A stretch of 54,517 bases of DNA from Thermovibrio sp. (GTDB taxonomy: Bacteria; Aquificota; Aquificia; Desulfurobacteriales; Desulfurobacteriaceae): the NCBI GenBank assembly GCA_015488335.1, contig WFNZ01000020.1:1-54517 (forward strand), given 5' to 3'. A program made the position numbers and the translations under genes. Numbering within the stretch: the first letter of the stretch is position 1; every line of letters begins with the position of its first letter. Below the pieces are notes generated by a model. That model did no database searches, was not told the origin of the DNA, and saw only the letters and a program-made list of their open reading frames with translations. This document shows, in pieces, positions 1-54,517 of this stretch.

Positions 1-862
1 ATCTTATTATTTCTGGACTATGGCTTGAAAAGATGACATAAACCCCATTTTCAGATAAAGTTTTAAGTATATCTATCAATTTAAATCTCAATGAAGGGTG
101 AAGATGAACTTCAGGTTCTTCAATGATAAGAAGTGAGTTTTGTGAGATGAAGTTTCTTTCTATTAGAAGCTGAAATAAACCGAAGAGTTTAATTCCTGAA
201 GCAACAAGATTTATGTGAAACTTGTATTTGCCTTTGCGAAAAATAAGTCCTTCTTTCTGGTCATATTCAAAACTTCCTCCTATTAGGTTCTTTATCATTT
301 CGTATATATTTTCAAGTTCTATTGTATCAGCGACTCCAACATTTTTTATATCGTGCAGTATATCCCAGTAAATGTCAGGGATTCCATAATTATTAGGATA
401 CATTGATCTGTAAAGAGAAATTCCTTTTTCTATATCTAAAATTATTGGTGTCGCTATAAAATTTGAGAATCTTATGGTTATATCTGGTAAAATTTCCTCA
501 TCCGAGTAGGTTATTTTTCTTTTAAATGTTGGTAAAATAGTGATTGAGCACTTCCTTTTTGAAGATATTACCTCTATAATAGCCCTTTTCTTCTCCGAGC
601 ACTTGTTAACTAAATTTCCTAAATTCTGCTGAAATATCCATCTGAATTTTTGCTCTACATTTTTTAATGATATGCCTCCAACTGTAAACTTACCATAAGT
701 AAGATTTTTATCTCCAACCTTATGATAAGCTGAGAAAATTCCATAAAGAGCCCGTAATATAAAGGATTTGCCAGTTTCGTTCTTTCCTGCAACAACCGTA
801 AAAGGTTTTATCTCAAGCTCAGCTTCCTTAATAGGGCCGAAGTTGGTGAACCTAAATTTCAT
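1..862 (-). CDS. AAA-family ATPase (RecF/OLD-like), 3' end outside window
   Basis: Reading leftward from the ATG at 862, the frame stays open to the window edge, giving the first ~287 residues. Walker A is GKNETGKS at residues 26-33. A later LLIIEEPEVHLHP stretch is a Walker B with the EEPE..LHP pattern of AAA_15/AAA_21 ATPases. VASGIKLFG is a likely signature motif and SSHSPEI the downstream H-loop. Members of this group act in DNA repair, phage defence (OLD, Septu, Gabija-like) or as stand-alone ATPases. The missing C-terminus (a TOPRIM or other effector) would decide which. The gene is visibly AT-rich and contains no GGAGCTCC octamer, unlike most of the window. It follows the methyltransferase gene by 73 nt on the same strand, so it may be the last visible gene of that operon. 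Confidence 0.85.
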   Translation of the reverse strand, partial: MKFRFTNFGPIKEAELEIKPFTVVAGKNETGKSFILRALYGIFSAYHKVGDKNLTYGKFTVGGISLKNVEQKFRWIFQQNLGNLVNKCSEKKRAIIEVISSKRKCSITILPTFKRKITYSDEEILPDITIRFSNFIATPIILDIEKGISLYRSMYPNNYGIPDIYWDILHDIKNVGVADTIELENIYEMIKNLIGGSFEYDQKEGLIFRKGKYKFHINLVASGIKLFGLFQLLIERNFISQNSLLIIEEPEVHLHPSLRFKLIDILKTLSENGVYVIFSSHSPEIIR

Positions 863-935
863 AATTTAACTATCCTAATCTGATTTGATTGATAAATTGA
901 TGTAATATTAACAAATCTATCTTGTCTTTCAAGAG

Positions 936-3900
936 CTATACGTTCCTTGCTTTTTTGAGGCGGTTTTGGACGAGTTCGGCAACTGCGTAGTAAACTTCTT
1001 TCCTTTCTTCTTCGGTTAGGCCGAGGGAGTCAAAAACTATGTCGTCAAGGGCTTTCCTGTCTGGGAGAGGATTCGGTTCCTGTTCTCTTATCGGTTTATC
1101 CGGGTCAAAGCCGAGCTCAGTGAAGATGGAGTAAATAGGTCTATATAAAATATCAAGTTTCTTTGTAATTCCTTTTACCAGAAAAGTGAATTTGTTTCTA
1201 ACATCTTCTACAGGCAATTCAATTATTGTTATAGCTCCTGTCATTTCTCGTGCCATAGTTTCTATAAATATTCTATCAAGTGTAGCGTTTAGAGAAACGA
1301 CAAAATCAAGGTCTGCAATCTGAGTGTTAGTTAACTCAATATAATAGTTTCTCTGGTCTGTAGGATAATTGTTGATATTCCAAAAGAAAGCGTATCTTTC
1401 GCCAATACTCTTCCACCATAAAAATTTCATGTTGTTTTTTTCGTTTAATTGATACCAAAATTCTCGGGTTTTACAAGTTGGCCTATTATGAAACCCCTGT
1501 TTTTCTCCCCATTTTATATAGTCAATTGCAAAGGTTCCCGAAAGTTCACTTCTGTTCTTGTTGCACATGAAAACTCTATACTTCAGGTCTTCTTCCCGAA
1601 CGATTATTGTTTTAAGTTCTCTGGGGCTTTTTATTACGGGCTTTAGGAACTCCTTTTCTACTAAAAAGAGTTTGTAGTCCCTTGCGTTCTTCCCCCATTT
1701 GCTGGGTTTTATAACTCTAAGGCCTGCTTTTTTTGTCTCTTCAATTGATTTAAAACCTCTAAGATTTTCTACTCTCTCAAGTTCTGTGTTGTCAATTCTG
1801 TCGGTTACGTCTTCAACGTAGAAGAACTCGTTGGCTCCGGTTGTAAAACCTCTTTTAACTTCAGCAATATCCCCAAGCCTTACGAGTTTCCCTTTTCCCT
1901 TTTTGAGGATTGTAAAGAAGATGTCGGGAGCTCTTAAAAACTTCCCTCCCCACTTGTTGGCCTCGTATTTGCCGTCTCTCGTTCCGTCTCTTAAAAGGTC
2001 TTTCTGTTTCACAGGGAAGACTCTAAAGTTTTCGGTGTTTATGACGTTCTCTGCAAGCTCTGTAAGGTCTTTGTCCTCAACCTTTGCCTCTGCCTTTTCT
2101 ATAAACCAGATAAGGTTTTTAAACTCATTGGCGTTTACAACCTGCTCAAAGGGGATTTTCCACATTACGAACTTTGCGGTGTTTTCAAGGTTTTCTCTCT
2201 CTTTTTTCCTGTCTGTTGGAGCAGATGTAAAGACAATTACGGTGTTAACGTCTGCCTCTTTGAAACTCCTCTTGCTCTGGTTGTCGTTTATTGAGTGAAT
2301 CTTTGTTCTCCTTAAGAGGAACTCCTGCAGTGATTTTCCAAAGCCGACGTCAAGCCATGAGTTTGAGGTTATAAAGGAGAGGGTTCCTTTATCGTTTAGT
2401 AGGCTCAGGGCTTTAAAGTAGAAGTAAACGTAGAGGTCTGCCTTGCCGTCGGGCTTGAACTCCTCTCCGTAGAGGTTTACAACCATTTTCTGAAGTTTCT
2501 CTTTGTATTCTTTTTTGAGCTTTTTCCACTCTGAATCTTTATAGTCTTCCTCGTTTTCCGTCGGCGGGGCTATCTTCTCCTGCCTTACGTAAGGCGGATT
2601 TCCTATAACGATGTCAAACCCCTTTTTGTCTTTATCGTAAAAGACCTCAACAAAGTCAATGTCGTATATAAAAGGCCTTTTTCCTTTGTTTAGGGCCTCT
2701 TTAACCTTTTTCCACCTTTTGAGCTCCTCTTCATACTCTTTAATTTTCCTCTTCTTCTCTTTCTCAAATAGGTCTTTTTCTCTTTTTGATTCTTTTCCAA
2801 ACAGGTCTTTATCGTAGTGGTAATTCTTTCCTTTTTCAGTAAGTATTTTCCTCTCAAGCTCTCTTATCTTTTCCTCTACTATCTCTCTGAACAGGTTGAG
2901 CTCCTCTTTTTCAATTTCATCTTTTTTAGGAGCTCCCTTTTCGTTCTTTGCATACTTCAGCTTCTTCTCTTTCAGTTGGGTTATCTTCCTCTTTATTCCC
3001 GGCGATAGTGGAACGGATGAGCGGAGCTCCCTCCTTTTGCTCCTTAAGATTGAGAAATCTATCCCTCCAAACTCCTCTACAAGGCTATCTCCCGGCCTTA
3101 CTTTGAATGAGAGGTTGGGCAAAAGAGGTTTTATGAGAACTTCCTGAGGTTTAAGGTCTGCTTCAACCAAGAGGAAGAGCCAGAGGCGGAGTTCTGCAAT
3201 CCTAACGGCCCACTCCATTACGTCAACGCCGTAAATGTTGTTTTCTATTATCTGTTTTCTCAGAGCGTAGCTGCTCTTCCTGACTTTCGGGTCAAAACGG
3301 TAGAGCTTCTCGTAGAGTTTATAGATGGCGTCTACCATTCCTACTAAAAAGGCTCCGCTACCGCAGGCAGGGTCAAGGACTTTTAGACTGTTGAGAGCTC
3401 TCTCTAAGACCTCAAAAGTTTCCCTGTTCTCAGGTGTAAAGTCCTCGTCAAAGATGAAACTGTAAACGGTCTCTTCGGGGAGCTCCGTGTTTTTAAGCAG
3501 ATAGTAGAGGAGAGATTGGGTTACCATAAACCTGATTTCAGGTTCTTTTGTATAAACGATACCTTTAAGAACTCCCTCTGCATCTATCTCCTTTTCAGGG
3601 TTATTCAGGGCGCTTGAGGAATCTATATGAACAAGCTTCTCATAAACTGTTCCTATGAATTCAGGGTTAACTGCAACGTCTCTGTCGTCTTCTAAATCCT
3701 CAACGATTGTAAAGTTGTAGCTGTTAAGAAATGGAATAACTCCCTCATTTTCTCTTCCGAAAGGGTCTTCTTTCAGGAAAAAGTCATCCGGTACTTCAAA
3801 CTCAAGCTCGTCAAGTTCGTTTTCCTCAAAGAGGCCACCGTTGAGGTAGGGAGCTTGAAGTAAAACTTCTCTTACTCTCTGTGGTAGGTAGCTGTACTTT

Positions 3901-4787
3901 GAGTTTATTTCCCCCTTTTTACCGCTAAATGCAGAGAAAAAGAGAGGTTTCAGCCACTCTGAATAAAAAGTTCCCTCTTTTTCTGGGTTTTCAGAAACGA
4001 AATCTTTATACTCCCTTACTAAGAAGTCAATCAAGGTTTCATCGCCGAGTGGTTTGAACCACTCTTTTTTCTTCTGGATAAAGTATACAAAAGTTAACCT
4101 GTTTAGGAGCTGATGGGCAGCCTCTTTTGATTTCCTCTCCGGCTTTTCAGTTTTACCCTTTATCTGTTCGTATATTTTTGCCCAGAGTTTCCTGAAGTGT
4201 TTTAGGTACTGGGAGAAAAACTCCTCATTAAGTTTTTCAACGCTGAAGATTTCAAGGAGCTCTTTGAACGTTGGATTTTTAGAGTTGTAGAGCCTGAAAA
4301 GTTGGTTAAGAACTGTTTTAGAGGCTTCTCCTTTTCCGAGCAGAAATGAAAATCGCTTTGGAGAGGAGAGGAGCTCCTTTAGGCCGTCGCTATCGTAGAT
4401 GTAGCTCTTTGCTACAAGTGACAGTTTCCAGACTTCAGATTCAGGAACGTAAAAGGCAACCAGCCCGGCATCTGAGCCGTATTCGTCTAAAACTCTTGCT
4501 ACAAAATCTCTCTGTGTTTTCCTCGCCCTTTCAAGGCTTGACTCTTTTTTGAGCTCAACTGTTATGAAAAGAATTCCGTTCTGGTCGCTGTCTCTGTAAA
4601 TTCCAAGAACTTCAGCACTTTCAATTATTTCTCTAAACCTTTCAGGGTATTCTTCTATAGAGATTGCAAAGTTTTTTGTAAAGTCTGCCGATTCAAAAAC
4701 AGTTTTTAAGAATGACTCAAAGTTTTCTTTGTCAAAAGAATTCTCTATTAGCTCTTTAATTCTCTCGTTAAAAATCTCTGTAGACAT
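936..4787 (-). CDS. Eco57I-family DNA adenine methyltransferase, probable type IIG-like restriction-modification protein
   Basis: A 1283-aa single polypeptide. The SAM motif DPACGSGAF lies near residue 470 and NIYGVDVMEWAVRIAELRL follows as motif II/III. The catalytic NPPY motif near residue 729 marks an N6-adenine methylase. YLNGGLFE upstream is typical of large Eco57I/type IIG-like enzymes. The C-terminal ~350 residues resemble a TaqI_C-type target-recognition domain. The N-terminus carries D66...E78-L-K80, which could be a PD-(D/E)XK nuclease motif, so the protein may both cut and methylate. The start overlaps the RelE-like toxin gene by 20 nt, implying translational coupling. No HsdS or HsdR subunit is present, so this is not a classical type I system. 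The methylase call is firm; the nuclease and recognition domains are inference. Confidence 0.88.
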   Translation of the reverse strand: MSTEIFNERIKELIENSFDKENFESFLKTVFESADFTKNFAISIEEYPERFREIIESAEVLGIYRDSDQNGILFITVELKKESSLERARKTQRDFVARVLDEYGSDAGLVAFYVPESEVWKLSLVAKSYIYDSDGLKELLSSPKRFSFLLGKGEASKTVLNQLFRLYNSKNPTFKELLEIFSVEKLNEEFFSQYLKHFRKLWAKIYEQIKGKTEKPERKSKEAAHQLLNRLTFVYFIQKKKEWFKPLGDETLIDFLVREYKDFVSENPEKEGTFYSEWLKPLFFSAFSGKKGEINSKYSYLPQRVREVLLQAPYLNGGLFEENELDELEFEVPDDFFLKEDPFGRENEGVIPFLNSYNFTIVEDLEDDRDVAVNPEFIGTVYEKLVHIDSSSALNNPEKEIDAEGVLKGIVYTKEPEIRFMVTQSLLYYLLKNTELPEETVYSFIFDEDFTPENRETFEVLERALNSLKVLDPACGSGAFLVGMVDAIYKLYEKLYRFDPKVRKSSYALRKQIIENNIYGVDVMEWAVRIAELRLWLFLLVEADLKPQEVLIKPLLPNLSFKVRPGDSLVEEFGGIDFSILRSKRRELRSSVPLSPGIKRKITQLKEKKLKYAKNEKGAPKKDEIEKEELNLFREIVEEKIRELERKILTEKGKNYHYDKDLFGKESKREKDLFEKEKKRKIKEYEEELKRWKKVKEALNKGKRPFIYDIDFVEVFYDKDKKGFDIVIGNPPYVRQEKIAPPTENEEDYKDSEWKKLKKEYKEKLQKMVVNLYGEEFKPDGKADLYVYFYFKALSLLNDKGTLSFITSNSWLDVGFGKSLQEFLLRRTKIHSINDNQSKRSFKEADVNTVIVFTSAPTDRKKERENLENTAKFVMWKIPFEQVVNANEFKNLIWFIEKAEAKVEDKDLTELAENVINTENFRVFPVKQKDLLRDGTRDGKYEANKWGGKFLRAPDIFFTILKKGKGKLVRLGDIAEVKRGFTTGANEFFYVEDVTDRIDNTELERVENLRGFKSIEETKKAGLRVIKPSKWGKNARDYKLFLVEKEFLKPVIKSPRELKTIIVREEDLKYRVFMCNKNRSELSGTFAIDYIKWGEKQGFHNRPTCKTREFWYQLNEKNNMKFLWWKSIGERYAFFWNINNYPTDQRNYYIELTNTQIADLDFVVSLNATLDRIFIETMAREMTGAITIIELPVEDVRNKFTFLVKGITKKLDILYRPIYSIFTELGFDPDKPIREQEPNPLPDRKALDDIVFDSLGLTEEERKEVYYAVAELVQNRLKKARNV

Positions 4788-5043
4788 TCTTTCTCTTCCC
4801 CACTCTCAGTATTAGAATTACAAGCTGTCTGTCATTAATTTCAAAGATGGCTCTTATCTTTCTGGCTATAATAAATCTATAAAACTTATCGCTTCCTTTA
4901 AGTTTTCTTACTTTCTTTGTTTTCTTCAAAAGCTCAAAGTTTTCTGAAAGATATTTTAACTTTTCGGCAATGAAAACCCTCTCATCAGGTGCAAATTTTT
5001 CTAAATCCTTCCTTGCAACTTCTGATAAGAGGAGTTTATACAT
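4768..5043 (-). CDS. RelE/ParE-family toxin
   Basis: A 91-aa protein with the RelE/ParE pattern: an N-terminal YKLLLSEVARKDLEKF helix region, then RKLKGSDKFYRF, then IRAIFEINDRQLVILILRVGKRKNVYR with the basic residues expected for a ribosome-dependent mRNA interferase or related fold. It overlaps the upstream antitoxin by 8 nt and the downstream methyltransferase start by 20 nt, so toxin and methylase translation are physically linked. In RelE families the toxin acts in the cytoplasm and is neutralised by the co-encoded antitoxin. Whether it is mRNA-cleaving (RelE) or gyrase-directed (ParE) cannot be told from sequence alone. Confidence 0.85.
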   Translation of the reverse strand: MYKLLLSEVARKDLEKFAPDERVFIAEKLKYLSENFELLKKTKKVRKLKGSDKFYRFIIARKIRAIFEINDRQLVILILRVGKRKNVYRDF

Positions 5044-5269
5044 CTATTCCAAGCTCCCTGAAGACCTCTTCAGCGTCATAGACTTTCATTTTCCCCTCCT
5101 CTACTTCTCGGCTTATCTTTTCTGCAACTTTCAGGTCTAAATAGTCAAAGTAGAAGTCAAGTGCTTTCTCTACAATTTCACTCTGGGAAATCCCAAGGAG
5201 CTTTGAAAGTGTGGAGAGCTCCTCTGCCAGCTCTCTGTCCATGCTTATGAGTTTTTTAGTTGTTGCCAT
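5036..5269 (-). CDS. Ribbon-helix-helix antitoxin of the RelE-like toxin
   Basis: A 77-aa protein. Residues 5-45 fit a ribbon-helix-helix DNA-binding domain (KKLISMDRELAEEL, then a helix with GISQSEIVEKALDFY). The C-terminal tail KVYDAEEVFRELGID resembles the toxin-binding tail of RelB/DinJ-type antitoxins. The start is preceded by a good Shine-Dalgarno (ACGGAGGA). It overlaps the toxin by 8 nt. An inverted repeat with an embedded -10 box lies 24-43 nt upstream (5293-5312), the usual place for antitoxin autorepression. The pair sits between helicase and methylase genes, suggesting it stabilises the defence operon. That role is inferred from position. Confidence 0.85.
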   Translation of the reverse strand: MATTKKLISMDRELAEELSTLSKLLGISQSEIVEKALDFYFDYLDLKVAEKISREVEEGKMKVYDAEEVFRELGIDV

Positions 5270-5292
5270 AAGTCCTCCGTCAATTCCTGTTT

Positions 5293-5312
5293 GATATATC
5301 TGATTATATATC
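5293..5312 (-). promoter_or_regulatory. Palindromic operator with -10 box for the toxin-antitoxin pair
   Basis: On the minus strand GATATAT-N6-ATATATC is a perfect 7-bp inverted repeat, and it contains TATAAT (5303-5308). It lies in the 69-nt gap between helicase and antitoxin genes, just upstream of the antitoxin Shine-Dalgarno. No strong -35 is visible at the standard spacing. The layout fits an internal promoter repressed by the ribbon-helix-helix antitoxin. Confidence 0.55.
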
Positions 5313-5338
5313 CTCTACTGCGGCTAAACAGTAATTTC

Positions 5339-8300
5339 TCATCCAAAATACTGGGATAGGATAACCTCTATGTGAGAACTTTCCTCAGCAGGCGCTTCCA
5401 TACTTTTAGAGTTTTCTAAGTCAAAATTCCCTAAAAACTCTTTTACGGCTTTAAGCTTGGCCTCTATAGTTTTCGCACTTTTAACATTTTTAGATAAAGT
5501 CTTGAGGACTTTCCTGGGGAAAGTTCCCTCGTTTATCCGTTCCATCAGGTTTACAACCGCTTCCCTTTCCTCTCTGTCCTTTATGGTGTTCTTTAAGGCT
5601 TTTAACTCCTTAAGTAGCGCTTTTTCATCCCTTGATAGGGTTTTTCGTGATGCCTCTTCGGCTTTCTGCCTCTGGAGAGCTCCCTCAAAGGCTCTCCTGT
5701 TCTTATAGTACAGCTCGTAGAACCTATCGACCGGAACTTTTATTCTTTTCTCGTTCCTATCGGTTTCAAGGAGCTCCACTGCACTTAAGAAGTCAATTTC
5801 TTTAGCAGGTTCATCCCCGTAGGAAATAAAGATTTTTTTAAGTTCGCCTTTTTTAAAGAGAGTTATGAGGAATTCTCTTTTAAACTCCCTTCCTGAGCGG
5901 GCTTTTTTTGGAAGTTTTTTGATTTTCTCAAAGAGCTCAGGTTCCTCTTTCTTTATTCTTCTCAGCTCCTCTACGTACTTGAGGATTGAGCCCTCCTCTT
6001 CCTCCTCTTTAGGGTTGTTTATCCTGTTAAAGAGACCGTGGGCGTCAACCTCTTCTTCTTCAGTTAGGTATTTTGCGTCCTCTCCAAGTGCCTGGTGAAA
6101 GGCCTGGAGCTTTGCAACTGCAGCTGCCTCAAGTCCTAACTCTCTTTCGGCTACTCCTACGGGGAAAAAGTTGTAGATGTGTATCTCCTTAAACTCTGTT
6201 CCTACTCTGTTAATCCTTCCGACCCTCTGTAGAACTCTCGTTGGATTCCAGGGGATGTCGTAGTTAACTATAACGTTGGCCCTGTGGAGGTTTATACCCT
6301 CTGCAAGGACGTCTGTTGTTATCAATACTCTTATATCGTCTTCCATAACAGGTGCGTTGGGGTCAAAGTTTGCAATGATTTTCTTCCTTACGGGAGCTCC
6401 CGATTTTGAAGAGTAAACCAAAACAGAGTTTCCAAAAACGTTGCGGAGCTCCTTTCCAAGGTATTCGGCAGTTTCAGAGGATTCAGTAAATATCAGAATC
6501 TTTTTGGCTTTAGATAGAACGGGGTCTTTTCCCGTTAGGAACTCCAAGAACCTGTTAAGCTTTGGGTCTTCTTTAACCTTTTCCCACTCCTCTTTAAGGA
6601 CTCTTATAGTTTCTGTATCCTCTTTAAGGTTTTTGTAGAAGTTCGGAGAAAGTTCTTCCCGTTTATACCTCTTTACCTTTCCACTCTCTACAAGCTCCAT
6701 CAGTTCATCAATTGAGTCCTCCTCAAGGAGCTCGTAAACGTCCACCTCTTTACTGACGTAAACCTCTCTCCTCTCCTCAAATATACTTAAGAACTTTTCG
6801 TGGGAGTCTAAGAACCTCTCAAGGCTTTTCCTGAACGCTTCAAAACTGCTCTCAAGCCTCTTTAAGAGGAGCGTTTTCATAAGGCCGGCAAGGTTTTTTT
6901 GTGATAGAAATTCTGGGTCGTTCTCCTTTAATTTCTCCTTTAGGTAGAAAGAGGGTGTATACCTTGCGTAAGAAAGGTTGCCAATTGCTTTTATTGTTCT
7001 GTCGTAGAGATTGTCTAACTTACTATCTAGCTTATAGTATACCCTTTTAGGAGACTTTACTTTGGGAAAAGAGACTCCTTGGGTTTTCAGGTCTTCTCCG
7101 TAGAACTTCTCAACCTCTCCTCTTGTTCTCCTCACCATTACGTATTTGAGTATTTTGTCCCTTATCTCTTTTCCACAATCCTTTAAAACTTCCCTGTACT
7201 TGTGTGGATTTTTCCTCCTGTCTACTTTTTTTATCCTGTTTTCAAGATTTTTGAAGAATTCCTCAAGGTTTGTAACGCCGGGTATTGTTGATCTGTACCT
7301 GTTCTGAAAGAGGAGAAGCTGGTTCTTTATGTCTGAGGGCCTGTTGTTGTAGGGAGTGGCCGTTATCAGGATTACTTTCTTACCCTGACATATTGAGTGG
7401 AGATTAATGTAAGCTTTTGTCCAATCGTTCCTGAACCTGTGGGCTTCGTCTACAACAACAACCGGATAGTTTTTAAACTCTGAAAGCTCGCTTTTCTCTT
7501 TCCTGCTGAGGATTCCTGATGAGACGACTTTTGCAGGAACTCTGAACTCTCTCAGGATATCCTCCCAGTAGTCTGTAAGGTGGGGAGGAGCAAAGACTAA
7601 AACCTTTTTCCTGAGTTTTGAGCAGAGCATTGCAGCAATAAAGGTCTTTCCGAGTCCAACAACGTCTGAAAGGAAAACGCCGTTATGTCTTCTCAGTTTC
7701 GATTCAGCGTCTGCAACGGCTTCAAGCTGATACTTCAGTTTTTTAAATCCTGGAGGCAGAAAGATGAAATCCTCTTCTTTATCGTAATCAATCTGGTCGG
7801 AGAGGAACTCGTAGAGAAACTTTAAGTAGAGCTCGTAAGGAGAAAGAGTATCGTTAAGCCACGTTCTCTCCTTAACAGTTTTAACAACGTCTTCCGATAT
7901 CTCTACAGACTCATTCCAGAGGGCTTCAAACCTTTCAATAGCAAACTCAACGTCGGCTCTGTTTTTAAGCTCTACGTTGAACTCTAAATTTTCCTTAAGT
8001 CCTGAAATTGTAAAGTTGGAGGAGCCTGTTATCACCCTTCCAACGTCTATTCCGCTCTTGCTCCTAAAGATGTAGAGCTTTGCGTGGAGAGGAGAGTGGG
8101 GGTAGTACTTAATCTCAACTTTGCCGCTCTGAACCCACTCTAAAAACTTCCTGATTGCTCTTTCTCTTTCTTCAGAGTCTTCGTAGCTTCCGCTGGAGAG
8201 CTCCCTTACTACTTCCTCTAAATACTCCTCTTTAGCCTCTTTGAGGTTTTTGGCTCTGTCTAAGAGCTCGTAAACTCTCCTCTCAACTTCCATTCCAACG

Positions 8301-8482
8301 ATAATTCTTATCTTATCTACCTTTTCAAGCTCTTCGTAGAGTTGGTATATACCGGAAAGGTAGAAGTAACCGACTATTATGTTTAACTCTTTTGTATCCC
8401 TGAAGAGGGTTTTGAAGCGGTCTATCAGCTTTCTGCCTTTCTCGTTTGTGAAAAAGGTCAGGTCGTTAACTGCTGCAGTCAA
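5339..8482 (-). CDS. PLD-family nuclease fused to SNF2-type helicase (defence-like)
   Basis: A 1047-aa protein. Residues ~1-200 are a phospholipase-D-like nuclease domain with one HKD-type motif: H133-A-K135 followed by GSSN at 153-156. Residues ~245-470 are the first SNF2/SF2 helicase lobe, with VGLGKT (Walker A, ~276-281) and DEAH at 345-348. The second lobe ends in QRVGRINRVG (motif VI). The C-terminal ~250 residues are charged and helical and were not recognised. Single-HKD nucleases such as BfiI dimerise to cut DNA. Together with the methylase this resembles ATP-dependent restriction systems that pair a PLD nuclease with an SF2 motor (for example the R.CglI/NgoAVII type), but here both are in one chain. 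It begins 14 nt after ribD, so it may be read partly from the ribD operon. Confidence 0.88.
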   Translation of the reverse strand: MTAAVNDLTFFTNEKGRKLIDRFKTLFRDTKELNIIVGYFYLSGIYQLYEELEKVDKIRIIVGMEVERRVYELLDRAKNLKEAKEEYLEEVVRELSSGSYEDSEERERAIRKFLEWVQSGKVEIKYYPHSPLHAKLYIFRSKSGIDVGRVITGSSNFTISGLKENLEFNVELKNRADVEFAIERFEALWNESVEISEDVVKTVKERTWLNDTLSPYELYLKFLYEFLSDQIDYDKEEDFIFLPPGFKKLKYQLEAVADAESKLRRHNGVFLSDVVGLGKTFIAAMLCSKLRKKVLVFAPPHLTDYWEDILREFRVPAKVVSSGILSRKEKSELSEFKNYPVVVVDEAHRFRNDWTKAYINLHSICQGKKVILITATPYNNRPSDIKNQLLLFQNRYRSTIPGVTNLEEFFKNLENRIKKVDRRKNPHKYREVLKDCGKEIRDKILKYVMVRRTRGEVEKFYGEDLKTQGVSFPKVKSPKRVYYKLDSKLDNLYDRTIKAIGNLSYARYTPSFYLKEKLKENDPEFLSQKNLAGLMKTLLLKRLESSFEAFRKSLERFLDSHEKFLSIFEERREVYVSKEVDVYELLEEDSIDELMELVESGKVKRYKREELSPNFYKNLKEDTETIRVLKEEWEKVKEDPKLNRFLEFLTGKDPVLSKAKKILIFTESSETAEYLGKELRNVFGNSVLVYSSKSGAPVRKKIIANFDPNAPVMEDDIRVLITTDVLAEGINLHRANVIVNYDIPWNPTRVLQRVGRINRVGTEFKEIHIYNFFPVGVAERELGLEAAAVAKLQAFHQALGEDAKYLTEEEEVDAHGLFNRINNPKEEEEEGSILKYVEELRRIKKEEPELFEKIKKLPKKARSGREFKREFLITLFKKGELKKIFISYGDEPAKEIDFLSAVELLETDRNEKRIKVPVDRFYELYYKNRRAFEGALQRQKAEEASRKTLSRDEKALLKELKALKNTIKDREEREAVVNLMERINEGTFPRKVLKTLSKNVKSAKTIEAKLKAVKEFLGNFDLENSKSMEAPAEESSHIEVILSQYFG

Positions 8483-8496
8483 ACTGCCTCCCTGTT

Positions 8497-9624
8497 TTAA
8501 ATCTTTCTTCCTATCTCGAGGAGCTCCCTTGAGTGAAGGGATAGGTAAGTATCTTCTCTAAATTTAAGTTCTCTGAGAGTTTCAAGTTTAAACGCTTTAT
8601 CTATTGAACCGAAAGAACCTCTGAAAGCAGAAATTCCGTCCTCTCCAAGGATTTTTGGAGCGTAGAAGAGTGTCAGTTTGTCAACAAGGTTCTCAGAAAG
8701 AAGAGACCAGGAGAGGAGAGCTCCCCCTTCGCAGAGAACGGAGTAGATGCCAAACTCCTCTTTTAAGGCGGTTAGAGCCTCTTTCAGATCTAACTTTCCG
8801 CCAAGGTCAAAGACGGGTAGGAGCTTCACCCCAAGGTCTTTCAGGATTCCGGCCTTGTAGGAAAAGAGTGATTCCTGAGCTGTGATAACTATCAGCTCTT
8901 TTGCTCGCTCTTTCACAAGGTAGCAGTTTGTCGGGATTTTCAGTTGTCTGTCAACAACCACTGCAAAGGGTTGCTTCTCAACGGGAAATTCTCTAACGGT
9001 TAGCTTAGGGTTGTCCTTTAAGACTGTTCCTATTCCAACCATTACGGCGTTGTGCCAGCTCCTCAGTTTCTGGACGAACCTCCTTGAGGCCTCTCCCGTT
9101 ATCCACTTTGAGTTTCCATGCCTGTCTGCAATTTTCCCGTCTAAAGTGAGGGCAAGTTTTAAGTTCAGAAAAGCTCTCTTTTTCAGCGTATTTACAACGA
9201 AATCCTCTATCAGCTCAAAACACCTCTTCTTTAAAACTCCGGTTTTTACTTTTATTCCGGCAGACCTTAACCTCTCAACTCCTCCGGCTGCAACTGGGTT
9301 TGGATCTCTTACACCGATTACGACCTCTTTTATTCCGGCCTTTATTATTTTCTCTGTGCAGGGTGGGGTTCTCCCGTAGTGGTTGCAGGGCTCTAAGGTT
9401 ACGTAGAGGGTTGCTCCCTTTGCCTTTTCTCCTGCCTTTGTGAGTGCAACGGCCTCTGCGTGGGGAAGTCCCGCCCTTTCGTGGTAGCCTGTAGCGATAA
9501 CTTTTCCGTTTTTTACTACTACTGCTCCAACTGCAGGGTTTGGAAGTGTTTTTCCCTTTGATTTGTAGGCTTCCCTTATTGCAAGGTTCATAAACCGGAT
9601 GTCTTCAAGGGTAATCCTTTCCAT
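8497..9624 (-). CDS. ribD: Bifunctional riboflavin biosynthesis deaminase/reductase RibD
   Basis: A 375-aa protein that deaminates and then reduces the pyrimidine intermediate derived from GTP in riboflavin synthesis. The N-terminal cytidine-deaminase-like domain has the zinc motif H55-A-E57 and PC80...PPC89. It starts with the typical PNPAVGAVVV. The C-terminal reductase domain begins near residue 150 with LALTLDGKIADRHG and shows VGIGTVLKDNP and CEGG. Length and order match the family. The start codon overlaps by 1 nt the stop of a 30-aa membrane peptide gene, so it is translationally coupled to the trpS operon. Confidence 0.95.
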   Translation of the reverse strand: MERITLEDIRFMNLAIREAYKSKGKTLPNPAVGAVVVKNGKVIATGYHERAGLPHAEAVALTKAGEKAKGATLYVTLEPCNHYGRTPPCTEKIIKAGIKEVVIGVRDPNPVAAGGVERLRSAGIKVKTGVLKKRCFELIEDFVVNTLKKRAFLNLKLALTLDGKIADRHGNSKWITGEASRRFVQKLRSWHNAVMVGIGTVLKDNPKLTVREFPVEKQPFAVVVDRQLKIPTNCYLVKERAKELIVITAQESLFSYKAGILKDLGVKLLPVFDLGGKLDLKEALTALKEEFGIYSVLCEGGALLSWSLLSENLVDKLTLFYAPKILGEDGISAFRGSFGSIDKAFKLETLRELKFREDTYLSLHSRELLEIGRKI

Positions 9625-9716
9625 CAGACGTTCCTGTGGAGAACGTAGAAGATGAGGAGCCCGATAAGGAAGATGAGAATCCCTATCTGGGCTCTGATTT
9701 TCTTTTTAGAGTTCAA
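9624..9716 (-). CDS. Small single-pass membrane protein, 30 aa, function unknown
   Basis: An open frame from a TTG at 9714-9716 to a TGA at 9624-9626. The product begins (M)NSKKKIRAQIGILIF and ends LLIFYVLHRNV: a lysine-rich N-terminus followed by one ~18-residue hydrophobic segment, consistent with N-in membrane insertion. A GGAG lies inside the trpS stop region about 8 nt before the TTG. It fills the otherwise empty gap between trpS (stop at 9720) and ribD, and its stop overlaps the ribD ATG by 1 nt. The tight packing argues for real translation. No function can be assigned from sequence. Confidence 0.55.
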   Translation of the reverse strand: MNSKKKIRAQIGILIFLIGLLIFYVLHRNV

Positions 9717-9719
9717 TTC

Positions 9720-10784
9720 CTACTCCGTGAGGAAGTTCATTGCCTTTCTAACCTCTTCCATCGTTTGAGAGGCTATCTCTTTTGCTCTTTTAGAGCCCTC
9801 TCTGAAGATGTCTATGAGGTCATCTCTCTTTGAGAGGAGCTCCGCCCTTTTACTCCTTATGGGCTCTAAGAACTGGTTTAGGTTCTTTGCGAGCTCCCTC
9901 TTACACTGAACGCAGCCAATCTCTCCCTTCCTGCAGGATTCCTCTATCTCTTTAACCCTCTCTGCCGGTGTGAAGATTTTGTGGTATGAGAAGACCGAGC
10001 AGACTTCAGGGTGGCCGGGGTCTGTTTTCCTTACCCTTGCCGGGTCTGTAACCATAGACATCACCTTTTTGTTTACTTCCTCTTCTGTGTCTGAGAGGTA
10101 GATGCAGTTCCCGTAAGATTTGCTCATCTTCCTTCCGTCTAAGCCTGGAAGCTTTGGAGCCTCTGAGAGGTATGGCCTTGGCTCCGGGAAAATATTGCCG
10201 AAGAATCTGTTAAAGCGCCTCGTTATCTCACGGGAGAGCTCTAAGTGGGGAAGCTGGTCTATTCCAACTGGAACCGTGTCTGCCTTGTAGAGGACTATGT
10301 CTGCAGTCTGGAGGACCGGGTAGCCTAAGAAACCGTATGTTGCAAGCTCTCTGTCTTTAAGGTTCTCCATCATCTCTTTGTAGGTTGGGTTCCTCTCAAG
10401 CCACCGAACGGGTGTAACCATTGAGAGGAGGAGGTGGAGCTCCGCGTGTTCCTTCACCCACGACTGAACGAAGAGGGTGCTCTTTTCAGGGTTTAGGCCT
10501 GAGGCCAGCCAGTCGGCCATCATCTCAACGGTGTTCTCGGATAGTTTGCTCGTGTCGTGGTAAGAGGTGGTTATTGCGTGCCAATCGGCTATGAAGAAGA
10601 AGCTTTCAGCTTTATCCTGGAGTTTCAGCCAGGTTTTGAGAGCTCCGAAGTAGTTTCCAAGGTGGAGCTTTCCCGTTGGCCTCATTCCGGAGAGAACTTT
10701 CTTTATATCCTTTGGCTCTTCGTACTTCTCAAAGGCAATCTTCATCTCTTTGTCAACGTTGCTTATAAGGAGCTCCCTCTCCAC
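9720..10784 (-). CDS. trpS: Tryptophanyl-tRNA synthetase
   Basis: A class I aminoacyl-tRNA synthetase charging tRNA-Trp. The HIGH-like motif is GKLHLGNYFGAL and the KMSKS motif is intact (GRKMSKSYGN). A GEIGCVQCK cysteine pair near the C-terminus matches bacterial TrpRS. The called start gives about 28 residues before the usual VLSGMRPTG. An internal Met14 would shorten this, so the true start is uncertain. It lies 2 nt after the purC stop in the same direction. No T-box or other tRNA-sensing leader is visible. Confidence 0.93.
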   Translation of the reverse strand: MERELLISNVDKEMKIAFEKYEEPKDIKKVLSGMRPTGKLHLGNYFGALKTWLKLQDKAESFFFIADWHAITTSYHDTSKLSENTVEMMADWLASGLNPEKSTLFVQSWVKEHAELHLLLSMVTPVRWLERNPTYKEMMENLKDRELATYGFLGYPVLQTADIVLYKADTVPVGIDQLPHLELSREITRRFNRFFGNIFPEPRPYLSEAPKLPGLDGRKMSKSYGNCIYLSDTEEEVNKKVMSMVTDPARVRKTDPGHPEVCSVFSYHKIFTPAERVKEIEESCRKGEIGCVQCKRELAKNLNQFLEPIRSKRAELLSKRDDLIDIFREGSKRAKEIASQTMEEVRKAMNFLTE

Positions 10785-10786
10785 TC

Positions 10787-11512
10787 CTACTCCTCCACTT
10801 TCCCGTATTTTTCCATGATTCTCCTGTAAACTTCCCTGTAGCTCTCAACAACTTTACCCATGTCTTTCCTGAACCTGTCCTTATCAAGGACTTCTCCGGA
10901 GGACTTATCCCAGAGCCTGCAGGAATCTGGAGTTATCTCGTCTGCAAGGAGTATCTCTCCGTTGTGCCTTCCAAATTCTAATTTAAAGTCAACGAGTTCA
11001 ATATCTATCTCGTCAAAGAACTTCTTTAAAAGCTCGTTTACCTTAAGGGCAGTTTTTGTCATGTAGCCCAGCTCTTCCCTCGTTGCCCAGCCGAAGAGGT
11101 AGACGTGGTTGGGGCAGACCATAGGGTCGTGGAGCTCGTCGCTCTTGTAGAAATACTCAACTAAAGGCTCTTTTAAAGATGTTCCCTCTGGAACTCCGTA
11201 TCTTTTTGAGAAGCTCCCTGCGGCGATGTTCCTTACGACAACCTCAACGGGGATAATCTCGCACTTTTTGACAAGGAGCTCCCTGGGAGAGAGCCTCTCA
11301 ACTAAGTGAGTTTTAATTCCATGTTTTTCAAGGTATTCAAAGATTGCCGTTGTTATTGCGCAGTTTATGACTCCCTTATCCTCAAGAACCTCTTTTTTGG
11401 TTCCGTCAAAGGCGGTTGTATCGTCTTTGAAGTAGGTTATTACAAGGTTATCGCTATCTGTGGCGTATACGATTTTTGCCTTTCCTTCGTAGAGTTTTTC
11501 TCTTTTCTCCAT
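10787..11512 (-). CDS. purC: Phosphoribosylaminoimidazole-succinocarboxamide synthase (SAICAR synthetase)
   Basis: A 241-aa enzyme of purine synthesis joining CAIR to aspartate with ATP. YEGKAKIVYATD at the N-terminus and VVRNIAAGS, LVDFKLEFGRH and LADEITPDSCRLW are standard PurC motifs. Length is typical. It is the first gene of the minus-strand operon purC-trpS-small peptide-ribD and diverges from purF, so two purine genes share an 84-nt intergenic promoter region. Confidence 0.95.
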   Translation of the reverse strand: MEKREKLYEGKAKIVYATDSDNLVITYFKDDTTAFDGTKKEVLEDKGVINCAITTAIFEYLEKHGIKTHLVERLSPRELLVKKCEIIPVEVVVRNIAAGSFSKRYGVPEGTSLKEPLVEYFYKSDELHDPMVCPNHVYLFGWATREELGYMTKTALKVNELLKKFFDEIDIELVDFKLEFGRHNGEILLADEITPDSCRLWDKSSGEVLDKDRFRKDMGKVVESYREVYRRIMEKYGKVEE

Positions 11513-11596
11513 TTTTCCTCCAAGTAATGTTTCCCTAATTATAAGCTATTGATAGGTGTATAATAGTTTGCTCCACAACCTTTAGAGAGAGGAGAT
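11513..11596. promoter_or_regulatory. Divergent purC/purF promoter region
   Basis: The 84-nt gap between two divergent purine genes holds one TATAAT on each strand: 11559-11564 for purF and 11538-11543 (minus) for purC. Neither has a convincing -35 at 16-18 nt. The back-to-back layout suggests joint control of purine synthesis. No PurR-type box was recognised. Confidence 0.4.
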
Positions 11597-12985
11597 ATGA
11601 AGGAGTTCTGCGGAATCTTTGGCATATACAACAACCCCAACGCTGCTTACTACACCTATTTAGGCCTTTACGCCCTTCAACACAGAGGACAGGAGAGTGC
11701 CGGGATTGCCGTAACAAACGGTGAGAGGATAACCTACTACAGAGACTTTGGTCTTGTCTCCTCGGTTTTTACAGATGAAAGTTTGAAAAAACTTACGGGC
11801 CACGTTGCAGTTGGACATAACAGATATTCAACTTCTGGTGCTTCAGACTCTCCCGATAACATCCAGCCGATAGTTGTTTCCTACAAACACGGTCAAATGG
11901 CAATAGCACACAATGGAAACCTTGTTAACGCCTTAGAGCTCCGCGAACAGTTAGAGGAAGAAGGTTCAATCTTCAGAGGGACTTCAGATTCAGAAGTAAT
12001 CGTCCACCTGATAGTTAAGTCTAAAAAGAAGAAATTTTTAGAGAGGCTCATGGACGCCCTTTCAAAGCTGAAAGGCGCCTACTCTCTTTTAGTTATGACA
12101 AACAAAAAGCTCATTGCCATTAGAGACCTGTGGGGATTCAGACCTTTATGTATGGGGGAGCTTGACGGAAGCCCTGTTTTTGCTTCAGAAACCTGTGCCT
12201 TTGACCTTATAGGAGCCCGTTACATAAGAGATGTTGAACCGGGAGAGGTAATTCTTATAGAAAACGGCCAGATGAAAAGCTACAGAATACCAGGAAGCGA
12301 AGGTGCAAGACGTTCCCAGTGCATCTTTGAGTTTGTCTACTTTGCCCGTCCCGACAGTAAGATTTTCGGAAAGAGCGTTTACGAGGTAAGGAAGGAGTTT
12401 GGAAGGCTCCTTGCAAGGGAAAACCCCGTTGAGGCAGATATAGTCATTCCCGTTCCAGATTCAGGCGTTGTTCCGGCTCTGGGGTACTCTCAGGAGAGCG
12501 GGATTCCCTTTGAGATGGGACTTATCAGGAACCACTACGTTGGAAGGACTTTCATAAAACCCCAGCAGAAAATGAGAGATATTGGAGTTAAGGTGAAACT
12601 CAACCCGGTGCCGGAGCTCCTTAAAGGAAAAAAGGTTGTCGTTATAGACGACTCCATCGTTCGTGGAACTACCAGCCGTAAGATAGTAAGAATGCTTAGA
12701 GAGGCTGGGGCAAAAGAGGTTCACATGAGGATAAGCTCTCCGCCAACCAGGTGGCCTTGCTACTTCGGAATAGATACGCCAACCAGGGACCAGCTTATAG
12801 CCTCAAGCCATTCAGTTGAGGAAATTTGCAGATATATTGAGGCCGACTCTTTGGGATACCTTTCCCTTGAGGGAATGATAAACGCGGCCGGTGGAGATGG
12901 AATGGGCTACTGTACGGCCTGCTTCAACGGAGACTACCCTATAGAAGTTCCAGAGAGAATAGTTGAACAGGCAAAGAAGGAGTAG
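11597..12985 (+). CDS. purF: Amidophosphoribosyltransferase
   Basis: A 462-aa enzyme for the first committed step of purine synthesis, making phosphoribosylamine from PRPP and glutamine. The start MKEFCGIFG places the nucleophilic Cys at residue 5, after a four-residue propeptide. [14 protein letters not shown] and GHNRYSTSG mark the glutaminase domain. [13 protein letters not shown] is the PRPP-binding loop. C-terminal cysteines including YCTACF agree with the Fe-S cluster type of the Bacillus enzyme. A Shine-Dalgarno GAGAGGAG precedes the ATG. Its stop directly abuts the CCA end of a tRNA on the other strand. Confidence 0.96.
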
Positions 12986-13062
12986 TGGTGCGCCTGGCGG
13001 GACTCGAACCCGCGACACCAGGATCCGGAGTCCTGGGCTCTATCCAGCTGAGCTACAGGCGC
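12986..13062 (-). tRNA. tRNA-Arg (anticodon CCG)
   Basis: On the minus strand a 77-nt cloverleaf starts GCGCCTGTAGCTCAG and ends with an encoded CCA. The 7-bp acceptor stem GCGCCTG/CAGGCGC is perfect. The anticodon stem CAGGA/TCCTG encloses loop CTCCGGA, giving anticodon CCG (codon CGG, Arg). The T arm contains GGTTCGAGTCC. The gene runs towards purF with no gap, and no terminator separates the two. Confidence 0.95.
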
Positions 13063-13099
13063 CTTTTGTTGAGAAATAATATAGTAGTGTAAGAGAGTT

Positions 13100-13372
13100 A
13101 TGAGAAGTCTTCTTAGTGGTTTTTGCTTAATGGCTTATGTTGTATCTATATCGGTTTTCACTGTTTTTATCGTGAAGATAATTGATGTTCGTTCAAAATG
13201 TACAAAGGAAAAGGCAGTTATTTCAAGGCTTATTTCTGAAATAAAGGGTTTTAAGGATGAAAATAATAGATTACTTGTGAAATTCTACAAAGATGTTCGT
13301 CCAAAATTGGTGGATAAGAAAACTAAAGATTTGAAAATCCTCCACGAGAATGAGGTTAAGTACCTTAAATGA
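13100..13372 (+). CDS. ftsL: Putative FtsL-like cell-division protein
   Basis: A 90-aa protein with a short N-terminus, one transmembrane segment (~residues 8-27, LMAYVVSISVFTVFIVKII) and a charged helical, coiled-coil-like tail (~35-65). This is the size and topology of FtsL, which bridges FtsB/FtsQ and the FtsI-FtsW synthase at the septum. Sequence identity in this family is always weak. The main support is position: its last codons overlap the ftsI start by 4 nt, the usual ftsL-ftsI arrangement. No mraZ or mraW precedes it, unlike the classical division cluster. Confidence 0.6.
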   Translation: MRSLLSGFCLMAYVVSISVFTVFIVKIIDVRSKCTKEKAVISRLISEIKGFKDENNRLLVKFYKDVRPKLVDKKTKDLKILHENEVKYLK

Positions 13373-15375
13373 GAGCTCTTTTCGTTCTTAGAAATTTTAT
13401 ACAGAAGTTTTATAAATTTATAAAACCCTTTAAAGACGAGCGCTTAAATCTTTTCTTCTTAATGTCTATTTTGTTAGTTCTTATTTATGGATACAGAATT
13501 CTTGATTTATCCTACTTTAAAGGAAATTATTGGATAGAGAAAGTTAAAAACCAGTTCTATGGTGTTATAAAACTCGCCCCGCCCCGTGGTTCTATTCTGG
13601 ATAGAAACGGGACAGTTCTTGCAGTTAGTGAAAAAGTTATCTCTTTTTACATAAGGCCTTCCGAGGTAAAAGATTGGAATCTTTTGAAAGAGATAATTCT
13701 CAGGAAAGACTCTGTACTGAACCAGTATTCGGCTCAGAAGAAGATTCCTTTTGAGAGGTTGAGGGAGCTCCTCTCTCCTTTTTCAGAAATTACCGAAAAA
13801 GATCTTGAAAGCGCCTATAAGAAGAAGTTTACAGTTCTTAAGAAAAACGGTAGAGTGATAAAGATTCCCTTTGTTTGGTTGAAAAAGAGGCTTCCTTTAA
13901 GTGTAGAAGAGAGTGCACGGGCTGTGAGGGTAGCTTTGAGGATCTACTATACCCTATCTGGTGAAAACAGGTTCCGTAAAGAGTATCCAGATCTTTTAGG
14001 TTTTACAACTGAGTACAAAAGAGTTTATCCCTATGAGATAGGTTCAACGGTTGTCGGTATAACCAGTCCCTTTGGAGAAGGGCTTACCGGTCTTGAGAGG
14101 TTCCTGGAAAAGAGGAACTTGATAACCGGTAAGATTCTGGAGCTCTCTGGTAGCAAAGACGCCAGAGGGAGGGTTTACCTTGGAACAGATGCAACAGTTT
14201 TCATTACGAAAGAGAAGGGTAATAACGTTGAACTGACAATAGACGGGAACCTTCAGTATATAGTTGAGAAGGTTATATCTGAGTACGGAGAGAAGTGGCA
14301 TCCTCTCTTTATAAACGCTGTTCTTATGGATCCGAACACAGGAGAGATACTTGCAGCTGCTTCCTGGCCTTTCTTTAACTATGAGGATCCGAAAAAGGGT
14401 GGTCCTTTAACTCCTCGTTATGCCGTTACACCCTACGAGCCCGGTTCTGTCATGAAGCCTCTGGTTCTTGCTGCCGCCCTTAACGAGGGACTGATAACTC
14501 CAAACACAATTTTCTACTGTCCTGCCCGCTATAAAGTGGGGGATAAAGTCTTTAAAAATGAGTTCCACGGAAGGAACGTTAAACTCAGGGCCTGGGAGAT
14601 TATCCAGTATTCGGACAACGTTGGAATCATCCAGGTGGCCCAGCTTCTTGGAAAGGAAAAGCTCTACAAGTATTATAGGGCTTTCGGTTTTGGGAAAAAA
14701 ACAGGGGTGGAGCTCCCCGGAGAGAGCCCTGGAATCCTGAGAAACTGGAAGAAGTGGAGAGATGTTGACTTTGCTACTCTCGCCTTTGGCCACAACATAT
14801 CGGTTACAACACTTCAGCTTGCAGCTGCCTACTCTGCCCTTGTAAACGGTGGAATTTACTACAAACCAACTTTTTTAAAGGCTGTTTTGGACGATAAAGG
14901 AAGAGTAATTAAAGAGTTTAAGCCCGTTGCAGAGAGAAAGGTCCTTTCTGAAAAGGTTTCCAAAGAGATGAGGAGAGTTCTCACAATGGTTGTTGAGGGA
15001 GGAACGGGAACTGCAACGAAATTTGTGAACTTCTACGTAGGTGGAAAGACGGGAACAGCTCTCAGGTACAACCCAAAGATTCACGGCTACGATAAAACGA
15101 AGATAAACGCTACTTTTGCTGGAGCCTTTCCAATGACAAACCCAAAGTACGTTCTGGTTGTTAGTGTTGTTGAGCCGAAAGTTCCAAAGAACATGCTCTG
15201 GGCAAGCAAGATTGCCGTTCCAATATTCAGGGATATTGCAGAGAGAGTTCTTCTTTATGAAAGAGTAGCTCCGGATAAAAAGTTGTATTTCATTGATAAC
15301 AGCGGATGCATAGAGTCAAAAGATATAAACCAGAATTTTGTGTTTAAGAACGGTCTTCAGCAGAAGAAAAAGTAG
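13369..15375 (+). CDS. ftsI: Septal peptidoglycan transpeptidase FtsI (class B penicillin-binding protein)
   Basis: A 668-aa protein with one N-terminal membrane anchor (~residues 25-45) and a PBP dimerisation domain starting APPRGSILDRNG. The transpeptidase domain has Ser360-V-M-Lys363 (SxxK), S415-D-N417 and K560-T-G562. It crosslinks septal peptidoglycan from the outer face of the inner membrane. The upstream FtsL-like gene overlaps by 4 nt. The C-terminus extends about 50 residues beyond the usual domain end with no PASTA repeat. Confidence 0.9.
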   Translation: MRALFVLRNFIQKFYKFIKPFKDERLNLFFLMSILLVLIYGYRILDLSYFKGNYWIEKVKNQFYGVIKLAPPRGSILDRNGTVLAVSEKVISFYIRPSEVKDWNLLKEIILRKDSVLNQYSAQKKIPFERLRELLSPFSEITEKDLESAYKKKFTVLKKNGRVIKIPFVWLKKRLPLSVEESARAVRVALRIYYTLSGENRFRKEYPDLLGFTTEYKRVYPYEIGSTVVGITSPFGEGLTGLERFLEKRNLITGKILELSGSKDARGRVYLGTDATVFITKEKGNNVELTIDGNLQYIVEKVISEYGEKWHPLFINAVLMDPNTGEILAAASWPFFNYEDPKKGGPLTPRYAVTPYEPGSVMKPLVLAAALNEGLITPNTIFYCPARYKVGDKVFKNEFHGRNVKLRAWEIIQYSDNVGIIQVAQLLGKEKLYKYYRAFGFGKKTGVELPGESPGILRNWKKWRDVDFATLAFGHNISVTTLQLAAAYSALVNGGIYYKPTFLKAVLDDKGRVIKEFKPVAERKVLSEKVSKEMRRVLTMVVEGGTGTATKFVNFYVGGKTGTALRYNPKIHGYDKTKINATFAGAFPMTNPKYVLVVSVVEPKVPKNMLWASKIAVPIFRDIAERVLLYERVAPDKKLYFIDNSGCIESKDINQNFVFKNGLQQKKK

Positions 15376-15413
15376 TAGAATACGGCAGAAATTAAGGTGT
15401 GGAGAGGTTGTAA

Positions 15414-17390
15414 ATGGTTGTCATAGAACTTCCCGACGGAAGCAGGCTAGAGTTTGAAAGGGAAACAAATGTAAAGGAGATAGCATCAAGGATTTCAAAG
15501 AGTTTAGAGAAAAACGCCGTTGGAGCTCTCTTCAACGGAGAGCTGATAGACGTCCACACTCCCATAAGGGAGAGCGGGAGGATAAAGATAGTTACCCCGA
15601 AAGACCCAGAATCCCTTGAAATACTCAGGCACAGCGCTGCCCACATCCTTGCAAAGGCCGTTAAGAACATCTACGGGAAAGACAAGGTAAAGCTTGGAAT
15701 AGGACCTGCAACAGAAGAAGGTTTCTACTACGATTTTGATCTCCCAGTCTCCATCTCAGAAGAAGACCTGCCGAAAATTGAGAAGGAGATGGAGAGAATC
15801 GTTAAAGCCAAAGAGCCATTTAAAAGACAAGAAGTAACGAGGGAAGAGGCGAGAGAGCTCTTCAAGGATGACCCGTATAAGATAGAGCTCCTTGAGTCAA
15901 TTCCGGAAAACGAGCAAATAACAATTTACTGGTTGGGAGAGGACTTCTTTGACCTCTGTAAGGGGCCCCACGTGGAGCACTCCGGAATGGTTAAGGCCTT
16001 TAAGCTCTTATCTGTTGCCGGTGCCTACTGGAGAGGAGATTCAAGGAACAAGATGCTCCAGAGGATTTACGGAACCGCCTTCTGGAAGAAGAAAGACCTT
16101 GACGAGTATCTCCACAGGCTTGAAGAGGCTAAGAAGAGAGACCACAGAGTTCTCGGGAAACAGCTTGACCTCTTCTCCATATACGAGGAGGCGGGTCCCG
16201 GCCTTGTCTTCTGGCACCCGAACGGAGCAATCATCCGGCAGGAGATAGAGAAGTGGGCTGAGGAGGAGCACAGGAAGAGGGGATACCAGAGGATATACAC
16301 GCCTCACATAATGAAGGCAGACCTTTGGAAGACTTCCGGCCACTACAACTTCTACAGGGAAAACATGTTCTTCGTTCCTGTTGTTGAACACGACGAAGAA
16401 GAGAGGTTAGGAAACGACGAGGTCCCTTTAACCTGTGAAGAGATAGAGGAAGCACACTGGTATGCCGTTAAGCCGATGAACTGCCCCGGCCACATACTCA
16501 TATACAAATCTCAGGTGAGGAGTTACAGGGATTTACCCTTAAGGTTCTTTGAGTTTGGAACCGTTTACAGGTATGAAAAGAGCGGTTCCCTACACGGTCT
16601 TTTAAGGGTTCGCGGTTTCACTCAAGACGACGGCCACATCTTCTGCCGCCCCGACCAGCTTAAAGAGGAGATTCAGGGAGTTCTTGACTACGTGATGGAG
16701 CTCCTTTCAACATTCAAACTTGACTACGTGATAAACATTGGAACGAAACCGGAAAAATATATCGGAAGTGATGAGGCCTGGGAACACGCAACGCAGGCTC
16801 TAATAGATGCCCTTACAGAAAGAGGATTTGACTACAACATAGTTGAGGGAGACGGAGCCTTCTACGGCCCTAAGATTGACATAGCCGTTTTAGACGCCAT
16901 TGGCCGTAAGTGGGACGGCCCAACGATTCAGGTTGACTTCAACCTTCCAGAGCGGTTTGACCTTACTTATGTAGACAGAGACGGCCAGAAAAAGCGCCCT
17001 GTTATGGTTCACAGGGCCATAATGGGAAGCATAGAGAGGTTTATCGGCCTTCTCATAGAGCACTACGCAGGCCTCTTTCCAACCTGGCTTGCTCCAACGC
17101 AGGTTGTAATAATTCCCGTAAGCGACAAATTCTTAGACTATGCCGACGAAGTTTACAGGAAACTTAAAGAGACCGGAATAAGGGTTAAGTTAGACGATGA
17201 AAGCGCTAAAGTTGGCTACAAAATACGTAAGGCTGAAACGATGAAAATACCCTACATGCTCATAGTTGGTCAGAAAGAGCAGGAGAGTGGAACGGTCTCT
17301 GTTCGCTCTAAGCGGGAAGGAGACCTTGGAGCTATGGAAGTTTCCCAATTTTTAGATAAAATCCTGACTGAAATTAGAGAAAAACTTTAA
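15414..17390 (+). CDS. thrS: Threonyl-tRNA synthetase
   Basis: A 658-aa class II synthetase. Residues 1-60 are the TGS domain (ELPDGSRLEFE). The editing domain has HSAAHILAKAV. The catalytic core shows the zinc-binding MNCPGHILIYKSQ and RVRGFTQDDGHIF. The C-terminal anticodon domain begins APTQVVIIPVS. Gene order thrS-infC-rpmI-rplT is the widely conserved translation cluster. The 38-nt leader is too short for an E. coli-like operator or a T-box. Confidence 0.96.
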   Translation: MVVIELPDGSRLEFERETNVKEIASRISKSLEKNAVGALFNGELIDVHTPIRESGRIKIVTPKDPESLEILRHSAAHILAKAVKNIYGKDKVKLGIGPATEEGFYYDFDLPVSISEEDLPKIEKEMERIVKAKEPFKRQEVTREEARELFKDDPYKIELLESIPENEQITIYWLGEDFFDLCKGPHVEHSGMVKAFKLLSVAGAYWRGDSRNKMLQRIYGTAFWKKKDLDEYLHRLEEAKKRDHRVLGKQLDLFSIYEEAGPGLVFWHPNGAIIRQEIEKWAEEEHRKRGYQRIYTPHIMKADLWKTSGHYNFYRENMFFVPVVEHDEEERLGNDEVPLTCEEIEEAHWYAVKPMNCPGHILIYKSQVRSYRDLPLRFFEFGTVYRYEKSGSLHGLLRVRGFTQDDGHIFCRPDQLKEEIQGVLDYVMELLSTFKLDYVINIGTKPEKYIGSDEAWEHATQALIDALTERGFDYNIVEGDGAFYGPKIDIAVLDAIGRKWDGPTIQVDFNLPERFDLTYVDRDGQKKRPVMVHRAIMGSIERFIGLLIEHYAGLFPTWLAPTQVVIIPVSDKFLDYADEVYRKLKETGIRVKLDDESAKVGYKIRKAETMKIPYMLIVGQKEQESGTVSVRSKREGDLGAMEVSQFLDKILTEIREKL

Positions 17391-17398
17391 ACCGATTG

Positions 17399-17407
17399 AG
17401 GAGGAGG
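17399..17407 (+). promoter_or_regulatory. Shine-Dalgarno of infC that fixes its ATC start
   Basis: AGGAGGAGG ends 6 nt before the ATC at 17414. If translation started at the in-frame TTG at 17396 this ideal ribosome site would lie inside the coding region. Its placement therefore argues for initiation at ATC. Confidence 0.75.
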
Positions 17408-17413
17408 TTAGCC

Positions 17414-17935
17414 ATCAGTAAGAAGCTTAACGAAACAAGGGTAAACGAGAGAATAAGGGCAAGAGAAGTTCTCGTAATTGATGAAGACGGAACAAAGCTG
17501 GGGGTAATGTCAACCAGAGAAGCCCTCAACATTGCAAGAGAGAAAGGCCTGGATCTTGTAGAGGTTTCTCCTAATGCCAATCCGCCTGTCTGCCGGATAA
17601 TGGACTACGGCAAGTATAAGTACCAGATGCAGAAGAAGATGCACGAGGCCAAGAAGAAGCAGAAAACCGTTGAGGTTAAAACTGTTAAAGTTCGCCCAAG
17701 GACAGATGAACACGACATGCAGGTTAGGATTAAGCAGGCCAGAAAGTTCCTTGAGAAAGGGAACAAGGTTAAGGCTGTTGTTATGTTTAGAGGAAGGGAA
17801 CAGGCACACGTTGATATAGGTGAAGCACAGCTAATGAAAATTTACGAGGCTGTTAAAGATATTGCAGAAATAGAGAAGAAGCCCAAGAAAGAGGGCAGAG
17901 ACATGATAATGATACTTGCTCCGAAGAAGAAATAG
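17414..17935 (+). CDS. infC: Translation initiation factor IF-3, near-cognate ATC start
   Basis: IF-3 binds the 30S subunit and rejects poor start codons. The protein shows [34 protein letters not shown] (the linker/N-domain hallmark) and a C-domain with [10 protein letters not shown] and FRGREQAH, ending in APKKK. I place the start at ATC (17414), giving 173 residues, because a perfect Shine-Dalgarno lies 6 nt upstream. Rare AUU/AUC/AUA starts are a known autoregulatory trait of infC. A TTG at 17396 is in frame but would put that Shine-Dalgarno inside the gene. It follows thrS by 23 nt. Confidence 0.93.
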
Positions 17936-17978
17936 GCCTATAATTCCAGCCTGTTTAAAAACTTTAGGAGGCTTGAGG

Positions 17979-18176
17979 ATGCCAAAGATAAAAACCCGCA
18001 GGTCTGCAGCCAAGAGGGTGAAAGTAACGGCTACAGGTAAGATCAAGCACTGGTCTCCCGGAAAGAGCCACATCCTTACAAAGAAGAGCCGTAAGAGGAA
18101 GAGAAGGCTCAGGAAGGCTAAATACCTTGAAGGAGCCCAGGCTGCAAACTACAAACAGCTAATTATCTACATGTAA
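17979..18176 (+). CDS. rpmI: Ribosomal protein bL35
   Basis: A 65-aa, strongly basic protein beginning [13 protein letters not shown] with the typical [16 protein letters not shown]. The ATG at 17979 follows GGAGGCTTGAGG. A longer in-frame start upstream was rejected because it lacks family similarity. It lies between infC and rplT as in most bacteria. Confidence 0.95.
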
Positions 18177-18183
18177 TCCAGAT

Positions 18184-18223
18184 GCTGCGCAGGCAGAAAG
18201 ACCCTGAAAGGGCGCCTGCAGCT
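18184..18223 (+). promoter_or_regulatory. Hairpin in the rpmI-rplT gap, possible L20 autoregulatory site
   Basis: GCT-(GC)-GCAGGC pairs with GCCTGC-AGC (9 bp with a 2-nt bulge), with a nested CCCT-GAA-AGGG. It sits directly before the rplT Shine-Dalgarno. L20 is known to repress its own operon in E. coli and Bacillus by binding 23S-like mRNA structures. The function here is inferred from position only. Confidence 0.4.
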
Positions 18224-18241
18224 CACTAAAGGAGGAGTGAA

Positions 18242-18592
18242 ATGAGAGTAAAGTACAGCCCGAGGAGAAAAAGAAGGAAGAAGCTGAAGAAACTGACAAA
18301 AGGTTACTTCGGCGGCCGTTCAAGGCTCTACAGGACAATGAAAATTGCCGTAATGAAGTCCCTCTTTTACGCCTACCAGCACAGAAGGACGAAGAAGAGG
18401 GATTTCAGGAGGCTCTGGATTGCCCGTATTAACGCAGCTGTTAGGCCTTTTGGTATCAACTACAGCAGGTTTATCAACGGCCTTAAGAAGGCTGGAATTG
18501 AACTTGACAGGAAAGTTCTCGCAGACATTGCTGTAAGAGACCCAGAGGCTTTCAAGGTAATAGTTGAAAAAGCTAAAGCTGCACTTCAATAA
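18242..18592 (+). CDS. rplT: Ribosomal protein bL20
   Basis: A 116-aa basic protein with the bL20 signature: [39 protein letters not shown] and [17 protein letters not shown]. It is needed early in 50S assembly, and in other bacteria it autoregulates the infC/rpmI/rplT mRNA. The Shine-Dalgarno AAAGGAGGAG precedes the ATG. A strong terminator follows 25 nt after the stop, ending the operon. Confidence 0.97.
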
Positions 18593-18617
18593 AATTCATA
18601 CTAATGATATTTTAGAT

Positions 18618-18645
18618 AGCCCGCATCTTGCGGGCTTTTTTAGTC
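18618..18645 (+). terminator. Rho-independent terminator after rplT
   Basis: An 8-bp stem AGCCCGCA/TGCGGGCT with loop TCT is followed by TTTTT. It lies 25 nt after the rplT stop, ends the thrS-infC-rpmI-rplT transcript and insulates it from the CRISPR array. Confidence 0.9.
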
Positions 18646-18654
18646 TACGCAACC

Positions 18655-18792
18655 GTTTAGATACTACCAGTTCAGGTGAAACGTAGTCAAAGAAATTCCA
18701 TTGGCACAATAACAAAATTTAAATTCTATTAACTAATACAGATAAAAGGCTTCTGAAAAGACATAAAAAGTTTTGCCTAGTTCAGATAAAAC
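18655..18792. repeat. Degenerate leader-distal CRISPR repeats
   Basis: 18655-18682 is a 28-nt copy matching the consensus at 22 of 28 positions. 18717-18748 matches mainly in its 3' half (ACTA.T.CAGATAAAA) and carries a short insertion. 18770-18792 is shortened by 5 nt in its first half but has a perfect second half. The 34-nt gap between the first two is spacer-sized. They are best read as the oldest, decaying end of the array. Confidence 0.7.
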
Positions 18793-19124
18793 TACAGAAG
18801 TAGCCAGAGTTCTCAACTGCTCAAAATCTAGTTTAAATCCCACTAGTCCCACTAGTTCAGATAAAACCACTTTATAGTCCTGCACAGCTTTTGAGAAAAT
18901 CATGTTTAAATCCCACTAGTTCAGATAAAACATCATTATCAAAGATATGCAAAATTATATAATCATTAGTTTAAATCCCACTAGTTCAGATAAAACCAGT
19001 TGTAAATCATATCTAAAGTAGTAACTTCATCGTTTAAATCCCACTAGTTCAGATAAAACCGTGTTCGCTCATCGTTTCTTGAGTGCTTTGAACAGCGTTT
19101 AAATCCCACTAGTTCAGATAAAAC
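18655..19124 (-). CRISPR. Orphan CRISPR array, about five good repeats plus decayed left end, read right to left
   Basis: The 28-nt repeat starts GTTTAAATCC and ends GATAAAAC on the plus strand. Perfect copies lie at 18904-18931, 18969-18996, 19032-19059 and 19097-19124. A fifth copy at 18831-18867 carries an internal 9-bp duplication. Spacers are 35-38 nt. Degenerate copies occur at 18655-18682, around 18717-18748 and at 18770-18792. Decay on the left and a promoter on the right (19175-19203) show that transcription runs on the minus strand. In that orientation the repeat ends ATTTAAAC, like the 5' handle of type I-B/III crRNAs. No cas gene is in the window, so processing must come from elsewhere. 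Confidence 0.93.
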
Positions 19125-19174
19125 GCCCGATTTAGCTTATTCTAATAGTCAAAGAGCTACAGTGCCTAACTCCA

Positions 19175-19203
19175 AGTATATAGAATGGTGGAGGGACGGT
19201 CAA
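19175..19203 (-). promoter_or_regulatory. Leader promoter of the CRISPR array
   Basis: On the minus strand TTGACC (19198-19203), 17 nt, then TATACT (19175-19180): five of six matches to each sigma-70 hexamer at ideal spacing. It would start transcription about 40 nt before the first intact repeat. The AT-rich 19125-19340 stretch around it is the probable leader and holds no gene I can support. Confidence 0.6.
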
Positions 19204-19340
19204 GTGCAGCAAATCGTCTATGAGTTTTTTATGAAAATCTAACAAATTTTGAGAAATTATTTGAGTTGCAAGGTTTTAAGCAACTTTCTTCAAATTTGTA
19301 GCTCGCCGCAGAGTTAGGTTATGCTAACAACTGAGGAAAT

Positions 19341-19364
19341 AAAAAACCCCCGCTTCTGCGGGGG
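19341..19364 (-). terminator. Rho-independent terminator after clpC
   Basis: Stem CCCCCGC/GCGGGGG with loop TTCT, followed on the minus strand by a run of T (plus-strand A-tract 19341-19346). It lies 27 nt after the clpC stop and prevents readthrough into the CRISPR leader. Confidence 0.9.
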
Positions 19365-19390
19365 GTAAACGGTTTATTTCATAAGGCAGG

Positions 19391-21937
19391 TTACTTGTTG
19401 TCTTCCTTGTTATCCTCTTCCTTCTTTTCAGACTCCTCAGCAGTCTTTATCTCTGCCTGTTTGGGTGGGAGCTCCTCCTTCTCAACGTTAAACGTAAACT
19501 CTCCCTTCTCTTTGTCGTAGTCAACAACTACTGTATCTCCTTCTTTGACAGAACCTTCAAGTATCTTCACAGAGAGAGGAGTCTCTATCTCCCTCTGAAT
19601 TGTTCTCCTGAGAGGCCTTGCTCCAAACTCTGGAACATATCCTCTCTTAGCAAGCTCGCTCTTGGCAGCATCTGTAAGCTTAACTTTAATACCCCTTTCC
19701 TCAAGGCGTTTATTGAGCTTGGAGATAAGAAGATCAACAATCTTCTTAATCTCTTCCTCACTGAGAGGATGGAAGATGATTATCTCATCTATCCTGTTAA
19801 GGAACTCAGGCCTGAAGCGTTTTTTAAGCTCGTTCATTATTTGCTCTTTAATCTTGTCGTAGTTCTTCTCAAACTCCTCTTTGGAAAGGTGCATCAGGTA
19901 TTCAGAACCCACGTTGCTGGTCATGATTATTACAGTGTTACTGAAGTCTACAGTTCTACCTTTAGCATCTGTAAGTCTTCCATCATCAAGTATTTGAAGC
20001 AGGATGTTGAAGACGTCTGGGTGAGCTTTCTCTATCTCATCCAGTAAGATTACACTGTAAGGCTTCCTTCTAACAGCTTCTGTAAGCTGGCCGCCTTCCT
20101 CGTAACCTACGTATCCTGGAGGTGCACCGATAAGCTTGGAAACGGCATGCTTCTCCATGTACTCAGACATGTCAAGTCTGATAATGGCACTCTCATCACC
20201 GAACAGGTATTCAGCAAGGGTCTTAGCGAGTTCTGTTTTACCTACACCTGTAGGTCCTAAGAAGAGAAAACTACCGAGGGGCCTGTTGGGGGGCTGAAGG
20301 CCTGCTCTTGCACGTCTGATGGCTTCGGAGATGGCCTTGATGGCTCTCTCCTGACCGATAACCCTCTTGTGGAGCTCCTCTTCCATCCTGAGGAGTTTCT
20401 GAATCTCCTCCTCCTGGAGCTTGGAAGCAGGAATACCTGTCATTTCAGAAATAACCTCTGCAACGTCTTCGGCCGTAACAACAGGTTTCTCCTCGCCCTG
20501 CTCTTTGGCCTTCTCCATCTTCTCCTCAAGTTCTTTTATCCTCTCCTCAATCTCTTTAATCTCCTTCTTGAGCTTGGCTGCCCTGTCAAACTCTTCGTTC
20601 TTAACAGCCTCGTCAAGTTCTGCCCTTAAGGAGTGGAGCTTCTCTTTAAGTTCAGAGAGTTCTGGTGAGCTGTAAGTAGCCTCTATTTTCTTGCGGGCAC
20701 AAGCTTCGTCAAGAACGTCAATAGCCTTGTCCGGCAGGTATCTTCCTTGAATGTACTTCTTGGAGAGCTTAACGGCAGCTTCAATGGCGTCGTCTGTGAT
20801 TTTAACGCCATGGTGCTCTTCAAGTTTTGGCCTTAAACCCTTGAGCATGAGAATAGCAGTTTCTATGTCTGGCTCGTCAACCCATACGGGAGCGAAACGC
20901 CTTTCAAGTGCCGGGTCTTTCTCAATGTACTTCCTGAACTCGTCAACAGTTGTAGCACCGATAACTCTTATCTCTCCACGGGCAAGGGCAGGCTTCATTA
21001 TGTTTGCAGCGTCCATTGAGCCTTCAGCGGCACCGGCACCAACAACGGTGTGGAGTTCATCAATAAAGAGGATGATGTTTCCTTCCTCTTTAACTGCGTC
21101 AAGAACCTGTTTGAGCCTCTCCTCAAATTCACCACGGTATTTAGTTCCAGCAACAAGGGCTGCCATGTCTAAGGCAACAATCCTCTTATCCTTAAGGTTG
21201 TCTGGAACTTCACCGTTTGCAATCTTCTGAGCAACACCTTCAACGATGGCAGTTTTACCTACACCTGCAGGTCCAACCAAAACGGGGTTGTTCTTAGTTC
21301 TACGGGAGAGTATCTGAATAACCCTCTTAATCTCGGTTTCACGGTCAATAACAGGATCAAGCTTGCCTTCTTCAGCAAGGCCTGTAAGGTCAATACCGAA
21401 CTTCCTGAGAACTTCAGGAAGTTGCCTGCCACCTTTTCCAGCTTTAGCACCAATCTCACGGGAAACTTTAGTCCTGCCTTCCCTGTATTTCTTAACAGCT
21501 TTAAGGGCTTCGTCTTTTTCAAGGCCGAGCTTAAGGAGTATTCTGTAGGCCATTCCTTCAGGAACTTCGTAGAAGGCAAGGAACAGGTGCTCAAGATCTA
21601 CGCTGCGGGCTTTCATCTGACGGGCTATGTCTAAGGCAGCGTCAAAGACTTTCTTTAAAGTTGGAGTGATGTATATCTCTTCGTAACCAGTGTAACTTCC
21701 GCTTGGAAGTCCTAAACGTCCTAATCTATCAACCTGCTCCCTTATGAACTTCTTGGCTCTAACAGGGTCGTAACCTGCAAGTGTAAAAATGTCAAGAATT
21801 GGTGAACCGGGAAGTTCCACCATTGCAAGGAGCAGATGTTCTGTATCTACATACCTTTCACCAAGCTGTCTTGCAATTTCCTGAGAAAGCAGAATTGCAT
21901 CTTTTGCTCTGCCGCTTAAAACGTCCCAGATGTTCAT
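19391..21937 (-). CDS. clpC: ClpC-type AAA+ unfoldase/chaperone
   Basis: An 848-aa Hsp100 protein. Two Clp_N repeats span residues ~1-150. The first AAA+ module has GPAGVGKT at 222-229 and ILFIDELHT. The middle domain is short, with a UVR-like [19 protein letters not shown]. The second module has GPTGVGKT and [13 protein letters not shown]. The short middle domain favours ClpC over ClpB, although automatic annotation may say ClpB. ClpC feeds unfolded proteins to ClpP; no clpP is in the window. It is 13 nt downstream of the heat-shock repressor hspR on the same strand, and the charged C-terminal tail ([11 protein letters not shown]) is followed by its own terminator. Confidence 0.92.
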
Positions 21938-21950
21938 CTCTCTCCTCCTC

Positions 21951-22322
21951 TTATCTGTTTAGTATCTGTATGAGTTTTTCTCGGTTAAGTTCGTCAAACT
22001 GGAGCTCTGAGAGGAGCTCCACAAGCACAGCTCTGGCTTCCTGGTCAAGTTTTTCGGCCAGAGCTTCAAAAAGGCGTTCAATGTCGTCTTCCATCTTCAG
22101 GATTATGCTCGTTCCAGCTACGTTAACTCCCCTCTCTCTGGTGAGAGAGACAATCCGTTTAATTCTAATTAAGTCTCTTTCAGAGTAAAGGCGAGTTTTT
22201 CCCTCCGTTCGCGAGGGTTTTATTAGTCCCTCACTTTCGTAGAATCTAAGGGTTTGAGGGTGAACTCCAGCAATTTTTGCTACGATGCTTATCATATAGA
22301 CCGGAGTGTCTTTGTCAATCAC
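21951..22322 (-). CDS. hspR: MerR-family heat-shock repressor HspR
   Basis: A 123-aa protein. Residues 7-75 are a MerR helix-turn-helix domain ([20 protein letters not shown], then [20 protein letters not shown]). The C-terminus is a helical dimerisation/chaperone-binding region. HspR represses hsp70/clp genes and is usually co-encoded with them. The start is GTG with AGGAGG upstream. It is the first gene of the hspR-clpC operon. A TTGACA-N17-TAAATT promoter and a 19-bp inverted repeat lie just upstream, and the same repeat precedes hsp20. Confidence 0.88.
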
Positions 22323-22352
22323 CGCCCGTTCCTCCTATTCTCTTATCATAAG

Positions 22353-22381
22353 AATTTAGTAATCTTTAAACGGTATGTCAA
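22353..22381 (-). promoter_or_regulatory. Promoter of hspR-clpC
   Basis: On the minus strand a perfect -35 TTGACA (22376-22381), 17 nt, and -10 TAAATT (22353-22358), followed by the hspR Shine-Dalgarno and GTG. Confidence 0.65.
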
Positions 22382-22385
22382 CTAT

Positions 22386-22404
22386 CTTAAAAAGTTATTT
22401 TAAG
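22386..22404. promoter_or_regulatory. 19-bp inverted repeat, candidate HspR operator
   Basis: CTTAAAA-N5-TTTTAAG is a perfect 7-bp inverted repeat placed 4 nt upstream of the hspR -35. A near-identical copy overlaps the hsp20 -10 at 29112-29130. It differs from the Streptomyces HAIR box (CTTGAGT-N7-ACTCAAG) but keeps the CTT...AAG ends. Confidence 0.55.
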
Positions 22405-22425
22405 TTTGGAACGGGCAGTAAAACC

Positions 22426-23370
22426 TCAGTAGGGTAATTTCTCCCAGTCAACGTTCTCTTTTATCCAGTTTACGTAGAGAGGAATACCCTCCTCTATCTG
22501 AACCTGGGGATACCAGCCTAAAATTTCCCTAGTTTCTGCAAGGTCTGCCTCCGTGTAGTTCTGGTAGAAGTCGTAAGGGTTGTCAAAGTATTCGGTTTCT
22601 ATGTCAACCCCTAACGTTTTCTTAATTATTTCAACAACCTCGTTAAATGTTCTTGCTCTGCCGGTTCCAACGTTTACAACACCGCTTCTTTCAGCAAAAA
22701 GCCCTTTTATGTTGGCCTCTACACAGTCCATAACATAAACAAAGTCTCTCTTCTGCTCTCCCCACTTAAAGAGCCTTGGCCTTTTGCCCTTTAGAATCTG
22801 AACTGTAAGCTGGAGAACCATGCTTGCCATCTTTCCCTTGTGTGACTCCCTTGGGCCGTAGACGTTAAAGTAACGGAGGCCGATAACGGGAATTTTCGGG
22901 TTTTCTGCCATAAACCGGTAGGCGTACCTGTCCATCGCAAGCTTTGAGTAGCCGTATACGTTCTCAGGCTTTAAACCGCTGTGAACTTTCATCGGTGGTG
23001 GAGTGTTCCCGTAAACTGCGGCAGAGGAAGCGTAAACCATCCTTCCCTTTGACTCTCTCACAATTTCAAGTAGGTCTTTAAAGGCCTCGCAGTTTACCTC
23101 CATCATACGGCGCTGATTCATGTCTGTAGTGTCAACGTTTGCAGCTTGGTGGAGAATTGCATCAAAGTTGTACTTTCTCAAGTTCTCCAGGGTTTCGGGT
23201 TCGGTAATTGAACCTGTTATGACCTCTCCCTCAAAGTCTATTAAGTTTTTAAAGGTTCCTTTGGAGAAGTCGTCTAAAACGAAGATTTCCCAGTCTGGAT
23301 ACCGTTTTTGAAGCTCTAAAGTTAGGTTTGAACCGATAAATCCTGCTCCTCCAGTAACAAGGACTCTCAT
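22426..23370 (-). CDS. hldD: NAD-dependent sugar epimerase, probable ADP-glyceromanno-heptose 6-epimerase
   Basis: A 314-aa extended short-chain dehydrogenase. The Rossmann motif is GGAGFIGS, with catalytic YGYSK and the substrate-region motif FNVYGPRESHKGKMAS, which is characteristic of HldD/RfaD. That enzyme makes L-glycero-D-manno-heptose for the LPS inner core, in keeping with lpxC elsewhere in the window. It overlaps the preceding small gene by 4 nt and is the last gene of the long minus-strand operon. A generic UDP-sugar epimerase is the alternative. Confidence 0.8.
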   Translation of the reverse strand: MRVLVTGGAGFIGSNLTLELQKRYPDWEIFVLDDFSKGTFKNLIDFEGEVITGSITEPETLENLRKYNFDAILHQAANVDTTDMNQRRMMEVNCEAFKDLLEIVRESKGRMVYASSAAVYGNTPPPMKVHSGLKPENVYGYSKLAMDRYAYRFMAENPKIPVIGLRYFNVYGPRESHKGKMASMVLQLTVQILKGKRPRLFKWGEQKRDFVYVMDCVEANIKGLFAERSGVVNVGTGRARTFNEVVEIIKKTLGVDIETEYFDNPYDFYQNYTEADLAETREILGWYPQVQIEEGIPLYVNWIKENVDWEKLPY

Positions 23371-23675
23371 TCTCCAAGCTCCCCTTTAAGGTGTGTTTCG
23401 TATCCCTTGCTCTTAAAAAACTCCTTTAGGGCGCTGCCGTACTTTTTTGCAAGGTTCCAGCTGTGAAAGACTCCGTAAGTTGCAGCTTCTTCAAGCTCAT
23501 CTCCGTTGAAACGGACTACGGAAACTCCCCACTCAAACTTCTTTAAGCTATCGTCTAAATAAACTCTTTGAACGAACACGTCGCAGATTTTCTGGTTTTC
23601 TCCTAAGTAATCTGAGAGCTCCTCAGGAGACTTTCCTAATGCATCGGCCATTAGTTCTCTGAAAAATTCGTCCAT
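23367..23675 (-). CDS. Conserved-looking small cytoplasmic protein, function unknown
   Basis: A 102-aa soluble protein, acidic and helical, with no signal peptide or membrane segment. Notable stretches are SPEELSDYLGENQKICDVF and VFHSWNLAKKYGSALKEFF. It was not recognised. It starts 9 nt after the DHQ synthase II gene and its stop overlaps hldD by 4 nt, so it is co-translated with metabolic genes. It has only one cysteine and no obvious catalytic motif. Confidence 0.7.
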   Translation of the reverse strand: MDEFFRELMADALGKSPEELSDYLGENQKICDVFVQRVYLDDSLKKFEWGVSVVRFNGDELEEAATYGVFHSWNLAKKYGSALKEFFKSKGYETHLKGELGE

Positions 23676-23684
23676 ACCTCCCTC

Positions 23685-24689
23685 CTACTTCTCAACTATC
23701 GTCTCTTTTACCTTCATTCCAAAGTGTCTTCCAGGTTCTTCTGTGTATACCAGAACTTCGTCTCCCTCTTTCAGGTCAACAACAGAGATAGGCTCTCCTT
23801 TGGGAGATGTAAGGCGAATGGTCTCTGCGTTTTGAAGTATTGCAGACACTTTTTTGCCATCTTTTGTTTTGGCTTCTATGAGAAGCATCGGCCGTCTTTC
23901 AACTTTTGCCCTTCCAACGTAGGCTACTCTTCCCTCACCTTTGTAGTTGTAAATCATCACCTCGTCGCCGCTCTCTATCTCTGATAGGTATTTAGTTTTG
24001 CCACCGGGAAGGCGGACGTACATGTGAACGGCTCCGGCGTTTACCCTGAAAGGCCTTGCAGCAACGTAAGGGTTTGATTCTGTTTCTGCGTGGACTAAGA
24101 ACATCCCGGCAGAGGAGTTTCCAACGAGAGCTCCCTCACCGCGGGTCATGTTTGAGCAGGTGTCTATGCAGACCCTGTCGCACATTCCTATGGGTTTAAC
24201 CCTTGTTATTTTGGCTACTTCAAGCTGAACTTTCTCTCCTGCAAGGTTTATGGCCTCTCCTGCAGCTTTTATTTCGTTAACGTCTTCTGTGTCAAGAACT
24301 ACACCTTTAACGCCCTTTTCAAGAATCGTTATTGCCGTTTCTGCCTCTTCAGCGTTCCTGACCCAGACGTAAACGTCATCTCCTTGAGCCAAAAGGTTTT
24401 CTAACGGAATAATTGTCCAATCGGTTGTTTTCACGATAACTTTCTTGCCCTTTTTGAGGAGCTCCGCAGCCCTCTCCTCATCTTCCTTCCCTTTTATCTC
24501 AACGATAACGTAGTCTTCACCTAACTTATAGTCTCCGTCTGGTGCAATCGTTTTTACCTTTGCAAGCCTTTTAACTTTTTCGCTCTCAGGCTTTTCTAAG
24601 AGAAGCGCAGAGACTCCAGATTCAAGGGCAGCAGTAACAACTTTTTTGTTCTTCGGGTCTTTAACGTAAACGATCAGTTCCTTTTTCAT
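23685..24689 (-). CDS. aroB': 3-dehydroquinate synthase II (archaeal-type)
   Basis: A 334-aa protein matching the DHQS-II family. KGVVLDTEDVNEIK, RVCIDTCSNMTRGEG, LVGNSSAGMFLVHAE and PFRVNAGAVHMYV are its hallmark stretches. In archaea this enzyme makes 3-dehydroquinate from 2-amino-3,7-dideoxy-D-threo-hept-6-ulosonate using NAD, bypassing DAHP synthase and AroB. Bacterial occurrences are limited to a few lineages, including Aquificota. It overlaps the DUF2283 gene by 4 nt. The partner aldolase (aroA') is not in the window. Confidence 0.88.
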   Translation of the reverse strand: MKKELIVYVKDPKNKKVVTAALESGVSALLLEKPESEKVKRLAKVKTIAPDGDYKLGEDYVIVEIKGKEDEERAAELLKKGKKVIVKTTDWTIIPLENLLAQGDDVYVWVRNAEEAETAITILEKGVKGVVLDTEDVNEIKAAGEAINLAGEKVQLEVAKITRVKPIGMCDRVCIDTCSNMTRGEGALVGNSSAGMFLVHAETESNPYVAARPFRVNAGAVHMYVRLPGGKTKYLSEIESGDEVMIYNYKGEGRVAYVGRAKVERRPMLLIEAKTKDGKKVSAILQNAETIRLTSPKGEPISVVDLKEGDEVLVYTEEPGRHFGMKVKETIVEK

Positions 24690-24919
24690 TCCTTCCCTCC
24701 AACATCTGCAGTTTCATAGTCTTTCAGTATCAGCGAGTAATTAAAAACCGTATCTATCCCTACTTTTTTTGAAGCGTTCAAAATCTCTATACCAACAATC
24801 CTGCCATCTCTGGTAACGTCAAGGTTAACATCTCTTTCAACTTCAACTGCACCTTCAGGTTCCAAATCGTTGAACTTAATGTAAAGAGCATCCACTTCAC
24901 TATCGTAAAAAACCTTCAT
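24686..24919 (-). CDS. DUF2283-family protein, putative antitoxin
   Basis: A 77-aa protein with the DUF2283 pattern: FYDSEVDALYIKF at the N-terminus, then VNLDVTRDGRIVGIEILNAS. In many genomes this family is encoded next to DUF4258 proteins as a presumed toxin-antitoxin pair. Here the DUF4258-like gene precedes it with a 4-nt overlap, and it overlaps the DHQ synthase II start by another 4 nt. The antitoxin role is inferred from family context. Confidence 0.75.
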   Translation of the reverse strand: MKVFYDSEVDALYIKFNDLEPEGAVEVERDVNLDVTRDGRIVGIEILNASKKVGIDTVFNYSLILKDYETADVGGKE

Positions 24920-25149
24920 AGCTCTCCTCTCTTTAAACGTTTCAACGGATAGTTAGTAATAACTACAATTTGGTTTGTCTTAACATCAAACACAATTTTC
25001 ACAGGTAATTCAACTCCTGGTAAATTAACTATCAACTCGTTTCTTCCTTCTTTCCATATTCTGTTAGATAGCAGTTTTTCAATATAAGGAAGTGGTAGTT
25101 TGTAAAGTTTCGCCCTCCTTTTCGCATGGCGAGAGAATTTCACGTTCAC
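24916..25149 (-). CDS. DUF4258-like small protein, putative toxin
   Basis: A 77-aa basic protein: VKFSRHAKRRAKLYKLP is the FSxHAxxR start typical of DUF4258/RelE-like folds, followed by a strand-rich VEIPVKIVF-like core (VELPVKIVFDVKTNQIVVIT). It overlaps yggS upstream and the DUF2283 gene downstream by 4 nt each. The toxin assignment rests on the motif and the pairing. No promoter of its own is visible, unlike the TA pair at 5 kb. Confidence 0.65.
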   Translation of the reverse strand: MNVKFSRHAKRRAKLYKLPLPYIEKLLSNRIWKEGRNELIVNLPGVELPVKIVFDVKTNQIVVITNYPLKRLKRGEL

Positions 25150-25835
25150 TTTAACCTCGGGCCGAAGAGCACCGTTCCTATTCTTACAATTGTAGCCCCT
25201 TCTTCAACTGCAACGGGAAAGTCGTGGGACATTCCCATGGAGAGCTCCGGGAATTTCCTGTTAAAAACTTCTTCCATTCTATCTCTAATCTGGCGGAGCT
25301 CCCTGAAGTATGGCCGAACTTCCTCAGGGTTTTCAAGGTAAGGAGGAACGGTCATGAAACCCAAAACGTTTAGCTGTGGGAACTGAAGGGTGTAGGAAAG
25401 GAGCTCCTCTACTCTCTCTGGTGGGCATCCGTGCTTTGACTCTTCAGGAGAGAGCTTTACCTCAATTAGGAGGTCTATTTCTTTAATGCTCTTTCTCTCC
25501 ATTCTCTTTAAGAGTTCGTCTACAAGCTCTTTCCTGTCTAAGGTCTCTATGCAGTTGAAGAGCTCAACGGCGTATTTCACTTTGTTTGTTTGGAGGTGGC
25601 CAATCATGTGCCACTGTGCACCTGTTAGGTCTTTCAGCTGAGGAATCTTCTCCCTCGCTTCCTGAACCCTGTTCTCCCCGAAAAGCCTTACTCCAGCCTC
25701 GTAGGCTTCCCTTATCTCATCTGGGGTTCTGGTTTTTGTGGCGGCAAGGAGTTTAACCTCATCGGTTTGCCTTCCAGCTCTCAGGCAGGCCTTCTCTATC
25801 TCTTCCATTATCCGTTTGTAGTTCTCCCTAATCAT
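25146..25835 (-). CDS. yggS: Pyridoxal-phosphate homeostasis protein (YggS/PLPBP family)
   Basis: A 229-aa TIM-barrel PLP carrier. LLAATKTRTPDEIREAYEAG holds the PLP lysine (usually VSK; here ATK). GENRVQEAREK, WHMIGHLQTNKVKY and LSMGMSHDFPVAVEEGAT are family signatures. It buffers free PLP and amino-acid metabolism. It overlaps the upstream SH3-domain gene by 8 nt. Confidence 0.93.
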   Translation of the reverse strand: MIRENYKRIMEEIEKACLRAGRQTDEVKLLAATKTRTPDEIREAYEAGVRLFGENRVQEAREKIPQLKDLTGAQWHMIGHLQTNKVKYAVELFNCIETLDRKELVDELLKRMERKSIKEIDLLIEVKLSPEESKHGCPPERVEELLSYTLQFPQLNVLGFMTVPPYLENPEEVRPYFRELRQIRDRMEEVFNRKFPELSMGMSHDFPVAVEEGATIVRIGTVLFGPRLK

Positions 25836-26907
25836 TTTCTAACCTCTCGTAAACTTCATCTGCAAAGAACCAGAGGTCGTCGCTTAAGTTAGACTCGGAG
25901 TTCTCCAGAAATGACTTCCAGTTCTTTAGATAACCCAGTTTGTAGAGGTGGTAGCTGGAGTCAACAAAACCACAGTCTTCAAACGAATCCTTACCGTTAA
26001 ACCTGTAAATTCTCAGGTCAACAAACTTGTCAACTCCAGATTTAAAAAACTCCTCTGAAAGTCTCCGCCAGAATTCGTAGTTAGATTCTTTCAGAAAGAG
26101 CCTCGTTTTCCTGTCGGTTATGGGCTTTCCGTTTTTTAAGAAGAATTTGTACTTAAGGTTTACAACTACGCCAATTCCCCCGTCATCGGTTTTAACTACT
26201 TCCAAGTCTGAATCTTTAACGGGAAGGGTTTTAACGTAGTATCCCAGCCTGTCGGCAAGGGGAGATGAGAGCTTTGCGCTGTTAAAGATATCTATAAGCC
26301 TGTTGGTCTTTTTAAGAATAGAATCTACGTCTAAATCGGCGTTCTTTTTCACAGGTTCAAGGGAAGTGTAGTAGTGGTTCCTGTAAAAGTATCCGCCATT
26401 TCCTTTAAGAAGGGCTGTCCCTGGCTTAATAGCAATGGAGTTTACGCCGTCTGACAGTATGGCTCTTCTGTTTATAACCACAACCGAGAAATTTCCAGAC
26501 TCAACGTTTAAGTCTTTTTTGGGAACCAAGAAAGCCCTGTTTCTAAAAATGCAAACGGCTTTCCCATCTTTAACCTTTGCAACGTAAAGAACGTCATTTT
26601 CTTTCAGGTCAAGACCGTTAAGGTTTTCCGGAGAAGTTATGAGGACAAACTTTAGGGGGAGCTCCCCCATAACTTTTTCAAGGGGAAAGTTAAAACTTGT
26701 GTAGTCAAGGTTGACCCAGCCGTTTTCTGTCTTTCCCCAGAATGTAAAGAGGGATGTGAGGAGAGCTCTCTCCCCCTTATTCAAGGTCTTTTCTATCTGA
26801 CCCATTGGAGTCTGTCTTACTGAAACGGCACTTGCTACAACGTTAAATTCCTGAGAGTGTGAAACAGCAGGAAGCAGGAGTAAAAGAGACAACAGAAACT
26901 TCCTCAT
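25828..26907 (-). CDS. Exported SH3-like domain protein, function unknown
   Basis: A 359-aa protein with a clear signal peptide (MRKFLLSLLLLLPAVSHS, cleavage near residue 18). Next comes a bacterial SH3-like stretch (NVVASAVSVRQTPMGQIEKTLNKG...WGKTENGWVNLDY) at residues ~20-75. The rest is unrecognised, with several beta-rich segments and lysine/aspartate-rich loops. It probably acts in the periplasm, perhaps in envelope binding. It is coupled to a thioesterase gene upstream (4-nt overlap) and yggS downstream. Confidence 0.75.
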   Translation of the reverse strand: MRKFLLSLLLLLPAVSHSQEFNVVASAVSVRQTPMGQIEKTLNKGERALLTSLFTFWGKTENGWVNLDYTSFNFPLEKVMGELPLKFVLITSPENLNGLDLKENDVLYVAKVKDGKAVCIFRNRAFLVPKKDLNVESGNFSVVVINRRAILSDGVNSIAIKPGTALLKGNGGYFYRNHYYTSLEPVKKNADLDVDSILKKTNRLIDIFNSAKLSSPLADRLGYYVKTLPVKDSDLEVVKTDDGGIGVVVNLKYKFFLKNGKPITDRKTRLFLKESNYEFWRRLSEEFFKSGVDKFVDLRIYRFNGKDSFEDCGFVDSSYHLYKLGYLKNWKSFLENSESNLSDDLWFFADEVYERLEND

Positions 26908-27314
26908 TCTTTCCTCTCCTTAAAGACGAACATCAGTGCCTCAGCCTCTGCAACCTTTTCGCCTGAAACTTTCTTCATAACCGCTTTAGTTATCTTAAAT
27001 CTTCTCCTCTCTTCTTCCACCCAGGCCTCAACTTCAACCTCTTCGCCAACGTAAAGGGGAGAGTGGAACCTAACAGCTATCTTCCCGGTGAGGAACCGCT
27101 CCTCAATCTCCTGCAGGTATGCCATAGACTCGTCTAAGATGAGTGAAATTATCCCGCCGTGGATAACGTTATTGTAGCCTTGGTAGTATTTAGGAAGGGA
27201 AAAACGGCTGTAGACTCTGTCATCCTTCCTTTCAAACTTCAGGTGCATACCCTTTGGGTTTTCCTCACCGCAGACGAAACAGTAGTTGTCCCTTCTCAGC
27301 TTTTTTCCACTCAT
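26904..27314 (-). CDS. Hotdog-fold thioesterase (PaaI/YiiD-like)
   Basis: A 136-aa protein starting MSGKKLRRDNYCFVCGEENP. CFVCG..NPKGMHL and the hotdog motif VIHGGIISLILDESMAY identify an acyl-CoA thioesterase-like fold. A longer frame reaches back to 27392 but would overlap the divergent polX start and add a spurious hydrophobic leader, so I start at the ATG at 27314. It is the first gene of the operon running down to hldD. The substrate is unknown. Confidence 0.85.
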   Translation of the reverse strand: MSGKKLRRDNYCFVCGEENPKGMHLKFERKDDRVYSRFSLPKYYQGYNNVIHGGIISLILDESMAYLQEIEERFLTGKIAVRFHSPLYVGEEVEVEAWVEEERRRFKITKAVMKKVSGEKVAEAEALMFVFKERKE

Positions 27315-27357
27315 AGCAAATGAATTATAGGTTATAAATAGAAATAGGGAGGTAGAG

Positions 27358-29085
27358 ATGAAGAACAAAGAGCTGGCAGACATATTTGACAAGTGGGCAG
27401 ATATACTGGAGTTTATGGGAGATAACCCTTACCACATAAGGGCTTACAGGAATGCTGCAAGGCTGATAAGAGATCTTTCTGAAGATATAGAAGTGCTTGC
27501 AAAAGAGGGGAAACTCTCTCAGCTTCCGGGAATAGGCCAGAGGCTTCAGGCAAAGATATTAGAGTTTCTGAGAACCGGAAAGATTGAGGAGTTTGAAAAA
27601 TTAAAGCAGCAGGTTCCAGATACAATCTTCACACTTTTAGATATTCCCGGTGTAGGGCCTAAAACCGTTAAGCTCCTCTACGATGAGCTGGGTATAAGGA
27701 GCATTGAAGACCTTAAAAGGGCAATTGAGAGGGGAGATCTTTTAAAGCTTCCCGGTTTCGGCCTCAAAAAGGTTGAGAAGATAAAGAAGGGGATAGAGCT
27801 CTTTGAAAAGAGCGGCGGAAGGATACTTTTAGGCGTTGCAGTGTTCATAGCCGACAGGATAGTGAACCAGCTGAAGGAACACTCTGCCGTTGAAAGGATA
27901 TCTGTCTGCGGTTCAACAAGGAGGATGAAGGAAACAGTTGGAGATATAGACATACTGGCAACCGGGAAGAACAACCTTGAGATAATTGAGGCCTTCGTCA
28001 ACCTACCGAACGTTAAGGAAATTCTCTGGAAGGGGACAAAGAAGGCTACAGTAATTGTTGAAGAAGGGGAACAGGTTGATTTAAGGGTAATTGAGCCGGA
28101 GTCTTACGGAGCGGCACTCCAGTATTTCACGGGATCTAAAGCCCACAACATTCACCTTAGAACAATATGCCTCAAGCTGGGCTACAAGCTCAACGAATAC
28201 GGCCTCTTCAAGGGAGATGAAAGGATTGCCGGAAGAACCGAAGAGGAGATATACAGCGCCCTTGGAATGGACACTCCGCCCCCGGAGATAAGGGAGGATA
28301 CAGGAGAAATTGAAGCGGCTCTGGAACACAGGCTTCCCAAACTGGTTGGATACGATGAGATAAAGGGAGACCTCCACATCCACTCAAACTGGTCAGACGG
28401 TGCATCAACCATTGAGGAGATAGCGAAAAAAGCTATAGAGATGGGCTATAGGTATGTTGCTATAACAGACCACTCAAAGAGTTTAAAGGTTGCAAACGGC
28501 CTTTCAGAAGAGGACTTAGAGAGGAGAAACTACGAGATAGACAGACTCAACGAGAAGTTTAAAGGGAAGATTAAGATACTGAAAGGGGCAGAGGTTGACA
28601 TACTGCCCGACGGAAGCCTTGACTACCCCGACGAGATACTAAAAGAGCTTGACTTCGTTGTTGCCGCAGTCCACTCAAGGTTTACTCAGGACAACACGGA
28701 GAGGATTTTGAAGGCGATAAACAACCCCTACGTAAACGTTATAGCCCACCCAACGGGAAGGGTTATCGGCCAGAGGGAAGGGTACCCCTTAGACTTAGAG
28801 AAGGTAATGAAAGCTGCAGCTGAAACGGGAACGGCCTTAGAGGTTAACTCTTACTACAACAGGCTGGATCTGAGGGACGCCCACTGCAGGATGGCTATTA
28901 AGTTCGGGGTGAAGCTGGTCATAAGCACGGACTCCCACCACGTAGACCACATGTGGATGATGAAGTTGGGAGTTGGAACGGCCAGAAGGGGCTGGGTGGA
29001 GACGAAAGATGTTGTGAATGCCGGGGGTTTGAGGGAGCTCCGCCGGTTCGTAAAGGAGAAGAGAAAAAAGTTTGGCGTCAAGTAG
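27358..29085 (+). CDS. polX: Family X DNA polymerase with PHP domain
   Basis: A 575-aa protein. Residues 1-80 are the 8-kDa-like domain with helix-hairpin-helix LPGIGQRL, followed by IPGVGPKT and LPGFGLKK. The palm has G185-S186 and the metal-binding D196-I-D198. The C-terminal PHP domain begins GDLHIHSNWSDG (D338, H340, H342) and contains AITDHS and STDSHH, the likely metal-dependent nuclease site. Bacterial PolX acts in base-excision repair gap filling, and the PHP domain gives 3'-5' exonuclease or AP-endonuclease activity. It is divergent from the thioesterase operon and is followed at once by the hsp20 promoter. Confidence 0.95.
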   Translation: MKNKELADIFDKWADILEFMGDNPYHIRAYRNAARLIRDLSEDIEVLAKEGKLSQLPGIGQRLQAKILEFLRTGKIEEFEKLKQQVPDTIFTLLDIPGVGPKTVKLLYDELGIRSIEDLKRAIERGDLLKLPGFGLKKVEKIKKGIELFEKSGGRILLGVAVFIADRIVNQLKEHSAVERISVCGSTRRMKETVGDIDILATGKNNLEIIEAFVNLPNVKEILWKGTKKATVIVEEGEQVDLRVIEPESYGAALQYFTGSKAHNIHLRTICLKLGYKLNEYGLFKGDERIAGRTEEEIYSALGMDTPPPEIREDTGEIEAALEHRLPKLVGYDEIKGDLHIHSNWSDGASTIEEIAKKAIEMGYRYVAITDHSKSLKVANGLSEEDLERRNYEIDRLNEKFKGKIKILKGAEVDILPDGSLDYPDEILKELDFVVAAVHSRFTQDNTERILKAINNPYVNVIAHPTGRVIGQREGYPLDLEKVMKAAAETGTALEVNSYYNRLDLRDAHCRMAIKFGVKLVISTDSHHVDHMWMMKLGVGTARRGWVETKDVVNAGGLRELRRFVKEKRKKFGVK

Positions 29086-29113
29086 TTGACTTTGAAAAAA
29101 GCAGGTTTAAATT
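29086..29113 (+). promoter_or_regulatory. Promoter of hsp20
   Basis: TTGACT (29086-29091), 16 nt, TAAATT (29108-29113). The same -10 sequence is used before hspR. The -35 begins on the base after the polX stop codon. Confidence 0.6.
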
Positions 29114-29130
29114 TAAAATAGGATTTTAAG
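29112..29130. promoter_or_regulatory. Second copy of the candidate HspR operator, at hsp20
   Basis: TTTAAAA-N5-TTTTAAG differs from the hspR copy by one base in the arms, with the same 19-bp length and a spacer also starting TA. It overlaps the -10 and probable start site, a good place for repression. A third half-site TTTTAAG lies at 29146-29152 beside the Shine-Dalgarno. Confidence 0.55.
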
Positions 29131-29161
29131 TTAGCTAAAACCAGATTTTAAGGAGGGAGAG

Positions 29162-29698
29162 ATGTTTGGAGGATTCTTCGGAAGAGGATTTGGAAGAGGA
29201 AGAAGAGGGTTTGACCCCTTTGAGGATATGTTCAGGCAGTTTCAGGAAATAGAGAGAATGATGGCTGAAATGATGAGGGGGTTTGGTGGACTTGGAAGGG
29301 AGCTCCCCGGCTTTGAAGCAGGCTTTGAACCGAGGATTGAGATGTATGAAACCCCCGACGAGATAGTTGTAAGGGCCGAAATGCCAGGCCTTGATAAAGA
29401 CAGCATAGACGTTAAGGTTCGCGGAAACTACCTGATAATAAGAGGTGTTAAGAAGCAGGAGCAGAAGGAGGAGAAGGACAACGTCTTCTTCAGCGAGACC
29501 TTCTACGGAGAGTTCCAGAGGGTAATTCCTCTGCCTGTAGAGGTTAAAGAAGAAGGGATAGAGGCATACTACGACAGGGGAGTTCTTGAGATAAGGTTAC
29601 CCAAGGCCGAAACCGCAAGGAAAGAGGTTAAGATTATCGTCAAAGAGCCTGAGGAGAAAGACAAAGGCAAGGAAGATAAAGGTAAAGAGGAGAAGTAG
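29162..29698 (+). CDS. hsp20: Small heat-shock protein, Hsp20/alpha-crystallin family
   Basis: A 178-aa holdase chaperone. The N-terminus is Gly/Arg/Phe-rich (FGGFFGRGFGRGRRGF). The alpha-crystallin domain spans ~55-150 (EIMYETPDEI-type start, VRAEMPGLDKDSIDVKVRGN, then a GVLEIRLPK-like end). The tail is unusually charged and repetitive, with EEKDKGKEDKGKEEK. The typical I-x-I/V motif may be IIV. It has its own promoter with a candidate HspR operator and its own terminator. Confidence 0.93.
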   Translation: MFGGFFGRGFGRGRRGFDPFEDMFRQFQEIERMMAEMMRGFGGLGRELPGFEAGFEPRIEMYETPDEIVVRAEMPGLDKDSIDVKVRGNYLIIRGVKKQEQKEEKDNVFFSETFYGEFQRVIPLPVEVKEEGIEAYYDRGVLEIRLPKAETARKEVKIIVKEPEEKDKGKEDKGKEEK

Positions 29699-29736
29699 AC
29701 CGTTTGGTTACAGACTTTCCGAGAAATTTGATGGTG

Positions 29737-29763
29737 GCCGCCCGAAAGGGCGGCTTTTTATTT
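29737..29763 (+). terminator. Rho-independent terminator after hsp20
   Basis: A 7-bp GC-only stem GCCGCCC/GGGCGGC with a stable GAAA loop (29737-29754), followed by TTTTTATTTT. Confidence 0.92.
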
Positions 29764-29791
29764 TGACAGAAGGAATTTCACAGCCGATATT
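29763..29791 (+). promoter_or_regulatory. Candidate promoter of the radical SAM gene
   Basis: A perfect -35 TTGACA (29763-29768) lies at the end of the hsp20 terminator T-tract. The -10 is weaker: GATATT at 17-nt spacing, or the overlapping TATTTAAT. Confidence 0.45.
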
Positions 29792-29827
29792 TAATGAGAA
29801 CGATTTTCAATTAGGTAAAGGAGGTTT

Positions 29828-31486
29828 ATGTCTGAACTTGTTGTTATAAACGAGTGCAGCCACTTACAGCTTAACCCGAACGACCTGAAGGTTCTTCTGG
29901 TCTATCCGGGAGAGGAGAAGGTAGGTTTATCAAGCCTTGCAGTTCACAGAGTTTACTCCCTTTTGAACCAGATAGAGGGAGTGAGCTGTGACCTGATATT
30001 TGAAGGGCTTGAGAACTCCTACTTTTTAGGTCTCCATCCTAAAGAGTTTGATGTTATTGCCTTTTCCATAACCTACGAGAACCACATCTTTAAGGCCGCA
30101 GAGCTCCTCTCAGGGTGGGGAATAGAGCCCTTAAGGGAGAGAAGAAAAGACTCTCCCTTGGTCATTGGAGGGGGAATAGGCCTCTACTACAACCCGGCGC
30201 CTTTCCTTCCGCTGTTTGACGCAGTTTACCTTGGAGAGGCAGAGGGGAGAATTGAGGAGGTTTTTGGGGCTCTGCGGCAGAACCCTACCCTTGAAGTTCT
30301 ATCAGAGTTTGACAACGTAATAGTCAGCAGGGACTACAGCTACAGATACAACGGCCTGCTGATTGAAGAGATAATCGGAGAGAGAAAAAGAATATACAGG
30401 TCAAAGGTTTTCCCCCAAACTCCGTCCCACTCCTGTTTTCTCACAGGAGATACGGCCTTTAAAGACATGTTCCTCATAGAGCTCAACAGGGGCTGTATAG
30501 AGAAGTGTCGGTTCTGCGTTGCAACCTACATGGGGCTTCCCTACAGGGAAAAGAGCTTGGAAGTTGTTGAAAAAGAGATAGCCCTTGCGTCTAAATACGT
30601 TGATAGAGTGGGATTGATAGGTGCAGGGGTAACCGATTACTCAAAGATGGAGGAACTTCACCAAATTCTCAAGAAATACGGGGTTAAAGCCTCATTCTCT
30701 TCCCTGAAGGCCTCTTCCCCTTCTCCAGAAATCTTTGAGATTATCAGGGAATCGGGGCAGAAAACGGTTACGATAGCTCCCGAGGCTGGAAGTGAAGAGC
30801 TCCGCTTCGCAATAAATAAAAAAGTTCCAGATGAAAAGTACTTCTCCTTTGCAGAAAAAGCCCTTGAAAGCGGAGCGGAGAACATAAAACTCTACTTCTT
30901 GATAGGCCTTCCAGGTGAAACAGATGAGGATATTAAGGCCATAGCGGAAATGGCAAGGAAATTCACCGAAATCGGCCGGAAATACTGGAAGGAGAGGAGA
31001 GTTAAAGGGGAAGTTCACCTGAGCGTTAACCCGGTAATAGCAAAACCCTTTACTCCTTTCCAGTGGTATGGGTTGAACCCTAAGTCGGCAGTAGAGAAGA
31101 AACTGAGGCTGCTTCAAAGGGAGCTCCGAAAAGTAAAAGGTATGAAGCTGACTCACGAAAACGTAAGGGATGCAGTTCTTCAGGCCATAATTTCAAGGGG
31201 AGATACGAGGGTAGGAGAGGCAGCAGTAATAAGCGCAGTTAAAAGGATTCCATTTAGAAAAGTTCTCAAAGAGATGGGGCTTCCCTTTGAGGAACTCTAC
31301 ACCAGAGAGAGGGAAAAAGAGGAGATTTTCCCTTGGGATATAGTGGAGAGCGGTATAAACAGGGAATACCTGTGGAGGGAATACCAGTTTACCTATCATA
31401 GGAGGTCAACTCCCACCTGCTTTCCCGGCTGTAAAGTTTGCGGCCTCTGTGGAACCGTTGAGGAGAAAGAGATTGTTAAGGTTTAA
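29828..31486 (+). CDS. B12-binding-domain radical SAM protein, function unknown
   Basis: A 552-aa protein. Residues ~20-190 are cobalamin-binding-like (VLLVYPGEEKVGLSSLAVHRVY, then VIGGGIG and DAVYLGEAEG). The radical SAM core starts ELNRGCIEKCRFC with Cys223, Cys227 and Cys230 for the 4Fe-4S cluster. APEAGSEELRFAINKK is a typical SAM-binding strand. The C-terminus has an extra cysteine cluster, CFPGCKVCGLCG, which may bind a second cluster or zinc. The chemistry (methyl transfer or ring formation) cannot be inferred. It stands alone between the hsp20 terminator and the lpxC promoter. Confidence 0.85.
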   Translation: MSELVVINECSHLQLNPNDLKVLLVYPGEEKVGLSSLAVHRVYSLLNQIEGVSCDLIFEGLENSYFLGLHPKEFDVIAFSITYENHIFKAAELLSGWGIEPLRERRKDSPLVIGGGIGLYYNPAPFLPLFDAVYLGEAEGRIEEVFGALRQNPTLEVLSEFDNVIVSRDYSYRYNGLLIEEIIGERKRIYRSKVFPQTPSHSCFLTGDTAFKDMFLIELNRGCIEKCRFCVATYMGLPYREKSLEVVEKEIALASKYVDRVGLIGAGVTDYSKMEELHQILKKYGVKASFSSLKASSPSPEIFEIIRESGQKTVTIAPEAGSEELRFAINKKVPDEKYFSFAEKALESGAENIKLYFLIGLPGETDEDIKAIAEMARKFTEIGRKYWKERRVKGEVHLSVNPVIAKPFTPFQWYGLNPKSAVEKKLRLLQRELRKVKGMKLTHENVRDAVLQAIISRGDTRVGEAAVISAVKRIPFRKVLKEMGLPFEELYTREREKEEIFPWDIVESGINREYLWREYQFTYHRRSTPTCFPGCKVCGLCGTVEEKEIVKV

Positions 31487-31487
31487 T

Positions 31488-31548
31488 TGCAAATTTGCAC
31501 TTTTCTCTATTGTAGGACGGGAAAACCAACGGATATTCAGAATATAAT
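31488..31548 (+). promoter_or_regulatory. lpxC upstream region: 12-bp palindrome and -10 box
   Basis: A perfect palindrome TGCAAATTTGCA (31488-31499) lies directly after the radical SAM stop. TATAAT at 31543-31548 is a good -10 for lpxC, but no clear -35 lies 16-18 nt before it. The palindrome may be an operator or chance. Confidence 0.35.
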
Positions 31549-31581
31549 TCCGCTGTGAGTAAAAACTGAACAGGAGAGTCA

Positions 31582-32505
31582 ATGCAAGTTTACCAGAGAA
31601 CCCTTGCAAAAGAGGTCTCCTTTAGCGGTATAGGGCTCCACACCGGAAAGAAGGTAAACGTTCGGCTTGTTCCCGCACCGGCAGATACGGGAATCGTCTT
31701 CATAAGAACGGACATCAAAGGCTCTCCTTCTATAAAAGCCTCTCCGGAACACCTGAGCAGGCTCTTTTACGCAACAAACCTATCAGATGGAAACATAAGT
31801 GTTCAAACGGTTGAACACCTTATGGCAGCCCTTTCTGCCTTTGGAATAGACAACCTCTTTGTCTACTTAGATTCAGAGGAACTGCCGATTCTTGACGGGA
31901 GCTCCGCCCCCTACATCTACCTGTTTGAGGAGACGGGTGTTAGAGAGCTCTCCAAAAAGAGGAAGTACGCAGTTCTGAAAAAGGAAGTTTTGGTTGAGTT
32001 TGAAGGGAAGAGGATTCTAGCAGAACCCTCAGACAGGCTTGAGATAGACAACACAATCTCGTTCAACCACACCTACAAAAAGGTTCGCCATCAGAGGATA
32101 GTATATATCCATACTCTTAAAAATTTTAAAGAGATAGCAAAAGCCAGAACTTTTTGCTTTTACCAGGAAGTTGAAGCCTTAAGAGCTGCAGGCCTTGCAA
32201 GGGGTGGAAGTTTAGAAAATGCTATAGTTATAGACGACTACGGAATTTTAAACGAAGGAGGCTTAAGGCTTGAGAACGAGTTTGTAGCCCACAAAACCCT
32301 TGACCTCATCGGAGACCTCTACATTCTGGGTTATCCGCTCCTTGCAAAAGTAACGGCCTTTAGAACAGGCCACGCACTGAACGCAGCCCTCGTTAAGAGG
32401 ATTTACGGCGAAAAACTCTACGAGCTTGTTGAGTTTGGAGAGGGAGCAGTAGAAGGAATAGAAGGAGTAGCCTTTGGAGAAGAGGGAGCTCCCTCAGTTA
32501 ATTGA
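31582..32505 (+). CDS. lpxC: UDP-3-O-acyl-N-acetylglucosamine deacetylase
   Basis: A 307-aa zinc enzyme for the committed step of lipid A synthesis. SGIGLHTGK, TVEHLMAAL (zinc His) and HKTLDLIGDLYIL (second His and Asp) are diagnostic. ILDGSSAPY varies from the common DGSAAPF and is encoded across a GGAGCTCC octamer. FRTGHALNAALV closes the domain. Its presence shows an LPS-bearing outer membrane. The 3' end overlaps the next reading frame by 32 nt. Confidence 0.96.
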   Translation: MQVYQRTLAKEVSFSGIGLHTGKKVNVRLVPAPADTGIVFIRTDIKGSPSIKASPEHLSRLFYATNLSDGNISVQTVEHLMAALSAFGIDNLFVYLDSEELPILDGSSAPYIYLFEETGVRELSKKRKYAVLKKEVLVEFEGKRILAEPSDRLEIDNTISFNHTYKKVRHQRIVYIHTLKNFKEIAKARTFCFYQEVEALRAAGLARGGSLENAIVIDDYGILNEGGLRLENEFVAHKTLDLIGDLYILGYPLLAKVTAFRTGHALNAALVKRIYGEKLYELVEFGEGAVEGIEGVAFGEEGAPSVN

Positions 32506-32845
32506 GAAATACATCCTTCAGATATCAATTTCAATATTCTTCATAATCTTAATTGCCCAAGCTCCCCTTTTATACTACAGCGTCCTTCCAAACATTCAGT
32601 TCAAAATTCTAACGGTAAGGTGTTTAACTCTAAACCTGCTCTCCGCATTTCTCTTCTTCTGGTTTAAGGATGGAAGGTTCAGGGAGCTCCTTCCGTTTCC
32701 TATCTTAGGGGTTTTAATATCTCTACTCTACCTAAAAACAGGGAAATTCTTACTTCTTCCATTCTGTCTCTCTGCAACTGCAACGTCTGTGATAGACGTG
32801 GCTCTCGTTGCCTATCTTTCAATATCTGTCAGGTTTGAGAGGTAG
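32474..32845 (+). CDS. Small multi-pass membrane protein, function unknown
   Basis: Up to 123 aa with about four hydrophobic segments (ISIFFIILIAQAPLLYY, LTLNLLSAFLFFWF, FPILGVLISLLYL, and a last one near ATATSVIDVALVAYL). The topology resembles AtpI-like or other small envelope proteins, but no family was recognised. The called start is a TTG inside lpxC. A start nearer the lpxC stop is possible, so the first ~15 residues are uncertain. It converges with and overlaps the next minus-strand gene by 17 nt. Confidence 0.65.
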   Translation: MEKRELPQLIEKYILQISISIFFIILIAQAPLLYYSVLPNIQFKILTVRCLTLNLLSAFLFFWFKDGRFRELLPFPILGVLISLLYLKTGKFLLLPFCLSATATSVIDVALVAYLSISVRFER

Positions 32846-34283
32846 TTTTAAAGAACCTTTCAGCAACGGTTCTTACAAAATTCTTCTCTCCTTCTGTTAT
32901 CTTCTTTTCCCTTATATAAGTAAGCATTAGAGGTGGAAAAACTGAAAGAGGTGAACTCTGGAGCTTCTCTCTATACCTGTGGCAGAAGTAGAGAACGTTA
33001 AGCTTTGTTTCAAAGGGAAGATTCCAGTTAAAAGCTTTTTTAGAAAGCTCGTTCTCAACCTTTTTAAACAGGTGTTCTGGAATGTCAACCTGGCTAAGCC
33101 CGTATATGGCGGCATTAAGGTAGGCAATCTCAACTCTGTTCCTTGCAGAAACTCTCCTCATTATGGTCAAAAGCTCGTAGATGAAAGAGACAAGCTCTTT
33201 TTCGCTGAGATCTTTCTTAAGGAGCTCCTCTAAAACTTTAACCCCTTTTGGATCTCTCCTGTTGAAGTGGCTCCTGAGAGCTCTTATGGAAACCTCTTCA
33301 GCATCGGCGTCTAAGGGAAAAGCTCTTACAACTGTTCTATCAGCAGAAAAGACCTTTACGGGAACTCTGAACTTGCCGTTGACAGGCTGAAGGGAGACAA
33401 ACTCCTCACCGGAAAACTCCTCAACGGGAACGGGAAAGATTTTTGATAGAGCTCTGACAAAAGGCCGTCTCAACCTTCCAACAACAACTACTCTGTCAAG
33501 TTTCAACCTTTCCCTGAAAGTCTCCTCGTAGTTGTAAAGGGCAAAAACGACAGATGAGGAGAAGTCTGAAGGTGAGGTGATAAGCTCTCCAAAAGCTGCA
33601 CTTCCTATAACAGGTGTAAGGGCAAGGTTTAGCTCATACTCTGGAACTGCCCTGCTGTAGCTAAAGAGTGGAATCTCTACTCTGTCCGTCCTTCCAAAGA
33701 GAAGACGGGCAGCAGAACTCCTGCACAGGTCCAAGACTTCTCCTCTGATTCCCTCTTTTCTTAAAGTGGCGTTTGATACTCCAGACTCCCCGATAAACCT
33801 GTTAAAGAGGTAGTTCCCAAGTGTATCTACAAGGTGAAACTCACCGAAGGGAAGTTTAAAGAGGAGCTCCCCGCCTAAAGAGAGGGAGGTCTGGGTGTAC
33901 CCAACGTTGATGACTACGGTTCTTTTACTGAAGAAGTTGAAATCGTAGAAAACAGAAATTCTCTTTCCAAAGGAGTTCTTAAAGAGGTTCCTTATGAGGA
34001 ACGTTGACTTCCCGTAGACGTATCCGGGCAGAACAACTTCCTCAAACGTGTGGGGCTCTAAAGGGTAGAGTGCAAATTCAAGAACGTCTATGCCGTCGTA
34101 GAAAACGTCTCTTATGAAGAGGTAGTCCTTTTTATCAAGTTTCTCAAGGAGAGAGAGGAGCTTTTTCTTCACCTCAACGGGAATAGAAGAGTAGTCAACG
34201 TTTATCTCCGAGAGGAAGTTATCCTTCAGCTTAAAGCTCCCATCACGGCTGTAAGAAAGTGGATATCCGAAGTAAACCCTCAA
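32829..34283 (-). CDS. Unknown protein with weak actin-like (ParM/PilM-type) features
   Basis: A 484-aa soluble protein. RTVVINVGYTQTSLSLGGEL followed by FKLPFGEFHLVDTLGNYLF resembles the phosphate-1 and following region of actin-like ATPases such as ParM/PilM. KLDRVVVVGRLRRPFVRAL could be the phosphate-2/adenosine region. An N-terminal VDYSSIPVEVKKK and a helical C-terminal third (residues ~370-484) were not recognised. The phosphate-binding residues are not canonical, so this is a hypothesis. The gene overlaps an upstream beta-CASP nuclease gene by 4 nt, so the two products are probably made together. Confidence 0.55.
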   Translation of the reverse strand: MRVYFGYPLSYSRDGSFKLKDNFLSEINVDYSSIPVEVKKKLLSLLEKLDKKDYLFIRDVFYDGIDVLEFALYPLEPHTFEEVVLPGYVYGKSTFLIRNLFKNSFGKRISVFYDFNFFSKRTVVINVGYTQTSLSLGGELLFKLPFGEFHLVDTLGNYLFNRFIGESGVSNATLRKEGIRGEVLDLCRSSAARLLFGRTDRVEIPLFSYSRAVPEYELNLALTPVIGSAAFGELITSPSDFSSSVVFALYNYEETFRERLKLDRVVVVGRLRRPFVRALSKIFPVPVEEFSGEEFVSLQPVNGKFRVPVKVFSADRTVVRAFPLDADAEEVSIRALRSHFNRRDPKGVKVLEELLKKDLSEKELVSFIYELLTIMRRVSARNRVEIAYLNAAIYGLSQVDIPEHLFKKVENELSKKAFNWNLPFETKLNVLYFCHRYREKLQSSPLSVFPPLMLTYIREKKITEGEKNFVRTVAERFFKTTSQT

Positions 34284-35542
34284 AACCTCACAACCTCTCT
34301 GTTAAAGGCGTGGTTTTTCTGCTTTTCTGGAGGCGGGTAGCCGTGGACAAAAACGGTCTTTTCAGGGGTTAGTGTATCAAGAATTTCCTCAAGCTCTCTC
34401 CTGTCTGAGTGGGCAGAGAGGTGGTGTTTCTCTATCTGGCACCTGAAGGCCGAAAGGAGCTCCCTGCTTGAAAGGAGCCTGTAGCCGAAGCTCTCCTCAG
34501 CCATGTATCCGCTGAAGATTATGGAACTCCTGCTGTCTTTAGCAAGGAGCTTGCTGTAGATGTAAGAGGGAGTCCCCTCAACCAGCATTCCAGAGGTTGA
34601 GAGTATGCAGTCAGCTTCCCTCAGGTTCTCCCTGCAGGCCTCCTCAAAGGAAAGACCCTGATAAGAGGGAGCCGGCTGGACGTAGTAGTTAAATAGGTTC
34701 CTGTTCAGCAGGTTCTCATATATGGTTGAAACGTCCCTTGCCAGGCCGTCAACGTAAACGGTAATGGGTGGAATAGCCCCGTTTCTCATCCCTTCTGAAA
34801 GGAGAAGGAGTATCTCCTGAGCCCTTCCAAGGGCAAAAGCAGGAATAAGAACCTTTCCACCCCTCTCAACAGTTTTCCTTACGGTCTCAAGGAGCTCCCT
34901 CTCGTCCTCACCCCTTTTGAAACGCCTGTCTGAGTAGTAGTAGGTGCTCTCAAGGGTTAATAGGGAAGCCTTTTCAGGGGGGAGCTCCGCACTTCCAACT
35001 GTCCTCTGAAAAGAGAGTGAAATGTCTCCAGAGTGGAAAACCATTGAACCGTCTCCGTAGTAGATAGCAACAGATGAAGCCCCCAAAACGTGGCCCGCCG
35101 GGTAGAGGACTATCTCAACATCTCCTAAAGTTATCCTGTCGTAGAACTCCCTCCTCTCAACCCTTGATAGGGCTTCATCAAGGAGCCTGTATTCCTTCCA
35201 CTCCTCGTTTGAGTTCCTGTCTGTTATGTGGCGAACCTTTATGGCATCCTCAACCATAAGGGCAAGAAGTTGAGCCGTTTCGTGGGTTGTGTAAATAGGA
35301 GTATCGGGATAAAGGCTTGAGAGGAGGTGAACGCTCCCACAGTGGTCAACGTGGGCGTGAGTGATAACTACTGCGTCAAGCTCAGGGGCTAAGGCTTTTA
35401 AGAAGTCAAAGTCGGGATAGGGCTCCCTGTTGGAGAACCTAATCCCCGAGTCAACTAAAATCCGCTTTCCGGAAACTATGTAGAGGTAACAGCTTGCTCC
35501 TATCTCGTTCCCGCCGCCTACGGGTATAAACAGGTTTTCCAT
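34280..35542 (-). CDS. Metallo-beta-lactamase/beta-CASP RNA nuclease
   Basis: A 420-aa protein. The motif 2 cluster HAHVDHCG, plus GHVLGAS, FHSGD and the beta-CASP motifs (LESTYYYSDR, FSGYMAEES, HHLSAHSDR, VFVHG) identify a CPSF/RNase J-like nuclease. Length fits the short bacterial CPSF-like group rather than full RNase J (~550 aa). It should process RNA ends in the cytoplasm. The overlap with the downstream actin-like gene is 4 nt. Confidence 0.92.
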   Translation of the reverse strand: MENLFIPVGGGNEIGASCYLYIVSGKRILVDSGIRFSNREPYPDFDFLKALAPELDAVVITHAHVDHCGSVHLLSSLYPDTPIYTTHETAQLLALMVEDAIKVRHITDRNSNEEWKEYRLLDEALSRVERREFYDRITLGDVEIVLYPAGHVLGASSVAIYYGDGSMVFHSGDISLSFQRTVGSAELPPEKASLLTLESTYYYSDRRFKRGEDERELLETVRKTVERGGKVLIPAFALGRAQEILLLLSEGMRNGAIPPITVYVDGLARDVSTIYENLLNRNLFNYYVQPAPSYQGLSFEEACRENLREADCILSTSGMLVEGTPSYIYSKLLAKDSRSSIIFSGYMAEESFGYRLLSSRELLSAFRCQIEKHHLSAHSDRRELEEILDTLTPEKTVFVHGYPPPEKQKNHAFNREVVRF

Positions 35543-35556
35543 AGGCAGTGAATTTA

Positions 35557-36015
35557 TTACCTGCCGTAAAGTCCTACAAGCTCGTCCTGTGCCAGTATAT
35601 GCCCCTCAATAGCTCTAAGGAACTGTGGTTTCCTGATTCCAGGGGGAAGATTTATAGACGGAACATCCAGGGCGAACAAGAGGAAGAAGTACCTGTGGGG
35701 ATTACCGGGTGGGGGACAGGGCCCTCCATAACCAACCCTTCCAAAGTCGTTTAGTCCCTGCTTTATGCCATACTCAAGCTCTGGAACCGGTGGAACGTCC
35801 TCAGGCAATCCTTCAAACGTTACCGGTATATCGTAGATAATCCAGTGGGTAAAAATTCCACCTGGAGCGTCGGGGTCATCAACCAAAAGAGCAAAACTCT
35901 GGGTCTCCTCTGGAGGATCCAAAAAGAGAAGGGGTGGTGAGATATCTTCTCCGTCGCAGGTATATTTAATGGGGATAAACTCTCCGTTCCCAAAAGCCGG
36001 GCTGAAAACTCTCAT
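35557..36015 (-). CDS. YbhB/YbcL family (phosphatidylethanolamine-binding-like) protein
   Basis: A 152-aa protein. YTCDGEDISPPLLF, LLVDDPDAPGGIFTHWIIYDIP and YGGPCPPPGNPHRYFFLLFALD are the PEBP signature, including the DPDAP and GxxCPP..H elements of the ligand pocket. The biochemical role of bacterial members is not established. It precedes the beta-CASP gene by 14 nt and may share its transcript. Confidence 0.93.
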   Translation of the reverse strand: MRVFSPAFGNGEFIPIKYTCDGEDISPPLLFLDPPEETQSFALLVDDPDAPGGIFTHWIIYDIPVTFEGLPEDVPPVPELEYGIKQGLNDFGRVGYGGPCPPPGNPHRYFFLLFALDVPSINLPPGIRKPQFLRAIEGHILAQDELVGLYGR

Positions 36016-36055
36016 CTCTCCCTCCTACACGGTTCTCTTTTAGTTTATCACTTTA

Positions 36056-37063
36056 TCAGAAAACAAAATCAACAGGCCTTCCACACCTTGGGCACTTCCC
36101 ATCTGGAGTAAAAAGAACTTCAACGTTGTAGCCGGCCCGCTTCACAAGGAGCTCCCCACACTGCGGGCAGTAGGTAGACTCCCTCTCGGGCTCAATTACA
36201 TTCCCAACGTAAACATACCATAGGTACTCCTTGCTGACGTCGTAGGCCATATCTATAACTTCAACAGGGGTTGGGGGAGTATCCATCAGCTTGTAGGCTG
36301 GGAAGAAGCGGGAGTAGTGGAGTGGAACGTCTTTTCCAAGGTTCTCTGCCACCCACTTCGCGTAGCGCTCAAAGTTTTCAGGGGTAAACTCTTCAAATCC
36401 AGGAACTATGAGTTTGGTGAGTTCAAGGTGCTTGTTGGCCTTCTTTATCTCTTCACACACCTGCCAGACGTTGGGGTTGGGAAAGGAAGAGAACTTCAGG
36501 TAGTAGTCCCTGTCCATTCCTTTAAGGTCAACGTTGAAAGCGTCTATGAGTGGAAGGAGCTCCCTAAGGGCATCAATATTTATATTCCCGTTTGTAACCA
36601 TAACGTTCTTAAGCCCGGCCTCTTTTATCTTTTCTGCCGTGTCTTTGACGTACTCAAACCAGATGATTGGGTCGTTGTAGGTGTAGGCTATTCCTATTGA
36701 ACCGTAGCGTTTTGCGTACTCAACAGCCATCTCCGGAGTGAAAACCTGTCTGAGGTGAGGAGTATCCCTCCTTGAGATTTCCCAGTTCTGACACGACTTA
36801 CAGTCAAGGTTACAGCCGTTAGTACCAATTGAGAAGATTACAGAGCCAGGATAGAAATGGTACAGGGGTTTTTTCTCAATGGGGTCATAGTTGGCAGAGG
36901 TGATTTCGGAGTAGATGGTCGTGTAAAGGGTTCCACCTTCATTAACTCTTACCAGACAGAACCCTCTTCCGCCGTTGGGAATTACACATCCCCTCGGACA
37001 TAAAACACACTTTACTTTACTTTCCTCTAAAGGCTTCCAGTACTCAGCAACTGTTTTCGGCAT
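36056..37063 (-). CDS. amrS: AmmeMemoRadiSam-system radical SAM enzyme AmrS
   Basis: A 335-aa protein. An N-terminal cysteine block (C19, C22, C26, C36; CVLCPRGC) precedes the radical SAM motif C84-NLD-C88-KS-C91 within GTNGCNLDCKSCQNW. AYTYNDPIIWFEY and NVDLKGMDRDYY match the PflA-like AmrS group. A C-terminal CPQCGELL...CPRCGR zinc ribbon is present. The MEMO1/AMMECR1 partners are not in the window. Its biological reaction is unknown. Confidence 0.88.
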   Translation of the reverse strand: MPKTVAEYWKPLEESKVKCVLCPRGCVIPNGGRGFCLVRVNEGGTLYTTIYSEITSANYDPIEKKPLYHFYPGSVIFSIGTNGCNLDCKSCQNWEISRRDTPHLRQVFTPEMAVEYAKRYGSIGIAYTYNDPIIWFEYVKDTAEKIKEAGLKNVMVTNGNINIDALRELLPLIDAFNVDLKGMDRDYYLKFSSFPNPNVWQVCEEIKKANKHLELTKLIVPGFEEFTPENFERYAKWVAENLGKDVPLHYSRFFPAYKLMDTPPTPVEVIDMAYDVSKEYLWYVYVGNVIEPERESTYCPQCGELLVKRAGYNVEVLFTPDGKCPRCGRPVDFVF

Positions 37064-37166
37064 CTCTCCCTCCTGATAAAATTCAGTTATGTTAATCCTG
37101 TTCTTTAATTCAATTTAAGCCAGTATGGAAAAGTAGCTGTAAAATTGCGTAAAAAAAGGAGATAAG

Positions 37167-38207
37167 ATGGGGGAAAGCAGGAACCTTTTTAACATACCTG
37201 CGTACATTAAGGTTGGGGACAAGCGACTCAAAGTAATAAAGTGGGGGATTGCAGGGGCAATTATAGAGAACGTCCCTTTTTTAGAATCTGAAGAAAATAT
37301 TACGGCCGACTTTGTTTTCCCCTACGATGCTTACAACGAACTGGTGATCCCTGAGGTAAAGCTCCGTTGTGCTCCGGAGAACGGTACCCTTTTCTGTAGA
37401 TTTGAGAACCTGTCAAAGGAGCAGGAGAGACTTCTCAAGTTCCTCGTAAGAGAATACTTGTGGAGAAGGATAATTTCAATTCCCAGTGAATTTATGAACT
37501 ACACTCAGGACAGCGAAGTAAGGAGGGAGCTCCTCTCATTTAAGAGGAACCTTACCTTAAAAAAGAGGCTTAAAAGAGTAACCTACCTTGTTGGGTTTGT
37601 CGGTTTAGCTGGAATTTTCTTATTAGGTGCTAGAACTCTGTTCTACAAGGAAAATACAGGACTTACAGTGAAATACTCCGAAACAAGTAGAATCAAGAAA
37701 ACTCAGGCCAACGGGGTGAAACTGGCTATTAGAGAAGGTGAAAACGATAAAAAGGGTGGAAATAGCAACTTTCTAAAAGCACCTTATCCAAAAATTAAAG
37801 CTAAGATGGAGAAAAAAACGGACAAAGGGAAAGTAAATACAAAAGGGAAAGCTACTACAATTAATAGCTTGATTAAAAAATCAAAAACTGTAGAAACTTC
37901 CAATAAAGAAAGAGCTACCGAGAAAAAAGAACTCCTTAGAACTGGAAAATACTACTGCGTTCAGGTGGCAACAGATGTATCTGCACAAAGGCTTATAAAA
38001 TTGGCCGAGGAGCTTAAGGGTTTCCCTTACGTAAGGGTAGAGAAGATTGGGAACTTTTACACCCTGAGGGTCGGTTTTGATCAAACCTACAGAGAAGATA
38101 AAAAACTCGCTGAGGAAATAAAGAGAAGAATTCACAGAAAAGTCTTTCCAAGAGTTTGCGCCTATAAGCCAGAAAGGTGGATCTACCCACAGATAGAGGT
38201 TAAATAG
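37167..38207 (+). CDS. PilZ-like / transmembrane / SPOR-like domain protein
   Basis: A 346-aa protein in three parts. Residues ~5-115 resemble a degenerate PilZ domain (IPAYIKVGDKRLKVIKWGIAGAII; the RxxxR c-di-GMP motif is not evident). A transmembrane segment lies at ~137-158 (VTYLVGFVGLAGIFLLGA). A lysine-rich linker of ~110 residues leads to a C-terminal SPOR-like fold (YYCVQVATDVSAQRLIKLAEEL, then FYTLRVGF) at ~265-345. SPOR domains bind denuded septal peptidoglycan. The linker is AT-rich and repetitive. The 3' end overlaps convergent mnmH by 25 nt. Domain names are from pattern only. Confidence 0.65.
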   Translation: MGESRNLFNIPAYIKVGDKRLKVIKWGIAGAIIENVPFLESEENITADFVFPYDAYNELVIPEVKLRCAPENGTLFCRFENLSKEQERLLKFLVREYLWRRIISIPSEFMNYTQDSEVRRELLSFKRNLTLKKRLKRVTYLVGFVGLAGIFLLGARTLFYKENTGLTVKYSETSRIKKTQANGVKLAIREGENDKKGGNSNFLKAPYPKIKAKMEKKTDKGKVNTKGKATTINSLIKKSKTVETSNKERATEKKELLRTGKYYCVQVATDVSAQRLIKLAEELKGFPYVRVEKIGNFYTLRVGFDQTYREDKKLAEEIKRRIHRKVFPRVCAYKPERWIYPQIEVK

Positions 38208-39214
38208 TTCTCAACAGTAGAAACAGCTTCATCTAAAGTTTCTACTTTGAAGGGTTTAACCTCTGAAGGTGTTGATCTGGCGTAGAGCTTGTCGTAGTAG
38301 TTAACCATCAGCTCCGAAACGGCTTCAGGGTATTTTTTCTCCTCTATAAGTTTTCTTATCTCCCTGTACTTCTCATCTCCTAAAATTTTTCTTATTCTTG
38401 AAAGAGCTTCTAAGTAAACCTCTGGAGAGAACCTATCCACTCCGTAGTCCTCCATAGAGATACGAACCCTCTCTTTTAAAGGAAGTTCAATGTAAATCTT
38501 ATCTCCCTCCTGCATTGCTTTCCAGAAGGGCTCCGGTATAAATAGCTTTCCTATTTTCCTGCTTTCTCCCTCAACTAAAATACAGGGAGAGTCTTTTAGC
38601 CTTTCAAGTTCCTGCCACAGGAAAGCATCAAACATTTTCTGAGAAGGTTGGTTTAGCCCAATCCCTCCGAAAACAGAACCTCTATGGCCTGCAAGTCCTT
38701 CAAGGTCTATAACCGGATAGCCTTTCTCCTTCAGAATCCTGATTATCCTTGTTTTACCGCATCCTGTAGGGCCATAGAGAACCAAGAGTTTTTTTCCTTT
38801 AAGGATTTCGGCCATCCTCTCCAGTATGTATCGGCGGAAGGCTCTATAGCCTCCAATGAGCCTTGGAACGTTAACACCGGCAAGGTTACAGATAGCTGCA
38901 ACGGCAAGGCTTCTTAACCCTCCTCGCCAGCAGTAGACAACAACTTTTCCCTCTCTATCCTTTATCTCTTTAATATCCTTCACTATTTTATAGAGCTTCG
39001 GTCCCACCAATTCCAGGGCATAGAGCCTTGCCTCTTTTTCGCCTTTTTCGTAGTAAACCTTAGATACCTTCTTCCTTTCTTCAGCAGTAAATAGAGGAAC
39101 GTTGTAAGCTCCCGGAATGTGGAAATCCTCAAACTCTTCAGCCGTTCTGGTGTCTATAAACCTGTATCCCTTTTTAAGAGCTTCTTCTACAGTTATCTCT
39201 CTTACTAACTCCAT
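38183..39214 (-). CDS. mnmH: tRNA 2-selenouridine synthase
   Basis: A 343-aa protein. The N-terminal rhodanese domain has FIDTRTAEEFEDFHIPGA and the catalytic Cys95 in VVVYCWRGG. The C-terminal P-loop is GPTGCGKT (148-155). GLAGHRGSVFGG and VEGESRKIGK are MnmH/SelU signatures. The enzyme replaces sulfur with selenium at the wobble uridine of Lys, Glu and Gln tRNAs using selenophosphate. Its presence implies SelD and active selenium metabolism in this organism. The gene before it, a methyltransferase, overlaps its start by 41 nt. Confidence 0.94.
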   Translation of the reverse strand: MELVREITVEEALKKGYRFIDTRTAEEFEDFHIPGAYNVPLFTAEERKKVSKVYYEKGEKEARLYALELVGPKLYKIVKDIKEIKDREGKVVVYCWRGGLRSLAVAAICNLAGVNVPRLIGGYRAFRRYILERMAEILKGKKLLVLYGPTGCGKTRIIRILKEKGYPVIDLEGLAGHRGSVFGGIGLNQPSQKMFDAFLWQELERLKDSPCILVEGESRKIGKLFIPEPFWKAMQEGDKIYIELPLKERVRISMEDYGVDRFSPEVYLEALSRIRKILGDEKYREIRKLIEEKKYPEAVSELMVNYYDKLYARSTPSEVKPFKVETLDEAVSTVENYLTSICG

Positions 39215-39896
39215 TTTTCACCTTAAATAAGACAACTCCAAAAGCTCCAAAGGGCGAGTTAAAGCCCAGCTCTCTTTCCCACTCTTCCTTAATAAAAGTG
39301 CCGAGGCTTAAATTAAGCGTAGTCAGGAACTTTTCCAGTTTTAACCTCTTCCTACCTGCCTCGTTAACGTACCGAGCAAGCTTTTCAAGTTCGCTCTTCG
39401 TTATAAAGGTAGAGAGTGAATAGACGGAGCTCCCGAAATTAGATTTAAACCACCTGTACAGGTTTAAGAGGGAGTATCTGTTTAGAAAGGCAACAAGGAT
39501 TCCCTTTCTTGAAACCCTTGCCGCCTCAAGGAGAGCTCTTTTCCTATCGGTGATAAACTCAAGACTTGTCACAAAGTAGGTAAGGTCAAAAGAGTCGTCT
39601 GGAAAGGGAAGTTTCAGAGCTGTTCCGTTTACGAGCTTTTTCAACCCCTTTTTCTTCGCCTGAAGGAGCATATCCATTGAGAGGTCAAGACCTACAGGTT
39701 CGGTAAATCCGTTCTTCTTCAGGAATTCCATCCAGACACCGGTTCCACAGCCCACTTCAAGGAGATCTCCTCCCCTAAACGGAGAAAGAACCTTTAAAAG
39801 GAGCTCTCCCTCTAACTTTTTTACAGTAGCTCCAAAGGAGGTTTCAAAAAATCGGTCGTATTCCCAGGCAGCCTTACCGGTAAAGGGATTACTCAC
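39174..39896 (-). CDS. Class I SAM-dependent methyltransferase
   Basis: A 240-aa protein with the UbiE-like pattern: AAWEYDRFFETSFGA at the N-terminus, then LLEVGCGTGVWMEFL (motif I), VGLDLSMDML, and FDLTYFVTSLEFI (motif IV). The substrate is not identifiable. Its last 41 nt overlap mnmH in another frame and its start overlaps nurA by 8 nt, so nurA-methyltransferase-mnmH form one coupled unit. Confidence 0.88.
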   Translation of the reverse strand: MSNPFTGKAAWEYDRFFETSFGATVKKLEGELLLKVLSPFRGGDLLEVGCGTGVWMEFLKKNGFTEPVGLDLSMDMLLQAKKKGLKKLVNGTALKLPFPDDSFDLTYFVTSLEFITDRKRALLEAARVSRKGILVAFLNRYSLLNLYRWFKSNFGSSVYSLSTFITKSELEKLARYVNEAGRKRLKLEKFLTTLNLSLGTFIKEEWERELGFNSPFGAFGVVLFKVKNGVSKRDNCRRSS

Positions 39897-40995
39897 CTAA
39901 CGGTTCCCTCCCGGTAATCCCTTTCAGTTTTAAGATCCTTATGACTTCTTCAATGTCTTCCGAGGTTATTTTTACACTTTTGTGAACCTCAACAAGTGGG
40001 TAAGGGTAACCGGAAACAGAGTAGAAATTCAGGTATCCCAAAACTTCCTCAAAACTTCCGTTCCTTTCCGGAAGTTCCAGAACTTCAACCTTGTTAACCT
40101 GATCTTTTAGCTTTACGAAGGAAACTGTAAATTCAAAAGTCCTTAGCAAATCGTCAAACTTTCCAGGGTACTTAAACTTCTTCTCCTCGTCTACCCTCTT
40201 CCCGTATTTAGGCTCAATGTATCCTGGGGGAAGGTTTAGAAAATTTAGAACAGCAGCATCGGGAAGAAGAGTATCAAGGAAGTGAAGCCTAGAATCGGAC
40301 TTTTTGGATACAGCCACCAGGCACTTTCCCTTTTCCCTAACCTCTTTCAGAAGGAGATAAATGGTGTAGAGGTACTCCAAATACTCAAGGAACCCTGCTG
40401 CAACAGCGTAATCCCTGCCGGAGAACTTCTCCTGAATCTCGTTGTAGAAATCTTTGGCGTTTATCCGGTCTGTTGAGTAAATTCTCTCCAGTTCCTGAAA
40501 GAGTTTCCACATTCTCTCTCTTATTTCGCCGTTACTGGAAACTTCATGGTAGAAGGAAGGTGGTCTTATAAGGGCTCCGATTACAGAGCCATCAAGCATT
40601 AAGAGGGAAACTTTTGGAAGAATAGAGAGAGCTCTCTTAAACTCCAATATACCCATCAGTATTCTGAGTCTTGAATCTGAATACTCTGAGGGTTTTAAAA
40701 GATCAACATCCGCATCTATTTCAATTCCTGAAGGTTTACCGCCGTTAAACGTCACAGATGCAGCACCAACTGCGTAAACAACGTATCCTGAAAACTCTTT
40801 CCTGTTCCTGCTGCCGTCAACTGCTCCAACAGAACCGGGAGAAGTAGATGGGGGGAGCTCCCGCCACACCCCCTTAACCTTCTCTAAAATCCTGTCAAGT
40901 CCGTTGGGAGAGATGGAAACTTTCCCCAACCTTCTGTAGGCCGCCTCTATAAGAACCCCTCTAATAGTCAAGCTGAACCTCCTGTAATAGTGCAT
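39889..40995 (-). CDS. nurA: NurA-family 5'-3' nuclease
   Basis: A 368-aa protein with the NurA domain: VGAVDGSRNRKEFSGYVVYAVGAA holds the metal-binding Asp in DGS. LLMLDGSVIGALI is the second acidic motif and AVSKKSDSRLHFLD the third. In archaea NurA resects double-strand breaks with the HerA translocase. Bacterial homologues occur in thermophiles. No herA is in the window, so the partner lies elsewhere or is absent. It is divergent from a PBP gene across a 15-bp palindrome. Confidence 0.85.
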   Translation of the reverse strand: MHYYRRFSLTIRGVLIEAAYRRLGKVSISPNGLDRILEKVKGVWRELPPSTSPGSVGAVDGSRNRKEFSGYVVYAVGAASVTFNGGKPSGIEIDADVDLLKPSEYSDSRLRILMGILEFKRALSILPKVSLLMLDGSVIGALIRPPSFYHEVSSNGEIRERMWKLFQELERIYSTDRINAKDFYNEIQEKFSGRDYAVAAGFLEYLEYLYTIYLLLKEVREKGKCLVAVSKKSDSRLHFLDTLLPDAAVLNFLNLPPGYIEPKYGKRVDEEKKFKYPGKFDDLLRTFEFTVSFVKLKDQVNKVEVLELPERNGSFEEVLGYLNFYSVSGYPYPLVEVHKSVKITSEDIEEVIRILKLKGITGREPLGE

Positions 40996-41006
40996 ATATT
41001 ATATGC
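40992..41006. promoter_or_regulatory. AT-rich palindrome between nurA and the PBP gene
   Basis: GCATATA-T-TATATGC is a perfect 7-bp inverted repeat around a single T. It spans the nurA start and the short divergent gap and may be an operator or paired -10 boxes. Confidence 0.35.
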
Positions 41007-41021
41007 TGCAGCGGAGGAAGT

Positions 41022-42287
41022 ATGAAAAGAAGGTTTAAGCTTTTTACCGTTCCGGTATTTTCAGCACTGCTTTTCCTTTTACTTGCAAGTTTTATCAACG
41101 CCATTATCCTGCCGCAGAAAGAGAAACTTGAAAACGCAGAGGCGAAAATTGAAGAAACAAATGAAGAACAGAAACCGGAACTTGTGAAGGAACTTGAAAA
41201 CGACTTCAAACTTCAATACCAGCTTTTTGAGAAGGCGGAAATTGAAGGAAACAGATTTGTATACAACACTGGGAATTACAAAATCATTTTCACAGTAGAC
41301 CCTCAGTTCCAGAAAATTGTTGAAAGGGAGTTTAAGAGATTCAAAGTAAAGTATGGTGCCTATGTGGCCTTAGACCCAAAAACTGGCTCAGTTGTAGCTG
41401 CAGTTTCAAGTCTTAAATATCCAAACCTTCTCTTTAAACGCTCATTTCCAACAGCCTCAACCTTCAAAATTGTAACAGCAGCTGCGGCTTTAGATACAGG
41501 GATTGCTACTCCAAAAACAGAGCTAAACTGTGGAGGGTTAGGGGACTCCTGTTCTCCCTCGGTCTGGCTCAACAGCTCCTATAGAGTTGAAAGGATCTTC
41601 TCTCAGTCTTTCGCCACTTCTGCCAACCCGTTTTTTGGGAACCTTGGAAGGCTTATAGGAAAGAAAAGGCTCATGGAGTATGCCTACCGGTTCGGATTTA
41701 ACAGGAAAGGTTACGACTTCCCGTGGGGAATTTTAAGGGAACCCCTTGACGATTACGAATTAGCCCTTACGGCAGCCGGACTCGGCGATACTGTAACCAG
41801 CCCCTTCCACGAAGCACTCATTGCCCAGACGATAGTAAACGGCGGAGTGATGGTCAAACCCCACATAGTAGAGAAGGTCATAGACCTTAAAACGGGAAAG
41901 GAGTACGACTTTAAACCTGTTAACATGGGACGAGTGGTAAAAGAAAAAACGGCAGATGAGATAAAAAAAATGATGGTTTTAACCGTAAAGATTGGAACGG
42001 TAGCAAATAGAAAGTACTTCAGGCTTCTCAGAAAGTACAGCGGTCTTACAGTCGGCGGAAAAACGGGAACTCTTACGGAGCGAAGTTATCCTGAGGGAAG
42101 GTGTGAGTGGTTTACCGGGTTTATGAGCTACCGAGGTAAAACCCTTGCTGTTTCGTCTGTAGCGGTTAACAACTGGCTTTACTATCTATCAGGATATGAG
42201 ATATCGGCAGTTGCAGCTGCAGACTTTGTTAAACTACAGGAGAGATACGCAAAAGGAGGGGAAAGATGTGCGTCTTCTGTAAGATAG
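41022..42287 (+). CDS. Short penicillin-binding transpeptidase
   Basis: A 421-aa protein with one N-terminal membrane anchor (~7-30), a ~50-residue charged helical linker and a transpeptidase domain with S146-T-F-K149, S200-A-N202 and K347-T-G349. Its length lacks the PBP dimerisation domain seen in FtsI at 13.4 kb. It resembles stand-alone class B-like or SpoVD/MrdA-derived transpeptidases. Two cysteines (CGG...C near 170-177) could form a disulfide in the periplasm. Its 3' end overlaps the HIT gene by 22 nt. Confidence 0.85.
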   Translation: MKRRFKLFTVPVFSALLFLLLASFINAIILPQKEKLENAEAKIEETNEEQKPELVKELENDFKLQYQLFEKAEIEGNRFVYNTGNYKIIFTVDPQFQKIVEREFKRFKVKYGAYVALDPKTGSVVAAVSSLKYPNLLFKRSFPTASTFKIVTAAAALDTGIATPKTELNCGGLGDSCSPSVWLNSSYRVERIFSQSFATSANPFFGNLGRLIGKKRLMEYAYRFGFNRKGYDFPWGILREPLDDYELALTAAGLGDTVTSPFHEALIAQTIVNGGVMVKPHIVEKVIDLKTGKEYDFKPVNMGRVVKEKTADEIKKMMVLTVKIGTVANRKYFRLLRKYSGLTVGGKTGTLTERSYPEGRCEWFTGFMSYRGKTLAVSSVAVNNWLYYLSGYEISAVAAADFVKLQERYAKGGERCASSVR

Positions 42288-42607
42288 TAAAGGGTGAAAT
42301 ACCTGCAAAGGTCGTTTACGAGGACGAAAAGGTTATGGCCTTCCACGACATCAATCCCCAGGCACCGGTTCACGTTCTTGTGATTCCAAAGGAGCACATC
42401 CCTACGGTTAACGATTTAAAAGAGGAACGCAAAGAACTTATAGGCCACATATTTACGGTTATCAAAGAGATAGCAAAAGAGCTGGGAATAGCCGAAAGCG
42501 GCTACCGGGTTCTGGTTAACTGTAACAGGGATGGAGGTCAGGAGATATACCACCTCCACTTCCACCTGCTGGGAGGAGCTCCCTTAGGGCCGATGGTCTG
42601 CCGTTAA
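42266..42607 (+). CDS. hinT: HIT-family nucleotide hydrolase (HinT-like)
   Basis: A 113-aa protein. MCVFCKIVKGEIPAKVVYED has the two N-terminal zinc-site cysteines (CxxC). The histidine triad is HLHFHLLGG. HinT enzymes hydrolyse adenosine phosphoramidates such as AMP-lysine. The start lies within the PBP gene. The stop codon interlocks with the stop of the convergent GGDEF gene in GTTAAC. Confidence 0.95.
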   Translation: MCVFCKIVKGEIPAKVVYEDEKVMAFHDINPQAPVHVLVIPKEHIPTVNDLKEERKELIGHIFTVIKEIAKELGIAESGYRVLVNCNRDGGQEIYHLHFHLLGGAPLGPMVCR

Positions 42608-43803
42608 CCGGAGAACTTATTTAGGTACATCATCTTGTCTGCCCTATCAAGGGCTTCCTCAAAGGGCTCTTCAGGGGAGCTCCACAAACTCCAACCTGCA
42701 GAGAAGGAGATGGGGACGGGGAGCTCCCCATCTCTGTTAACATTTTCCGTGTTTAAAACAATTCTCCGAACTATTCTGTTTAGAACTCTCTCATTTGCCT
42801 TAGGGACAAGAATTAAAAACTCATCTCCTCCTACTCTGAAAACGAAATCTCCCTTCCTTACAGACGACCGGAGTATAGATGCAAACTGCTGAATGTAAAG
42901 GTCTCCAATCTTATGGCCGTAGATATCGTTAACCTTTTTTAGGTTATTCAGGTCTAAGTAGATAATTCCGACAGGAAAGTTCTCTCTGTTCCTTGAAAGA
43001 AAGTGGAGCTGTTCCTGAAGAAAGTGGCGGTTGAAAACTTCCGTTAGGGGATCTCTGAAGGCGTAGTAAACAATCCTTTTGGGGAGTGTTCTCTTTGCAA
43101 GAAACTCAAAAGAATCAACTAAATCGTTGAGGGCGTCAAGAAGAGGTTGGGCAAGAACACTCTCATCGCTGTAGATCCGCTTTACAAAGTTCCAGCCTAT
43201 AACCTCCTCAATCCGGTTTAGAACCTTTAAAAGCTCCCTTGGGTAGTTTTCTGGCAGTTTTAAGCGTCTCAGAAAAGCCCTCTGGAACATTTCACACTGG
43301 AAAAGCAGGGCACTTTTCCTGCCCACTTTCGGGATGGGAAATCCCAACCGTTGACAGCCAAACTGATAGTCCTCTTCTGCCAGCCTTAAGAGAAGACCTC
43401 TATCAATACCTATCTCGTCGGCAAGTTTCTTTATTTTCTCTATCTCCCGCCGGGAGAGTTTCTCTAAACCCTGTCAGCCACCGGCAACGCCTATAAAGAA
43501 CTCGTCCTTCCCTGAGTAGAACTTCAGGGGAATCACAAAGTTTAGCTTTCCGGCAAAGCAGGTGTGGAGAAACGGTTTCTTTCGCCTCTTCGCTTTTTCA
43601 AACCGTTCTCTTCTGTCTGCTTCACACCTTTCTGGAACTCTTGAACTGATGACCTCACAGTAAGGAGGCATAAAATCCACAAACCTGAGATTGCCACTTT
43701 CGTCAAATATTCCAACAGAGGCCCCAAGGTAGGAAACAAAGTTCTGTAAAAGCCTCCCTAACTCTTCTGGATTAAAGTATTTGTCTAACCTGTCTATTCT
43801 CAC
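42604..43803 (-). CDS. PocR-like/GGDEF diguanylate cyclase with one in-frame UGA: candidate selenoprotein
   Basis: One open frame of 399 codons from GTG (43803) to TAA (42604) is interrupted only by TGA at 43474-43476 (codon 110). Before it lies a PocR-like sensory domain with conserved-type cysteines (YCEVISS, ERCEADRRERF, HTCFAGKLNFVIPL) ending IGVAGG. After it the same frame continues QGLEKLSRREIEKIKKL, a helical linker, and a GGDEF domain (RDPLTEVFNRHF, YLDLNNLKKVNDIYGH, RVGGDEFL). The GGDEF half alone would need a TTG at 43347 in mid-helix with no good ribosome site. A hairpin with loop GGC begins 17 nt after the UGA, at bacterial SECIS distance. Alternatives are a nonsense mutation, sequencing error or two separate proteins. 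It starts on the hisE stop (TAGTG). Confidence 0.7.
43443..43457 (-). promoter_or_regulatory. Candidate bacterial SECIS hairpin
   Basis: On the minus strand TCTCCC-GGC-GGGAGA forms a perfect 6-bp stem with a loop that starts with G. The loop begins 22 nt after the UGA. Known bacterial SECIS elements place a small hairpin with a G in the first loop positions about this far downstream. The stem also encodes ordinary helix residues, so selection is unproven. Confidence 0.5.
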
Positions 43804-44090
43804 TACTTCATCCGCCTCTTTAACTCCTCGGCTATCTCATCGTAGGTTATACCGCTGTTTACAAGGGCAACTGTTAAGTGGTAGAGAAGGTCGGAAACCT
43901 CATAAACGGCATCTCCTCTATTTCCAGACTTAAGGGCCAGTATTGTCTCTATTGCTTCTTCTCCAACTTTCTGAAGGATTCTGTCTTCGCCAGCCTTAAA
44001 AAGGGATGCGGTGTAGGAATTTTCTGGGAGCTCCCTCTTTCTCTTCTCAACAACCCTGTAGAGCTCCTCTAAAATTTCACCTATTTTCAT
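43803..44090 (-). CDS. hisE: Phosphoribosyl-ATP pyrophosphatase
   Basis: A 95-aa all-helical MazG-like enzyme for step 2 of histidine synthesis. [28 protein letters not shown] and [13 protein letters not shown] contain the conserved acidic metal ligands. It is a stand-alone HisE, separate from HisI but overlapping it by 4 nt. Its stop overlaps the GTG of the PocR-like/GGDEF gene. Confidence 0.95.
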
Positions 44091-44458
44091 TTTTCCTCCG
44101 CTACTTTCCTGAAGAAACAGCTGTATTCTCCTGTGTGGCAGGCAACTCCTTTCTGGTCAACTAAGTAAAGGAGAGTGTCGCCGTCGCAGTCAAGTAAAAC
44201 TTCTTTAACTTTCTGAACGTTTCCAGAAGTTTCACCCTTTTTCCAGAGCTTCCCCCTTGAACGGGAGTAGTAGTGGGCATAACCGGTTTTAAGGGTTTTC
44301 TCAAGTGCTTCTCTGTTTGCGTAGGCAACCATGAGAACCTTTTTCGTGTTGACATCCTGAACCACAACGGGAACTAAGCCGTTACTTTTATCAAAATCTA
44401 TCTGGCTCAAAAGTTCTGTGTTTACCTTCAAGGTTCTTCTCCTGAATTCGTAGTCCAT
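44087..44458 (-). CDS. hisI: Phosphoribosyl-AMP cyclohydrolase
   Basis: A 123-aa enzyme for step 3 of histidine synthesis. [45 protein letters not shown], and the zinc ligands [11 protein letters not shown] and [12 protein letters not shown] are all present. I start at ATG 44458 (MDYEFRRR). A longer frame to 44524 would overlap the upstream outer-membrane gene and adds a non-homologous stretch. HisI and HisE are separate genes but translationally coupled. Confidence 0.94.
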
Positions 44459-44462
44459 TATT

Positions 44463-46493
44463 CTACCAGCTGAGTTTAAACCGAAGCCCTGTATAGTTGA
44501 TTGAGGAGCTCCCCACACCTCCAAGGAGTTCCAAACTGCACCTTTTTCCCGGTTTCAGAATAATTCCAAGACCGAACTCCTGAGCAATGTATTCTCCAGA
44601 GAACCTGTAGAGTCTGTCGTAGATTAGCCGGATTTTTGTTGAGAACCTGGGAAACTTCCAGAAGTTTAAAGGTCTTTCTAAAGAAGCTGTAGCGTAGCGG
44701 ATTCCCCTCTCTCCCGGTCTCAGTGCAAGGCCAACGTCCCTGTAAAACTCCTTCAAGTTAAAGGTTGAAAAGGAGTTTGAAAAGACCCTGTATTCCACAG
44801 AAATTCCCGTTCCAAAGAGAGAACCCCTTATGCCGAAAACAGCTCCCCAGTCTCCTCTGTGGCCGTGTCCCCACTCTTTTACGCCGCCAACGGAGAAGTT
44901 CTCCCGTCTCAGGAAGAGTGAGAGGGCCGACTGGGTGGAGCTCCCGTTGAAAACCGCTACGTAAGAAAGGTTTTTGTAGGAAAGAATGGAAACTCCGTGG
45001 TCCTGACTTCCTCTCCCACTGTCAAGCCTGTGGTAAAAGAGAGAGGCTATCAAACCGTTAACCTTGTAGGAAACACCGGGAAGGTAATCTGAAAAGAGTG
45101 GTTCAACTGTAACCGGCTGAAGACCGACACTGTAGTTTCTCCCGAATGTATAGAGCTCCTCAAGGTGCCACAGTTTCCCGTGGCTCCTCTGGTAGAGGAA
45201 GTTGTCTGAAGTATTTCCCCAGACGACGTAGTCAAACTTTGAGTTCTTTCCCGTTGAAACCTTGAAACGGAAGTTGTCTGTATAGGCAGTCAGCTTATAG
45301 GCTGAGTGCCAGAACCCTACGTGCTTATACTCAGCCCAGCCCTCATACTCAAGCTGTGCGGGGTAGGGCTTACCTGGAAAGTCTGCGTATTCGCCGATAA
45401 CATCAAAGTAGTTTTTCAGCTTAATGCTTAAATTCCCGTAACTCTCTGGAAGTTTCACTCCCCATCTGTAACCGCCGAAAAATGCGTAGGTTCCATCGCT
45501 GCCAAGAGCACCCTTTAAAAAGAGAGCTCCCCCCTTTACCGGGTAGTCAACCTCTCCTCCCGCCTCGTTTCCTATCAGTCTGCCAGAAGCAGTCTCAAAC
45601 CTTGCAGCATAAAGGTTAATCGGCAGATTCCGGTAGCTGAAAGAGTATGAAACTTTCCCGAAGCGCAAATTTCCCAAAGTTGGCCTGAAAATGAGACCTT
45701 CACCTTTCAGGTCTTCCCTGTAACCATAAGTAGTTATCCCCTTCTGCCAGTAACCACCGGTAAATTTCAGAGAGCCCAGAGAGAGCTCCCCCCAACCGCC
45801 GTAGTTTCCGTTCTGAGAGACTACTGAAACTGTGTAGTTTTTCCCGTTTAATTTCAGGAACAGGCCGTTTTTAAATACAGCTGGAGAAGGTCCCTTAGCA
45901 TCCATAATCCTGTAGCCACCAAAAGTTAAACTACCTTTTTCAACTCCAAAAACGGCTATATCAACGTCATCCTCATTCTTCCTCTCAGGTAGCAGGAACT
46001 TCCCCTCGTAACCTGCAATCTGGTTCCAGAAGAGTGAATAGCCTTTGAAGGAATAGTCAAAGCTCGCTCCCCAGAGGCTGTCTCTAAAAAGGGCAGGAAT
46101 TTCAAAGGTCTGTTTACCAAGTTTCAGGTTGAGGTTTTTAAAGAGGAAACCTTTTTTACTCAGGTAGAGTTCCCCAACGTTAAAGGTTTTACCCCCTCCC
46201 GAAAAGAGAGAATCACCGTTTGATGTGAAGATGTTAACGCAGGGAACTTTAGTCGTTCCGGAGGTTACAGAGAACTTGAAGACTGTTCCCCTGCTCAGAT
46301 AAAAAGTTTTACCGATGTTTAAACGGTAGTAATAACCGGTCTTCCTTCCCCTCCACTTCTCAAGACCCAGCTCCCGTCTGTAGTCTCCCTTAAGATGAAC
46401 CCCGTAAAACCCGGTTTCACCGGAAATTTGGAACCCAAAAGCGGGAAGAGGAAGAAGGGAAAGGAGTAGAAGGGCGGCCGTAGTTGATTTCAC
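44463..46493 (-). CDS. Outer-membrane beta-barrel protein (porin-like)
   Basis: A 676-aa protein with a signal peptide ([20 protein letters not shown], ~20 residues). A long run of alternating polar/aromatic beta strands follows, rich in Tyr, Gly and Phe, ending in FKLSW, the aromatic C-terminus recognised by the BAM complex. No plug domain or TonB box is seen. The cargo is unknown. Its stop is 5 nt before hisI, an odd pairing of an envelope protein with histidine synthesis. Confidence 0.8.
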
Positions 46494-46544
46494 TTTCCCT
46501 CCAGATTAGTTTAATTTAAACAATTCAGATTTTACGATAAAGGA

Positions 46545-47342
46545 ATGACTATGAAACTTGTTGCCCACGTTTCTGGAAAGGAGATACTGAAAAACCCCCA
46601 GCTGATAGAACGGTTTGTAAAAGCTGGTTTGGGGGTGGAGCTCCAGCTAACTGCAGAAGTGTTAGATTCCCTCACACTCAAAGATTTCGGTAAGCTGAGA
46701 AGGCTTGCAGGGGGAGCTCCCATAACAGTCCACGCCCCGTTTATAGACCTCAACCCGGGAGCTCTTGACTCCTACGTCTTAAGGGCTACAAGAGATAGAT
46801 TCTTTGAAACTGTAACAGCAGCGAGGGTTTTAAACGCCGAAGTTATCGTTTTCCACACAGGCTACCACCCCCAGAAAGTTGACCCTTTTTACAACAGCTG
46901 GTTTGAGAGAGCTCTTGAGACCTTCAAAGAGGTTACAGAAGAATGGAACGGAAAAATAGCCCTTGAGAACGTTTTTGATAGAAATCCCAAGAACCTAAAA
47001 AATTTTATAAAAAACCTTCCCGAAAACGCAGGAGTCTGTTTAGACGTTGGCCACATGAACCTGTTTTCAGAAGTTCCCGTTTCACTGTGGTTTGAGATGT
47101 TGGGAAACAGAATCTACGAGTTCCACCTCCACGACAACTTAGGACTCCAGGACAACCACTTTCCCATGGGAACGGGAACGGTGAACTACCCTGAAGTGTT
47201 CACCCAGATGGAAAAGCTGAAACAGGAGTATATTTTAAACCTTGAAAACAAAACCTATGAAGACGTTTTAAAGAGTCTGGAAATTTTAAGGAGGAACGTT
47301 AAATGGAGAGAGATATCGTTATTTACCCAAACGAAATATTAA
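46545..47342 (+). CDS. Xylose-isomerase-like TIM-barrel protein (AP-endonuclease family 2 fold)
   Basis: A 265-aa protein. ITVHAPFIDLNPG, VIVFHTGYHP, IALENVF, VCLDVGHMN and EFHLHDN follow the metal-ligand order of sugar-isomerase/endonuclease IV barrels. It is shorter than Nfo and lacks its full zinc set, so an isomerase-like role is more likely. The start ATGACTATG allows two initiation points. It overlaps def by 40 nt. Confidence 0.85.
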   Translation: MTMKLVAHVSGKEILKNPQLIERFVKAGLGVELQLTAEVLDSLTLKDFGKLRRLAGGAPITVHAPFIDLNPGALDSYVLRATRDRFFETVTAARVLNAEVIVFHTGYHPQKVDPFYNSWFERALETFKEVTEEWNGKIALENVFDRNPKNLKNFIKNLPENAGVCLDVGHMNLFSEVPVSLWFEMLGNRIYEFHLHDNLGLQDNHFPMGTGTVNYPEVFTQMEKLKQEYILNLENKTYEDVLKSLEILRRNVKWREISLFTQTKY

Positions 47343-47836
47343 AGACAAAGGCAGAGGAAGTTAAAGAGTTCAACGAGAAGATAATAAACCTTGTAAATGA
47401 TATGTTTGAAACCATGTACAAAAGGGGTGGAGTGGGACTTGCTGCAAATCAGGTAGGCGTTCTAAAGCAGGTCGTTGTTATAGACCTCCACTCAAGGACC
47501 GAAAAGCAGGGGAAAGAACAGATAGTTTTAATAAACCCTGAAATAGTAGCCCAGGAGGGAGAGATCGTAAAAGAGGAAGGTTGCCTTTCACTTCCGGGGC
47601 TCTACAGGAAGGTTAAGAGGGCTGCCTACGTAAAGGTGAAGGCACAGAATTTAAACGGAGAGGATTTTGAGATTGAAGGAGAAGACCTCCTTGCAAGGGC
47701 TCTTCAGCACGAGATAGACCATCTGAACGGTGTTGTTTTCATAGACAGACTTTCTCCGCTTCAGAAAAGGTTAGCACTTGAGAAGTACAAGAAACTAAAG
47801 AGGAAGTACGAAAGAGAAATGGCACAGAAAAGGTAA
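47303..47836 (+). CDS. def: Peptide deformylase
   Basis: A 177-aa metalloenzyme removing the formyl group from new proteins. GGVGLAANQVG, EGCLSLPG and QHEIDHLNGVVF are the three invariant motifs supplying Cys and two His metal ligands. It lies between the TIM-barrel gene and nnrD/E without any fmt gene next to it. Confidence 0.96.
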   Translation: MERDIVIYPNEILKTKAEEVKEFNEKIINLVNDMFETMYKRGGVGLAANQVGVLKQVVVIDLHSRTEKQGKEQIVLINPEIVAQEGEIVKEEGCLSLPGLYRKVKRAAYVKVKAQNLNGEDFEIEGEDLLARALQHEIDHLNGVVFIDRLSPLQKRLALEKYKKLKRKYEREMAQKR

Positions 47837-47851
47837 CCTGAGGAGGGAGAG

Positions 47852-49465
47852 ATGAGGCTCTTAAAGGCCGGAGAGATGGCACAGATAGACAGGGAAACGA
47901 TAGAAACCGTTGGCATTCCCGGAATTGTTTTAATGGAGAACGCCTCAAGGGGAGTTGCAGAAGTTGTCTACAGGTATGTTAAGGGGAGCTCCGTCCTCGT
48001 CGTCTGCGGAAAAGGGAACAACGGAGGAGACGGACTTGCAGCTGCAAGGCACCTCTACAACTTAGGGTACGAAGTAACAGTTGTATTAACCACTCAACCT
48101 GAAAACCTTAAAGGAGATGCCAGACAGAACTACGAGATAATCTCAAAACTTCCGGTTCCCGTTCACGTTATAGATACGTCGGAAAGACTGATAGAGCTCT
48201 ACGAGCTCCTGAAGGAGTCTGAAATAGTTATAGACGCCCTTTTCGGAACCGGCCTTTCAAAACCTTTACAAGGGTTCTACGCCGACGTTGTTGACCTGAT
48301 AAACAGGTCAAACAGAACGGTTGTTTCTGTAGATATACCTTCCGGCCTTTCGGCAGACACAGGGAAAGTTATAGGAAAACATGTTGTTGCAGACTACACT
48401 GTAACCTTCGCCTACCCAAAAATTGCTCACGTATTTCCACCGGCCTGTGAAAGCTGCGGAAAAGTTTTCGTTACAGACATCTCAATTCCTGAAGATGTCC
48501 CGTTCCTCTTAGGCCCCGAAAGGTATCTCTTAACAGCAGATGAGGTCCTCTTTACACTTCCACCCCGAGAGATAATGGACCACAAGTACACCTTTGGCCA
48601 CGTTGCAGTAATAGGAGGTTCTGTCGGGAAAACGGGAGCTCCCTCAATGGCCGCAGAGGCTGTTTTAAGAACAGGAGCAGGCCTCTCAACTGTAATAGTT
48701 CCGGAGTCTCTCAACCAGATATTTGAGACAAAACTGACAGAGGTCATGTCAATTCCCATAAAGGACGATGGGAAGGGATACTTTGGAATCGGCGAATTGG
48801 AACCTGTTTTAGAGACGGTAGAGAATGGCAAGTTCTCGGCAGTTGTCATAGGAATGGGGCTCGGCAACAACCCCGACACCTACGAGTTCGTCAGAGAGTT
48901 TGTAAAAGAGTGCAACCTACCCATGGTTATTGACGCAGACGGAATAAACGCCCTCTCAGAGAGCCCTGAAATTTTAAAGCTAAAGGAAGTTCCAACGATC
49001 CTTACTCCCCACATCGGAGAGTTCTCAAGGATATCCAAAAAGAGCAAAGAGGAGATCCTGTCAGCTCCCTGTGAGGTTGCCCTTGAGTTCTCACAGCACT
49101 TTGGAGTAACTTTAGTCCTTAAAAGCGGAAGAACTGTAGTTGCAACAAAAGAGGGGAAAACCTACGTAAATGTTATAGGAAACCCGGGAATGGCAACGGC
49201 AGGAACAGGAGACGTTCTCTCTGGAGTGGTGGGAGCTCTCCTCGGAATGGGAATTGAAGAAGAAGATGCAGCAAAGTTCGGCGTATTCCTCCACTCCCTT
49301 GCAGGAGACATAGCGGCGGAAGAACTAACTCAAGAGAGCCTTAAAGCCTGCGACCTGATAGAGAAACTCCCTAAAGCTATTAAAAAAATAAAAGAACTTG
49401 AGAGGAACCCTAAGAAATCTGCCTCTCCCTTTGTAACGGAATTGAGAGAGATTGTGGGTGTATAA
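47852..49465 (+). CDS. nnr: Bifunctional NAD(P)H-hydrate epimerase/dehydratase
   Basis: A 537-aa repair enzyme. The N-terminal YjeF epimerase domain (NnrE) has VVCGKGNNGGDGLAAARHL and SVDIPSGLSADTG. The C-terminal carbohydrate-kinase-like dehydratase (NnrD) has HKYTFGHVAVIGGS, VIDADGINAL, LTPHIGEF and GNPGMATAGTGDVLSG. Together they rescue damaged NADHX/NADPHX. It overlaps the following histidine-kinase gene by 14 nt. Confidence 0.95.
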   Translation: MRLLKAGEMAQIDRETIETVGIPGIVLMENASRGVAEVVYRYVKGSSVLVVCGKGNNGGDGLAAARHLYNLGYEVTVVLTTQPENLKGDARQNYEIISKLPVPVHVIDTSERLIELYELLKESEIVIDALFGTGLSKPLQGFYADVVDLINRSNRTVVSVDIPSGLSADTGKVIGKHVVADYTVTFAYPKIAHVFPPACESCGKVFVTDISIPEDVPFLLGPERYLLTADEVLFTLPPREIMDHKYTFGHVAVIGGSVGKTGAPSMAAEAVLRTGAGLSTVIVPESLNQIFETKLTEVMSIPIKDDGKGYFGIGELEPVLETVENGKFSAVVIGMGLGNNPDTYEFVREFVKECNLPMVIDADGINALSESPEILKLKEVPTILTPHIGEFSRISKKSKEEILSAPCEVALEFSQHFGVTLVLKSGRTVVATKEGKTYVNVIGNPGMATAGTGDVLSGVVGALLGMGIEEEDAAKFGVFLHSLAGDIAAEELTQESLKACDLIEKLPKAIKKIKELERNPKKSASPFVTELREIVGV

Positions 49466-51410
49466 GAAGTTAGCCTTAGCTTTCCTTCTACTTGCTGGAA
49501 TATTTATCGTTGGCTACTTCGGGGTCTCCGCCCTCTCCTCTTTTTCCGGAGAGTTCTACCTGAACAATCCTCTGTTTCACGTCCTCATGGCCTTAATCCT
49601 TATAGTTATAACTATCCTTTTTATACTGTTTGTCAGAAACCTCGCCCTCTTTTTCTTTCCCCACTTTAAAACCAACCTGCGGGTAAAAATATTCACAGCC
49701 TTTCTCCTCTTGGTTTTAGGGCCGGCACTCTTCTCAATATTCCTGGCTTCAGGCGTAATAAATCAGGGACTTGACAGGCTCCTGAGAATTCAGGTTAAGA
49801 GGATCGTTGAAACCTCTTACGAAACGACAGAGAACTTCTTAAGGTTCATAGAGTCTGACCTTGAGAGAAAAGAGAAACAGCTTGCCTACAGGAAAGTTTA
49901 CCCGTATACGCTGAAAGCTTACGGTATAGACGGTTTTTTCAGGGAAAGTGGAAAGAGGAACGAGGAATTAGGGAACTTTCCCCTTTCTGAAGACGAAATA
50001 AAACAGATTAAAAAACTTAAATATTATGCCTTTTTTGATAAAACATCAGGTCAGGTAGTTGTATGCAAAAGGTTTGGCCACAATTTCGTCTGCGTATCCA
50101 AAAAGCTTCCCGAAAATTTAAAAAAAGAGGTTGCTCAGATAGAGGAACTCCACTCAAACTACCAGACATTAGTTGCCTTCAAAACCCCAATAAAAGCGGT
50201 CTACACCTTTACTTTCGGAGTAATGGGAATTGCAGTTCTGTTTGGAGCTCTCTGGTTCGCCCGCTACTTTGAAAGGAGAATTTCCATTCCCATTGAAGCC
50301 CTCTACAGAGCAACCGAGAAGATATCAACAGGAGACCTTTCGGTCAAAATACCGGAAGATGAAGCAACAGACGAGCTGAAACACGTAATTCACGCTTTCA
50401 ACTCAATGGTAGAACAGCTCAAGCTCCTCCAGAAAAACCTTGAAGAGAACAGAAAATACCTTGAGGACGTCCTGAACGCCATCTCTCCTGCAATCATTAC
50501 CTTTGACTTCTCCGGCAGGGTAATATCCTGCAACAAAGAGGCTAAAAAGCTTTTTAAACTCTCAGAGGAGTCAAAAGGAAAGTCTATATGGGACATCCTC
50601 TCAAGGTATCCAAACTTTAAAAAAGTTGTAGAAAACCTGATAGAGAACAACAAAAGCCGTGGAGAGGTAAGAGAGGAGATAGACGGAAGAGAAAAGTTCC
50701 TTACAGTTGAAGTTATAACCTCTCCGGAAGTGGGAGACAGAATCTTAATAGTTGAAGACGTTACAGAACTGGTAAGGGCAAAAAAGTCGGAAGCCTGGAG
50801 AGAAGTAGCCCAGAGAATCGCCCACGAGATTAAAAATCCACTAACTCCAATCACGCTAAACGCCGATAGGATAAAAAGGTTGTTTTCAAAGGGTAAGCTT
50901 AACGACGAAAACCTCTCAAGAGCTGTAGATTCAATTTTAGAAGAAGTTGAAGTGATAAAAAGGCTCATAGATGAGTTCAGAAAGTTTGCAAGACTACCCC
51001 TACCGGAAAAGAGACTTACAGACCTGAACGACCTGATTAAAAGCACTTTGGAGCCCTACGAGAACAGGATAAAGATCAAGTATGAGTTTGAGGAGATACC
51101 GAAAATCCCCGTAGACAGGAGCCTGATAAGGGAAGTTCTGATAAACCTTATAGACAACAGCATCTCTGCCGGAGCAACAGAAGTAAAAGTCTCAACAACA
51201 GAAAAAGACGGAAAAGTTTACATGGTCTTCAGAGATAACGGCCCCGGCATTCCGGAAGAGATAGCCGATAAACTTTTCTCTCCCTACGTCTCAACAAAAG
51301 AGGAAGGCTGGGGATTAGGCCTTTCAATCGTTAAGAAGATCGTAGAAGACCACGGCGGAAAAATCTACACGGTAGATAGAAATACCTTCGTCGTGGAGCT
51401 CCCCCTATAA
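49452..51410 (+). CDS. NtrY-like sensor histidine kinase
   Basis: A 652-aa kinase starting at TTG. Three N-terminal transmembrane segments (within ~5-105) and another at ~243-265 flank a sensor loop. A HAMP region (FERRISIPIEALYRATEKISTGDLSV), a PAS domain (~340-420, SPAIITFDFSGRVISCN) and a HisKA/HATPase pair follow. H458 lies in AQRIAHEIKNPLTPI, with N-box LINLIDNSI and G-boxes DNGPGIPEE and GWGLGLSIVKK. NtrY kinases sense nitrogen or redox state and partner NtrX. No response regulator is in the window, so its partner is elsewhere. Confidence 0.92.
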   Translation: MWVYKKLALAFLLLAGIFIVGYFGVSALSSFSGEFYLNNPLFHVLMALILIVITILFILFVRNLALFFFPHFKTNLRVKIFTAFLLLVLGPALFSIFLASGVINQGLDRLLRIQVKRIVETSYETTENFLRFIESDLERKEKQLAYRKVYPYTLKAYGIDGFFRESGKRNEELGNFPLSEDEIKQIKKLKYYAFFDKTSGQVVVCKRFGHNFVCVSKKLPENLKKEVAQIEELHSNYQTLVAFKTPIKAVYTFTFGVMGIAVLFGALWFARYFERRISIPIEALYRATEKISTGDLSVKIPEDEATDELKHVIHAFNSMVEQLKLLQKNLEENRKYLEDVLNAISPAIITFDFSGRVISCNKEAKKLFKLSEESKGKSIWDILSRYPNFKKVVENLIENNKSRGEVREEIDGREKFLTVEVITSPEVGDRILIVEDVTELVRAKKSEAWREVAQRIAHEIKNPLTPITLNADRIKRLFSKGKLNDENLSRAVDSILEEVEVIKRLIDEFRKFARLPLPEKRLTDLNDLIKSTLEPYENRIKIKYEFEEIPKIPVDRSLIREVLINLIDNSISAGATEVKVSTTEKDGKVYMVFRDNGPGIPEEIADKLFSPYVSTKEEGWGLGLSIVKKIVEDHGGKIYTVDRNTFVVELPL

Positions 51411-51428
51411 CCTAAACTCCTCTCAGGT

Positions 51429-51980
51429 TCAGTGATCTTTCCTGTTCTTTCTGTGGAGCTCCTCAAAGTTCAGAATATCCGTATACTCCCACTCCCTGTA
51501 AGCCATTCCGTAAATACCTTCTTTTGTTAGCTGGTTGAGGAGCTCCCTTTTTATGCTAAAAGTACCAAGGATTAATATCAGCTCTTTATCACTGTACTCA
51601 GGAAAAAGTTCTTTAAACCTCTCCGCTTTCTCCTTTACCTGACCTATATGCTCCTGCCTGAGAGTACTCTTAACTTCAATCAGAAAAACCTTATCCTCAC
51701 AAACAACCATCACATCAAATTCCTCTCTTCTACCGTCCCTCTTCCTCTCAACATTCATCATCAAGTCAACTGGATCACAATCAAAATACTTCCTTACCAC
51801 AGGCCTCGTAGCAGGGAAAATAATATCCCCAACAATTGCTCCCATCTCATTAGCGAGTTCACCCCATTGCTTATTCATACGTTTAACTTCCTTATCCATT
51901 CTATCCTTAAACTCCTTCATTTCATCCTTAAACTCTTTCATTTCTCTTTTGAGACTCTGTATTTCCATCTCTGTCTTATG
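51429..51980 (-). pseudogene. DUF3782-like PD-(D/E)XK protein, 3' part, split by the IS element
   Basis: The frame KTEMEIQSLKREMKEFKDEM begins a coiled-coil, followed by a nuclease-like core with EEFDVMVVCEDKVFLIEVKS (D...EVK). A start at 52004 adds only residues encoded by IS DNA. The true N-terminus lies on the far side of the element at 53365-53424 (MPDLTDRVDRLEKAIMELVY). Joining at CAT (51980) restores one frame of 203 codons. The 3' part could still be translated from the IS, but the original gene is broken. Confidence 0.75.
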
Positions 51981-51996
51981 CTGAACGTGACATCCT

Positions 51997-52016
51997 CCTA
52001 CCACTAAAGTGATAGG
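51997..52016 (-). repeat. IS right-end hairpin (probable omega-RNA 3' stem)
   Basis: CCTATCAC-TTTA-GTGGTAGG, an 8-bp stem with one G-T pair, contains the tnpB stop codon. In IS605 elements this region forms the 3' scaffold of the TnpB guide RNA, and the flanking DNA (minus strand, from 51980 leftward) would supply the guide. Confidence 0.6.
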
Positions 52017-53269
52017 CTTCCTGCTTCACCGTGGGATAACTTCCACTCCACAGGCGTTACTTCCCCGCAGTCCACGGGTAGGGTTTTTAGGAGTTTTCCT
52101 TCTCCCTTAAGTTTCTCTATCGCTACCTTGAGTATGTTCCTCGCAGAATTAACGTCTCTGTCTATCTCTCTACCACATTTTTGACACTTAAATGTCCTTT
52201 CTGAAAGTCTTACCCTCTGCCTATGTCCACAGAAAGAACAGGTTTGAGTGGTAGGTTCATATCTATCTACAAAGAACACAGGAATAAGAGTCGCAAGACG
52301 TTTCAGCCTTGCAGTTATTCCTCCTATCCCTGTGTTCTGAACCTGCTTTCCAAATAATCCTTCGTGCCAGCTCTTTATGTAGTCGTCTTGAACTGCTATG
52401 AGGGAGAACCTTTTGAGGTAGCTGATTACTTTGTTCTGTGTATCTTTTCTCCTGTTCTGGATATACTCCCACTCTTTCTGGAGTTTCTGCTTGGTCTTAA
52501 GGTAGTTTCTGCTGCCTTTAACTTTCCTTGAAAGTTCTCTCTGGAGCTTTTTGAGTCTTTTGGTTTCAGGAACATACCAACTTATCTTCTCTCCTGTTGA
52601 CAGCGTTAGCTGGTGTTTTATCCCAAGGTCTATCCCTACTGGTTGTTTAACTTGATTTTTTTTGATTTCCTCTAAAATCCTCTTTTTCGGCAGGTAGCAG
52701 GTGATATAAAGGTAGTATCCTGAGGGTTTCTTCACAAGCAGTCCGTTTGCTATTTCACACTCTTTAGGTAGCTGGTGGAGTCCTAAGACCCTGATTTTCT
52801 TCTTTATTCCCTGTATCTTTACTCTGTTCCTGTCTCCAGAAATCTTGTAGGTTATTCCATACTGCTTTAGCGGTATACTCCTAACATCACTTTTAAATTG
52901 AAGTTTCCCTACTTTTTTCCCTTTTTCTTTAGCTCTTTTAAGCGAGATGAGGGAGTGTTTTATCCTCTCAACTATTCCCTGTCTCATCTGAGAAGAGAGG
53001 GTTTTAATCTCTCTCTTTTCAAAACCTTCTGAAGTTTTGATTTCAACTTCTTTTAGTTTCCAAGTATTTCCGTTTAGTCGGTTTTCAATGTCTGCTACAA
53101 CGTAGTTATAGAGCCACTTGGCTTCAAGGAAGAGTCTGTTGAGCTTTTCTATATCAGACCTTGAAAGGTTCTGGAGTTTTAACTGATAGACACGGGCTAC
53201 TTGGTGTTTCCTTTTTTCTCTGGTTTCTTTAAGTGTTTGTCTTATCTTTGCCTGTTTGAGTTCGTTCAT
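52004..53269 (-). CDS. tnpB: TnpB, RNA-guided nuclease of IS605 family
   Basis: A 421-aa protein. An N-terminal helix-rich domain precedes a split RuvC: VGIDLGIKHQLTLS (first Asp), FSLIAVQDDYIKSWH (second site) and DRDVNSARNIL (third Asp). The zinc finger CSFCG...CQKCG sits between the last two. At the second site the sequence is Q-D-D where related proteins commonly have Glu, so activity may differ. TnpB cuts DNA next to the target motif using an omega-RNA and keeps the element in the population. No GGAGCTCC octamer occurs in this gene. Confidence 0.93.
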   Translation of the reverse strand: MNELKQAKIRQTLKETREKRKHQVARVYQLKLQNLSRSDIEKLNRLFLEAKWLYNYVVADIENRLNGNTWKLKEVEIKTSEGFEKREIKTLSSQMRQGIVERIKHSLISLKRAKEKGKKVGKLQFKSDVRSIPLKQYGITYKISGDRNRVKIQGIKKKIRVLGLHQLPKECEIANGLLVKKPSGYYLYITCYLPKKRILEEIKKNQVKQPVGIDLGIKHQLTLSTGEKISWYVPETKRLKKLQRELSRKVKGSRNYLKTKQKLQKEWEYIQNRRKDTQNKVISYLKRFSLIAVQDDYIKSWHEGLFGKQVQNTGIGGITARLKRLATLIPVFFVDRYEPTTQTCSFCGHRQRVRLSERTFKCQKCGREIDRDVNSARNILKVAIEKLKGEGKLLKTLPVDCGEVTPVEWKLSHGEAGSLSL

Positions 53270-53304
53270 AGTTTAAATTTAACTCTCAGAGTATTTGGTT
53301 TCAA

Positions 53305-53316
53305 CGGCTTATGCCG
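53305..53316. repeat. IS left-end hairpin
   Basis: CGGC-TTAT-GCCG, a 4-bp stem upstream of tnpB within the element's left end, typical of the subterminal hairpin recognised by TnpA. Confidence 0.5.
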
Positions 53317-53364
53317 TGCGATTCATCCCTGCTTTGAAGGGGAGATCGTTCTCGCTTTTTTATC

Positions 53365-53424
53365 GTAAACAAGCTCCATAATAGCCTTTTCCAGCCTATC
53401 TACCCTATCCGTTAAATCAGGCAT
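53365..53424 (-). pseudogene. N-terminal remnant of the DUF3782-like gene
   Basis: From ATG 53424 the frame reads 20 codons ending MELVY. It then runs into IS sequence and stops after 13 foreign codons (ending SPSKQG). Its heptad-like DLTDRVDRLEKAI fits directly onto the coiled-coil of the 3' part at 51980. Confidence 0.7.
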
Positions 53425-53507
53425 CTAACGTCCTCCGGGGAAAACCAGTTACTCAACCTGAATCTATTTTCCAAATAAAGAGACCACAACAATCAGATAT
53501 TCTATTC

Positions 53508-54515
<1,008 letters not shown>

Positions 54516-54517
54516 TC

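Follow-up and report, generated by a model that had tools for sequence, protein, structure and literature searches.

Does the string of genes next to ribD in this Thermovibrio genome make up one dedicated defence system, and what role does a toxin-antitoxin pair play between its helicase and methylase genes? Our window, the whole stretch of DNA that was analysed, is 54,517 nucleotides long and represents one entire contig (C20) of a 1.65-Mb draft genome (G000). A preliminary description had read positions 936-8482 as a defence-like operon, in which a PLD-SNF2 helicase, an RHH/RelE-like pair and an Eco57I-like methylase are followed by an AAA ATPase. The minus strand carries all of these genes where they had been placed, with Pfam domain matches far beyond chance, and the reading as a defence-type operon is upheld. 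The features of the locus are as follows.

8497-9624: ribD, directly upstream of the PLD-SNF2 helicase gene.
5339-8482, minus strand: PLD (HKD) nuclease fused to a SNF2/RapA-like SF2 motor, 1047 aa, with a TTG start 14 nt past the ribD stop.
5295-5312, minus strand: GATATA-N6-GATATA direct repeat, the predicted RHH operator, in the gap between the helicase and RHH genes.
5036-5269, minus strand: RHH (RelB/CopG-like) antitoxin, 77 aa (Pfam RHH_3, 3.5e-9).
4768-5043, minus strand: ParE/RelE-family toxin, 91 aa (Pfam ParE_toxin, 4.7e-6, above cut-off).
4768-4787, minus strand: 20-nt overlap of the toxin and methylase genes, with the methylase start codon within the 3' end of the toxin gene, as read from the sequence.
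936-4787, minus strand: Eco57I/gamma-class N6-adenine methyltransferase with a C-terminal recognition domain, 1283 aa (Pfam Eco57I, 1.2e-32).
4338-4787, minus strand: N-terminal domain of the methylase (aa 1-150), an REase-like core that lacks any conserved catalytic motif.
1122-1490, minus strand: exchanged block, the predicted target-recognition domain (methylase aa ~1100-1222).
2-862, minus strand: AAA_15/AAA_21 ATPase, cut by the contig end (Pfam AAA_15, 6.7e-21).
Contig C55, 10088-10291, minus strand: putative continuation of the ATPase, by homology to locus L050.
Contig C55, 9616-10107, minus strand: ORF of 163 aa with no family match, after the end of the ATPase.

The RHH and toxin genes overlap by 8 nt, and the 20-nt overlap claimed earlier for the toxin and methylase genes is exact. 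The ATPase gene does follow the methylase gene but is cut by the contig end; we located its missing part on contig C55 by means of the homologue in another genome, G120 (L050). On C55, the 163-aa ORF is followed by a convergent purB-like gene. With the C20/C55 join inferred in this way from homology, the operon would comprise six genes flanked by ordinary housekeeping genes, ribD and the purB-like gene.

Within this operon, the helicase and the methylase are the two genes that belong together across genomes. Among the 136 genomes from the phylum, 37 encode a relative of the helicase. A search of genome contigs with the single helicase sequence returned no matches; a profile search of GTDB genomes yielded at least 579 relatives, the best 80 of which span many bacterial phyla and several archaea. 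When the flanks of 120 helicase loci were annotated, 103 proved to have a downstream methylase gene within 3.5 kb and in the same orientation, the gap being 60 nt or less in 64 of those 103, and tblastn detected downstream methylase sequence at L135, L141, and L150 as well. A side-by-side, same-strand pair is thus present at 106 (103 + 3) of 108 testable loci, a count that includes near-duplicates (e.g. L034/L035 and L060-L062) and hence loci that are not fully independent; most of the remaining loci that lack a pair reach a contig end and stand outside the 108. The methylase is absent only from L033 and L051 among the 108, both of which have broken helicases. The possibility, raised in the preliminary description, that the two genes are never found together elsewhere is thereby refuted. 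At every locus examined they are two separate genes. Bacteria and archaea alike commonly carry the core pair, each half of which is filed under a different name; no exact description of the pair was found in the model libraries and the mostly open-access literature searched, and it is perhaps listed elsewhere, for example in REBASE.

The helicase matches Helicase_C (1.6e-20) and PLDc_2 (4.7e-13) in Pfam, and also RE_NgoFVII, ResIII, and SNF2-rel_dom. Its HKD residues H133 and K135, along with N156 and E171, are invariant in 26 relatives whose identity goes down to ~31%, and so are the motor motifs DVVGLGK (273-279, Walker A), DE-H (345-348), and QRVGR (752-756). In Foldseek, the AF2 model of the protein (pLDDT 82.7) best matches RapA and then SauUSI, the latter being the nearest solved fold that bears a nuclease. 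The nearest PADLOC model is C3a139 'HKD+Snf2' (186 bits), and DrmD models are matched more weakly (137 bits). SauUSI is a PLD-ATPase enzyme that translocates on DNA and shreds it between target sites (PMC7913695). For a relative, PbeABCD, a mode of action that does not degrade DNA has been reported (PMC10853773).

The methylase shares its motifs D472PACGSG and N730PPY with 61-65 of 65 relatives. Its best PADLOC model is REase_MTase_IIG (224 bits), followed by weaker matches to DrmMI/PglX (97/60 bits). The possible PD-(D/E)XK motif that had been noted in this protein does exist as residues in the window's copy, where the N-terminus carries D66 and E78-x-K80 (in VELKKE), but these residues are not conserved: position 78 is E or D in 10 of 65 relatives, and E/D78 occurs together with K80 in only 6 of 65. 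The AF2 model of the N-terminal domain (pLDDT 82) shows an order of strands and helices compatible with a degenerate REase core. A PDB structure search with this model gave no significant match; the one hit that looked related, to the Cas4-family protein 4ic1 (SSO0001), was weak (E 0.05). A catalytic PD-(D/E)XK site in the methylase was rejected for its poor conservation, and a second nuclease there is not supported. Since E/D-x-K is not conserved whereas the helicase HKD residues are invariant, the PLD domain is the only credible conserved nuclease of the pair, its cleavage activity being assumed from homology.

Close methylases are mostly 50-94% identical along their length, except at residues ~1100-1220. 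In that block the window and L056, which is from another genus, represent one type, L053 and L050 a second, and L052 a third, while the blocks on either side are 84-96% identical. This is the pattern expected of an exchanged target-recognition domain (TRD), which we predict the block to be, and its swapping between conserved flanks argues that it is the methylase that sets sequence specificity. The methylase at L054 is a chimera; its first ~150 residues resemble those of the window's protein and the rest differs (body ~34% identical).

How does this pair relate to systems already described? No curated system in PADLOC or NCBIfam fits the operon, and NCBIfam cut-offs were widely missed. With the Type ISP enzymes LlaGI and LlaBIII the pair shares a nuclease, an SF2 motor, a gamma-methyltransferase (here the Eco57I domain), and a C-terminal TRD (here the exchanged block), and an asymmetric half-site logic would be expected. 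Type ISP enzymes have the order nuclease-motor-methylase-TRD (PMC3874165) within one polypeptide and a Mrr/PD-(D/E)XK nuclease. In contrast, the present system has two polypeptides at all loci examined, a PLD nuclease, no conserved Mrr-like PD-(D/E)XK site in the 65 methylase relatives, a SNF2/RapA-like motor, and a methylase with an additional REase-like N-terminal domain. SauUSI, a Type IV enzyme, likewise joins a PLD nuclease at the N-terminus to an SF2 ATPase, but it lacks a partner methylase and cuts modified DNA by means of an SRA-type TRD of its own. From the SauUSI precedent together with the Type ISP-like architecture, m6A marking and ATP-driven cutting of unmarked DNA would therefore be expected of the pair.

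Parts of the operon had been likened to R.CglI/NgoAVII-type restriction and to DISARM, but membership in either is unsupported. CglI/NgoAVII systems also keep the methylase and an ATP-dependent restriction module as separate proteins, and the helicase matches the PLD family RE_NgoFVII. However, those systems have three genes, with the nuclease and a DEAD ATPase on separate proteins (PMC4267653), whereas here a PLD R-protein distinct from a DEAD N-protein was not found, the PLD being fused to the motor, and the recognition domain lies on the methylase. A SNF2/RapA-like helicase adjoining a PglX-like methylase is likewise found in DISARM class 1 and ARMADA, which need a YprA-type helicase (PMC12458937). 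Unlike these, our operon has no YprA/DrmA helicase and no DrmB (DUF1998) gene between ribD and the purB-like gene, and its PLD is part of the motor protein. BR Type-2 shares the HKD nuclease fused to a Swi2/Snf2 helicase and the N6-methylase; it was rejected because it requires a DUF499 ATPase, which is absent from this genome and from every genome of its family. DUF3780, the other feature of BR Type-2, had no match among the Pfam matches of the operon genes.

Two alternative views of the core pair can be weighed against these data. The operon could be what remains of a DISARM or BREX-related system after loss of the other genes, as the weaker DrmD and DrmMI/PglX matches and the similar helicase and methylase of BR Type-2 (PMC12839542) might suggest. 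Yet no DrmA, DrmB, PglZ, or BrxC-type gene occurs among the operon genes, DUF499 is missing from genome and family, the NCBIfam cut-offs for DrmD, DpdE, and PglX are missed by a wide margin, and the two-gene form is widespread, so that its simplicity does not reflect local loss; we consider this origin very unlikely. Still harder to credit is a methylase that functions alone as a Type IIG enzyme with a nuclease of its own, the helicase being an unrelated defence gene that happens to adjoin it. Although REase_MTase_IIG is the best PADLOC model for the methylase and the window's copy does carry the acidic and lysine residues, a conserved N-terminal nuclease motif was not found in the relatives (6/65), and the helicase is a near-invariant neighbour.

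Between the two core genes lies a genuine toxin-antitoxin (TA) pair, as had been proposed, with RHH_3 and ParE_toxin matches. The RHH protein also has a RelB-like match in NCBIfam (2.9e-10), below cut-off. The layout is that of a type II TA: the antitoxin gene comes first and runs directly into the toxin gene, and a repeat lies upstream. Whether the pair is a conserved or a variable insert, a question posed at the outset, is answered by the contents of the junction in relatives and by copies elsewhere. In the same family, RHH-ParE occupies the junction in the window, L053, L054, and L152; RHH without ParE is found at L050, and RHH-PIN at L004. At L052, RHH is accompanied by only the C-terminal ~50 residues of a PIN toxin whose N-terminal half is lost, and the junction of L056 is empty. 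Both L052 and L050 keep the methylase despite decay or absence of the toxin. A further 11 genomes from the phylum carry ParE toxin copies 66-81% identical to the window's, free-standing RHH-ParE relatives are present at unrelated sites (e.g. L151, L153, L156, and L157), and one copy, at L159, separates the hsdS and hsdM genes of a Type I locus. The TA pair of L054 is 80% identical to that of the window, unlike its methylase body. On these comparisons the TA is a variable, mobile insert, and we reject it as a conserved part of the system. A tandem of PIN and ParE modules considered for genome G121 was dropped as well, since the L152 contig starts with its own helicase C-terminus; two separate loci in that genome are more likely.

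Upstream of RHH, junctional and free copies alike carry a direct repeat with a 12-bp period, (GATATA-N6)2-3, which is exact in most copies and differs at one position in the aligned site of L053. GATATA-N6-GATATA has two exact matches in its own 1.65-Mb genome, one in the helicase-RHH gap and the other inside the ATPase gene, against 0 for the reversed-pattern control; the expected count in shuffles of the window is 0.00. In the loci that we fetched, nearly all matches lie just upstream of RHH-ParE copies. Because the repeat precedes TA copies at the junction and away from it, the RHH-ParE module appears to bring its own predicted operator.

The junction also receives other genes at further loci. 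It holds HigBA at L049, UPF0175-DUF3368 PIN at L044, Fic at L059 and L074, RhuM with or without Fic at L089 and L108, BRO-N at L075, L112, and L115, TumE at L140, DUF2442 at L137, and Schlafen/HATPase_c_4 genes at seven loci. Directly upstream, the neighbours are for the most part housekeeping genes; the families listed there also include HTH regulators (five) and PIN genes (two). Toxin-type genes among the families listed occupy 11 of 103 junctions and 2 of 103 immediate upstream positions (Fisher p = 0.019), an enrichment that is suggestive only, the test being soft and the loci partly related. The junction thus looks like a recurrent insertion point for unrelated toxin-like genes, including two kinds of PIN.

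We consider it probable that the core is a split, two-protein ATP-dependent restriction-modification (RM) system, Type ISP-like or half-Type I with a PLD nuclease, into which the TA was inserted as a self-regulated module. The C-terminal domain of the methylase would let it recognise an asymmetric site, to which it would add N6-methyladenine; at an unmodified site, the methylase would recruit or license the PLD-SNF2 protein, which would then translocate on DNA and make the cut through its PLD domain, probably in dimeric form or upon collision. Such a pair would offer a clean two-protein model for PLD-based, ATP-dependent restriction. The helicase of G120 has an interrupted reading frame, its two pieces lying on separate contigs that we have joined by inference, and the methylase frame there is open; this is the decay expected of an RM system because loss of the methylase first would be lethal. 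The mobile RHH-ParE would have inserted between the two genes, bringing a promoter and operator to which RHH may bind, and captured the methylase start codon. As this codon lies in the last codons of the toxin gene, translation of the methylase is probably coupled to that of the toxin, and methylase expression would follow TA expression. Most likely, the TA would make the locus stable through addiction and place the supply of methylase under an autoregulated promoter.

We prefer this combination of addiction and expression coupling to two other roles for the putative toxin. It might be a guard that senses RM inactivation, by an anti-restriction protein or by methylase loss, and arrests the cell, as PrrC does in the Type IC system EcoprrI (PMC12707154). 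Like PrrC, a toxin, the rlo/mlo ORFs of C. jejuni hsd loci (PMC5183652) are accessory genes between RM genes, but the present case differs in that a classical type II TA pair has entered a two-gene PLD-SNF2/methylase system. The recurrence of unrelated toxin-like genes at the junction and the copy of the same TA in the Type I locus L159 are in keeping with a guard; close homologues of the TA that stand alone, and the 64 of 103 pairs whose gap of at most 60 nt leaves no room for an insert, are not. Moreover, retention of the methylase by L052, with its truncated PIN, and by L050, without ParE, argues against an obligatory guard, and we regard this role as unlikely. These two loci likewise weaken the earlier suggestion that the TA punishes methylase loss, which is possible but in its strict form unproven. 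Pure hitch-hiking, in which the junction is a tolerated insertion point of a defence-island operon where a TA lands and decays without effect on RM, would explain the mobility of the TA family, the diversity of inserts, the remnants at L052 and L050, and the insert-free majority of pairs. It is nonetheless doubtful, as the genes immediately upstream mostly have housekeeping functions and L053, L054, and L152 have all preserved the 20-nt toxin/methylase overlap, even L054, whose methylase body shares just ~34% identity with the window's. A bolder reading, which we think improbable, would make the junction a general docking point for exchangeable modules of growth arrest, which would protect a widespread, apparently unnamed split PLD-SNF2 restriction system from anti-restriction, with methylase expression wired in through the toxin's operator and frame. 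Whether toxins in RM operons are guards, addiction modules or passengers can be tested with natural relatives that have none, intact, decayed, or different toxins.

For the exact gene set as one dedicated system we find no support, the TA and the downstream AAA and 163-aa genes being separable from the core. Close homologues both of the TA and of the AAA + 163-aa pair exist away from helicase-methylase pairs, and by these comparisons the latter is a rare, separable accessory. In PADLOC the ATPase matches HEC-02A (133 bits). Immediate downstream neighbours of the core at other loci include AAA_15/OLD-like ATPases, ApeA-HEPN, and SIR2 genes, and the first of these are consistent with the window's own ATPase.

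The exact repeat GATATA-N6-GATATA recurs once more within the operon itself, at 347-364 of the window (minus strand), inside the coding sequence of the AAA ATPase, and this is its sole exact occurrence in the whole genome besides the junction site between helicase and methylase. In another genome of the same phylum (G082, contig C2), a Type I restriction locus (L159:2790-8468, minus strand) has an RHH-ParE pair of the window's family, accompanied by a triple GATATA repeat, lodged between its hsdS and hsdM genes.

The relative G121 appears to carry two helicase loci, L004 on contig C110 and L152 on contig C119, the latter beginning with a helicase C-terminus. Their junction toxins differ, with RHH-PIN in L004 and RHH-ParE in L152. 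PLD-SNF2 helicases in the same phylum also form a second clade at a greater distance, the 33-38% clade (L032, L067, L070 and others), which is likewise paired with methylases; some genomes, such as G039, G100 and G102, hold one helicase from each clade.

In the relative G120, the helicase frame is broken (L055 and L050, contigs C53 and C52), the methylase frame is open and ParE is gone. This locus may represent a decaying RM system or else reflect draft sequencing errors. It also contains a gene that is absent from the corresponding position in the window:

L050:4512-6002, plus strand, OLD/GajA-like AAA-TOPRIM gene between the methylase and AAA_15 genes

Contig C55 of the window's own genome harbors a gene pair, probably a separate MNT-HEPN toxin-antitoxin module:

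L165:7525-8282, plus strand, genes for a 99-aa nucleotidyltransferase and a 153-aa HepT/substrate-binding-like protein, immediately upstream of the purB-like gene

What the first reader, a model, noticed from the sequence alone, without database searches (positions are those of the whole stretch)
51429..53424. tnpB-only IS sits inside a DUF3782-like gene and can be removed on paper
Joining 53365 (after GTTTAC) to 51980 restores a continuous 203-codon coiled-coil/PD-(D/E)XK protein. The target TTTAC precedes the left end and no duplication exists, as in IS200/IS605. The insertion therefore dates the element as recent and defines both its ends.
Basis: seen in the sequence. Interest (0 to 1): 0.55.

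Follow-up and report, generated by a model that had tools for sequence, protein, structure and literature searches.

The report
tnpB-only insertion sequence splitting a gene

Summary
The insertion is real; one end was misplaced. A same-genus genome (G005) has the uninterrupted gene in the same gene order and lacks exactly window 51987-53364 (1378 bp). Relatives' copies stop matching at that same right end. The restored gene has 205 codons, not 203. A TTTAC flank, no target duplication, hairpins at both ends and no tnpA in the genome fit a tnpB-only IS200/IS605 (IS1341-like) element. No TTAC-preceded copy of its predicted guide exists in the genome. "Recent" is not shown: single copy, nearest relatives about 80% identical, left hairpin weakened.

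The more interesting point lies in the TnpB. Its RuvC-II glutamate is Gln294, while residue 296 is acidic. That pairing holds in 85 of 85 relatives across many phyla; 8 of 8 canonical rows and 56 of 56 Glu-bearing control ORFs have a non-acidic 296. RuvC-II-rearranged TnpB clades are published (PMC10278001); I could not check whether this is one of them. Overall: ordinary element, unusual nuclease active site.

The parts
51987..53364 (-). complete IS element, 1378 bp (corrected ends)
   Evidence: syntenic empty site in G005; ends of related copies
53365..53369 (-). target / predicted TAM TTTAC, outside the left end (5' of the element in tnpB sense)
   Evidence: TTTAC in 8, CTTAC in 2, ATTAC in 1 of the 11 copies whose left end was located, window included (the script looked for TTAC)
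51981..51986 (-).
51967..51986 (-). predicted 20-nt guide of the reRNA (host DNA next to the right end)
   Evidence: position follows PMC8612924 and PMC10278001; own-genome search
52004..53269 (-). tnpB, 421 aa, RNA-guided endonuclease family
   Evidence: NCBIfam NF040570 150.1 bits over cut-off 100; Pfam PF07282, PF01385; fold match to TnpB 8h1j
52628..52630 (-). RuvC-I Asp214 codon
   Evidence: Asp in all 84 of the 85 Q rows that have a letter there
52388..52390 (-). Gln294, at the place of the canonical RuvC-II Glu
52382..52384 (-). Asp296, predicted shifted RuvC-II acid (D or E in 85 of 85 Q rows)
   Evidence: control
52154..52156 (-). RuvC-III Asp372 codon
   Evidence: 83 of 84 letters are Asp
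51987..52071 (-). 3' part of the reRNA/omegaRNA with right end; overlaps the end of tnpB
   Evidence: covarying structure in 32 copies
51997..52016 (-). right-end subterminal hairpin
52018..52054 (-). RAGATH-18-like stem-loop, below the family cut-off (31.2 bits, cut-off 44.9)
   Evidence: alignments of relatives' matches
53301..53364 (-). left end with two hairpins, the first weaker than in relatives
53365..53424 (-). 5' fragment of the interrupted host gene (20 codons)
51429..51986 (-). 3' fragment of the interrupted host gene (coiled coil + PD-(D/E)XK-like domain)

Best explanation
This is a non-autonomous, tnpB-only member of the IS200/IS605 group (IS1341-like). A Y1 TnpA acting in trans, since lost from this genome, inserted it as single-stranded DNA right after TTTAC, behind codon 20 of a coiled-coil/PD-(D/E)XK-like gene (the insertion is shown; TnpA's part is inferred). 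[quoted passage not shown] TnpB would cut the TTTAC-flanked empty site left by any excision, so that repair restores the element (inferred from ISDra2). TnpB does this with a rearranged RuvC site, Asp214 - Asp296 - Asp372, the RuvC-II acid being two residues downstream of its usual place, where Gln294 now stands (inferred from conservation).
For: Syntenic empty site lacking exactly 51987-53364. Relatives' copies share the right end ...GTCAC and differ beyond it. Hairpins at both ends. No Y1 TnpA in the own genome (with 5 of 14 control genomes ringing). tnpB is intact and its family is under purifying selection: window against 10 relatives dN 0.12-0.19, dS 0.95-1.60. reRNA covariation: 91.7% of cells paired against 78.4% in shuffles, 70 double-change cells against 21. 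In the own genome TTAC plus the first 16 guide bases, with up to 3 mismatches, is found only at the right-end junction itself (preceded by TCAC) and at one 3-mismatch site (TAAC). Gln294 with an acid at 296 in 85 of 85 rows; Glu with Leu in 8 of 8 canonical rows; in an independent scan 56 of 56 Glu ORFs have a non-acidic 296. The Q group is one side of one branch, 100/99 support.
Against: No nuclease activity or reRNA expression is shown. The structural model has low confidence at 291-310 and no coordinates could be measured. The 294/296 state is one event on the tree, so 85 of 85 is not 85 independent tests. E338 is a second candidate acid in 36 of 85 rows. The left-end hairpin of this copy is weak, so it may no longer be movable.
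Confidence: 0.78

Rival explanations
1. The TnpB of this group has lost cleavage and works as an RNA-guided DNA-binding roadblock or repressor (TldR- or Cas12m-like).
For: The canonical RuvC-II Glu is replaced by Gln throughout the group; in ISDra2, E278A is described as catalytically dead (PMC8612924).
Against: Asp214 and Asp372 are kept, and an acid appears at 296 in 85 of 85 rows. Multi-copy elements with intact ends and 11 of 79 loci with a Y1 TnpA nearby look like ordinary mobile elements, not domesticated genes. One RuvC-II-rearranged TnpB clade member is reported active (PMC10278001).
Confidence: 0.15
2. The replacement acid is Glu338, just before the zinc finger, as in Fanzor-like 'Ealt' TnpBs, not residue 296.
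For: Glu338 lies between a strand (331-334) and the zinc finger, near the published Ealt place, and is nearly invariant among the 17 nearest sequences.
Against: It is Glu in only 36 of 85 rows, Phe in 40, and Thr in copy L041. It stands 6 residues before the first Cys; the published pattern ExxxxxxC (PMC10711439) needs 7.
Confidence: 0.2
3. The element ends where the first reader put them (51981) and GTTCAG is IS DNA.
For: The join at 51980 is also in frame.
Against: G005 and 6 further spanning homologue loci carry the Gln codon; related copies diverge after GTCAC.
Confidence: 0.01
4. The host fragment is not dead: the tnpB stop overlaps an in-frame GTG (TAGTG, 52002-52006), and coupled re-initiation makes a 191-aa product, so the insertion is tolerated.
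For: The 191-aa frame is open; window-lineage changes in the gene (7) are not clearly more than G005-lineage changes (5) over 194 sites.
Against: TAGTG is part of the right-end hairpin and recurs in many copies, so it is probably coincidental; few changes are also expected from a young insertion.
Confidence: 0.25

Closest known systems
IS1341-type (tnpB-only) elements of the IS200/IS605 group
   Same: tnpB only, subterminal hairpins, 5' target kept, no duplication
   Different: nothing essential; the ends here are TTTAC| and TCAC|
ISDra2 TnpB (PMC8612924; PDB 8exa, 8h1j)
   Same: RuvC plus zinc-finger architecture, reRNA overlapping the 3' end of tnpB, target motif = TAM logic; best PDB fold match is 8h1j, TM 0.61/0.70
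   Different: RuvC-II Glu278 is Gln here, with an acid two residues on; TTTAC rather than TTGAT; no tnpA
RuvC-II-rearranged TnpB clades RII-r3 / RII-r5 (PMC10278001)
   Same: an atypical RuvC-II that may keep activity; one RII-r5 member cuts DNA
   Different: the text I read does not say which residues moved, so whether this group is RII-r3, RII-r5 or neither is open
Fanzor / pro-Fanzor TnpBs with Ealt (PMC10711439)
   Same: no canonical RuvC-II Glu; in the Aquificota subset a Glu close before the zinc finger
   Different: DLG/DFG not DPG; Glu one residue off the published spacing and absent from most of the group
RAGATH-18 RNAs of IS607 TnpBs (PMC11061315)
   Same: the nested stem-loop core CCUGUGGAG...CG-UGAAGCAGGAA
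   Different: below Rfam's cut-off (31-35 bits, cut-off 44.9), and beside an IS200/IS605-type element; [quoted passage not shown]

Membership tests
IS200/IS605 group, IS1341-type (tnpB only) | tnpB present, tnpA absent from the element | tested here: met
   only tnpB inside 51987-53364; no Y1_Tnp in the genome
IS200/IS605 group, IS1341-type (tnpB only) | subterminal imperfect hairpins at both ends | tested here: met
   right-end hairpin covaries in 32 copies; left-end hairpins fold, the first one weak in the window
IS200/IS605 group, IS1341-type (tnpB only) | insertion 3' of a fixed short target, no target duplication | tested here: met
   TTTAC flank; empty site differs by exactly the 1378 bp; TTAC at the left end of all 10 relative copies whose left end was located, of 32 tried (the script looked for TTAC; one search shows the same flanks without that condition)
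IS200/IS605 group, IS1341-type (tnpB only) | mobilised by Y1 TnpA in trans | not testable with these tools
   a same-genus element with tnpA (G004, L062) shares both ends partly, but its left flank reads TTTAG
RNA-guided TnpB nucleases | curated family score | tested here: met
   NF040570 150.1 bits, cut-off 100
RNA-guided TnpB nucleases | canonical RuvC D-E-D triad | tested here: not met
   Glu position is Gln294; acid at 296 instead. Rearranged clades are still counted as TnpB in PMC10278001
RNA-guided TnpB nucleases | RNA-guided DNA cleavage | not testable with these tools
   needs an assay
Fanzor-like Ealt TnpBs | ExxxxxxCxxC spacing | tested here: not met
   EPTTQTC: Glu338 is 6, not 7, before the first Cys; regex from PMC10711439
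RII-r3 / RII-r5 TnpB clades (PMC10278001) | position in the published tree | not testable with these tools
   defining paper (10.1073/pnas.2308224120) not held; supplements not available
RAGATH-18 RNA (RF03064) | score over Rfam gathering cut-off | tested here: not met
   31.2 bits against 44.9
DUF3782 (host gene) | score over Pfam cut-off | tested here: not met
   13.6 bits against 24.4 in 2 of 3 homologues; no DUF3782 row among the 7 matches of the window fragment

The most novel reading that the evidence does not exclude
An old, phylum-spanning TnpB lineage (Aquificota, Bacillota, Spirochaetota, Actinomycetota, archaea and others) replaced the RuvC-II catalytic Glu by Gln and moved the acid two residues downstream (E-D-L to Q-x-D/E), giving a naturally re-registered, still active RNA-guided nuclease that has not been described at residue level.
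Probability: 0.22. Interest if true: 0.55.

Novelty: new member of a known kind. Interest (0 to 1): 0.3.

Why it matters
The insertion gives a clean, base-exact empty/filled pair that fixes the element's ends, its target motif and its natural guide. The TnpB group offers a direct test of how a RuvC nuclease can move a catalytic acid along the chain without losing function, which bears on how Cas12-type active sites evolved.

Tried and rejected

Glu338 as the moved catalytic residue (Fanzor-like Ealt): my first reading after the Aquificota copies; dropped when the wider set showed Phe there. My first acid-column count used residue 295 in place of 294 and mislabelled the two groups; one search replaces it.

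TnpB-only as a rule of the group: rejected, since 11 of 79 loci carry a Y1 TnpA within the fetched stretch.

Recent insertion: not supported by copy identity (nearest about 80%) nor by host-gene decay (7 against 5 lineage-specific changes).

Library papers with the residue-level definition of RII-r3/RII-r5 were not found (searches; look-ups).

RAGATH-18: matches in the window and, among 18 loci searched, in 7 (5 of this group, 2 tnpA-linked elements), all below cut-off; kept as a lead only.

Full report
OBSERVATION. The window lies in a 1.65-Mb, 70-contig genome (G000, 99% complete). The closest named records with this TnpB are Desulfurobacteriaceae (Aquificota), so the organism is very probably of that family (inference). 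On the minus strand a 421-aa tnpB (52004-53269) separates 20 codons at 53365-53424 from an open 3' part ending at 51429.

ENDS. A search of 61 genomes (own included) with window 51429-53424 found a same-genus genome, G005, with the uninterrupted gene. Its stretch L032 matches window 50607-51961, 51923-51986 and 53366-54409 in that order: the upstream gene (a histidine-kinase-like protein), the host gene and the downstream gene (GalE-like; both names are my reading of the translations) keep their order, and exactly 51987-53364 is missing. G005 reads GAGCTTGTTTAT|GTTCAGCATAAGACAGAG, the window GAGCTTGTTTAC|[1378 bp]|GTTCAGCATAAGACAGAG. In 32 copies whose right end was then picked by a motif, sequence is conserved up to GTCAC (31) or GTCAT (1) and differs beyond it. 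Of 13 loci with host-gene homologues, 8 align across the junction; 7 have the Gln of VQ/IQ/AQ, and one distant one (L031) has a gap there. One homologue (L047, G006) has a stop a few codons after this point.

WHAT KIND OF ELEMENT. Flanks: among 33 copies including the window, a left end was located in 11; TTTAC precedes it in 8, CTTAC in 2, ATTAC in 1 (the script looked for TTAC, but the same flanks are visible without that condition). No duplication. Hairpins at both ends: the right one covaries strongly (helix 3: 6 of 7 pairs with double changes, 94.6% of cells paired); the left ones fold in the window and in the 10 copies tried, but the first left hairpin has about 4 inner pairs in the window against 6-8 in relatives. 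No Y1 TnpA in the own genome, no second copy and no second TnpB-type zinc-finger domain. Y1 TnpA occurs in 17 of the 61 genomes. This is a tnpB-only IS200/IS605-type element. A possible helper: in same-genus G004 an element with tnpA and a different, canonical TnpB has similar left and right ends (right 72% over 89 nt, left 82% over 44 nt), though its left flank reads TTTAG. A caution on tnpA dependence: G016 holds two copies differing by dS 0.004 in different flanks, with no Y1 TnpA found; the transposase may have been lost or transient.

HOW IT LIKELY WORKS. In ISDra2 the reRNA is the 3' end of tnpB plus right end plus about 16 nt of flanking DNA, and the target motif is the TAM (PMC8612924, passages). 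PMC10278001 (passages and section 13) says the same of the right end and guide. Here the 85-nt right-end segment folds with covariation: 91.7% of 541 cells paired against 78.4 +/- 0.9 in shuffles, 70 double-change cells against 21.3 +/- 3.8, slid versions 44-61%. The structure was drawn from the window row, which favours it over slid versions; 32 of the 33 copies at hand went into this alignment (L088 was left out). RNAalifold finds the same right-end hairpin but mostly other pairs in the 5' part, so the RAGATH-18-like part is less sure. The predicted guide starts GTTCAGCATAAGACAG. Searching the own genome for TTAC plus these 16 nt with up to 3 mismatches gives two places: the right-end junction itself (TCAC, so not the predicted TAM) and a 3-mismatch site on C4. 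The element therefore should not cut its own junction, but would cut a precise empty site. G005's empty site matches the guide over 20 of 20 nt but has TTTAT.

THE TNPB. It is a TnpB by curated score and fold: best PDB matches are 8h1j and 8iaz, both TnpB; mean pLDDT 78. The place of the catalytic RuvC-II Glu holds Gln294. A profile of 17 relatives searched against one-per-species genomes gave 79 loci (one scan motif lies near residue 294 but does not include it, and the list keeps the best 80 of 124 stretches). In an alignment of 93 rows (canonical rows included; relatives at least 370 aa; some loci occur under two names), 85 have Gln294 and all 85 have D (29) or E (56) at 296; the 8 with Glu294 all have Leu at 296. 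Shorter rows were dropped, with 99 rows, 91 are Q with D/E, 2 are E with L, 6 have gaps. Columns with at least 93% acid among Q rows are only 172, 214, 296, 370, 372 and 408. As a control, a scan of viral contigs with canonical TnpBs gave 64 loci and 58 usable ORFs: 56 have Glu, with L 44, I 10, F 1, K 1 at 296; the two without Glu are a short mis-hit (L226) and L223, which has Gly there and a Glu 7 residues before its zinc finger. In a tree of 47 rows the 39 Q rows are one side of one branch, 100/99 (rooting unknown, one very long canonical row). 11 of the 79 loci have a Y1 TnpA within the stretch, so the group includes ordinary autonomous elements. dN against dS for the window and 10 relatives: 0.12-0.19 against 0.95-1.60.

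So the most likely triad is Asp214 - Asp296 - Asp372, the middle acid moved two residues on. Glu338 is the rival: Glu in 36 of 85, Phe in 40, and one residue off the Ealt spacing of PMC10711439 (passages and section 23). A dead nuclease is less likely because an acid is kept at all three steps. PMC10278001 names major TnpB clades with RuvC-II rearrangements (RII-r3, RII-r5) and reports one RII-r5 ortholog active; it does not state the residues in the text I read. The census paper it rests on was not held; that it reports rearranged sites in several branches I recall from its abstract. I therefore do not claim the active site as new.

THE HOST GENE. The 3' part shows an EEFDV...FLIEVKS arrangement, as in PD-(D/E)XK nucleases (motif recalled); Pfam matches of that kind (NERD, Hjc, PDDEXK_10) and DUF3782 are all under cut-off. 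With G006 as outgroup, 7 changes fall on the window lineage and 5 on G005 over 194 sites; dN 0.043, dS 0.558 between them. This neither shows decay nor dates the insertion closely.

OTHER PAPERS. PMC11061315, PMC11423790 and PMC9956272 were seen as passages. IS608-like cleavage-site conventions and the TldR family are recalled, apart from the abstract of PMC13418256 in a search listing.

VERDICT. Real insertion, right kind of element, right end corrected by 6 bp, 'recent' unproven. The element is ordinary; its nuclease belongs to a widespread group with a shifted RuvC-II acid, which deserves a short check against the published clades and one mutant series.

Noticed in passing
window 52382-52390: TnpB Gln294/Asp296 in place of the canonical Glu/Leu; the pairing is fixed in the whole relative group.
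   Followed up: yes
window 52018-52054 (-), and L033, L034, L040, L043, L044, L063, L064: RAGATH-18-like RNA core (31-35 bits, cut-off 44.9) at the 3' end of IS200/IS605-type tnpB genes, although a 2024 paper ties RAGATH-18 to IS607 TnpBs only.
   Followed up: partly
L033 and L034 (G016): Two almost identical tnpB-only copies (dS 0.004) at different sites in a 99% complete genome without any detectable Y1 TnpA.
   Followed up: partly
L062 (G004, same genus): A tnpA+tnpB element with a different, canonical TnpB shares parts of both ends with the window element but has TTTAG at its left flank: possible helper or module exchange.
   Followed up: partly
L041 (G007): A divergent copy with Thr instead of Glu at position 338 and DRDWKSA instead of DRDVNSA in RuvC-III.
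   Followed up: no
L223 (viral contig): TnpB-like protein with Gly at the RuvC-II Glu position and a Glu 7 residues before the zinc finger, the published Fanzor-like spacing.
   Followed up: no
L047 (G006), L018 (G038), L025 (G055): Host-gene homologues: one with a stop early in the coiled coil, and two loci with neighbouring duplicate copies.
   Followed up: no
window 52002-52006 (-): The tnpB stop overlaps an in-frame GTG of the host 3' fragment (TAGTG), a possible site of translational coupling; it is part of the right-end hairpin.
   Followed up: no
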